From Pyrinomonadaceae bacterium (GTDB lineage: Bacteria; Acidobacteriota; Blastocatellia; Pyrinomonadales; Pyrinomonadaceae), in NCBI GenBank assembly GCA_023717605.1, contig JAMQPH010000456.1:1-40228 (forward strand): a DNA stretch of 40,228 nucleotides. Direction: 5' to 3'. The stretch's first letter is position 1, and each line of letters starts with the position of its first letter. Under the pieces are notes generated by a model. That model did not search any database. It had not been told where the DNA came from and saw only the letters and a list, made by a program, of their open reading frames with translations. The position numbers and the translations under genes were made by a program. Positions 1-40,228 of the stretch are shown piece after piece.

Positions 1-585
1 AAAACACCTGCGGCAGCGGGCTTCGTACATGCCGACGGCGCCGACGGCGACGCGCTCTTCTGATTCGAAGATGCGTTGGGAGTAGTTGGCGGGCTGGCCA
101 CACTTCATGCAGATGGCGTGAGTTTTGGTGATGTACTCGGCGATGGCGAGGAGTTGCGGCATCGGCTCCCAGGGTTTGCCGGTATAGTCCTGATCCAGTC
201 CGGCAATTATTACCCGCACACCTCTCTTAGCCAGCTCGTTGGCTACGTCAACGAGTGCATTGTCGAAAAACTGACCTTCGTCGATTCCTACAACTTCGGT
301 ATCAGTCTCGACCGCGGCAAGCAGTTCCGCTGCCGTGCGGATCTTTGAAGACTCGTGGCGCATCTCCGAGTGGGAAACAATATGGTCGTTTGAATAACGC
401 GAATCGACTTCCGGTTTGAAAACCTGGACCTTTTGTCGAGCAATCTTCGCGCGCCGCAGACGGCGGATTAGCTCCTCCGATTTTCCGGAAAACATCGCGC
501 CGGCAATCACTTCAACCCAGCCCGGCATTGTGCGTGGGTGTGGCAACGGTTCATCATTGCCTTGAACAATCAACTCATCCATCAT
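1..585 (-). CDS. tdk: Thymidine kinase, type II (partial, C-terminus beyond window)
   Basis: Phosphorylates thymidine to dTMP with ATP in the cytosolic pyrimidine salvage pathway. The reverse-strand frame is open from 585 to the window edge. A P-loop GAMFSGKS lies at residues 29-36, a DEGQFF motif follows about residue 100, and one zinc-binding pair CMKC plus a second pair CRRC at the very edge mark the type II enzyme with its zinc-ribbon lasso. The likely start at 585 overlaps the stop of the upstream nucleotide-phosphatase gene by one base (TGATG), so translation is probably coupled. Another ATG follows at 582, and a later ATG (residue 20) sits just before the P-loop and would give a more usual N-terminus. 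Only the last few residues are missing. Identification is very secure; the exact start is not. Confidence 0.93.
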
Positions 586-1199
586 CAAGTCCCTTTATCC
601 ATCTTCTGGTATAGCTTAGGATTGTAGAAAGGCGCAAAAGCGGCGATCAGCGCCAGCTCAAAACTGAGCGAACGGGTGACGAGGTCCCGCGAAAGAACAC
701 CCCAGGCGCCTTCGCGGCTGCGGGTATTGCGCTTGCCTGAAACTTCGTCGATCACCAGACCCAGCTCGCGGCGGCCCTCGATTACTTTTCTGGCTAATGC
801 GTTGGGGACAGTAATTGAAGGTGACGCTCCAAAGGTCCCGTTCTTGCCGTCAGTGGCGTAAGCCCAGCCGCGCAGAAACGTGTGCCACTCCCCCTCAATC
901 GAAATCGAGTGGAACCCTCCCTCGAGTCCGACATAAATATCAGCCTCCAGACGCTGGCTGCGAAGCACGTCGCGGACTGCCAAGGCCCTTTCCCGTGCGC
1001 CCTGCATAAGCTCCCAATCGGTCAGGGGCATGGCGGGCGCATTGGTGCTTACGGCACGCGCCAAGACGTTGGCTTCGGTCCATGAGGAGTCGATTTGCGC
1101 GACTCGGGCCACGCACGCGCGGACCGCCATGATCTTGGCGGCCCGGTCCGAGCCTAGAGCAATCGTCTTAATTGGAGCCTGGGATTGGGACCGGTTCAA
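585..1199 (-). CDS. Inosine/xanthosine triphosphatase-like NTPase (YjjX/DUF84 family)
   Basis: Probable house-cleaning phosphatase that removes non-canonical purine nucleotides (ITP/XTP) from the pool. At 204 codons it is somewhat longer than the usual 170-180 of the family. Family signatures visible are the central VGLEGG at about residues 90-95, a G-x-S-x-S-x-x-V-P stretch near 125-130, and a C-terminal ELG-x-V-I-D segment followed by a GAWG-x-L-S-R-D-L-V-T-R block. The start is a TTG at 1199. The gene ends inside the start codon of tdk, so the two form a coupled nucleotide-salvage pair. I infer the substrate from the family; the sequence does not show it directly. Confidence 0.85.
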
Positions 1200-1300
1200 A
1201 ATTGCCTAATTGCCGACGAGAATTGCCTACCAGCGAAACGCGTCCGAGGCTATACCAGAGCGAAGCTTGCGTCAAAGGCAGTGCGCCCGCTGCACACGAG

Positions 1301-1408
1301 GACGCGGCTAGATTCGCAGGTAAGGAAGGGTGGTTTACCCCCGCCTGACTCTCATGAAACGCGAGCGGGGGTAAACCACCCTTCCTTACCTGCGAATTTA
1401 GCCACGTC
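1301..1408. repeat. Long near-perfect palindrome (hairpin element)
   Basis: The arms 1312-1344 and 1365-1397 are exact 33-base reverse complements around a 20-base loop. Allowing two mismatches, pairing extends outward to 1301 and 1408, giving arms of about 44 bases. Such a hairpin is far longer than an intrinsic terminator and no T-run follows, so a dispersed palindromic (REP- or MITE-like) element is more likely. No coding sequence lies inside it. I cannot see a second copy in this window. Confidence 0.85.
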
Positions 1409-1458
1409 TCCCCGTCTCCGGGTCTCCGTGTCCCCGCGTCTCCCCATCTCTGTGTCTT
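1403..1458. repeat. Degenerate octamer array (NNNGTCTC-type words)
   Basis: Seven consecutive eight-base words, most ending in GTCTC or a one-base variant, run directly on from the outer arm of the palindrome. Spacing is exactly eight bases although word sequences have drifted, for example CCCGTCTC at 1411 and CGGGTCTC at 1419. No function is visible. Confidence 0.7.
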
Positions 1459-1472
1459 GGTGGGGGGCTATC

Positions 1473-1501
1473 TTGACATTGCCTGCCGCCATTGCTGTAA
1501 T
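1473..1501 (+). promoter_or_regulatory. Sigma-70-type promoter for the synthase-like gene
   Basis: A perfect -35 TTGACA at 1473-1478 is separated by 17 bases from TGTAAT at 1496-1501. Transcription would start near 1508, shortly before the synthase-like gene, whether that starts at 1532 or 1556. Confidence 0.7.
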
Positions 1502-1555
1502 CAAATTCTCCCTAGAATAATTTCGATGTAGTTGTCGCTGGAGGTTTCTACAACG

Positions 1556-2770
1556 GTGCCTGTGAACGAATTAGTCTACGATTGGAACACGATTGATCCT
1601 GCAATAAAGGCACCTAACCGGCACATCGGTTTTGACGATGAAACTCTGCGCGACGGCTTGCAATCACCTTCAGTTCGCGAACCCACAGTCGAGCAGAAGA
1701 TTGAATTGCTCCACCTGATGAATGCCCTGGGCATCGATACCGCGGACATCGGCTTGCCCGGAGCGGGTGGCACTCATGCGGCGGGCGTGGAACGTCTGGC
1801 TCGCGAGATAGTCGATAAGAAACTCAAGATCCGCCCCAATTGCGCGGCGCGTACTCATCGCAACGACATCATTCCCATTGTCGAAATCTCGCAACGGGCC
1901 GGAATCTCGATCGAAGCCTGCACGTTCATCGGATCTTCATCGGTGCGCTTCTTTGCGGAAGACTGGACTCTGGAGAGACTCCTCGAAATGACCGAAGATG
2001 CGGTGACGTTTGCGGTCAAGGAAGGTGTGCCCGTGATGTACGTCACTGAAGATACTACCCGCGCCGACCCTGAAACACTGCGCGCGCTTTACACGACGGC
2101 GATTCGATGCGGGGCAAAGGCGGTTTGTGTCTGCGACACGGTGGGCCACTCGACGCCCGATGGGGCTCGCGCAGTCGTGCGGTTTGTTAAGAACATTGTC
2201 GAGGAGCAAGGCGGAAATGTCAGACTCGACTGGCATGGACACCAGGACCGCGGCCTCGGAGTGATCAATTCGATTGCGGCGATCGAAGGCGGTGCAGATC
2301 AAGTTCATGGGTCGGCCCTGGGAATGGGCGAGCGGGTAGGCAATACGCCGATGGATCAGTTGCTGGTGAACCTCAAACTCATGGGTTGGATCGACAACGA
2401 CCTGGCGCGACTCGGCGAGTATTGCAACGTCGCCTCAGTCGCGTGTGAGTGGACGATACCTTTTAATTACCCAGTGTTTGGGCGGGATGCCTTTCGTACA
2501 GCCACTGGCGTACATGCCGCTGCAGTGATCAAGAGCTACCGGAAGGGTGATCGAGAACTTGCCGATCTTGTCTACTCAGGCGTACCGGCCGGTCAATTTG
2601 GGCTGGAGCAAGTCATTGAGATCGGGCCAATGAGTGGTAAGTCCAATGTCATTTATTGGCTTGAGAAAAGAGGCATCGAACCCAGTGAGGAGCGCGTCAA
2701 TCGGATCTATGAACACGCCAAGCTATCGGCTGCGGTATTGGCTGCCGACGAAATTTTGCAACTAGTTTGA
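1556..2770 (+). CDS. 2-isopropylmalate/homocitrate synthase-family enzyme
   Basis: A member of the DRE-TIM metallolyase superfamily, which performs Claisen-type condensation of acetyl-CoA with 2-oxo acids, or the reverse lyase reaction. Numbered from the upstream TTG at 1532, the N-terminal active-site motif is D36-E-T-L-R-D-G-L-Q44, and the divalent-metal pair is H235-x-H237 in a WHGHQD stretch, followed by G-M-G-E-R-V-G-N-T-P near 265-275. The DGLQ form, rather than DGEQ, is also seen in HMG-CoA lyase, so the substrate is uncertain. At about 405-412 residues it is shorter than LeuA and seems to lack a full regulatory domain. I prefer the GTG at 1556 because GGAGG at 1540-1544 precedes it; the frame is also open from TTG 1532, which has no ribosome site. 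Confidence 0.85.
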   Translation: MPVNELVYDWNTIDPAIKAPNRHIGFDDETLRDGLQSPSVREPTVEQKIELLHLMNALGIDTADIGLPGAGGTHAAGVERLAREIVDKKLKIRPNCAARTHRNDIIPIVEISQRAGISIEACTFIGSSSVRFFAEDWTLERLLEMTEDAVTFAVKEGVPVMYVTEDTTRADPETLRALYTTAIRCGAKAVCVCDTVGHSTPDGARAVVRFVKNIVEEQGGNVRLDWHGHQDRGLGVINSIAAIEGGADQVHGSALGMGERVGNTPMDQLLVNLKLMGWIDNDLARLGEYCNVASVACEWTIPFNYPVFGRDAFRTATGVHAAAVIKSYRKGDRELADLVYSGVPAGQFGLEQVIEIGPMSGKSNVIYWLEKRGIEPSEERVNRIYEHAKLSAAVLAADEILQLV

Positions 2771-2772
2771 AG

Positions 2773-2837
2773 TGGCACAGACTTTTTAGTCTGTGTTTTC
2801 GTTTTCGCGACCAGATCACAGACTAAAGTCTGTGCCA
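2773..2837. repeat. Palindromic element abutting a start codon
   Basis: The arms 2773-2795 and 2817-2837 are reverse complements except for two extra Ts in the left arm. Each arm is itself nearly palindromic (CACAGACT then AGTCTGTG), so a cruciform or double hairpin is possible. It fills the whole gap between the synthase-like gene and the peptidase gene and ends one base before the peptidase's first ATG. It may end the upstream transcript, but no T-run follows. Confidence 0.8.
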
Positions 2838-2838
2838 C

Positions 2839-4074
2839 ATGTCCATGATACCCACCCTGACCATAACGACAGCTAAGAGCATCGCAGAGATGTTGGCATC
2901 GCCTTCCGTGCAAGTTGTCTTTAACTTTTTTGATTCCCATGCTGAAGAGATAACCGAGGAGCAGATCAGCATTTGCTCGATCCCCGCGCCTCCTTTTGAT
3001 GAGAAGAGACGAGCTGACTATCTGCGGGAACGGTTTAGCGAGATCGGTTTGGAGGATGCTCGGATTGACGAGGAAGGCAACTGCCTGGCACTGCGCAGAG
3101 GACGCTCGCTTTCTCCTCTACTGGTTGTCAGCGCTCACCTCGACACTGTTTTTCCACTCGGAACGGATTTCACTGTCAGGCGAATCGCGAACAAATTGTT
3201 CGCGCCTGGTATCTCCGACGATGGCTGTGGACTGGTTGCGCTATTAGCAATCGCTCAGGCTCTGGACGTCGCGCAGATTGTAACTGAGGGCTCAATTCTG
3301 TTTGTGGGAACAGTGGGCGAAGAAGGAGCAGGCAATCTGCGCGGTGTGCGCCATCTCTTCGGCAAGGGCGAATGGGCCAGCCGGATCGATGCGTTCATCA
3401 GCATAGATGGCGGTGGAGTAGATCGCATCACCAACGGCGCGCTCGGTTCGAGGCGATATCGAGTGCGCTTGCGCGGTACAGGCGGTCATTCGTGGGCCGA
3501 TTTTGGCGTGTCCAATCCCATCCACGCGCTGGGACGCGCCATCTCCAGACTTGCTTCCTATCCTGCACCGAAGCGACCCAGGACCACCTTCAATGTAGGT
3601 CGCATCGAAGGAGGCTCAAGTGTTAACGCCATACCCGGTGAGGCAGTCATGGAGGTTGACCTTCGCTCAGCGAGTGAGCGCGAGCTACTCAGACTTGATG
3701 CGTTTTTCCGCCGGGCAGTCAGGGAAGCGGCGGATGACGAGAATGCGACCCGACGAAAAGACGATCTGCCGTTGGAACTCAACCTTCAGTTAATAGGCGA
3801 ACGTCCCAGCGGCGAAACTCGTGCTGATGCGACGATAGTAGAGCTCGCTCATGAGGCAACGCGGGCCTTAGGTTTCACGCCGCGCTTGGACCAGGCGTCG
3901 ACCGATTCGAACGTTCCGATTTCATTGGGCTTACCAGCAATCACACTCGGCGGGGGAGGCATGTCCGGAAATTCCCACACCATCGATGAATGGTATGATC
4001 CCCGCGACCGTGAAGCCGGCTTGAAACGGGCGCTGCTTGTAATCCTCGGGATAGTGAAGGTTAAGACAGAATAA
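2839..4074 (+). CDS. M20-family metallopeptidase (PepT/ArgE-like)
   Basis: Cytosolic zinc-dependent exopeptidase or deacylase; the family includes tripeptide aminopeptidase and acetylornithine deacetylase. The canonical di-zinc ligands are all visible: H100 in SAHLD with D102 as catalytic helper, D127 in SDDG, the E161-E162 pair, D190 in the SIDG stretch and H380 in SHTIDEW. The dimerisation (lid) domain lies roughly between residues 205 and 310 and contains the RGTGGHSWADF segment typical of the family. No signal peptide is visible. The first ATG sits one base after a palindromic element and has no ribosome site, so translation may begin at a later ATG such as 2845 or 2890. Substrate cannot be told from sequence. 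Confidence 0.88.
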   Translation: MSMIPTLTITTAKSIAEMLASPSVQVVFNFFDSHAEEITEEQISICSIPAPPFDEKRRADYLRERFSEIGLEDARIDEEGNCLALRRGRSLSPLLVVSAHLDTVFPLGTDFTVRRIANKLFAPGISDDGCGLVALLAIAQALDVAQIVTEGSILFVGTVGEEGAGNLRGVRHLFGKGEWASRIDAFISIDGGGVDRITNGALGSRRYRVRLRGTGGHSWADFGVSNPIHALGRAISRLASYPAPKRPRTTFNVGRIEGGSSVNAIPGEAVMEVDLRSASERELLRLDAFFRRAVREAADDENATRRKDDLPLELNLQLIGERPSGETRADATIVELAHEATRALGFTPRLDQASTDSNVPISLGLPAITLGGGGMSGNSHTIDEWYDPRDREAGLKRALLVILGIVKVKTE

Positions 4075-4124
4075 AAGGGTAAAGGGGTAAAGGCGTCCTT
4101 CTTGCCTTTCCCTGTTACCCTTTT
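4073..4124. terminator. Inverted purine/pyrimidine heptamer hairpin between convergent genes
   Basis: The left arm (4073-4094) consists of AAAGGG-type words at about seven-base spacing, and the right arm (4104-4124) is its approximate reverse complement, ending in TTTTC. Sitting between two genes that face each other, it probably ends transcription from both sides. Its construction from drifting seven-base words links it to the other heptamer arrays in the window. Confidence 0.6.
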
Positions 4125-4135
4125 CTCCTACCCTA

Positions 4136-5089
4136 TTAGTTGATTGGAATCGTTACGTTAGCCGAGCCGGCCTTACCGGGAGGAAAGCGCTTTTGACGCG
4201 CTATACGAATTGCCGAGGCATCCCCGCCAGAAGCCTGTGTCACTCGACCTGACTCATCGTAAGTGACAGTAACCGTAATTCGTTTAGGTCCCGCATTCGC
4301 TGTGAGCCCGTTCGCTGGCGAAGACGAACCGTTGGCCGTGGCAGGCCTATCTTCACGCGCTCTGGCGCGATCTCTTTCTCGCTGGCGCTTGGCTGCCATT
4401 GCAGCATCATCTTCGGCAGCGCTGGTACTGGCAGTGTTTTGAGCGTGCGAAGCGTCGGGAGTGGAAGATACTACAGGCTCCTGGACCGGTTCTGGTACGG
4501 GGGTCGAGACCACTGACTGAGACGCGGCCGCTGACACTTTCTCACGATTGTACCAACCGGCGGGCACCCCGACGGCTGCCACTGTGCCAAGCACCGCAAC
4601 CACCACTGCAGCGGCAAATAACGGCTTTCGCTTTGCCAAAGACTCTTTGCCGATGTATGTGAGAAATGCCGGCACGTGAATCTGTGGTTTAATCTTCAGA
4701 GTTTTGACTACCTCAACGGTTTCAGGCTCGACCTTCTCTTTCTCGGATTGGTAACCCACCGGGAACGCTTCTGCTGGCGTGATGCCTTCGTCCAAACGGC
4801 GCAGTCCTTCAAGCACAACCTGGGTCCACGGTTGATTGATGGTGCGTTCAGCCGCTTCCGTTGAGCCACTAAATTCAAACTTGGCATTCGGCAACGTCAA
4901 CGCGTAGTAAACCGCGTCGATCCCACGCAACTGACCAATTTTGGCGTCCACCACGGAACCCGCCTGCAGGTAAAAATAACCGGATCCCTGCGGATATAGG
5001 ACCTTAAGCCGTCCAGACTTACGCTGGTTACAAAAGAACTCGATGAGTTCTGAAAGTGAAAGGTCACTGAGGTGTCCGGTCAATGGCAT
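4136..5089 (-). CDS. PATAN (DUF4388) domain protein with membrane segment and TonB-C-like tail
   Basis: Unnamed protein with a recognisable architecture. Residues 1-100 form a PATAN/DUF4388 domain, beginning MPLTGHLSDLSLSELIEFF and including the YFYLQAGSVVDA strand; such domains occur in bacterial signalling and motility proteins. A single hydrophobic helix spans about 157-176, followed by a Pro/Ser/Ala- and Arg-rich linker (about 185-265). The last 50 residues (V-T-V-T-Y-D-E-S-G-R-V then a basic F-P-P stretch) resemble a shortened TonB C-terminal domain. I place the start at 5089 because GAGGAG lies eight bases upstream; an in-frame codon at 5131 would add 14 unsupported residues. It lies 86 bases downstream of a gene for another TonB-C protein and is probably cotranscribed. 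Function is unknown; an inner-membrane protein reaching into the periplasm is my inference. Confidence 0.75.
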   Translation of the reverse strand: MPLTGHLSDLSLSELIEFFCNQRKSGRLKVLYPQGSGYFYLQAGSVVDAKIGQLRGIDAVYYALTLPNAKFEFSGSTEAAERTINQPWTQVVLEGLRRLDEGITPAEAFPVGYQSEKEKVEPETVEVVKTLKIKPQIHVPAFLTYIGKESLAKRKPLFAAAVVVAVLGTVAAVGVPAGWYNREKVSAAASQSVVSTPVPEPVQEPVVSSTPDASHAQNTASTSAAEDDAAMAAKRQRERDRARAREDRPATANGSSSPANGLTANAGPKRITVTVTYDESGRVTQASGGDASAIRIARQKRFPPGKAGSANVTIPIN

Positions 5090-5175
5090 GACAATAGCTC
5101 CTCGTCGGGAAGAGAGATTTGGTGGGGGCAAATTAAAAATGAAACGCGCTAGTCACCTGAGTATCACTATTCGAT

Positions 5176-6321
5176 CTATTGGGTGAGAGCGAACTTATAG
5201 TTGATCAATCCCGATACTTTTACCGGTTGACCCGAAAGCTTCGTTGGAGAGAACCGCGCTCTCTGCGCTGCTTTCACGGCTACTTCGCGCAAGGTCACCG
5301 GCCCACCGGTGGCTGTAGCCGAAATCACTTTGCCGTTTTCATCTATCACAACTTCTACGGTTACACTGCCGGCGATCCTCATCCGTTTAGCAGTATCAGG
5401 ATATGAAGGAGCCGGCAGCGAAAGTGCCATGCCATTGAGGACGCCGCCAGAAACCGGCTTTAGTATCGGTCTCGGTGCCGGACTTGGCGGAGGCTCTGAC
5501 TCCAACCCCACCACGGGACCAGTGGTCGCCGGAGTCATGCTGACAGTCCTTAATTCAGCCGAGTTCGTTTCATCCATCACGCCCGACATGTTCGACGCAG
5601 GTGGCAGCGATGGCGTTGATTTCGGACTTACAGCCGGCTGTTTGATTGCCGGGGGATCAGCTTCCACCTTACCTTCAGAACTCACCTTGGCGACAGTGTC
5701 TGATGACTTTGAAGAAGGAGCTGGTGGCACGTTTGGCTGAGCAGTCGGTTGAGCCATCTTCACCATATTCGCATCGAGGTAATACATGATCGCGCGATAG
5801 GTGATCTCGGTTGGCTCGAAGCTAAACCTGCCTCCTTCGACGACACCAACAGAGGCCGTCATCTTGTTCCAGTTGCCAGCAAAGTCAAACTCATACTTAT
5901 AAGTCTCTTTGCTCAGCAACGAACCGTCATCGTTGAGCATAGTCATCTCGCTGATGTTCCCCTTGTCGTCGTACTTGTAAACTTCTTTGCCGGTTAGGGT
6001 GCCTCCGGCTACCGGGAAGTACTTGTTCTCAATCTTATTTCCTTTGATGTCGTAAGCAACAACCTCAAGCAGAGAGCGTTTGCCTTCGACGAGTCTTCCA
6101 TCCAGGGTGGCTAGTTTCACGACTTCGGTGCGCACTCTACGTACAGGTCCCACGAGTCCATCCCTTATTCGATCGCTTTCGACTGCGGCGGCGGCTGGTT
6201 GGGGTTGAATATTATTCGCCTTCGCGGTCAGATTGGACTGCGCGAAGTTGTTGGAGCTGACGGAAAATAAGATTAGCGCGGCAACGAGGGTCAAAGTGGT
6301 TGTGCTGATTCGTTTCAACAT
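5176..6321 (-). CDS. TonB-C domain protein with signal anchor and RHS/YD-like repeats
   Basis: The N-terminal 28 residues form a signal peptide or membrane anchor (TLTLVAALILFSV core, with AQS as a possible cleavage site). Residues about 60-150 contain YDIKGN, YKYDDKGN and YKYEFDFAGN repeats, like YD/RHS-type strands. A Pro/Ser-rich linker covers about 195-290, and the final 80-90 residues are a TonB C-terminal domain: P-x-Y-P-x-x-A, then V-x-V-E-V-V-I-D-E-N-G-K-V, then A-R-F-S-P. That linker-plus-domain layout is how energy transducers reach outer-membrane receptors, but the YD-like insertion is unusual for TonB and no ExbB/ExbD genes are near. It precedes the PATAN gene and may act with it. 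Confident on domains, not on function. Confidence 0.75.
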   Translation of the reverse strand: MLKRISTTTLTLVAALILFSVSSNNFAQSNLTAKANNIQPQPAAAAVESDRIRDGLVGPVRRVRTEVVKLATLDGRLVEGKRSLLEVVAYDIKGNKIENKYFPVAGGTLTGKEVYKYDDKGNISEMTMLNDDGSLLSKETYKYEFDFAGNWNKMTASVGVVEGGRFSFEPTEITYRAIMYYLDANMVKMAQPTAQPNVPPAPSSKSSDTVAKVSSEGKVEADPPAIKQPAVSPKSTPSLPPASNMSGVMDETNSAELRTVSMTPATTGPVVGLESEPPPSPAPRPILKPVSGGVLNGMALSLPAPSYPDTAKRMRIAGSVTVEVVIDENGKVISATATGGPVTLREVAVKAAQRARFSPTKLSGQPVKVSGLINYKFALTQ

Positions 6322-6490
6322 AGTTCTTCGCTCCTGAAAGCCATGAGGACCGGGACAAGTTGGGGTTAAACCTGAGGTGGGGTGTCAGCTCTCACTCGTT
6401 GCCAACAGCCGCGGACTTCGCGGCAAGGGGATAATAGCGGGTTAAACGTCGTTTGTCTAGGGAAAACGTGGTAAGAACATGACGAAACTG

Positions 6491-6502
6491 GGGCTTCAGC
6501 CC
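6491..6502. terminator. Small palindrome spanning the stop codon of the PBP4-type gene
   Basis: A perfect 12-base palindrome (GGGCTTCAGCCC) overlaps the TGA stop of the carboxypeptidase gene at 6496-6498. The U-rich tract after it on the minus strand is weak, so it could be either a poor terminator or a dispersed palindrome. Confidence 0.4.
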
Positions 6503-8124
6503 TTAATAGTCCGATCTGCGGCCAGAAGCGACACAATCTGGTCGATTACGCGGGTGCTGCTGGTTCGGGCCGTCTGGTCATTACAGAGAATCGAAAAGGC
6601 CAGGACCTCACCTCCAGTTGCGGTTACATATCCCGATAGCGACGTGGAATAGGTGAGCGATCCAGTTTTAGCTGTGACCCTGTCGCTCAGCTTTCCCAGC
6701 CTGCCGCCCAGCGTGCCATCCCGGCCCGAAATAGGTAGCGAAGCGCGAAAAACCGGGCCTATGGCAGTCTTGGAAAGGGAAACAAGTAGTCTGGAAATTG
6801 ACTCGGGCGTGACCAGGTTAAGACGCGACAGGCCCGACCCATCATGAAAGGCCATGCTGGATGTCGAAATCCCTGCCCGCGACAACCAGAGACGTATGAC
6901 TTGCAAACCCGCTTCGTCGTCGCCGCGTTCTCGTCCAACCGGGTCCGATGTCGAGACCAAGTTGCGGCGTTCTCTCCCGAGCGTGCGGAGAAGGAGCTCC
7001 GCGTAAAGGTTAATGCTGGCTTTGTTTGTCTCCTTTACGATTTCACTCAGCGGCTTACTGGAAACGAAGGCCAACTCAGTAGAGGCTGAGGGATCGAAAC
7101 GGTCATTTGGAGGCACGCGGGCGTCACGAGTCTCGGCGGTTCCTTGAACCTCAATCCCCCGGGCCTGAAGAGCCTTGAGAAAAAGTCTCGCTGCCCAGAG
7201 CGAAGGTCTGTGGACAGAAAGCCGAGCTCCGAACCCTCTGCTGCCGAGTGGAAACTCTCCCCAAACCCGAACCTTGTTATCTGAAAGGCCGCGTTCTATT
7301 CCGATCGTCATTCGTTCCCCGCGCTTTACGACTGCCAGGCTGTTTTGGATATCGATGTAATTGTCCCCGTCGTTAACTTTTGCCTGGGGTGCGGAATCTG
7401 TTTTTGGCGGTGGCAGGATACTGAGCCCAACCTCGTTGTCGTTGACAGAAAGAGCGCTGGCTTCAGCACCGAAATACCACTGGAGATCGGTCCAGGGCCA
7501 GCCATCGCCCAAAGTCTCACCGCGAAAGTAACTTTCATCACCGATCACATTTCCCCTAACCTGACGGACACCACGCTGGTAAAGGTCATTAGCGAGCTGG
7601 GCCAACGAGCCATCGCCATCCTTTTTCGCTCGCGCGACGAGGTCGGGCGCTCCCCGTCCGTAGAGTGTGAGATCACCGATGATTGTTCCGCTTGCATCGG
7701 GTTGAGCCTTGGCGTAAGCCGAGGTACGCCAACGATAGTCAGCGCCCAGGAGGTCCAGGGCCACGCCGGTCGTGTAGACCTTCATATTTGAAGCGGGGAT
7801 AAAAAGCTGGCCGGCGTTCCGTGCGTAAACCTCCCTCCCGGTGGTGAGCGAAATAACGGAAACGCCCCAACGGGCCGAAGCAAATTCGCTCTGGTCAATC
7901 ACGGAGTCAATAGACTGAGAGAGGGACGTTGCGGGTTGTTTTGAATCCTTGGTGGCTTCGGAAACCCTGGACGAGGCCGTTGAATAGGACTCCTTGTTGG
8001 CTATCTCCGAAAGTGCCCTACCGGTATGTAGCGGTCTTAAGGTAACTATTGAGACCACTACGAGCAAAGCACCTAAAGCGCAGTTAACAAGAAGTTGGCG
8101 AGTCAATTTAGTAATGCGGCTCAT
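6496..8124 (-). CDS. dacB: D-alanyl-D-alanine carboxypeptidase/endopeptidase (PBP4-type, peptidase S13)
   Basis: Periplasmic serine peptidase that trims or opens peptidoglycan cross-links. From the ATG at 8124 the protein has 542 residues: a membrane anchor or signal segment (about 9-28), a low-complexity linker to about 75, then the penicillin-binding fold. The three active-site motifs are present: SNMK at 112-115 (nucleophile S112), SIN at 370-372 and KTG at 486-488, with DGSGLSR between the last two as expected for the S13 family. The open frame extends upstream to 8538, but that part only shadows the glycosyltransferase gene on the same strand. The chosen ATG follows AAGG with almost no spacing, so initiation is probably weak or coupled. 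It is the last gene of the enolase to envelope run. Confidence 0.9.
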   Translation of the reverse strand: MSRITKLTRQLLVNCALGALLVVVSIVTLRPLHTGRALSEIANKESYSTASSRVSEATKDSKQPATSLSQSIDSVIDQSEFASARWGVSVISLTTGREVYARNAGQLFIPASNMKVYTTGVALDLLGADYRWRTSAYAKAQPDASGTIIGDLTLYGRGAPDLVARAKKDGDGSLAQLANDLYQRGVRQVRGNVIGDESYFRGETLGDGWPWTDLQWYFGAEASALSVNDNEVGLSILPPPKTDSAPQAKVNDGDNYIDIQNSLAVVKRGERMTIGIERGLSDNKVRVWGEFPLGSRGFGARLSVHRPSLWAARLFLKALQARGIEVQGTAETRDARVPPNDRFDPSASTELAFVSSKPLSEIVKETNKASINLYAELLLRTLGRERRNLVSTSDPVGRERGDDEAGLQVIRLWLSRAGISTSSMAFHDGSGLSRLNLVTPESISRLLVSLSKTAIGPVFRASLPISGRDGTLGGRLGKLSDRVTAKTGSLTYSTSLSGYVTATGGEVLAFSILCNDQTARTSSTRVIDQIVSLLAADRTIKG

Positions 8125-8212
8125 CCTTAACCATGCTGAGTCTCGGGCGGAACCATAGCCCTGAAGTTTGTGGAACTCTTCGCGATAATGAAACAATCGG
8201 ATGTTGAACGAT

Positions 8213-9244
8213 TCAACTTGCGAAGAGAGTAGCGGATCGGTTTCCTGCCAATACAGTTCGCGCTGCGGTATAGACTTCATCCACGGTAACTTCGTCGATG
8301 GCGCTGCTGTAGATGATTTGGTGACGATCGCCTTGAGGCAAGTAGCTTTGAGGAGCGCGCTTATCGAGCAGCAGAACCACTGGAGTGCCCACGGCCGAAG
8401 CAATATGCATGGGCCCGGTATCGTTTGAGACAAACACGGCAAGTCGCGCCTGAGCGGCTGCGACCTGGGGGATAGTAAGTTTATCGAGAACGAGAGTAGT
8501 TGGCGGGAATCGTCGCCTAATATCTTGAACAAGCGCACGTTCTTCGGGTCCCAGAAAGACCAGAATTCTTACGTGATCGTTCCGAGTGAGGAAATCGGCG
8601 AGTTCAGCGAACCGTTCGAGCGGCCAGCGACGGCTGGGATGTCCCGCTCCAGGAAATAGTCCGACCAGGGGAGTGCCAACATCAGCCTTGGCTTGTTTCA
8701 AGATCCTTTCTATGGCTGCATCGTCTCCCGGCCATGTTTTGAGATGAGGTAAACGGTCCGCGTCCCTGACCCCCAGCGGGATCAGGACATCGAGATAACG
8801 ATCGATTAAATGGCGTTTACGGTGATCAACCTCAACAGGCGGTCGCGGGTGGAAGTTAGCAAGAAAATCAAGTGAGCGCTTGGGGCGTCTTGAATAGAGG
8901 CGCTTCGGCGCGCCTGACAGAAATCCCAGGAGGTTTGTTTCTGACAGGCTATGAAGATCAATCACAAAATCAAACTGAGACCGTCGTACGGCTTTGACCA
9001 GCTTGGCGATACGCGCCAGCGAGACCAACTTCGCTCCATCCCTCAGCGCCACCCGATCAACCACCAGGGTGGAGTCGGCATAGCGTGAGAGCTCAACCAC
9101 CTCCGCCCCCGGCTTACCGACCGCCACCGTGATGATCGCTTTCGAAAAGCGTTCGCGAATGGCGCGCAGTGCAGGCAGACTTAGCACGACATCGCCAAGT
9201 TGGCCAAAATCAATAACCAGGATGTTTCTCGGATCAAAGCTCAA
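8213..9244 (-). CDS. Glycosyltransferase family 9 (heptosyltransferase-like)
   Basis: Inner-membrane-associated GT-B glycosyltransferase of the ADP-heptose:LPS heptosyltransferase family, normally building the LPS inner core. The N-terminus (ILVIDFGQLGDVVLSLPAL) matches the family's first nucleotide-binding strand and glycine loop. The C-terminal half has LVGLFPGAGHPSRRWP and then SNDTGPMHIASAVGTPVV, the donor-binding signature. Length (343 residues) is normal. It starts at a TTG at 9244, 126 bases after gpmI, with a palindromic element in the gap. The acceptor sugar cannot be read from sequence, and no other LPS gene is adjacent. Confidence 0.88.
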   Translation of the reverse strand: MSFDPRNILVIDFGQLGDVVLSLPALRAIRERFSKAIITVAVGKPGAEVVELSRYADSTLVVDRVALRDGAKLVSLARIAKLVKAVRRSQFDFVIDLHSLSETNLLGFLSGAPKRLYSRRPKRSLDFLANFHPRPPVEVDHRKRHLIDRYLDVLIPLGVRDADRLPHLKTWPGDDAAIERILKQAKADVGTPLVGLFPGAGHPSRRWPLERFAELADFLTRNDHVRILVFLGPEERALVQDIRRRFPPTTLVLDKLTIPQVAAAQARLAVFVSNDTGPMHIASAVGTPVVLLLDKRAPQSYLPQGDRHQIIYSSAIDEVTVDEVYTAARTVLAGNRSATLFAS

Positions 9245-9263
9245 TTGCTTTTACCGCTTGATA

Positions 9264-9363
9264 TTGTAGGGGCGTACCTCCGTGGGCGCCCCATCGTGGC
9301 ATTGCCAAATCACGGGCTACACATTAAGTACGATGGGGCGCCCACGGACGGACGCCCCTACAA
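9264..9363. repeat. GTAGGGGCG-type inverted repeat between gpmI and the glycosyltransferase gene
   Basis: The arms 9266-9297 and 9330-9361 match as reverse complements at 30 of 32 positions around a 32-base centre, and pairing extends two bases outward on each side. The element is GC-rich and occupies most of the intergenic gap inside an otherwise compact same-strand run. It could attenuate transcription into the glycosyltransferase gene or be a mobile palindromic element. Confidence 0.85.
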
Positions 9364-9370
9364 ATGTTCT

Positions 9371-10915
9371 TTAAGAATCCCGCAGGTCGCACCCGGTCAT
9401 TTCCGCCGGCTTGGCAATGCCGAGCAACGCGAGAATGGTGGGCGCCACGTCTTCAAGCGCACCTCCTTCGCGGAGCTTCAAACCGCGGGATGCTTCATCG
9501 ATTAAGTGCAAAGGTACCGGATTTGTTGTGTGGGCTGTATGCGGCTGGCCAGTTTCCGGATTGATCATTTGCTCCGCGTTTCCGTGGTCGGCAGTAATCA
9601 GAGTCACGCCCCCTGCCCGGCGAACAGCTTTGGTAATCCATCCCAAACAAGTATCCACGTACTGGCAAGCCTCTATGGTTTTGTCGAGTTTACCTGTATG
9701 GCCCACCATGTCGGGGTTTGCAAAGTTAACGACGAAAACATCAGTCTGGTCATCTTCGATGCCGCGTAGCACCTGATCAGCGACCTTAAATGCCGACATC
9801 TCGGGTTGCAGATCATAAGTGGCGATCTTTGGCGAAGGCACAAGCAGTCGGCGCTCCGAGGGGTATTCCTTTTCAACGCCACCGTTGAAAAAGTAGGTAA
9901 CGTGAGCATACTTCTCAGTCTCGGCAAGACGATAGTTGCGCATACTGATGTTGGCCCAGACTTCTGCCAGGACATTTTGGTGCTCGTGGGGAGCAAACGC
10001 TATGGCCAGCGGAAAGGTCCGATCATAGAGTGTGAAACAGACGAAATCGATCCTCGGCCTGTCGGGCACTGGAAACTCGTTGAAACCTGCCACCGCAAGT
10101 GCGCGAGTAAGTTGTCGAGCGCGGTCAGGTCGGAAGTTGAAAAAGATGACTGCGTCTTCGTCCTTAATTGTCGCCACTGGTTCCTCACTGGCGTCCACTA
10201 TCACAATCGGTTCGATGAATTCGTCCGTGAGTCCTCGCTCGTAGGCTCGTTTGATCGCTCCGACTGGATCAGTGGATTGCTCACCCTGGCCGTGAACCAA
10301 TAAATCATAGGCACGTTTGATTCTTTCCCAGCGCTTATCACGATCCATCGCGTAGTAGCGGCCCACGAGAGTAGCGATCCTGCCCACCCCAATCTCCTCA
10401 ATCTTCTTTTGCAGCATTGAGACATACTCGACCGCTGAGGCCGGCGGCGTGTCACGGCCGTCAAGGAAACAATGGACGTAAACGCGTTCGAGTCCATGGG
10501 CCTTGGCCATGCGCAGTAGTGCGTAAAGGTGTTCGAGTGACGCATGAACCTGACCGTCGGAAATCAGCCCCATCAAATGTAGAGCCCGGTTCCGTTTCTT
10601 AACGCCTACCATCGCCGCGACCAGAACCTCGTTTTTGAAGAACTCGCCGGTGGCGATTTCATAGTCAACTCGGGAGACATCCATCCGGACCACGCGGCCG
10701 GAACCAATGTTGAGGTGGCCCACCTCGGAGTTGCCCATGACTCCCGCAGGAAGGCCGACTCGCGTGCCGGAAGCCTCGAGCAGCGTGTGGGGATACGATT
10801 CAGTCAATTCGTCGTAGTAGGGTGTGGCGGCGAGAGCAATCGCGTTTCCTTCACGGATAGGCGAATAGCCCCAGCCATCGATAACTATTAGCGCGAGGGG
10901 TGTGTTTTGTTTCAA
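9371..10915 (-). CDS. gpmI: 2,3-bisphosphoglycerate-independent phosphoglycerate mutase
   Basis: Cytosolic glycolytic/gluconeogenic enzyme interconverting 3- and 2-phosphoglycerate with two Mn ions. Full length at 514 residues. The N-terminal metal Asp (D13 in VIDGWGY) and the phosphoserine nucleophile S63 in GNSEVGHLN are in place. The C-terminal half has FNFRPDRARQL, FANPDMVGHTG and ITADHGNAEQM, the remaining metal-ligand motifs of the alkaline-phosphatase superfamily. It starts at a TTG with AAGG five bases upstream. The enolase gene, encoding the next reaction in the pathway, lies two genes upstream on the same strand with only a GNAT gene between, so coexpression is likely. Confidence 0.96.
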   Translation of the reverse strand: MKQNTPLALIVIDGWGYSPIREGNAIALAATPYYDELTESYPHTLLEASGTRVGLPAGVMGNSEVGHLNIGSGRVVRMDVSRVDYEIATGEFFKNEVLVAAMVGVKKRNRALHLMGLISDGQVHASLEHLYALLRMAKAHGLERVYVHCFLDGRDTPPASAVEYVSMLQKKIEEIGVGRIATLVGRYYAMDRDKRWERIKRAYDLLVHGQGEQSTDPVGAIKRAYERGLTDEFIEPIVIVDASEEPVATIKDEDAVIFFNFRPDRARQLTRALAVAGFNEFPVPDRPRIDFVCFTLYDRTFPLAIAFAPHEHQNVLAEVWANISMRNYRLAETEKYAHVTYFFNGGVEKEYPSERRLLVPSPKIATYDLQPEMSAFKVADQVLRGIEDDQTDVFVVNFANPDMVGHTGKLDKTIEACQYVDTCLGWITKAVRRAGGVTLITADHGNAEQMINPETGQPHTAHTTNPVPLHLIDEASRGLKLREGGALEDVAPTILALLGIAKPAEMTGCDLRDS

Positions 10916-10945
10916 GTCTGCCTTAGAGGTGAATTAGGTTGTGAT

Positions 10946-11416
10946 CTATTGAGCGGCGTCCTGCCAGTAGTCCGGTGTTTCCTGCATCTGTGTATCGGGT
11001 CGCTCCATCCAGCGTTCCGGCCGCTTGAGCTCAATGAAGCCAAACTGACGATAGATCTCGTGCGCATCTTTGGTGGCCAGCACCCAACGGCGGAACTTTT
11101 GTAGCTCCGGATGCGAGATGATGACTTCGACCAGCCATTTGCCGAGGCCTCGCCCGCGATATGCATCAAGGACAAAGACGTCCGCAAGCCACGCGAAAGT
11201 GGCGTAGTCCGTTACGACTCGAGCAAAACCGATTTGCTGTTCACCATTGTAGAGACCAAAGTTAAGTGAGTTTTCGATGGAACGCTTTACAGTCTCGACG
11301 GCCCGACCCTGGGCCCAATATGAATCTTTCGAGAGGAAGTTATGAATGACCGGTACGTCGAGGCGATCTCGATCAGTGCTGATTGAAAACTCCCCTCGCT
11401 GCCACTCAAGACTCAT
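10946..11416 (-). CDS. GNAT-family N-acetyltransferase
   Basis: Small cytosolic acetyltransferase of 156 residues. The acetyl-CoA-binding motif A is clear as VLDAYRGRGLGKWLVE (about residues 82-97), preceded by a beta-strand with WLADVFV and followed by the W-V-L-A-T-K-D-A-H-x-x-Y-x-x-F-G-F segment typical of motif B. The N-terminal FLSKDSYWAQGR stretch recalls a subgroup of uncharacterised GNATs. The substrate is unknown. It sits 50 bases after eno and 30 bases before gpmI, so it is part of the glycolytic run, but nothing in the sequence shows that it modifies those enzymes. Confidence 0.85.
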   Translation of the reverse strand: MSLEWQRGEFSISTDRDRLDVPVIHNFLSKDSYWAQGRAVETVKRSIENSLNFGLYNGEQQIGFARVVTDYATFAWLADVFVLDAYRGRGLGKWLVEVIISHPELQKFRRWVLATKDAHEIYRQFGFIELKRPERWMERPDTQMQETPDYWQDAAQ

Positions 11417-11466
11417 TTGCGCTAAAAGAACCTCGTGTGATCTTCACGCCTTCAACAAAGCTGCCT

Positions 11467-14246
<2,780 letters not shown>

Positions 14247-14402
14247 TCTTCAAAAGAGGGCGGGGTCCATCCGATGCAAATCGACTGTTAAACGTGAAGG
14301 ATTATAGCATGTGGGACGTAGCCCAAGGGCAAGCGACACCGCCTCTGAAGAGGGTGCTGTTCTGAATTGGCTAATGATTAGCTGGATTCCAGAGGAATTT
14401 CG

Positions 14403-14948
14403 CTAGTGACCGGCGGCAGCCCCTGCGGCATGAGCGCGAACCGGATGCCGGTCATGCTTACTGCAGGCGCGTGCAAGAGCTTGTTCGACCCGGGGCTCGA
14501 GGTTACATTCCGGTTGCCGACAGACAGCGGCTAGCTCCGAAACGACCAGATATCGAGCGCGCTCAAGCATGCGTTGCTCGCGAAATGAAAGTGGCTTGAG
14601 GTGGCTCAAATAGGTCAAATGCTTAAGCACATCAGCGACCTCGAAGATATCACCGGTTCGCATCTTCTCCGAGAAGTCCTTGAAACGATCTTTCCAATCG
14701 TTTGCTGGGGAAGAGAAATCATCGGCTAGGGCTTTAAGCAGCATTTCACATTCACCCGACGAGATCGGGGAACGAAGGCCCACTTCCGATGCATTAGAAA
14801 CTGGGACTAAAACCAGGGAATTGTTTGCCGCAAGGCGGAGAGTATAGAAAGGAAGTGAGGCAGCACCTATTTGCTTCTGTTCTATCCGCTCGATGGTTCC
14901 GATTCCGTGATTCGGATAAACCACTTTCTTGCCGACTTTGAAGCCCAC
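14403..14948 (-). CDS. CarD/CdnL-type RNA polymerase-binding regulator
   Basis: Transcription regulator that binds the RNA polymerase beta subunit and stabilises open complexes, mostly at ribosomal and housekeeping promoters. The N-terminal Tudor-like RNAP-interaction domain starts FKVGKKVVYPNHGIGTIE, which is diagnostic. The C-terminal helical DNA-binding domain covers about 60-150 (DWKDRFKDF, then LTYLSHLKPLSFREQRML). The tail after 150 is basic and His/Ala-rich. I place the start at the GTG at 14948, where GGAGG lies six bases upstream; the frame is open to an ATG at 14969 that lies upstream of that site. Length is 181 residues, slightly above the usual 160-170. Confidence 0.88.
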   Translation of the reverse strand: MGFKVGKKVVYPNHGIGTIERIEQKQIGAASLPFYTLRLAANNSLVLVPVSNASEVGLRSPISSGECEMLLKALADDFSSPANDWKDRFKDFSEKMRTGDIFEVADVLKHLTYLSHLKPLSFREQRMLERARYLVVSELAAVCRQPECNLEPRVEQALARACSKHDRHPVRAHAAGAAAGH

Positions 14949-15057
14949 ACCGCACCTCCATTGATGCAAAAATCAAGACTGCGCCGCACGCGCGGGTCTG
15001 GGGAAGCCCTTGAGCGACGCAGCACGCGTCGGGCCCCTAGGTTAGGTAAGTGTCGGA

Positions 15058-15087
15058 AGTCTAGCAAGCGCTCTTGGACAGCGTCAA
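15058..15087 (-). promoter_or_regulatory. Promoter for the CarD gene
   Basis: Read on the minus strand, TTGACG (15087-15082) is followed after 18 bases by TAGACT (15063-15058). The predicted leader is about 100 bases and contains a small hairpin (CGACGC, loop, GCGTCG) near 15012-15029 before the CarD start. Confidence 0.55.
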
Positions 15088-15235
15088 GCTTTTCAACTGA
15101 CATCCAGATTTAACGTCAGATTCAGAACAAAGAGAGCACAGGCTCAGCTTGACAAGTGACTTTGTTATACCTGCGTGAATTGCGCTTACTCGCGTTAACA
15201 TGCGGCGAGCATCGTTGCTGATCCTCACGCAATAG

Positions 15236-16390
15236 CTATGGAACCACTAATGTTAATGAATAGTTCGTCATGTTCTGGCATTGCTTCAATTCGATTGGAG
15301 TTTTAGCGACTTGAATTTCCTGTCGCAGTTTGGCGCGCTCTGCGGCTTGCTCAGGAAGACGGATCTTCGACTGTGGGTCGAATTCGTTTCCGCAGCGGGG
15401 CTCGCATTTATCCAATAGCGTCCCGGTGGCAAGTTATTAAGCGCGAAACTTCCATCAGGCGAAACCATCGACGCGATAAATCGCAACACGTCTTCCGCGT
15501 TCTCGATCTCGGCTGGAACTAGAAATACGGACAATCGTGAGGCGGGCTTTTGGCCTTCAGGAGACTTTACCTGGCCATGGAGTGAAGCTGCCCCTTCCGC
15601 GATCGTGAGGACGAGTCCTGACACTCGATCTCCGAGTTTCACGGTGATCCAATTTTTCGAGGCGTCTTGCAATCGATCGGCCGGCGGCGCTTTGTCCTGC
15701 GTTCTGATTGAGGGTGGCAAAGTGATTGATCGAAGATACCAGTAGCGCGCAAAGAATCGTGCGTGGAGGCGGTACTGGCCCGAAGCCAAATTGCGTAGCG
15801 TGAATACTCCGTCCTTGTTCGGAGTTGAAGGTCCTCCCATAGCCCAGAGGAAGAGCGGCTGATTCTTCCTCTCCTTATCATTGTGCCAGGGAGTAATTAC
15901 AGTTTCGGCGAACAGCGGCCGCCGCTTGCTCTTGCATTCAGGCGCTTTTGACTCCGCGAGCACGACACGTCCCGCAATCGATCCGAACGGCCTCGTAATC
16001 AATTCGATGCCAGTAATATCAGCACCCCTAACGCGAATCCGTTGGGAGTCTGAAACAGCCCACTCATCGCCAAAGTACGATTGCGCGGTCAACAGATAAT
16101 CTCCATCAGCGATGCCGGAGATGGCAAACCCCTTACCAGTGAAAGACTGGTAGGTTGATAGGTTCTCTTGAGCGACTCCGTTGTTAATTGAGCTCAAAGT
16201 GATATTGAGCCAGGAGCGTTCAACAGGCTTCCTTGAATCACTCACGCTTCCACTAACCGTAAACCCCGGTTCACCGCGGTACAGCACCGAACATCGCAAC
16301 GAGCATGGCAAGTGCAACCGTCAGGGATAAGCCGAGTTTCTTGTCCGGAGCCTGGTCCTCATTAACGATCCAAATCCTAATTGCTTTCAT
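15236..16390 (-). pseudogene. Secreted carboxypeptidase-regulatory-like protein, broken by two frameshifts
   Basis: Three frames together make one protein. Frame one starts with an ATG at 16390, overlapping the upstream gene's stop (ATGA), and encodes a signal peptide (GLSLTVALAMLVAMFGAVP) before hitting TGA near 16278. The middle frame (up to 16317, stop at 15286) carries beta-rich repeats with GFAISGIADGDYLLTA, FTLRNLASGQYRLHA and FALNNLPPGRYW, typical of carboxypeptidase-regulatory-like domains. Near a run of four Gs at 15397-15400 the sensible frame changes again and continues as PEQAAERAKLRQEI to a stop at 15236. The first shift looks like one extra base, the second like one missing base, so the net frame is restored. 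It is either a decaying gene or two assembly errors. Function is unknown; probably a secreted partner of the preceding gene. Confidence 0.75.
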
Positions 16391-18036
16391 GGAGTTGGTT
16401 GAAACTTGCTGGCGTCGACCGGGATTGTGACTTCGGAGACAACCCCGTCCGTGACGGTTACAACGTGTTTGCTGGAGAATACTCTGCCAACTGATCGTGG
16501 CATAAATACGGTAGCCTGCACTTCATAGCTTCCGGATGTTAGACCAGTGGCTAAGAAGTGCCCGCGCGTATCAACGGTCGGCGACACCATGTTCGATGTT
16601 TCACCGGCTTTGACAATGCTAACAAAGACACGCCCATCCGGCAGTAGCGTCCCATTCTCAATCTTCACGGTGCCGCGAATGGTTGCAGTGCCCTGGGTGG
16701 CAAACACGCGCAATCCTGTTACCTGTTCGCCATTATGAACCTCTATTCCATTGGGTTGGACGACCCCGTCTCGTTCTATCCGCAAGACGACAATATTGCG
16801 GTGGCCACCGCTGTCGTCAGCCTCACCTAGCACGAGATTTACGGTTCCGGCCGGTAATCCGGTTACGTGAAAACTACCATCAGCTTTAACTACAGAATAC
16901 CGACCAGGCCCTCCCTGGGGAGATTCATCACGAATGAAGGCTGAGACAAAGAGCGGAGAGAATTTTTGCTGTCCTCCCGATTTGGGAGAGCCTTCGATTA
17001 CCACTATTCCATCCAGGCTCGCGCCTAAGGAAGTTTTTATCATCAGCCCAGTTACATCCTGATCGAGAACGTCAAAGGCTACTGGTTCGGAGCGTAGATT
17101 CTCTCGTTGCTGAGCAACCGAGACAGTGTATTTTCCCGGGGGCAGGTCCTCGGCTCGGAACTCGCCCTTCGTGTTGGTGCCCTGGATCCCGCTACTGGTG
17201 TGGCTAGTTGAAGTTCCTTCGACGGTAATCTTCGTAAGATAGAGGCGGACATTTCCTACGGGCTCACCGCTTTTGCCATCTACCACGCGGCCGCTCACCG
17301 AAACCCCCTTTGCCATCCGCACGACGGTTAAATCAATGTTCGTCGCTTCACTCGCTTCAGTAGCTTCGACCACCGTCGCCTGCGCTCGATCTGTGGTGCC
17401 GGGGTAGAAGGTTCGACGATATGTTGGTCGTCCCCTTCCTCCGAGGAAGCCGTCATCTCCCGGTCCGGCTGACACTCGGTATTTCCCGGGCGGGACTCCG
17501 AATGCTCGAAAAATGCCGCGATCATCAGTCTGAACTCCGTCCGCCCCAACTGAATGCGGGGTCGACTGATCATCCATCTCCAGATGTACAAACTCTTCGA
17601 CAACTGGCCGGCCTTCGGCATCGGTGACTTTCCCGGTAATGACACCGCCACGCACCAGGGCGAAGTCGAAGCCTTCTACAGTTTCGCCCTCCGCGATTAG
17701 GAGATCTTTTCCTGTTGTGCCGGTTCTACTGTAGTCGGAAAACACAAACGCCGGAGCGATCGGTGCGACCTGGTAGGCACCTGCGGGCACGTTGGTTATG
17801 CGATACTTGCCATCCTCGTCGGTAGTTCCTTTCAGCTTGGGCCTTGTTTGATTGGACTCCCCCGTGCGCAGACCAACCACTATTCCGGGCATGCCCTTTC
17901 CCTTCATCGTTACTCGTCCGGAAACAGTTCCCGACTCTATCTTGTTCGCCGGTTTGATTTGTGACCTAGCTGGCACAAATAGCAGGCCGCTTATGATCAG
18001 CGCCGAGGCAAAAACACTGCTAGTGAGGTGACGCAT
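16387..18036 (-). CDS. Secreted protein with tandem carboxypeptidase-regulatory-like domains
   Basis: A 549-residue exported protein. The N-terminus is a signal peptide (SSVFASALIISGLLFVPARS). The rest is a series of beta-sandwich repeats, each with a G-x-V-x-G-x-V opening and a closing F-x-x-x-x-L-P-x-G-x-Y, for example GKYRITNVPAGAYQV (about 75), GIFRAFGVPPGKYRV (about 160), GEFRAEDLPPGKYTV (about 285) and GSFHVTGLPAGTVNL (about 385). These match carboxypeptidase-regulatory-like (CarboxypepD_reg) folds, common in acidobacterial surface proteins. No catalytic domain is seen. Its stop overlaps the next gene's start by four bases, so the two are translationally coupled. The ligand is unknown. 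Confidence 0.8.
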   Translation of the reverse strand: MRHLTSSVFASALIISGLLFVPARSQIKPANKIESGTVSGRVTMKGKGMPGIVVGLRTGESNQTRPKLKGTTDEDGKYRITNVPAGAYQVAPIAPAFVFSDYSRTGTTGKDLLIAEGETVEGFDFALVRGGVITGKVTDAEGRPVVEEFVHLEMDDQSTPHSVGADGVQTDDRGIFRAFGVPPGKYRVSAGPGDDGFLGGRGRPTYRRTFYPGTTDRAQATVVEATEASEATNIDLTVVRMAKGVSVSGRVVDGKSGEPVGNVRLYLTKITVEGTSTSHTSSGIQGTNTKGEFRAEDLPPGKYTVSVAQQRENLRSEPVAFDVLDQDVTGLMIKTSLGASLDGIVVIEGSPKSGGQQKFSPLFVSAFIRDESPQGGPGRYSVVKADGSFHVTGLPAGTVNLVLGEADDSGGHRNIVVLRIERDGVVQPNGIEVHNGEQVTGLRVFATQGTATIRGTVKIENGTLLPDGRVFVSIVKAGETSNMVSPTVDTRGHFLATGLTSGSYEVQATVFMPRSVGRVFSSKHVVTVTDGVVSEVTIPVDASKFQPTP

Positions 18037-18118
18037 AAGGGATTAATTCCAACTAGACTTGCGAGGTGGCCGAATCATACCGGATACATGAGCTATTGTC
18101 TCGCAAAACAGATTCGGT

Positions 18119-18147
18119 TTGTCAGCCTGAGCCCATCCTGCTAGGAT
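18119..18147 (+). promoter_or_regulatory. Putative promoter for the FHA-GAF-cyclase gene
   Basis: TTGTCA at 18119-18124 and TAGGAT at 18142-18147 are separated by 17 bases and face the cyclase gene, giving a leader of about 90 bases. The gap 18037-18241 lies between divergent genes. Confidence 0.45.
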
Positions 18148-18241
18148 CGAAACCGGAAGGATCAACAATTTCCCAAGCAAGATTCGTTGATGCTTTCCTG
18201 ATTCGCATCTCTCGAAGTCGTTTTCCGCACATTAATTCGTC

Positions 18242-19918
18242 ATGGCACTTCTGAAGATTACCGATGCAAGCGGCCGTCAGTGGCAGTATAACTTCGTGCC
18301 AGGAGCTGCTTGCACAATTGGCCGCGCGCCCGATAACGCGGTAGTAATTGATGACCCGCGCGCTTCCCGCTATCACGCACACATCAAATCCGCCGACGAA
18401 GGTTCGTACACGATCGTGGATGGAGCCATGATCAATGGACAGCTTCGTCGCAGCGCAAACAAAGTCTTTATTAACGGTGAGCCTCGTTACGAACATCAAC
18501 TAAAGAATGGTGATCGGGTAACAATTGGCGCCAGCACTCTGCGCTTTGAACAAACGGTGGAAGAGCGCACCAGCGAAGTACGTTACGATGACAAACCTCT
18601 CGGGCATACGCAGTTGCTGATCTCTGCGAATGATGTAATGACCACGGTCCTCCATCCGACCACTGGCGAAGTGCCAACTGCACCTGCCGGGCGCGACAAG
18701 GTGCTAGAGGCGCTACAGCGAAAAGCCAATATCCTCAGTGCCCTATATGAAATGAGCAAGACCTTGGGCTCGGTTTTCGATCTCGATGCCATCTTCGCAA
18801 AAGCCACAGACATTATTTTCCGATCAACGCCTGCCGACCGTGTGGTGGCCCTGCTTGCCGAAGGCAGCGGCACAGGCAATCTCGAAGACGTAAAACTAAA
18901 CCCGATTGCGATGCGCGCTCGTGATCAGAAACTTGACGACCACGCGCGCAAACTGAGCATCGGACGAACGATCACCAGGAAGGTAATGAGAGACCGGGTG
19001 GCCCTGCTTTCACAGGATGCTGCGTCGGACGAGGAATTCGCGGGCGTTGATTCAATAGTTTCGCAGGGAGTACGTTCCACGATTTGCGCACCGTTGGTGG
19101 CCGAATCGCGGGTCCATGGCGCACTTTACGCCGACCGGCTGGATCCTTTTGCTGCTTTCAAGCCGGATGATCTCGAGTTGATTAGTGCCGTGGCCGCGCA
19201 AACGGCGATTGCTGTAGAAAATGCTCGCGCTCACGAACGTCTGGCGCGCGAGGAAGTAGCCCGAGCGAACTATAGCCGCTTTCTTCCAGAGTATGTCGTT
19301 AAGCAGATGCTTGATAATCCTGACTCGTTCAAACTCGGCGGGGTTAACCAAACGATTACCGTGCTCTTTGCTGACATCCGCGGATTCACGCGCCTCTCGG
19401 AACATGCACCTCCGGAAAAGATCGTAGGTCTGCTCAACCGATACTTTTCTGCCATGACCGACATCATTTTCGCGCACGGCGGCACGCTTGATAAGTATCT
19501 CGGCGACGGACTGATGGCTCTCTTTGGCGCACCGACGACAACCCCGGAAGATGCGTCTAACGCCTTGAACGCGGCAGTGGCAATGCAGCGTAGAATCATT
19601 GGCATCAATCAGGAATTGAGCGCCGAACGACTGGCCGAAATCGGAGTGGGCATCGGGCTGCACACCGGCGAGGTAACAGTTGGCTACATAGGTTCCGAAC
19701 GGCGTTCTGAGTACACTGCTATTGGTGACGCGGTGAACACGGCGTCGCGGCTGGAATCAAACGCGAGAGGCGGAGAGATTTTGATAAGTGAGGCCACGTC
19801 GAAGGCAGGCGGCAATCGTTACAAGCTCAAAGAGCGCGAGCCCATCACGGTCAAAAACCGTGAGCAGCCGGTGCATTTATTTGAAGTTGACTGGCAACGC
19901 GCCAGCGGCTCACTCTAG
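18242..19918 (+). CDS. FHA-GAF class III adenylate/guanylate cyclase
   Basis: A cytosolic signalling enzyme making cAMP (or cGMP). The order is an N-terminal FHA domain (about residues 25-100, with IGRAPDNAVV then SRYHAHI) that should bind phosphothreonine, a GAF sensor (about 165-330, with VRSTICAPLV), and a class III cyclase domain from about 370. The two metal-binding aspartates are D378 (FADIRGFT) and D422 (GDGLMALFG). The preceding K in LDKYLGDG and the downstream YTAIGDAVN fit adenylate-cyclase-type substrate recognition, so cAMP is likelier than cGMP. No membrane segment is seen. It lies 20 bases before the MreB-like gene, so they are likely cotranscribed, linking phospho-signalling to cell shape. 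The ATG has no clear ribosome site. Confidence 0.9.
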   Translation: MALLKITDASGRQWQYNFVPGAACTIGRAPDNAVVIDDPRASRYHAHIKSADEGSYTIVDGAMINGQLRRSANKVFINGEPRYEHQLKNGDRVTIGASTLRFEQTVEERTSEVRYDDKPLGHTQLLISANDVMTTVLHPTTGEVPTAPAGRDKVLEALQRKANILSALYEMSKTLGSVFDLDAIFAKATDIIFRSTPADRVVALLAEGSGTGNLEDVKLNPIAMRARDQKLDDHARKLSIGRTITRKVMRDRVALLSQDAASDEEFAGVDSIVSQGVRSTICAPLVAESRVHGALYADRLDPFAAFKPDDLELISAVAAQTAIAVENARAHERLAREEVARANYSRFLPEYVVKQMLDNPDSFKLGGVNQTITVLFADIRGFTRLSEHAPPEKIVGLLNRYFSAMTDIIFAHGGTLDKYLGDGLMALFGAPTTTPEDASNALNAAVAMQRRIIGINQELSAERLAEIGVGIGLHTGEVTVGYIGSERRSEYTAIGDAVNTASRLESNARGGEILISEATSKAGGNRYKLKEREPITVKNREQPVHLFEVDWQRASGSL

Positions 19919-19938
19919 ACAGTTCTCTTTTAATCGTT

Positions 19939-21042
19939 ATGTCCTTCATGAGCAAGACTAGTTCGTTCATTGGCCTAAGCGCGCTGCGCAATCTGGTGTC
20001 TGATTCGATGGCGATCGACATGGGATCCGCAAGCACGATCATTGCTGTGCGCGGACGCGGTGTGGTCATAGACGAACCTTCCGTGGTGGCAGTCGACAGG
20101 GTTTCTGGTGAAGTAATCGCGGTTGGTAATGAAGCTCAGAAGATGCAGGGACGCGAAGCCCGCGATGTGGCGGTGATTGCCCCGTTGATCGATGGTGTAG
20201 TAGCCGACTTCGAGCGAACGCGCGTCATGCTGGATCACTTTGTGCAGGAAGCGAGAAGCGGGACATCGCATTTCAGCCGGCGGGCAATCATGAGTGTGCT
20301 TTCGGGAGTCACCCAGGTTGAACAGCGTGCGTTGCTGAGTGCTGCGGAAGAAGCGCGTATCGGACGGGTATACATGGTTGAGGAAGGTCTGGCTGCCGCA
20401 ATCGGAGCGGGTGTTCCGGTCGACGACCCTCATGCATCCGCGGTGGTCGACATTGGCGCCGGCACCACCAACATTGCCGTGATCGTGAATGGAGCGATCA
20501 TAGCCTCGCGAGCAGAGCGGATCGGTAGTTCCGACATTGACGCCGCGATAATGGATCGACTGCGCCGGCACCGAGGCCTCACGATTGGGATACCAACCGC
20601 CCAGCGACTCAAGCTGGAACTGAGTTCTGCTATCGAGCCCAAAGACCTGAGTCGAAAGATGGAAGTACGCGGACGTGATGTGCAAACAGGAAGTCCGGGT
20701 GCCGTGAATGTGAGTGTGGCTGAGGTTAACGCGGTAACGTTGCCGGTCATTCGGCGTATAGCCGACGAGGTCCGCTCGACGCTCACCGAATTGCCCGCAG
20801 AGGTTGCCGGCGACATCTACGACCGTGGGTTAATACTTACGGGTGGCGGAGCTCAGTTGGAAGGACTCTCCCAGTATCTCCAGAAGGAAGTAGGCCTTTC
20901 AGTCTCAATAGCTGACGACCCTCGGTTTGCAATCGTGAGAGGGCTATCACAAATGTTTGATGCACCGCTGTTGCTGCGTCGAGTTGCGCAGACCGAAGCG
21001 CAACCGGTGTTCGACCCTGAAACCACGGTCTTCGAAAGCTAG
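19939..21042 (+). CDS. Divergent MreB-like actin-family protein
   Basis: An actin-fold ATPase of the MreB family that would form membrane-bound filaments guiding wall synthesis. Phosphate-1 loop: AIDMGSASTIIAV, where classical MreB has a G-T-A-N-T form. The second phosphate motif, VVDIGAGTTNIAVI (about 165-180), and the adenosine loop LTGGGAQLEG (about 288-297) are well preserved, as is EEGLAAAIGAG. Length of 367 is slightly above the usual 335-350 because of extra residues at both ends. No mreC, mreD or rodA follows, and the neighbours are a cyclase and a site-2 protease, so this may be a second, specialised MreB. I infer the paralogy from context; it needs the rest of the genome. Confidence 0.82.
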   Translation: MSFMSKTSSFIGLSALRNLVSDSMAIDMGSASTIIAVRGRGVVIDEPSVVAVDRVSGEVIAVGNEAQKMQGREARDVAVIAPLIDGVVADFERTRVMLDHFVQEARSGTSHFSRRAIMSVLSGVTQVEQRALLSAAEEARIGRVYMVEEGLAAAIGAGVPVDDPHASAVVDIGAGTTNIAVIVNGAIIASRAERIGSSDIDAAIMDRLRRHRGLTIGIPTAQRLKLELSSAIEPKDLSRKMEVRGRDVQTGSPGAVNVSVAEVNAVTLPVIRRIADEVRSTLTELPAEVAGDIYDRGLILTGGGAQLEGLSQYLQKEVGLSVSIADDPRFAIVRGLSQMFDAPLLLRRVAQTEAQPVFDPETTVFES

Positions 21043-21109
21043 TCGGACCTTGATCGAACCCCAGAGCGATGAGGCGACTTTGTGTTATGCAGACTGATGA
21101 TCGAGAGCT

Positions 21110-22285
21110 ATGAGCATCGCTGGGTTCTTTAAGAAGAGCATCACGGTTGCGAAAGTGTATGGGATTCCCGTGCGCATCGATTATCGCTGGTTTGCGGTGG
21201 TGGCTCTTAGCGTGTGGTTGATTTCCAGTAACCTTCAGGGCAACGTAATCCAACTTGGCAACGTGCGTTTGCCTCCTCTTGATCCAGCTATCGCCTGGTT
21301 GCTCGGAATCATAACGACCGCCGGGCTTTTTCTATCTGTATTTGGGCACGAGTTATCTCACGCGCTCATGGCCCGCGCGGAAGGAATCGAGATCGAGGAA
21401 ATCGTGCTTCATCCGTTCGGTGGGTTGGCCCGAATGCGAAGCGCGCCCGAGAATCCCCGAGCCGAGTTTCGCATCGCGGTCGCTGGTCCGGCAGCGAGCT
21501 TTGTTTTTGCCATACTCGCTTTTGCCGGAGCCAAGATCGCTGACTCAGGGGGATACATCGCCACTGCGGTCGTGTTTTTTCTGATCGCCGGAGGGAATCT
21601 TCTGCTGGCGGTTTTTAATCTGTTTCCGGGTTATCCGCTGGATGGCGGCCGCGTTTTGCGAGCAATTCTCTGGCGGCGAAGCGGCAACATAACAGAGGCG
21701 ACTCGGCTTTCAGGGATCTGCGGAATCCTCATTGGCGGCACTCTCATTCTGTTCGGAATTTACATTATGATCGCTCCCAACTGGAGACCCTCTCAACCCT
21801 ACTTCATGGGAGTTTGGTCAATTCTTGTCGGTCTATTCTTGCTGGATACCGCCGCCAAACTGGTGAAGAGCGCGCAAGGTGCCAGAGTTGTTACGGTGGG
21901 TGACGCGATGTCTCCCGCCATTGCGATTGCCCCGGAACTGACCATTACCCAGTTGATTGATGATTTTCTTCCCCTTCATCGGCAGACAAGTTTTCCCGTG
22001 GCCCTGGACCACCAACTGCACGGAATACTCACGCTTGAAGACCTGAAGTCGCTTCCACGGGAGCGCTGGCGCCTCACGCGCGCCCGGGACGTCATGCGTC
22101 CCATTGCTCCGAGGTTTTTTGTAGAACCCTCTGCCACACTCGACTACGCCAGGGAATTGATGAAGAGAAACGGCGTTGGGTCGCTTGCAGTCATTAATAA
22201 CCACGGCAAACTAGTGGGGTTTCTACCGAGCGGAAAATTGCGACCACGCGCGACGGGGAAAAAAGGAAAAGACTCACGAGAGTAG
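21110..22285 (+). CDS. Site-2 protease family (M50) membrane metalloprotease with CBS pair
   Basis: Intramembrane zinc protease. The zinc motif H80-E81-L-S-H84 lies in a membrane helix, and the third ligand D178 lies in NLFPGYPLDGGR. Hydrophobic helices are visible at about 20-40, 60-85, 120-140, 145-170 and 200-250. The C-terminal third (about 255-380) is a CBS pair (GDAMSPAIAI, then DVMRPIAP), the arrangement of the SpoIVFB-like S2P subgroup, where adenosine ligands may control proteolysis. The basic tail (PRATGKKGKDSRE) is cytosolic. It follows the MreB-like gene by 67 bases. Substrate unknown; candidates would be anti-sigma factors or other membrane regulators. Strongly supported. Confidence 0.9.
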   Translation: MSIAGFFKKSITVAKVYGIPVRIDYRWFAVVALSVWLISSNLQGNVIQLGNVRLPPLDPAIAWLLGIITTAGLFLSVFGHELSHALMARAEGIEIEEIVLHPFGGLARMRSAPENPRAEFRIAVAGPAASFVFAILAFAGAKIADSGGYIATAVVFFLIAGGNLLLAVFNLFPGYPLDGGRVLRAILWRRSGNITEATRLSGICGILIGGTLILFGIYIMIAPNWRPSQPYFMGVWSILVGLFLLDTAAKLVKSAQGARVVTVGDAMSPAIAIAPELTITQLIDDFLPLHRQTSFPVALDHQLHGILTLEDLKSLPRERWRLTRARDVMRPIAPRFFVEPSATLDYARELMKRNGVGSLAVINNHGKLVGFLPSGKLRPRATGKKGKDSRE

Positions 22286-22417
22286 TCGCGAGACGATCAA
22301 CAACCTGACGCGTGGGCAGTCACCTCATCCGCAGTCATCCCTGTCTCCATTGCCACAAACGGTGTTTTTCGGGATAATCCCAACGGACCTTTCATTTCAA
22401 GTTGAAGGAATCTGTCG

Positions 22418-23365
22418 ATGCTGGCAGTGCTCGGCGCGCTCTTTGCCAACGGGATAATCACTCTCCTGAAGTTTGTGGCGGCTCTTGTCACCGGCTCAGC
22501 CGGCATGATGGCTGAATCGCTGCACTCGTTTGCAGATACCACTAATCAGGTGTTTCTGCTTCTGGGTTTGCGGTTTTACAAGCGTCCGGCTTCTGAGAAA
22601 CATCCCTTCGGCTATGGAAAAGAACGCTTTTTCTGGTCGTTCATCGCAGCCATTTTCATTTTCGGCGTTGGCGCGACTTATGCGATTTACGAAGGCGTCG
22701 TAAAGCTGAGCCATCCGCATCCTCCGGAAAACTTGAAGTGGGCTTACTGGGTTCTGGCGATTTCATTTGTGCTGGAAGCCGGTTCAATCGCCCTGGCAAT
22801 TTACCAGGAAGTGAAAGAGGCGCACCACGAGGGACTGACGTTCTTTGCATATCTTCGCGAGTCAAAGGATCCGACAGCAAAGACCGTAATCTTCGAAGAT
22901 TCGGCAGCCCTACTCGGAATCGTGATCGCCGGGGTAGGAGTCTATCTCACGGACCATCACACCGGTCCGGGTGATGGCGCCTACTGGGATGGACTAGCGT
23001 CGATCCTAATTGGCTTGGTTCTGGCCGTGGTGGCGTTTGTTCTGGCTCGGTCGTCGCGCGGGTTGTTGCTGGGTGAGGCTGCAAATCCCAAGAATGTTAG
23101 TGCTATCAAACAAGCGATTGAAAGTCACCCCAACGTTGTAAAGGTGGTTGAACTACTGACGATGCACCTGGCCCCGAAGCAAATTTTGATCAACGCGCAC
23201 GTGAATCTGCGAGATGATCTGGTTACCGGTGACATTGTCCAGACAATTGAAGAGGTTGAGGATTTGATCAAGCGAGCAGAACCAAAAGTGGAGATGGTTT
23301 TTCTGGAGACTGCGCGTCAGAGCCAGAGTAGCGAGCTTGACGTGGTGCCGGAGCACATTGGCTGA
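22418..23365 (+). CDS. Cation diffusion facilitator family transporter
   Basis: Proton-coupled exporter of divalent metals such as Zn, Fe or Mn. It has the usual N-terminal transmembrane block with a metal site (H36-S-F-A-D40) and an E-D-S-A-A-L-L-G segment in a later helix (about 160), then a cytosolic ferredoxin-like domain (about 215-300, with ESHPNVVKVVELLTMHLAP). The inner-membrane helices run from about 1 to 205. Length of 315 is normal. The ATG at 22418 is preceded by GAAGGA at good spacing, and an in-frame stop lies just upstream, so the start is solid. A H-H-T-G-P insert occurs in the loop near 185. The exported metal cannot be told from sequence. Confidence 0.88.
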   Translation: MLAVLGALFANGIITLLKFVAALVTGSAGMMAESLHSFADTTNQVFLLLGLRFYKRPASEKHPFGYGKERFFWSFIAAIFIFGVGATYAIYEGVVKLSHPHPPENLKWAYWVLAISFVLEAGSIALAIYQEVKEAHHEGLTFFAYLRESKDPTAKTVIFEDSAALLGIVIAGVGVYLTDHHTGPGDGAYWDGLASILIGLVLAVVAFVLARSSRGLLLGEAANPKNVSAIKQAIESHPNVVKVVELLTMHLAPKQILINAHVNLRDDLVTGDIVQTIEEVEDLIKRAEPKVEMVFLETARQSQSSELDVVPEHIG

Positions 23366-23375
23366 CAGGGTACAA

Positions 23376-23447
23376 GGGATTTTTCGATTACGGTTTGGTG
23401 AAACTAAATTGGCGCTTCTGAATCGAAAATCGCAAGTCCAGAGTTTG
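23376..23447. repeat. Inverted heptamer array upstream of cdaA
   Basis: Words such as GGGATTT and TTCGATT (23376-23396) run at seven-base spacing, and complementary words such as GAATCGA and AAATCGC (23420-23447) follow. The core TTTTCGATT (23381-23389) is an exact reverse complement of 23421-23429, giving a nine-pair stem. The array fills most of the gap before cdaA, which lacks a clear ribosome site. Confidence 0.55.
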
Positions 23448-23457
23448 AAAACAAAAG

Positions 23458-24315
23458 ATGTTGTTACTACTGCCATACACGGAGTACCTCGGAAGGCTCG
23501 GTGAGCCGCGTAACATCGCGGACATCATCGCTGTCTTCTTGGTCGTGTATGCAGTATTGAAACTAGTACGTGGGACCCGGGCCGCTCCCATGGCCGCGGG
23601 AATCGGAGCTTTCGCCCTCCTTTACTGGCTCGCCGTAAAACAAGAACTTGCCACCCTCGAGTTCATCCTGCGAGGCGGTTTGCTCTACATCGGCGTAGCG
23701 ATCATCGTACTCTTCCAGTCGGAAATCAGGCAGGCCCTCATCTCTTTTGGCAATCGTTTCCGCATGCCTTTCACCCGTCGTTACCAGGGTCAGTTTGGTG
23801 AAGGTGTGTATGACGAGATTGTTCTGGCCGCCACGACGCTGGCTTCCACAAAGACCGGCGCCTTGATTGTGATCGAACGCAAATTAGGATTGAGGAATGT
23901 GACCGATGGCGGCGTCAAGCTTGATGCCGAACTGAGTTATGACTTGCTGGTCAGTATTTTTAATCCGGCCTCCCCTCTTCACGACGGCGCCGTTGTGGTG
24001 CGTCGCCACCGCGTCGCTGCCGCTTCGTGTTTTCTGCCACTAACCTTGAACCCGCGCCTCTCGAGAGACTTGGGTACCCGGCATCGCGCGGCGATCGGCG
24101 TTACTGAAGATACCGACGCCGTCGCGGTTGTAGTCTCTGAAGAAACGGGACTGATCTCCTTTGTTCAGGGAGGTGAAATAAAGCGTGGACTCGACGCCAC
24201 CAAACTCCGCGCCGCAATCTTTCAAGCTCTCGAAGTCGCTCCGAAGCGTGAGAAGGAGAAAGAGCCGGAACAGCACGAATCTGAAGCGAAGACCAAAGAA
24301 GTGGCCCCAATATGA
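23458..24315 (+). CDS. cdaA: Diadenylate cyclase CdaA (c-di-AMP synthase)
   Basis: Makes the second messenger c-di-AMP from two ATP. The N-terminal membrane segments (about residues 1-90: IIAVFLVVYAVLKLV, IGAFALLYWLAV, LLYIGVAIIVLF) anchor it, and the DAC domain (about 110-260) has the catalytic L-H-D176-G-A-V-V motif and the G206-T-R-H-R-A-A motif. Length of 285 is close to that of known CdaA. A Glu/Lys-rich charged tail follows. It is the first of three genes (cdaA, cdaR, glmM), the same order found in Gram-positive bacteria, where c-di-AMP controls potassium, turgor and wall synthesis. The heptamer arrays on both sides of this gene are noted separately. Confidence 0.93.
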   Translation: MLLLLPYTEYLGRLGEPRNIADIIAVFLVVYAVLKLVRGTRAAPMAAGIGAFALLYWLAVKQELATLEFILRGGLLYIGVAIIVLFQSEIRQALISFGNRFRMPFTRRYQGQFGEGVYDEIVLAATTLASTKTGALIVIERKLGLRNVTDGGVKLDAELSYDLLVSIFNPASPLHDGAVVVRRHRVAAASCFLPLTLNPRLSRDLGTRHRAAIGVTEDTDAVAVVVSEETGLISFVQGGEIKRGLDATKLRAAIFQALEVAPKREKEKEPEQHESEAKTKEVAPI

Positions 24316-24429
24316 TTTTCATGATTTTGGATTTTGGTATTTAGATTTGCGATTGACTCGAGATCCTGCCGTCACGTCTCGGTAGACAAAATCGACAATC
24401 AAAAATCAAAAATCAAAAATCGGAAATAC
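24313..24429. repeat. Inverted heptamer array between cdaA and cdaR
   Basis: The left half, starting on the cdaA stop codon, carries GATTTT-type words: GGATTTT, GGTATTT (24329-24342) and two more at seven-base spacing to 24356. The right half (24388-24429) holds six complementary heptamers such as AAAATCA. A small hairpin (24359-24363 with 24377-24381) lies at the centre. The array occupies nearly the entire gap and ends just before the cdaR ATG. Confidence 0.65.
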
Positions 24430-24434
24430 TCCCT

Positions 24435-25406
24435 ATGCCTTTCCAGGATATTGATGAAACAGATGTACCTGAGGTTCCGCGTCCGCCGACGGCGTTCGAG
24501 CGCGGTGCTCGCAAAATATTCGTGGAAGACTGGAGTCTTAAGCTGTTGGCCATGGCGATCACGCTAATCCTGTGGTTTGCAGTTACTGGCCAGAACAAGC
24601 CGTTAACTATTCGAACTGGAGTGCAGCTGAATTTGATCAGGCCGAGCAATCTGGATATTAGTAATGACCCTCCCAAGACCATCGAAGTGGTCCTGACAGG
24701 TAGCCGGCCAAACCTGCAGAGTCTCAGCCCGCTGGATTTGGTCGCTACGGTTGACGTCAGCGATCACCCGGCAGGCGAGCGAATAATAAGGCTTACGCTC
24801 GATCGCGTGACCATGCAGCTCCCCGATGGTGTGAAGATTGAATCCTTTCAGCCGAGCACAATTCCTATTCGCCTCGAACCCCGCCTGGAACGGCAGGTCC
24901 CGGTCGAGGTAAAGACGGAAGGCAAACCCGCGGACGGCTTCGAGGTCTACGGAATTAATCCAGCGCACACGACCGTGAGAGTTCGCGGGCCGGCCAGCAG
25001 AATTGAAGCGCTACAGAATGCGCCGACTGAGACTATTTCTCTGTCGGGTAGAAAAGAGAGTTTTACTGCGTCTCGAGTTGCGATTGACATTCCCGATCAG
25101 AAGATTGAAGTACTGGATCCGTTAGTTGATCTCGCGGTCGAGGTGGGAGAAAAGCGGGCCGAAAAGAGTTTCAGTGGCGTTCAAGCTCGATCCATCACCG
25201 GTGTTGAGGTCCGGCCGGCAACCGCGGAGGTTACGTTAGCAGGACCGGCGTCTGTGCTTGCCGACTTGCGCCCTGAAGATGTCAAGGTCGTGGTCCATAT
25301 TTCAACCACGGGTGGAAGTGTGGCTGGTTTGGAACTCCCGCCCGCCGTTAAGGATCGGGTCAAACTGTTGTCGGTCAGGCCTTCACAATTCTCCATGATC
25401 AGGTAG
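24435..25406 (+). CDS. cdaR: CdaR (YbbR-domain) regulator of CdaA
   Basis: Membrane-anchored extracytoplasmic protein that in Gram-positives binds and regulates CdaA. One transmembrane helix (about residues 34-51, LKLLAMAITLILWFAVT) follows a short charged cytosolic N-terminus. The rest is a set of YbbR beta-rich repeats: VQLNLIRPSNLDI, VDVSDHPAGE, PVEVKTEGKPADGFEV, VRVRGPASRIEAL and VTLAGPASVLADL. The proline/glycine-centred VRVRGPAS pattern is typical. Length is 323. The gene order between cdaA and glmM makes this assignment firm. The start lacks a good ribosome site and lies five bases after a heptamer array. Confidence 0.88.
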   Translation: MPFQDIDETDVPEVPRPPTAFERGARKIFVEDWSLKLLAMAITLILWFAVTGQNKPLTIRTGVQLNLIRPSNLDISNDPPKTIEVVLTGSRPNLQSLSPLDLVATVDVSDHPAGERIIRLTLDRVTMQLPDGVKIESFQPSTIPIRLEPRLERQVPVEVKTEGKPADGFEVYGINPAHTTVRVRGPASRIEALQNAPTETISLSGRKESFTASRVAIDIPDQKIEVLDPLVDLAVEVGEKRAEKSFSGVQARSITGVEVRPATAEVTLAGPASVLADLRPEDVKVVVHISTTGGSVAGLELPPAVKDRVKLLSVRPSQFSMIR

Positions 25407-25426
25407 TCCTACTCGATACTATTCAA

Positions 25427-26803
25427 ATGTCCACTCCGAGAAGAAAACTCTTTGGTACTGATGGTGTGCGCGGTGAGGCGGGCCGTTTTCCCATGGATGC
25501 CGAGACGCTCAGAACCGTGGGGACGTCGCTAACCACTCATCTTCGGGAACGCCTCGGCCGCGCTCCTGTAATAATAGTCGGTCGAGATACCCGGGAATCG
25601 GGTGGATGGTTAGAACAATCTTTGATCGAGGGTGCACTTGAAGCAGGCGCTGAGTGCCAGTCCGCCGGAGTAATCACCACCCCCGGCGTTGCTTTCCTTG
25701 CGCGCACACTCCCGGCGGATGCGGGCGTCGTTATCAGTGCGTCTCACAATGGCTATCAAGACAACGGCTTCAAAATATTTGCCCCTTCGGGGCGAAAGTT
25801 GGACGACGAAACCGAGTGTCTCATAGAAGCCGACATCCTGGTGGGAACTGAGGAGAAATCGCCCTCACCTAACACCGGGGTCCACTTACCAGACGAAGAC
25901 TTGGCGGCTGCCTTGCGATCTCGCTATCTGGATTTCCTTCAGCACGAAATCGCTCAGGGACTAACCCTGAATGATCAGACCATTGTGGCTGACACCGCGA
26001 ACGGCGCTGCCTCATCACTTGGTCCGCCTCTATTCAGGCGGTTGGGAGCGAGCGTAGTAGCAATCAATGACAAACCCGACGGTCGCAATATTAATCGTGA
26101 CTGCGGCTCGCTCCACATAGAAGCGCTCCAGGAGAAGGTTATCGCCACGGGCGCTGATATGGGTGTTGCGTTTGACGGCGACGCAGACCGCTCCCTTTTT
26201 GTCGACGCCAAAGGCCGATTTGTTGATGGTGATGCCACCCTGTGGGTGCTCGGTAAATACATGCATGACCGAGGTGAGTTGAGTAATGGCCTGGTGGTCG
26301 CCACAGTAATGAGCAACATTGGTTTGGAAATCGCTTTGCGTTCCAGGGGATTGCGATTATTTCGCACCGATGTGGGCGATAAGTATGTGCTGGAGGAACT
26401 GACGCGCTCGGGAGCAGGCCTTGGTGGCGAACAGTCCGGTCACATCATTTTCCCGCGCTTGAGTCTAGCTGGAGACGGTTTAATTACAACGCTTTGCCTG
26501 CTTCGGGCGATGCGCGACGAGCGTAAGCCGCTGCATGAATTGACCGAAGGATTCAAACGCTATCCGCAGGTGCTGGTGAATGTAGAGGTCAGGGAAAAGC
26601 GGCCCTTCGTGGAGGTGGAACAGATCCAGAAACTGGTGCGGGAGACTGAGTCCCAACTCGGCGACGCCGGCCGGCTGCTATTGCGATACTCCGGCACCGA
26701 GCCTCTGGCCCGCGTAATGATTGAAGGTCACGACCAGGCGATGATAGAAGCGCATGCAAGAAATCTTGCAATGGTGATTAAGCGGACCCTTGGTGCAAAG
26801 TAG
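25427..26803 (+). CDS. glmM: Phosphoglucosamine mutase
   Basis: Isomerises glucosamine-6-phosphate to glucosamine-1-phosphate, the route to UDP-GlcNAc for peptidoglycan and LPS. All GlmM signatures are present: FGTDGVRGEA at the N-terminus, the phosphoserine S106 in SASHNG, the metal loop D250-G-D252-A-D254-R, GGEQSGHIIF (about 340) for sugar binding, and RYSGTEPLARVMIEG near the C-terminus for phosphate. Length of 458 is typical. The ATG sits 20 bases after cdaR. In other phyla GlmM activity is reported to be inhibited by the CdaA complex, so shared transcription fits a regulatory unit. Confidence 0.95.
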   Translation: MSTPRRKLFGTDGVRGEAGRFPMDAETLRTVGTSLTTHLRERLGRAPVIIVGRDTRESGGWLEQSLIEGALEAGAECQSAGVITTPGVAFLARTLPADAGVVISASHNGYQDNGFKIFAPSGRKLDDETECLIEADILVGTEEKSPSPNTGVHLPDEDLAAALRSRYLDFLQHEIAQGLTLNDQTIVADTANGAASSLGPPLFRRLGASVVAINDKPDGRNINRDCGSLHIEALQEKVIATGADMGVAFDGDADRSLFVDAKGRFVDGDATLWVLGKYMHDRGELSNGLVVATVMSNIGLEIALRSRGLRLFRTDVGDKYVLEELTRSGAGLGGEQSGHIIFPRLSLAGDGLITTLCLLRAMRDERKPLHELTEGFKRYPQVLVNVEVREKRPFVEVEQIQKLVRETESQLGDAGRLLLRYSGTEPLARVMIEGHDQAMIEAHARNLAMVIKRTLGAK

Positions 26804-26950
26804 CGTCAGTCATGCAAGTCCTACACAGCAACCACTGAAAAATTTTCATCCTTTTTGGACGTGGAATTCGCTTGGGATTGATAGCTAATAAAGTGCATCG
26901 ACCAATTCCAAATAAAAACTAAAGAACCAGCAGTTTTCGAAAATGATCTA

Positions 26951-26980
26951 TTGCACGGCACAAGCGTTGCGATGTATATT
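26951..26980 (+). promoter_or_regulatory. Promoter of the candidate small RNA
   Basis: TTGCAC at 26951-26956 and TATATT at 26975-26980 are separated by 18 bases, close to the sigma-70 consensus. Predicted start about 26986. Confidence 0.6.
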
Positions 26981-26985
26981 GTGGG

Positions 26986-27101
26986 GCAAGAGAGACGGTT
27001 GGTGAATCCTCCGTCTCAAGTGGTTGCTGGGGTGAGGACAGTGACCACGAATATGGATGGGCGCGACGCACTCCCACGTATGTCGCGCCCATTCGCTTTT
27101 T
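26986..27101 (+). ncRNA. Candidate stand-alone small RNA, about 115 nt
   Basis: Three hairpins follow the promoter. Stem 1 pairs 26992-26998 with 27011-27017. Stem 2 pairs 27020-27029 with 27039-27048, closing a nine-base loop GGGTGAGGA. Stem 3 is a 12-pair terminator pairing 27056-27067 with 27082-27093, followed by TCGCTTTTT. The compact layout, strong terminator and absence of a sensible reading frame fit a small RNA between glmM and aroB. I do not recognise it as a known riboswitch; the motifs of c-di-GMP, SAM, ZTP and fluoride riboswitches are absent as far as I can tell. A 5' leader ending before aroB is possible, but the terminator would stop transcription some 200 bases short. Confidence 0.55.
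27056..27101 (+). terminator. Intrinsic terminator of the candidate small RNA
   Basis: A 12-pair GC-rich stem (27056-27067 with 27082-27093, one G-U pair) with a 14-base loop is followed by a run of five Ts at 27097-27101. It is the strongest terminator-like structure in the window. Confidence 0.75.
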
Positions 27102-27157
27102 GGCGAGCCTTCCGACTCCATTCGATGTATTCTCTCCATTGTTGGACCACCTTCATC

Positions 27158-27285
27158 GATTGCCGATTTCCAATTGCCGATTGCCGGTTTCCCGCTTTCA
27201 TGTCACTTAGGATGATACGGGAAATCAGAATTAACACGCGGGGACCCATTGAAATCTGCAATCGGCAATTGGAAATCGGAAATGT
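27158..27285. repeat. Inverted heptamer array upstream of aroB
   Basis: Six words at exact seven-base spacing (27158-27199, for example GATTGCC, GATTTCC) face five complementary ones (27251-27285, for example GCAATCG). Within them 27164-27184 is a perfect 21-base reverse complement of 27258-27278, with a 73-base spacer. This is the clearest member of the heptamer group. The aroB ribosome site starts directly after. Confidence 0.8.
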
Positions 27286-27303
27286 CTTGAGGAGTCTATA
27301 ACC

Positions 27304-28446
27304 TTGCAGCGACTTAGTGTGCGGTTGGCCGCGGCAAAGCACCGATACGAAATCAAAATCGGGCGTAGAACTCTGCCGGAGATAGGCGACGAGATTCATG
27401 ACTGTTTGCCTCATCGAGCACGCCGGGTTGCCGTCATCTCAAACCTGAAAGTTTTGAGATTCTACGGGACGCAAGTGTTCAAGAGCTTACGCGCCTCCCA
27501 GTATGCTGTTTGGCCCTGGTTGATAGGCGACGGAGAGCGTTACAAGACACTGGCCACTGTCCAGAAGGTGCTTCTTTTTCTAAGCGAGGCCGGTCTTGAA
27601 CGAACCGATGCGGTTGTGGCGTTGGGTGGGGGAGTGATTGGCGATGTTGTGGGCTTTGCCGCGGCAACTTATCTGCGAGGAGTCCCGTTCCTTCAAGTGC
27701 CTACGACGCTCATAGCCCAGATTGATTCCTCAGTGGGCGGCAAGACCGGGGTTAATCTGCCACATGGCAAAAATCTGGTGGGCGCATTTCATCAACCTTG
27801 CGGAGTCCTGATTGACACTGAAACGTTAACAACTCTTTCGCGGCGCGAGCTTGTTTCCGGATGGTGCGAGAGTATCAAGCAGGGCGCTGTGGGAAGCAAA
27901 AGTCTTTTCAAACAGACCCGGGACTTTCTTGAGATGATTAACGCAAATCCCGATACGTTTATTTCGCCGGCACTTGAGAACCTCATCCGTTCCCAGTGCG
28001 CTTTCAAGGCCGCGATCGTCACCGGCGATGAACGCGAGGCACCTGAACGCACGGATCATCTTTCGCGGCGAGTCTTAAACTTTGGACACACAGTCGGACA
28101 CGCACTGGAGAGCATTACCAAATATCGGCGCTTTCGTCACGGAGAAGCTGTGGGTTACGGCATGCTTGTCGCCGGACACATTTCAAAGGATCTGGGCTTG
28201 CTTGCCGCATCCGAGTTAGAATTGTTACGAGACACGGTCCGGTTGGCAGGATCATTGCCCGCAGCCAGCGACCTGGATGAAGGTGCGATCATGCAGGCGA
28301 TTTTGCGCGATAAAAAAAGCGTGGATGGCCGGATCAAGTGGGTACTGCTCGAACGTATAGGACGCGCTCGTATAGTTGATGGAAAAGAGATCACGTCGCG
28401 ACTCGTACGCAGTTCGATAAGAGATGGCCTCAAGAAGAGTTTATGA
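27304..28446 (+). CDS. aroB: 3-dehydroquinate synthase
   Basis: Second step of the shikimate pathway, turning DAHP into 3-dehydroquinate with NAD and a metal. Full length at 380 residues. Motifs are IGDGERYKT, the NAD glycine-rich GGGVIGDVVGFAAATYLRG (about residues 103-121), SSVGGKTGVN, and the zinc ligands in FGH262TVGH266, followed by HGEAVGYGM. The start is a TTG with TTGAGGAG at nine-base spacing, so that start is well supported. It is preceded by the heptamer array and followed by a small membrane-protein gene 18 bases downstream. Confidence 0.95.
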   Translation: MQRLSVRLAAAKHRYEIKIGRRTLPEIGDEIHDCLPHRARRVAVISNLKVLRFYGTQVFKSLRASQYAVWPWLIGDGERYKTLATVQKVLLFLSEAGLERTDAVVALGGGVIGDVVGFAAATYLRGVPFLQVPTTLIAQIDSSVGGKTGVNLPHGKNLVGAFHQPCGVLIDTETLTTLSRRELVSGWCESIKQGAVGSKSLFKQTRDFLEMINANPDTFISPALENLIRSQCAFKAAIVTGDEREAPERTDHLSRRVLNFGHTVGHALESITKYRRFRHGEAVGYGMLVAGHISKDLGLLAASELELLRDTVRLAGSLPAASDLDEGAIMQAILRDKKSVDGRIKWVLLERIGRARIVDGKEITSRLVRSSIRDGLKKSL

Positions 28447-28464
28447 ATTGACGAAGGAGTTTGT

Positions 28465-28851
28465 ATGACTCATTGTGCCAGAGCAGGTGAGCGAGGAAGC
28501 GCACGGCTCAAGTTTCTGATCGTGATGGCAATTCTTGGGGCGGTGGCGTGCGCAGCCTATTTCTACGTGCCGGTCGCTTACCATGCTTATCTTTACAAGG
28601 ACCTGATGCAGACCAAGGTTGATGCCGCCGCGGCGCTGGCGTACACCCCTGCCTGGGTGACAGATCAGTTGACGAAGAGTGGCCCCGAGTATGACGTCCC
28701 GCCGGAGGCCGTGATCACGCCGACGCAGGAGAACGACCGCGTGCAGGTAAGAGTGCAGTTTAGCAAGACGATTGAATTTCCCGGTTATACCTACGTGTAC
28801 GAATTTGATCACACCGCTCAGAGCACCCAGTTCCTGGGTAAGACTAAGTGA
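28465..28851 (+). CDS. Small single-pass membrane protein of unknown function
   Basis: A 128-residue protein I cannot assign. Residues about 15-40 form one transmembrane helix or uncleaved signal (LKFLIVMAILGAVACAAYFYVPV) after a short basic N-terminus. The outer part is soluble, with predicted beta strands near the end (RVQVRVQFSKTIEFPGYTYVYEF). The layout vaguely recalls pilin-like or DUF4845-type proteins, but no typical prepilin cleavage motif is clear. AAGGAG lies five bases before the ATG, giving a firm start. It follows aroB by 18 bases and is probably cotranscribed, then meets rpoD head-on across a hairpin. Confidence 0.65.
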   Translation: MTHCARAGERGSARLKFLIVMAILGAVACAAYFYVPVAYHAYLYKDLMQTKVDAAAALAYTPAWVTDQLTKSGPEYDVPPEAVITPTQENDRVQVRVQFSKTIEFPGYTYVYEFDHTAQSTQFLGKTK

Positions 28852-28861
28852 CAAATTAAGA

Positions 28862-28887
28862 GGCGCAGGAAAGTGATTTCCTGCGCC
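28862..28887. terminator. Bidirectional hairpin between convergent genes
   Basis: An 11-pair perfect stem (28862-28872 with 28877-28887) closes on the GNRA-type loop GTGA. It lies between the small membrane gene and the end of rpoD, each of which could use it; T-rich stretches follow weakly on both strands. Confidence 0.7.
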
Positions 28888-28910
28888 CAGTTTCCTTGGA
28901 TTCGGCTCGG

Positions 28911-30641
28911 CTACCGTTGGGCGCCGTCGAGAAACGCTTTGAGTTTGCGCGAACGCGAAGGATGTCGCAGCTTGCGCAGTGCCTTGGCTTCGATCTGGCG
29001 AATACGCTCGCGAGTGACCGCGAAATGTTGGCCAACTTCCTCTAACGTGTGTTCAGATCCGCTGGTGCCCAGGCCGAAGCGCATTTTGATGACTTTTTCT
29101 TCACGCGGCGTTAAGGTCGCCAGCACTTCATCGGTAATCTCGCGAAGGTTCGAAGCCACTACCGCATCGGCCGGATTCAATATCGACTTATCTTCGATGA
29201 AGTCACCCAAGTGCGAGTCTTCCTCCTCACCAATGGGGGTTTCGAGGGAGATTGGTTCCTGCGCAATCTTCAACACCTTTCGAACCTTCGAAACCGGGAT
29301 GTCCATCTTCTTGGCGATCTCTTCACTGGTGGGTTCGCGTCCCAACTCCTGCACGAGCGCGCGCGAGGTGCGAATCAGTTTGTTGATGGTCTCGATCATG
29401 TGCACGGGAATACGAATCGTCCGTGCCTGATCCGCGATGGCGCGGGTGATAGCCTGGCGGATCCACCAGGTGGCATAAGTAGAAAACTTGTAGCCTCGCC
29501 GCCACTCAAACTTGTCCACCGCCTTCATCAGACCGATGTTGCCTTCCTGAATCAGATCCAGAAACTGCAGGCCCCGATTGGTGTACTTCTTGGCGATTGA
29601 GACGACAAGCCGGAGGTTGGCTTCGACTAATTCACGTTTAGCCTGGCCAGTCTGTTGCTCGCCGATGACGATTGACTGCAGCGAGCGCTTGATTTCAACC
29701 GGTCCGACGTGGTGATCGGCCTCGATTTACACCAGGCGCTTTTTGGCCGCCGAAATCCGGCGCTTAAACTCTTTCTGATCGTCCGGCTTAATCCGTTTCT
29801 TGGTGAGCTTTTCGGTGTGGCTGGTTATTTCGCGCTCTGAGTCGCGAACTTCCTTCTGCACGGCGCGGATGGCATTGATCAACCGCTGCCGGGCGCGCTC
29901 GGTCATACTCAACCGTCCTATTTCCTGGGCAATCTCTAATCGAAGGCGCGCCACTTTGCGGCGGAGGCGCATCAACTTCTTGGTCTTCTTCCCACGGGTG
30001 AGCTTTTGCTCAGCCCGGAGTTTTTCCCATTCTTTCAAACCCACCTTGTAAAGCTTGCGGATATTCTGAATGCCTTCGATGGTCCAATTGCGATACTCCT
30101 CCGCTTTGTCTTCATCTCCGGTCAGCTCAGCCTGCTCTGAAAAAAGCACGATCTCGCGAATGTTTGCAGTGCCGGCTTCCAGGGCTTCGCCGATTCTGAG
30201 TAGCTCCTTGACGGCAAGCGGTGAACGCGCGATGGATTTCTGTGTTTTTAGTTGGCCTCGCTCGATGCGTTTGGCAATAGCCACCTCGCCCTCACGAGTC
30301 AGTAGTGGAACCACACCCATCTCCCGCAGATACAAACGAACCGGGTCGTTTGTTTTCTCGAGCGCGCCCGCGGAGAGATCCAGCTCGATATCATCGTCGA
30401 GTGGTTCCTCATCGTCGTCGGGCACCACAACTGCGGCTTGCTCGAGTAGTCGTTCGTCGGAATCCGCGACGGGAATATTGGAACCCTCGAGCTTCTGGAG
30501 CACATCCTCGATATCATCCGGTGAGACAACATTGTCAGGCAGCTCGCGATTCAAATCGTCGAAAGTCAAATACTTCTTGTCGCCACCCAGCTCGAGCAGT
30601 CTCTCCATCACATCATCTCGATCTTTGTCGTCAATACTCAC
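28911..30641 (-). CDS. rpoD: Primary sigma factor RpoD (sigma-70), interrupted by an in-frame TAA
   Basis: Directs RNA polymerase to housekeeping promoters. The frame runs from GTG 30641 to 28911 over 577 codons, but codon 305 (29727-29729) is TAA. Before it lie region 1.1 (about residues 1-80), an acidic stretch, region 1.2 ([23 protein letters not shown], about 97-119) and a long charged non-conserved region. After it, with no frame change, come regions 2.1-2.4 ([44 protein letters not shown]), region 3 and region 4 with the helix-turn-helix ([20 protein letters not shown]). The first ATG after the stop (29528) would lose part of region 2, which contacts core polymerase. A single base change from CAA or AAA would explain it. 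It follows dnaG by 108 bases, the classic order. Identity certain; the stop may be an error. Confidence 0.9.
29727..29729 (-). other. In-frame TAA within rpoD
   Basis: The codon lies between LV and IEA at the boundary of the non-conserved region and sigma region 2. Codon phase is identical before and after it (30641 minus 29528 is divisible by three), so the break is a substitution, not an indel. Confidence 0.95.
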
Positions 30642-30749
30642 TTCTTATCCGCTCCATTAGGCTCTAGGCCCGCATTCGCAGGTTTCGAAACGCCGATGCC
30701 ACTTAGAGAACGTTTGTCTAAACGTAAATTGCAACCAAATCCGGAAATC

Positions 30750-32552
30750 TTAAAGGCCCGTCTGCATTGCTTCTGCCTTCGGCAGTAGCGCACCTCTCTG
30801 TCGGGCAAGTTCAATTTGTTCACTCGAAAGCGTGGAAACTCTTTCGCTATCGCCGGCACGCTCGGCTGTCGCCAACTCCACTCTTATTTCCTCAATCCGA
30901 TGGTTAAGTTTCATCAATCGGAAGGTTTGGACACATTCCTCCGGAGCGTAGTGCTCATTGGACGCATGCAGAGACTCACTCATCAAGAGCATCGGCAGCA
31001 GCCTGGAAGAGAGTTCGTCGCCTTCCGTCTTTTGGCTGAGACTCTCGAAATCAACCTCAGTCCCTTCACTTTCAAGCTCGAGTAGGGCTCGAAATATGGC
31101 GGCCGTAGGAAGATCCTCGTAGTCTTCAGACCTCAAGATAGGCAAGACACCGTGGCGCAAGGCCTCGTCAGCAAACAGCAGACCCAAGAGCCGTTGTTCT
31201 GCCGGCGTGGCATAGGCCTGTCGGGTCATGGCCCGCTGTGCGCCAGGCTTGGTGCTAGCACCTCGCACAAACTGCCATAACTCGCGTAGCAGCGATGCGT
31301 CTGCGATTCGCAGTGAGTCCGCGGCAATGTCAAAATACTCGCGCTTCTGGATCCGACTGCGGACAGCGCGAATAAACGGGAGCACCTCATCAATCGCTGC
31401 CTCTTTCTCGGCAGGATTACTAAGCTTGCGATCCCGTACAGCCTGATCGATTACGAATTGTATGTGGGATTGTGCCTCGCCACGTCGCCGCTGATACTCG
31501 TTCGCGCCCGACCTTCTGATGAATTCATCCGGATCGGCGTTGTCCGGAAGAACCAGCACCTTGACCTCAAGGTCTTCTGCCAAAAGGGTTTCGATTGCCT
31601 TCTTTGCTGCCTGCACGCCCGCTCGGTCACCATCATAGTTGACTACCACCTTACGCGCAAACCGAGCCAACAGTTTCACCTGGTCAGGTGTAAGCGCCGT
31701 GCCCAAACTAGCAACAACGTTACGAACGCCAAACTGGTAGGGAGTAATCAGGTCGAGGAAACCTTCAACCAGAATCGCATATCCCTGCCGGCGGATTTCA
31801 TCCCGCGTCAGGTTTAAGCCAAAAAGGTTCCGGCCCTTCACATAGGCGGCTGTCTCGGGAGAATTTATATACTTCGCGTCCTCATCCTTTAGCGTGCGGC
31901 CGCCAAAAGCTATCGGTCGCCCCTGAATGTCCATAACCGGAACAATCAGGCGCCCCCGAAAGCGATCATACGAACCGCCCTCTTCCTTCTTAACTACCAG
32001 ACCGCTGCGCTCAATCTGGAGCTGACTCGCGCCCTTTTGCCTGAGGTGCGATGAGAGCGCATCCCAGCTATCGGGTGCGTAACCCAGACGAAAATCTTTC
32101 CGCGTCTCATCAGTAATTTCTCTCTGGGCAAGATAGTCGCGTCCGATTCGAGACTCCCCATGTTCCAATTGCTGTTCCCACCATTCGAGCGCCCACTTGT
32201 TGAGCTCAATAACCTCATCCACTTCCTGTCGCCGAGCTTCGAAGCGACTGTCGTCAACCAACTTGGGCAAGGGCACGCCGCTCTTTTCAGCCACGATTCT
32301 GATCGCATCTGGAAACGCGACCCGTTCCATCTCCATCACGAAAGTGAAAACTGATCCGCCCTTGTGACACCCAAAGCAATAGAAGATCTCTTTCGTCGGA
32401 CTCACTGAGAAGGAAGGCGTCTTCTCTTTATGGAATGGGCAACAGGCCATCCAGTTTGCGCCCTTCTTCTTCAGGGTCACATAGTCCTGGACCACGCGCA
32501 CAATGTCGGCCTGGCGTTTGAGATCTTCAATGAATGTTTGGGGGTAGCGCAT
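30750..32552 (-). CDS. dnaG: DNA primase
   Basis: Makes RNA primers at the replication fork. The N-terminal zinc finger is seen as C38-P-F-H41 and C59-F-G-C62 in the CHC2 pattern. The catalytic TOPRIM region follows (VEGFLDLITPYQ about residues 265-276, then VVNYDGDRAGVQAA about 308-321, with DNADPDEF further on). The C-terminal third is variable and should bind the helicase. Length of 600 is typical. The start lies six bases after mutS2, and rpoD follows 108 bases downstream, recreating the dnaG-rpoD pair of the macromolecular synthesis operon. I recognise no rpsU here; mutS2 takes the upstream position. Confidence 0.95.
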   Translation of the reverse strand: MRYPQTFIEDLKRQADIVRVVQDYVTLKKKGANWMACCPFHKEKTPSFSVSPTKEIFYCFGCHKGGSVFTFVMEMERVAFPDAIRIVAEKSGVPLPKLVDDSRFEARRQEVDEVIELNKWALEWWEQQLEHGESRIGRDYLAQREITDETRKDFRLGYAPDSWDALSSHLRQKGASQLQIERSGLVVKKEEGGSYDRFRGRLIVPVMDIQGRPIAFGGRTLKDEDAKYINSPETAAYVKGRNLFGLNLTRDEIRRQGYAILVEGFLDLITPYQFGVRNVVASLGTALTPDQVKLLARFARKVVVNYDGDRAGVQAAKKAIETLLAEDLEVKVLVLPDNADPDEFIRRSGANEYQRRRGEAQSHIQFVIDQAVRDRKLSNPAEKEAAIDEVLPFIRAVRSRIQKREYFDIAADSLRIADASLLRELWQFVRGASTKPGAQRAMTRQAYATPAEQRLLGLLFADEALRHGVLPILRSEDYEDLPTAAIFRALLELESEGTEVDFESLSQKTEGDELSSRLLPMLLMSESLHASNEHYAPEECVQTFRLMKLNHRIEEIRVELATAERAGDSERVSTLSSEQIELARQRGALLPKAEAMQTGL

Positions 32553-32558
32553 ACTCTG

Positions 32559-35081
32559 TTATTGCCTGAGCTCCACAACGGTTGCACCCGAGCCGCCCTG
32601 ATCTTGCGGTGCGGCTGTGAAGCGAGCAACGTGCGGGTGATCTTTCAACAACTCGGCAATTGCGCGACGTAGCGCTCCAGTGCCGTGGCCGTGAACTATA
32701 CGCAGCTGACTGAGGCCGCCGAGAGATGCGGCGTCGAGAAATTTATCAACCGCGTCCACCGCTTCATCGGCCCTCTGACCAATAACGTTTAGTTCCGAGC
32801 GAGCGTTCTCGTCCGACGAACCGAGCTGAACGGTTGTATTGTTAGTTGGGCGCAGCTTCGAGAACCGTCCACCTTCGCGTTTGACTGGCGTTGTTTCCTC
32901 CACCAGTTCGAGGTTTTCCAACTTCTCTCGGAAGCGCAGCGATTTTACCCGCACCTCGGCTTCGCCACCTTTAATGCTGTCAACAATGCCGACCGAGCCA
33001 AACGAACTCAGTCGCACATGATCGCCTACGACGATATCTCGAGCGTCCGCTGCAACGTAGTGTGCATCCTCGGGCGCAGCTAAGTCCTGACCTGAAGCTT
33101 TGAGGGAAGCACCAGTAGCTTGACTACCGGTGACGACCTGACCCTCGCGCACGACTCGCACCGGTCGGTAACTCGTACTGGTTGGAGCCACACTCGGTTC
33201 CCGGCCTCGCGAAGTGCTGGCGGCGCGCTGCGCTTCCCGTTTCAGTTCCGCCACGCGACGTTGGGTCTCTCGTTCAAGCTTTAGGCGTTCGGAGCGATCC
33301 TGGATGGTGGCGAGCAGTTCCCGAGATCGCCGTTCAAAGTCGTCCACGACTTTCTCAAGCGCGGCTTGAAAGGAAGTCTGGCGTTGGCGCTCTTTTTTGT
33401 CGGCGTCTTTCTCTAGCGAAGCAAACTTCTCTGCGACCGCGGCCCGTTCCTCTTCCAGCGCCTGTCTCAAGGTGGCGGCTTGCTCGGATTCGCTCTTAAT
33501 GCGGCGCAGATATTCTGTGGCCTGACGTGTTGAGTCGTTAACGCTTGCAGAAGCGGCGCCTACTATTTCATCAGAGATTCCGAAACGTCGAGCGATTTCC
33601 AGACCGGAAGATGACCCGGCAACCCCGACCAGTAAGCGATAGGTTGGGCGCAGAGTCTTGTCATCAAACTCAACGCTCGCGTTTTGCACCCGCTCTTCAT
33701 TGGCTGCGTATACTTTGAGGCCGCTGTAGTGTGTGGTAGCCATGACATACGCATTGCAAACTCTTCGGAAATGGTCTACCACCGCAACTCCAAGCGCCGA
33801 GCCTTCCTCCGGATCGGTGCCCGTTCCCACTTCATCAAGCAAGACCAGGGCGGGGGCCCTGCAGAGTTCGATCATGCGCGAGATGTTGGCCACATGCGAT
33901 GTGAAGGTCGAAAGATTCGCGGCCAGCGACTGGTGGTCACCAATATCGGCCAACACTGAGGCGAAGAAGGGAACTTGCGCGCGACGTGCGGGCACCGGCA
34001 ACCCTGAGAGAGCCATCAACGAAAGCAATCCGGCAGTCTTAAGCACGACCGTCTTGCCGCCGGCGTTGGCGCCCGAAATGATCATCGAGTCGCGTTTGTC
34101 GGCTAGCGAAAACGAGACTGGCACCACCGCGCTACCGGAAGCGCGGAGGCTTTCTTCAAGCAGAGGGTGTCGGGCTTCTGAGAACTCCAGGGTGCCAGCG
34201 CTGATCTCGGGAATCACGCATTTGAAATTCTGGTGAAAGACTGCCTTCGCGTTTATGAAGTCGAGCTCAGCAATGGCGTCAGCGGCCATTTCGATACCTG
34301 CCAACTGCAGCCGCAGCTCTTCCGTCAGCGTGAAAAGGATACGGTAGATCTCTCGCTCTTCCGTCTCACGCACGCTCTGCAATTCGTTGTTCGCATCAAT
34401 TGTCTCGAGCGGCTCGACGAAAGCTGTCGCCCCAGACGACGAAAAGCCATGCGCGACGCCTTTAATGTGTCCTCGATGATCAGACTTGACTGGGATTACA
34501 AAGCGGTCGTTTCGAATTGTGACCAGCTCGTCCTGAACGGCCTCTTCCGATCTGCGCATCAAGTTTTCCAGTGAACGCGTAATGCTCGAACGAAGCTTTG
34601 TTATCTCGTGACGAATACGAGCCAGTTCGGGGCTGGCACGGTCGTCCAACTCTCCGCTTGGTAAGATCTTGTTGGCGACGCGTGCGGCTATACTGTTCAG
34701 CTCGCGAGGAAGGTTCGCGACGATTCTTGTCAACACGGGCGATTCTTCGCGCTCGGCCATAATGGCCGCCCGGGCCGACATAGCCTGCTCGCAGATCCGG
34801 GCTAGTTCAAGGATCGTGATCGGTTCTAATGAAGTTCCCTCGATTCGTAGCCGCGCAATTGGTTCTGCCGGATCTCTTAGCTCGCTGAACGACCACGTTG
34901 CGCCGCGCTTTCTTAGTTGCACACACTCGGCCGAAGCAGCCAGCGCTTCTTGCAGTTCCTCAAGCGTCTCGAGTGGCCCCAGACCGTCGACTCGCGCACG
35001 CCCCATTGACGTCTGCGCGCCGCCGCGAACGAGCGCCCGCAGTTGGTCGAACTCCAAAATGTGAAAAGCTTGTGCGTTCAC
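32559..35081 (-). CDS. mutS2: MutS2-family endonuclease
   Basis: ABC-type ATPase with a C-terminal nuclease, linked to suppression of recombination or rescue of collided ribosomes. The N-terminal core and lever regions lead to Walker A (SGANAGGKT, about residue 330), then LVLLDEVGTGTDPEEGSA for Walker B and D-loop. A long coiled-coil region rich in Glu, Arg and Ala follows (about 520-650). The C-terminal Smr domain (about 760-840) has VIGQRADEA and VHGHGTGALR. I set the start at GTG 35081, where the protein begins NAQAFHILEFDQLR as in other MutS2; a TTG at 35117 would add 12 residues. The start lacks a clear ribosome site. It is nearly adjacent to dnaG, so coupling is likely. Confidence 0.93.
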   Translation of the reverse strand: MNAQAFHILEFDQLRALVRGGAQTSMGRARVDGLGPLETLEELQEALAASAECVQLRKRGATWSFSELRDPAEPIARLRIEGTSLEPITILELARICEQAMSARAAIMAEREESPVLTRIVANLPRELNSIAARVANKILPSGELDDRASPELARIRHEITKLRSSITRSLENLMRRSEEAVQDELVTIRNDRFVIPVKSDHRGHIKGVAHGFSSSGATAFVEPLETIDANNELQSVRETEEREIYRILFTLTEELRLQLAGIEMAADAIAELDFINAKAVFHQNFKCVIPEISAGTLEFSEARHPLLEESLRASGSAVVPVSFSLADKRDSMIISGANAGGKTVVLKTAGLLSLMALSGLPVPARRAQVPFFASVLADIGDHQSLAANLSTFTSHVANISRMIELCRAPALVLLDEVGTGTDPEEGSALGVAVVDHFRRVCNAYVMATTHYSGLKVYAANEERVQNASVEFDDKTLRPTYRLLVGVAGSSSGLEIARRFGISDEIVGAASASVNDSTRQATEYLRRIKSESEQAATLRQALEEERAAVAEKFASLEKDADKKERQRQTSFQAALEKVVDDFERRSRELLATIQDRSERLKLERETQRRVAELKREAQRAASTSRGREPSVAPTSTSYRPVRVVREGQVVTGSQATGASLKASGQDLAAPEDAHYVAADARDIVVGDHVRLSSFGSVGIVDSIKGGEAEVRVKSLRFREKLENLELVEETTPVKREGGRFSKLRPTNNTTVQLGSSDENARSELNVIGQRADEAVDAVDKFLDAASLGGLSQLRIVHGHGTGALRRAIAELLKDHPHVARFTAAPQDQGGSGATVVELRQ

Positions 35082-35273
35082 GTAACAAGTGTGATGAAGG
35101 TTACGGGTGGCAATCAAATAGGAGGTAATGCCACTTTCTTATGCCCGAACACTTCCCCTAAACGATTTGTTTGATTCTAACACCGCGACGATGATTTCAC
35201 ACTGAGGCCGATTCATTACGGGAATAGTAGAAATGAAAGGAGTTTGACTCAGAGGGCAATTTGATCCGAGAAA

Positions 35274-35813
35274 TCAAAAGCGACGCCGGCGGCGGTCGTG
35301 TCCTCGCAGTGCAGTCGGGAATAGTCCTTTTACCTGAACTACTTTCACCAGCTGGTCGCCGTATTGGACAATTCCGCACAAGGCTCCGTTGGTGTGGTCT
35401 GATGGCGGCTGGATATCCTCCATCGCCAGATCGAGAGTTGCGCCTGTGACCTCGATTGCGAGAGCAATCTGCTCATCTCCACGCAAGGCGACCAGGATCC
35501 CCGTTGGGAACCCTAGACGCGTAGTCGTTTCACCAAACAAGCTGAGCGGATCCAGAACCGTCAACATGCGGCCCTGAATCGAAACCACACCCAGTACTGC
35601 CGACGGAGCCTGTGGCAGCGGAGTCGGCCGGCGCCATTCGGCGATCGTTGCAATCTCATCCTCGAAGACACCGAGTACAAGGGAGCCTACCGATAGGAGT
35701 TGCAGTTTACGCGTGGTGTGAGGTTGCTCGCGCGAAGCGCCTTCGCAGAATGACCCTGCTTCTCTAGTGTTGCTTAGAGTCGGAGGTCGCCCGCTGGACG
35801 TTTCATCAGTCAT
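35274..35813 (-). CDS. CheW-like domain protein
   Basis: A 179-residue cytosolic protein whose residues about 40-170 form a CheW-like beta-barrel: LLSVGSLVLGVFEDEIATIAEW, then VLGVVSIQGRMLTVLDPLSLFG, then IALAIEVTGATLDL and GIVQYGDQLVKVVQVKGLF. The spacing of those strands matches adaptor proteins that couple receptors to CheA. The N-terminal 38 residues are polar and probably disordered, and the C-terminus is Arg-rich (D-R-R-R-R-R-F). No chemotaxis genes surround it, so it may serve another signalling array. It precedes mutS2 by about 190 bases, which hold nothing I can name. Confidence 0.8.
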   Translation of the reverse strand: MTDETSSGRPPTLSNTREAGSFCEGASREQPHTTRKLQLLSVGSLVLGVFEDEIATIAEWRRPTPLPQAPSAVLGVVSIQGRMLTVLDPLSLFGETTTRLGFPTGILVALRGDEQIALAIEVTGATLDLAMEDIQPPSDHTNGALCGIVQYGDQLVKVVQVKGLFPTALRGHDRRRRRF

Positions 35814-36216
35814 TGATTTGCAGTTGGCCGTGGCCTTACTGAGCCATTATAGCGACACTATTACGATTTGGCCCTACGCCGACGGTGTTATTCAACTACG
35901 GAACCGGATCATTTTCCATTTGTCATTTGTCATTTGTCATTTTAGCCATTTTCTGAGTCTCATTTCGTGGTGCTTGATGTTTTTTCGTTGATCGTTTCCA
36001 TGGCTGAGAGAACAGAACGATCCACGAAATCATACGAATGGACACGAACAAGAAGTAAAACAATGACAAAATGCCAAATGACAGATGACAAACTATGACA
36101 AATGAAAAATGTCAAATGACATATGGAAAATGATCTGGCCCATTCTGGCAAGTACACACGTCGCGCGATAGAATGACACCTTACAATCAGCGATACGGGC
36201 CGAAAGGATTGCTTCA
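35814..36216. other. Divergent intergenic region dominated by repeats
   Basis: A 403-base gap between the CheW-like and AhpD-like genes. Most of it (35908-36135) is a nested inverted heptamer array. The remaining 80 bases before 36217 contain TAGAAT at 36169-36174, which may be a -10 box with a poor -35, and GAAAGGA as ribosome site. No gene is visible. Confidence 0.75.
35908..36135. repeat. Large nested inverted heptamer array (CATTTGT-type words)
   Basis: Five words at seven-base spacing on the left (35908-35942, three of them GTCATTT) face nine on the right (36062-36134, such as AAATGAC), with one ten-base gap in the right array. The ends 36114-36135 match the reverse complement of the left end at 21 of 22 positions. 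Two inner stems (35962-35970 with 36022-36030; 35990-35996 with 36016-36022) lie inside, so the whole can fold as one long branched hairpin. Confidence 0.75.
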
Positions 36217-36585
36217 ATGAATGAATTCGACCGTTACCGGGCGGAGATGAATGAGAGGTTACTGGGTAGTAACCATCTCGGCATCAAACGGTTTTTTGCT
36301 CTGGACACGCAGGCGTATGAAGACGGCGCTCTCGACAAACGTACCAAGGAGTTGCTGGGCCTGGTGGCCTCAACTGTGCTGCGCTGTGATGACTGCATCA
36401 CTTACCATATCAAACAGTGCGTTGCTGCAGGAGTGACTCGTCCGGAATTTCTTGACGCCTTTAATGTGGCCCTTGTGGTTGGTGGTTCGATAACGATTCC
36501 TCATCTGCGCCGCGCAATCGACCGGCTTGACCAGGCTCTCGACAATCCGGAGGATGAGCCGGCACCCGCTCATCAGCACGATTGA
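36217..36585 (+). CDS. Carboxymuconolactone decarboxylase / AhpD-like family protein
   Basis: A 122-residue helical protein of the CMD/AhpD fold. The redox motif C57-D-D-C60-x-x-x-H64 is complete, as in alkylhydroperoxidase AhpD, where the pair reduces peroxides. The rest fits too: KELLGLVASTVLRC before it and ALVVGGSITIPHLRRA after. Length matches the single-domain members. GAAAGGA lies eight bases before the ATG. The downstream neighbour is a thioredoxin-type protein, then a ferritin-like protein, together suggesting a small oxidative-stress set. The role is inferred; a decarboxylase is unlikely because of the cysteine pair. Confidence 0.83.
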   Translation: MNEFDRYRAEMNERLLGSNHLGIKRFFALDTQAYEDGALDKRTKELLGLVASTVLRCDDCITYHIKQCVAAGVTRPEFLDAFNVALVVGGSITIPHLRRAIDRLDQALDNPEDEPAPAHQHD

Positions 36586-36612
36586 TTGAGTTAACGATTT
36601 CGAAGGAGCGGA

Positions 36613-38685
36613 TTGAGAAGGAAGTTTTCCAAAGGCTCGAAAGTTGCGGTTGGTCTTACCCTCTGCTTATCGGCTATCGTTCTGTTTTCCGCTCAATCGC
36701 TCCGCACTAATACGAAAGGTACTTTGATGTCTGCACAACAGGGCGTCCGCGTGCGCGCTCCCGAGATTACCGGTGGGCGAGGCTGGCTCAACACAGATAA
36801 GCCGCTATCGCTGGCTGCGTTGAAAGGTAAAGTAGTCCTGCTGGACTTCTGGACCTACGGCTGCATCAACTGCATTCACATTATTCCTGACCTTAAGAGA
36901 CTCGAGGAAAAATATGCGAACCAATTGGTAGTAATTGGTGTGCACTCCGCAAAATTCGAAAACGAGAAGGAAACGGAAAATATTCGTCGCATCATCCTGC
37001 GTTATGAGATTGAGCATCCCGTCTACAACGATGCGGAGTTTAAGGTGTGGCAAAGCTACGGCGTTCGCGCCTGGCCCACTCAAATCTTAATCGACCCGGC
37101 TGGTTACGTGATTGGATCAATCTCCGGTGAAGGGAACTATGAACCTATTGATAGAGCTATCGGAAAAGCTGTCGACGACTTTCGCAAGCGCGGCGAGCTG
37201 AATGAAGAACCCCTCAAGCTGACGTTGGAACGCGCCCAGATTGGAAGCCTGCCGCTGGCATTCCCGGGTAAGGTTCTCGCAGACGCCAAAGGCGACCGGC
37301 TATTCATTGCTGACTCAAATCACAACCGCATCGTGATCACAAAGCTCGACGGAACTCTCGTGGAAACTATCGGCACCGGAGAGCGTGGCTCGGCGGATGG
37401 TGCGTTCGATCAAGCCAGTTTCTACCGGCCGCAGGGTATGGCTCTGGATCGCGACAATCTCTACATCGCTGATACGGAAAACCATCTCATTCGTCGCGTC
37501 GATTTAAAAGCCCGAACAGTTAAGACAATCGCAGGCACGGGAAAGCAGTCGCACGATTACTTCAAGCAAGGACCTTCGCGTGAGGTCGGTTTGAATTCTC
37601 CCTGGGATCTTCAGCTCTTTGGGAGCACGCTTTATATTGCGATGGCTGGCCCGCATCAAATCTGGAAGCTGGATCTTGATAAAGAGGTAGTATCCACCTT
37701 TGCAGGATCAGGTCGGGAAGCTCGGCTGGATGGCCCATTGCTTGAAGCTGGCTTCGCCCAGCCATCCGGTTTGGCTACGGACGGCAAGAGTCTCTTTGTT
37801 GCTGATAGCGAGTCGAACATCATCCGGGCCATCGACCTTAGCAGCGGGCAAGTCAAAACCGTTGTCGGAGGTGATCTATTCGAATTTGGCGATGTGGATG
37901 GACGAGGTGACGACGTCCGTTTACAACATCCGCTGGGCATCTTTGTGCTTGATGGCAAGGTCCTGATCGCGGACACCTACAATCACAAGATCAAACAACT
38001 CGATCCGGCAGCACGCTCAGTTAAGACGTTGTTCGGTACCGGCAAGCCCGGCCAGACCGACTGCAATTCTCCCTCACTCTACGAACCTGGAGGTCTGAGT
38101 GTGGCCAACAATAAGCTCTACATTGCGGACACGAATAACCATGCAGTCCGAGTTGTCGATCTAAAGACGAAAGAAATATCGACCCTTCGAATAAAGGGTC
38201 TCGAACCGCCTGCAGGCCTGGCGACTGTGGCGGCGATGGATGCGGACGCAGGGCCCAACTCCGAAGAGATCACCTTGGCCTCACAGCGCTTGCGTGCAAA
38301 CCAGGACGGTACTGTTCTGGTTCAAGTAGAACTGCCGGCGGGTTATCACCTGAATCCCATGGCGCCCCAGCGCTACCGAGTCTCCGTTGAAAATGGCGGG
38401 CAGCAAGTCGGGCTGGTCTCTTCCTCAGCGGCAGGAACCAACGGACGCGATACAGAGGTAAAAGAAACATCGAAGAGTCTGCGTCTGCCTCTGCGGATAC
38501 CGTTCCGCACTCATGAAGCCGGAAAGGCAGAGCTTCGCGTTCAACTCACACTCTTCTACTGTCGCGAAGACAACACTGGTACCTGCCGCATCAAAACTCT
38601 GGTCTGGCGTGCGCCTATAGAAGTGGTGGCCGATACGATGACTTCCAACGAGATAAAGATTCAGGGAAAGGTCACTGCTGAATAG
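36613..38685 (+). CDS. Thioredoxin-fold, NHL-repeat and DsbD-like domain protein (NHLRC2-like)
   Basis: An exported or membrane-anchored protein of 690 residues with three parts. After a hydrophobic N-terminal segment (VAVGLTLCLSAIVLFSAQS) comes a thioredoxin-like domain (about 45-195) with C84-I-N-C87 and a cis-Pro in AWPTQ. Residues about 215-545 are a beta-propeller of NHL repeats (LFIADSNHNRIV, LYIADTENHLIRRVD, LFVADSESNIIRAID, VLIADTYNHKIKQLD, LYIADTNNHAVRVVD). The C-terminal 130 residues resemble the N-terminal domain of the thiol-reductase DsbD (V-E-L-P-A-G-Y-H-L-N, then L-F-Y-C-R-E). The start is a TTG with AAGGAG four bases upstream. The order Trx-NHL-C-terminal sandwich matches animal NHLRC2. 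Periplasmic thiol chemistry is my inference. Confidence 0.85.
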   Translation: MRRKFSKGSKVAVGLTLCLSAIVLFSAQSLRTNTKGTLMSAQQGVRVRAPEITGGRGWLNTDKPLSLAALKGKVVLLDFWTYGCINCIHIIPDLKRLEEKYANQLVVIGVHSAKFENEKETENIRRIILRYEIEHPVYNDAEFKVWQSYGVRAWPTQILIDPAGYVIGSISGEGNYEPIDRAIGKAVDDFRKRGELNEEPLKLTLERAQIGSLPLAFPGKVLADAKGDRLFIADSNHNRIVITKLDGTLVETIGTGERGSADGAFDQASFYRPQGMALDRDNLYIADTENHLIRRVDLKARTVKTIAGTGKQSHDYFKQGPSREVGLNSPWDLQLFGSTLYIAMAGPHQIWKLDLDKEVVSTFAGSGREARLDGPLLEAGFAQPSGLATDGKSLFVADSESNIIRAIDLSSGQVKTVVGGDLFEFGDVDGRGDDVRLQHPLGIFVLDGKVLIADTYNHKIKQLDPAARSVKTLFGTGKPGQTDCNSPSLYEPGGLSVANNKLYIADTNNHAVRVVDLKTKEISTLRIKGLEPPAGLATVAAMDADAGPNSEEITLASQRLRANQDGTVLVQVELPAGYHLNPMAPQRYRVSVENGGQQVGLVSSSAAGTNGRDTEVKETSKSLRLPLRIPFRTHEAGKAELRVQLTLFYCREDNTGTCRIKTLVWRAPIEVVADTMTSNEIKIQGKVTAE

Positions 38686-38756
38686 TGCCACTGGAGGGCT
38701 GGCTTGATCCGGCACGGCGCAGCGCGTAATATCGTGGCTCCCCTAAATTTGTTTGC

Positions 38757-38799
38757 AGGAGTGAAAGCCGTGGCTGATCAATCAGGAGCAAAAGCTGTG
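38757..38799 (+). promoter_or_regulatory. Tandem duplicated ribosome site and GTG start for the ferritin-like gene
   Basis: AGGAG at 38757-38761 is eight bases before GTG 38770, and AGGAG at 38784-38788 is eight bases before GTG 38797. The two cassettes are 27 bases (nine codons) apart in the same frame and similar in sequence, so either or both may initiate. Confidence 0.65.
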
Positions 38800-39336
38800 T
38801 CTAACAAGCCGTTTCTTACGGACATCAAGACCTTACGCGACCGCGCCCGCCAACACATCGAGAAAGGCGCTGTAACAGAAGGGTATGCCGCCGATCGGGA
38901 TACGGTTGTCAAAATTTTGAACGAGGCCCTGGCCACTGAAATCGTCTGCGTTCTGCGTTATAAACGCCACTATTTCATGGCGTCGGGGATTCATGCCGAG
39001 GGTGTCGCTGCGGAGTTTCTCCAGCACGCGAATGAGGAGCAGGGGCACGCGGATCTCATTGCGCAACGGATAGTGCAGTTGGGTGGTGAGCCAAACTTTA
39101 ATCCGGATGGATTGACATCGAGGAGTCATGCGGAATACGTCGAAGGCGAGAATCTTCTGGATATGATCAAGGAAGATCTGGTTGCCGAGCGTATCGCTAT
39201 CGACAGCTATCGGGAAATGGTTAACTATGTTGGCACTGACGATCCCACCACCAGAAGGATGCTGGAAGGCATCCTCGCAATGGAAGAGGAACATGCCGAA
39301 GATTTGGTAAGTCTCCTGTCGGAAATAGGTGGCTAG
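38797..39336 (+). CDS. Ferritin-like / bacterioferritin-type diiron protein
   Basis: A four-helix-bundle protein, probably binding or storing iron or oxidising Fe(II). The helix motifs are all present: an ALATEIVCVLRYKRHYF first-helix Glu, H-A-N-E-E-Q-G-H with E-x-x-H, E-D-L-V-A-E-R-I-A-I with the third-helix Glu, and M-E-E-E-H-A-E-D with a second E-x-x-H. That is the diiron-ligand pattern of bacterioferritin. The protein is about 179 residues from GTG 38797 (beginning SNKPFLTDIKT, as in relatives), or 188 from GTG 38770; the frame is open to TTG 38704. No haem-ligand Met is obvious to me. It follows the thioredoxin-NHL gene and may protect against iron-driven oxidation. Confidence 0.85.
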   Translation: MSNKPFLTDIKTLRDRARQHIEKGAVTEGYAADRDTVVKILNEALATEIVCVLRYKRHYFMASGIHAEGVAAEFLQHANEEQGHADLIAQRIVQLGGEPNFNPDGLTSRSHAEYVEGENLLDMIKEDLVAERIAIDSYREMVNYVGTDDPTTRRMLEGILAMEEEHAEDLVSLLSEIGG

Positions 39337-39392
39337 CCAAACTCGGAACGCGTAGCACTCCTCTTGAGATAAACTCCGTTTACCGATACTTG

Positions 39393-39423
39393 AGCGTGAT
39401 GCTTTTTACTGAAGCATCACGCT
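39393..39423 (+). terminator. Intrinsic terminator-like hairpin after the ferritin-like gene
   Basis: An 11-pair perfect stem (39393-39403 with 39413-39423) encloses a nine-base loop. The tail TTGTTAG is only weakly T-rich, so efficiency is uncertain. Confidence 0.65.
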
Positions 39424-39486
39424 TGTTAGCGTTTGACCACTTGACCGAATCAAAATCAGATAGGAGTAACGAAGCCAGGCCCAGCA

Positions 39487-40228
39487 TGTGTCGTGGCTGT
39501 GGCGCGATTGTAGGCGCCGGGCAAAGTAACTGTGCGGTCTGCGGCGCGTCTACCTCGAGTTCAAATGCTCCGCAACGGCCGGTTGCAGACCGCGAGACGA
39601 TCCGTTTTGCCCGCGCCGTTTTAGATCGACCTTACAAGTTCACCATCATTCTGCTGGTCGCAAACTTTTTCGTTTTCCTGCTTATGTGGCAGTCAAGTGG
39701 GCTGACTTCCGCCGGCTTGTGGGAGTTTCCCGAACCGGTGCTGGTTGCTTATGGCGCGAAGCTCAACCGGCTCATTAATGAACAGCATCAATGGTGGCGT
39801 TTTGTTACGCCAATGTTCGTGCACGTCAATCTGCCTCACTTGCTGGTGAACATGTACAGTCTTTGGGTTGTTGGTCCATATGTAGAGAAGCTCTACGGGT
39901 CGGCTAAGTTTGTAGTGTTCTGGGTAATCACCGGCGTGGCCGGAGTGCTCGCCAGCTATCTCACGGTGATTGGTCCAGACACGCAGTTGGGAAGCCTGGG
40001 TCATTTTCTTTTGAAGACAAACGACCTACCCTCGGCAGGAGCGTCGGGAGCCCTCTTTGGATTGGTCGGCGTTCTTTTTGTTTTTGGAATCAAGTTCCGT
40101 AACGAGTTGCCGGAGGGGTTCAAACGCGCCTTTGGCACCGGCATGCTGCCCATCATCGTTATCAATCTCTTCATCGGGTACCTGGGCCGCGGGGTGATCG
40201 ATAATGCGGCACATCTTGGTGGTCTGGT
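39487..40228 (+). CDS. Rhomboid intramembrane serine protease with zinc ribbon (partial)
   Basis: Membrane serine protease cleaving within transmembrane helices. Residues 1-20 form a small zinc ribbon (CRGC, then CAVC), then a linker, then the rhomboid core. Helix 1 is about 51-68 (FTIILLVANFFVFLLMW), followed by W-W-R-F-V-T-P-M-F-V-H-V-N-L-x-H-L-L-V-N-M in helix 2. The catalytic serine is in SAGASGALFGL and the catalytic histidine in NAAHLGGL at the window edge. The gene continues past 40228 and has no stop here. The ATG at 39487 is about 20 bases after AGGAG, so the ribosome site is poor; a TTG at 39441 is the only upstream alternative. Substrate unknown. Confidence 0.9.

Follow-up and report, generated by a model that had tools for sequence, protein, structure and literature searches.

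A predicted small RNA between glmM and aroB, with a sigma-54-type promoter, belongs to a multi-copy family in the Blastocatellia

Several described systems of bacterial small RNAs (sRNAs) come close to the locus discussed here. The Qrr sRNAs of Vibrio are present as multiple homologues per genome and depend on sigma-54. The alpha-r/cuckoo sRNAs and the UCCC-motif sRNAs of S. aureus are C-rich-loop sRNAs. GlmY, an enterobacterial sRNA, has overlapping sigma-54 and sigma-70 promoters and the activator QseF. For the Blastocatellia, which are abundant soil bacteria, we found no described regulatory sRNA in the part of the literature covered by our search, and a full-text search of similarly partial coverage returned no paper describing an RNA between glmM and aroB. 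A preliminary description of the window (the whole stretch of DNA analysed here, 40,228 nucleotides) had proposed a candidate small RNA in this gap. Homologues, covariation, synteny and a conserved promoter strongly support this proposal, and the gap is predicted to encode a real, previously undescribed sRNA. The features are as follows.

25427 to 26803, plus strand: glmM (phosphoglucosamine mutase), upstream neighbour retained across genera (synteny; NCBIfam)
26813 to 26825, no strand assigned: putative upstream activating sequence, an imperfect TGTAAGNCTTACA palindrome, TGCAAGTCCTACA
26951 to 26980, plus strand: sigma-70-like boxes overlapping the sigma-54 element (TTGCAC 26951-26956, TATATT 26975-26980), a possible second promoter
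26957 to 26970, plus strand: putative sigma-54 promoter GGCAC-N5-TTGC, with the -24 GG at 26957-26958 and the -12 GC at 26969-26970
26982 to 27101, plus strand: predicted small RNA, 5' end placed from the -12 element; match to covariance model R1 at 26985-27100, E 6e-27 (the window sequence is itself included in R1)
26992 to 27017, plus strand: hairpin 1, apical GGUGAAUCC, stem 26992-26998/27011-27017
27020 to 27048, plus strand: core hairpin, loop GGGUGAGGA (27030-27038), stem 27020-27029/27039-27048, common to all paralogue types
27055 to 27101, plus strand: terminator hairpin with U run, loop UCCCAC (27072-27077), stem 27055-27068/27081-27094
27304 to 28446, plus strand: aroB (3-dehydroquinate synthase), downstream neighbour (synteny; NCBIfam)

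The three-hairpin stretch has a minimum free energy of -66.9, against -50.1 +/- 3.8 for shuffles (z -4.38), and the three stable hairpins described earlier could each be located to a stem. The 12-base loop of stem 1 (26999-27010) and the purine loop GGGTGAGGA (27030-27038) exist as described. A run of TTTTT (27097-27101) comes after the third hairpin, in agreement with the strong terminator that had been called there; a terminator scan overlooks it, probably owing to the few bases between the stem and the T run. Relatives carry indels of one base in the segment that joins stems 1 and 2, which exclude a conserved reading frame and so bear out the earlier view that the gap has no credible gene. 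The identities of cdaA, glmM and aroB are above NCBIfam cut-offs and YbbR is identified by Pfam, so the label "c-di-AMP block" given to the preceding genes is right.

Comparison of the same gap in relatives, which the preliminary description had suggested as a check, indicates that the structure of the RNA is under selection. In 50 non-redundant RNAs of the window's design (type A), 92.5% of cells are paired, and both partners have changed in 20 of the 29 pairs. Cells with double changes number 132, against 37 in shuffles, and none of 500 shuffles reaches the real value; structures with slid partners are only 39-51% paired and lose the signal. Stem 1 is retained despite altered letters (GAGACGG/CCGUCUC, GAUGG/CCAUC, GGGCAU/AUGCCU, GAAACAG/CUGUUUC), and it forms a separate stem in every sequence when each is folded alone. 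The MAFFT alignment A1 puts this stem wrongly in part of the rows, and the 81.8% pair count is a lower bound. The core loop hardly varies, and its closing pairs covary in distant families (CUG/CAG, CCG/CGG, ACC/GGU). The base pairs are maintained through compensatory changes, as in structured non-coding RNAs.

The RNA sequence is ∼89-100% identical among genomes of the same genus and down to ∼80% identical in other genera. A 21-base pattern of the core hairpin matched 104 stretches in 84,980 species genomes, and all 80 titles listed are Acidobacteria (Pyrinomonadaceae, Blastocatellia and "Chloracidobacterium" bins). The matches include the isolate Pyrinomonas methylaliphatogenes K22, which has a type A copy. 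In a set of 162 Blastocatellia genomes, this pattern is confined to the window's own family (reversed control, 0), and covariance model R1 finds homologues in 97 of the 162, adding three further families. The same model found no homologue outside the Blastocatellia in 297 genomes sampled from the phylum, and the large genus g9 is mostly without a detectable copy. Rfam, searched as had been proposed, holds no family matching the window at gathering score, and a permissive search up to E 10 gave nothing in the gap that matches the sRNA. Many contigs end inside the RNA (L003, L007, L013, L014, L018 and L021 among them), presumably because of near-identical copies in co-occurring species. The near-identical duplicates suspected at contig ends were rejected as being, at least partly, assembly breaks and strain mixture, since the two copies in G007 each carry a glmM.

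The genomic place is also conserved. Across Pyrinomonadaceae genera, glmM is retained upstream and aroB downstream, with glmM identity down to 54%, and in a second family aroB lies 3' of the RNA in two copies. In many genomes, the RNA and aroB are separated by a gene for an uncharacterised protein of ∼550 residues, which is likewise found after the RNA in two other families. This neighbour, which starts like MLEEYRREY, is directly downstream of the RNA in L229, L077, L108 and others, across three families of the class; Pfam gave no family above cut-off for it. In the window, a 33-base inverted repeat (arms 27159-27191 and 27251-27283, 59 bases apart) lies between the RNA and aroB. It has 86 matches in its own genome, nearly all of them partial copies elsewhere, which identifies it as a dispersed palindromic repeat. 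Weak Rfam matches to microRNAs in the gap derive from this repeat and not from the RNA, and they were discarded. Farther downstream, a sigma-70 (rpoD-like) gene on the minus strand is present as two same-frame parts (28911-29726 and 29727-30644) divided by one stop codon (29727-29729); the interruption may be genuine or an artefact of assembly.

The claim that had to be revised concerns the promoter, which had been described as having near-consensus boxes. TTGCAC matches TTGACA at three of six positions and a sigma-70 scan found no site in the promoter region; the conserved element is instead of the sigma-54 -24/-12 type. We aligned 50 distinct promoters on the common 5' sequence GGGGCAA. All 50 have an invariant GGC-N7-TTGC at fixed spacing, with the 10 bases between the -24 GG and -12 GC dinucleotides that characterize sigma-54 promoters, and the strict pattern GGCAY-N5-TTGC occurs in 48, where shuffles would give 0.01. 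A TATAWT -10 box is found in just 28 of the 50. Outgroup families have a near-perfect sigma-54 element, e.g., TGGCAC-N5-TTGCT, and no TATA box, and in some genera of the window's family the copies at the glmM/aroB locus have TTGCCA-N17-TATATT in place of the sigma-54 element. The sigma-54 promoter appears to be ancestral, a direction of change inferred from these comparisons, and the window species may have promoters of both types. RpoN is encoded in the window's own genome (G000; E 6e-58) and in 55 of 59 genomes. It is apparently the specialised sigma-54 system that turns this RNA on.

A de novo motif search of 41 non-redundant upstream regions recovered a dyad, TGTA-N5-TACA, in 17 of them, where shuffles gave at most 3. 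Enrichment of the TGTAAGNCTTACA palindrome is limited to the regions 5' of sigma-54 copies: an exact match precedes 20 of 50 of these versus 1 of 76 other copies (shuffles, 0.14), and in the sole exception, L221, the sigma-54 element is of a variant form, GGCCT. It lies ∼120-170 bases upstream (about -121 to -169), and its positions recur at steps of ∼11 bp, roughly one helical turn. In the window's genus the palindrome is imperfect, and the window copy at 26813-26825 is symmetrically changed. With a matrix built from relatives it scores 11.6, and none of 200 shuffles is as good. The palindrome is a probable site for a sigma-54 enhancer-binding protein, and it lies where such an activator would be expected to bind.

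The RNA is one member of a family that numbers up to ∼11 paralogues in a genome and comprises four or more architectures, all with one loop, GGGUGAGGA. Type A is the design of the window RNA. Type A2 has a shorter stem 1 and sigma-70-like boxes. In type B the core is followed by a GAGGCUGAAUGCCUC hairpin, and the boxes are of the TTGACA type. Type C consists of a UUCACC-UCCCC-GGUGGAC hairpin, the core, and a terminator with a UGUGGGAG loop. Sigma-54 promoters are restricted to type A, and within it to copies at the glmM/aroB-type locus. Paralogues that share the core loop each come with a promoter and a terminator of their own and stand in unrelated contexts, often between genes on the opposite strand. 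The idea that the purine loop is a pairing or ligand site gains support insofar as conservation within this multi-copy family is highest there.

The type C RNA (L217, L219, L240, L257-L270) is itself highly conserved and has sigma-70-like boxes. Its terminator loop, UGUGGGAG, and that of type A, CUCCCACG, are complementary over 8 pairs, one of them G-U. The exact type C core occurs in 26 genomes, and in all 23 of these with a scored type A loop that loop reads CCCAC or the UUCCAC variant; genomes with a CCCCAAG type A loop contain no exact type C core. This co-occurrence follows clades and is confounded by relatedness, so it is a lead, not proof. In genus g3 (G144 and relatives), one genome has about ten hairpin-like matches around GTGGGGTGAGGACAC, possibly a separate expansion of the core hairpin. 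It is tempting to draw all types together into a class-wide regulon, although as a whole we consider this doubtful. The GGGUGAGGA hairpin would be an exchangeable module built into four or more scaffolds (A, A2, B and C) with their own promoters, sigma-54 and several sigma-70 signals would converge on one partner, and type C would serve as an anti-sRNA by forming a kissing pair with the terminator loop of type A.

We consider it likely (probability roughly 0.7) that the window RNA is a stand-alone, trans-acting sRNA of ∼120 nt under sigma-54 control, whose core loop pairs with, or is bound by, a partner. The selection on RNA structure, the promoter class, the upstream palindrome, the spread of the family and the presence of RpoN and Hfq are evident from the sequences. 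In the mechanism that we infer, with its transcription, activator binding, Hfq use, pairing and targets, an NtrC-type enhancer-binding activator would bind the palindrome ∼120-170 bases upstream and open the sigma-54 polymerase at the -24/-12 promoter. The RNA made from it would form two hairpins with a regulatory role, followed by an intrinsic terminator, and the core loop, presented on its stem, would pair with the partner or be bound by it. Hfq might assist through the 3' U tail: it is encoded in 55 of 59 genomes, and the terminator ends in a U run (27097-27101) as in Hfq-dependent sRNAs, though the presence of Hfq does not show its use. The UCCCAC terminator loop could be a second pairing site, and the paralogues, which combine the core loop with different scaffolds and promoters, would let other signals act on that partner too. 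A search for targets by loop complement and gene-start pairing found no mRNA target. The loop complement TCCTCACCC is not over-represented in the window's own genome (51 versus 55 control matches), the RNA does not pair with glmS starts above shuffled controls, and it shows no strong pairing with the starts of glmM, aroB, cdaA and ybbR, values that carry no shuffled control.

Other explanations account for parts of this evidence. That the RNA lies just 3' of glmM and ends in a terminator might suggest merely the transcription terminator of glmM with chance hairpins, a reading refuted by the conserved promoter, the covarying hairpins 1 and 2, and conservation across the class. A cis-acting leader, with the sigma-54 promoter and an attenuator ahead of aroB or of the uncharacterised intervening gene, would fit the same-strand genes downstream at the glmM/aroB locus and the several families in which the RNA directly precedes the uncharacterised gene. 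We regard it as improbable, because the downstream gene varies among lineages, the paralogues lie in unrelated places or beside opposite-strand genes, and every type A copy retains the terminator stem, with no alternative fold seen. A protein-binding RNA is a possibility to be taken more seriously, if still an unlikely one. The invariant GGGUGAGGA loop would be a recognition site and the many copies would titrate a protein, as a sponge with CsrB-like logic, which would suit a loop that is invariant among otherwise different paralogues, the several copies per genome and the lack of enrichment of the loop complement. Yet each RNA has one core loop, a design from which CsrB-type RNAs differ. CsrA, the known reader of GGA loops, was rejected as the protein: it is absent from the window's own genome and from 38 of the 39 genomes searched, being found in one.

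The preliminary description had also proposed a regulator of wall precursor or aromatic synthesis. The place beside glmM and aroB is indeed retained, but position was the sole basis of that proposal, paralogues lie elsewhere, and the pairing searches gave nothing above shuffles for glmS starts and nothing strong for those of glmM, aroB, cdaA and ybbR. The same applies to a GlmY-like regulator of amino-sugar and cell wall precursor synthesis, a function suggested by position, which we judge highly improbable. The retained glmM neighbourhood speaks for it, as does PMC7073468, cited in its support; against it, Rfam, in which a GlmY or GlmZ RNA would be expected to match a family model, gave no match to the RNA even at permissive E-values, the glmS-start pairing does not exceed shuffles, and position alone can explain the resemblance.

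This family has some wider interest. It offers an sRNA that is open to experiment, has a predicted activator site and is present in a cultured type strain, and it is an unusual case in which one conserved loop is reused across several RNA scaffolds. At a single locus, some genera have a sigma-70-like box that overlaps the sigma-54 promoter, and in others sigma-70-like boxes replace the sigma-54 element.

Each of the described systems resembles this family in part. Like the Vibrio Qrr sRNAs, it has several homologous sRNAs per genome, sigma-54 dependence as predicted from the promoter, and an encoded Hfq; it differs in that sigma-54 promoters are limited to type A copies at the glmM/aroB-type locus, in architecture and loop, and in having no Rfam match. 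With the C-rich-loop sRNAs it shares a conserved C-rich terminator loop, UCCCAC, able to pair with G-rich ribosome-binding sites, whereas the most conserved and common loop here is purine-rich. GlmY is similar in its sigma-54 promoter with an upstream activator site, in the TATA box that overlaps the sigma-54 element in the window's genus, and in a position linking an sRNA to an amino-sugar gene. It is unlike the window RNA in sequence and structure, upstream palindrome and phylum, and the window RNA belongs to a multi-copy family with no glmS pairing found. The likeness to GlmY is one of promoter logic rather than of sequence (PMC3162934, PMC7073468).
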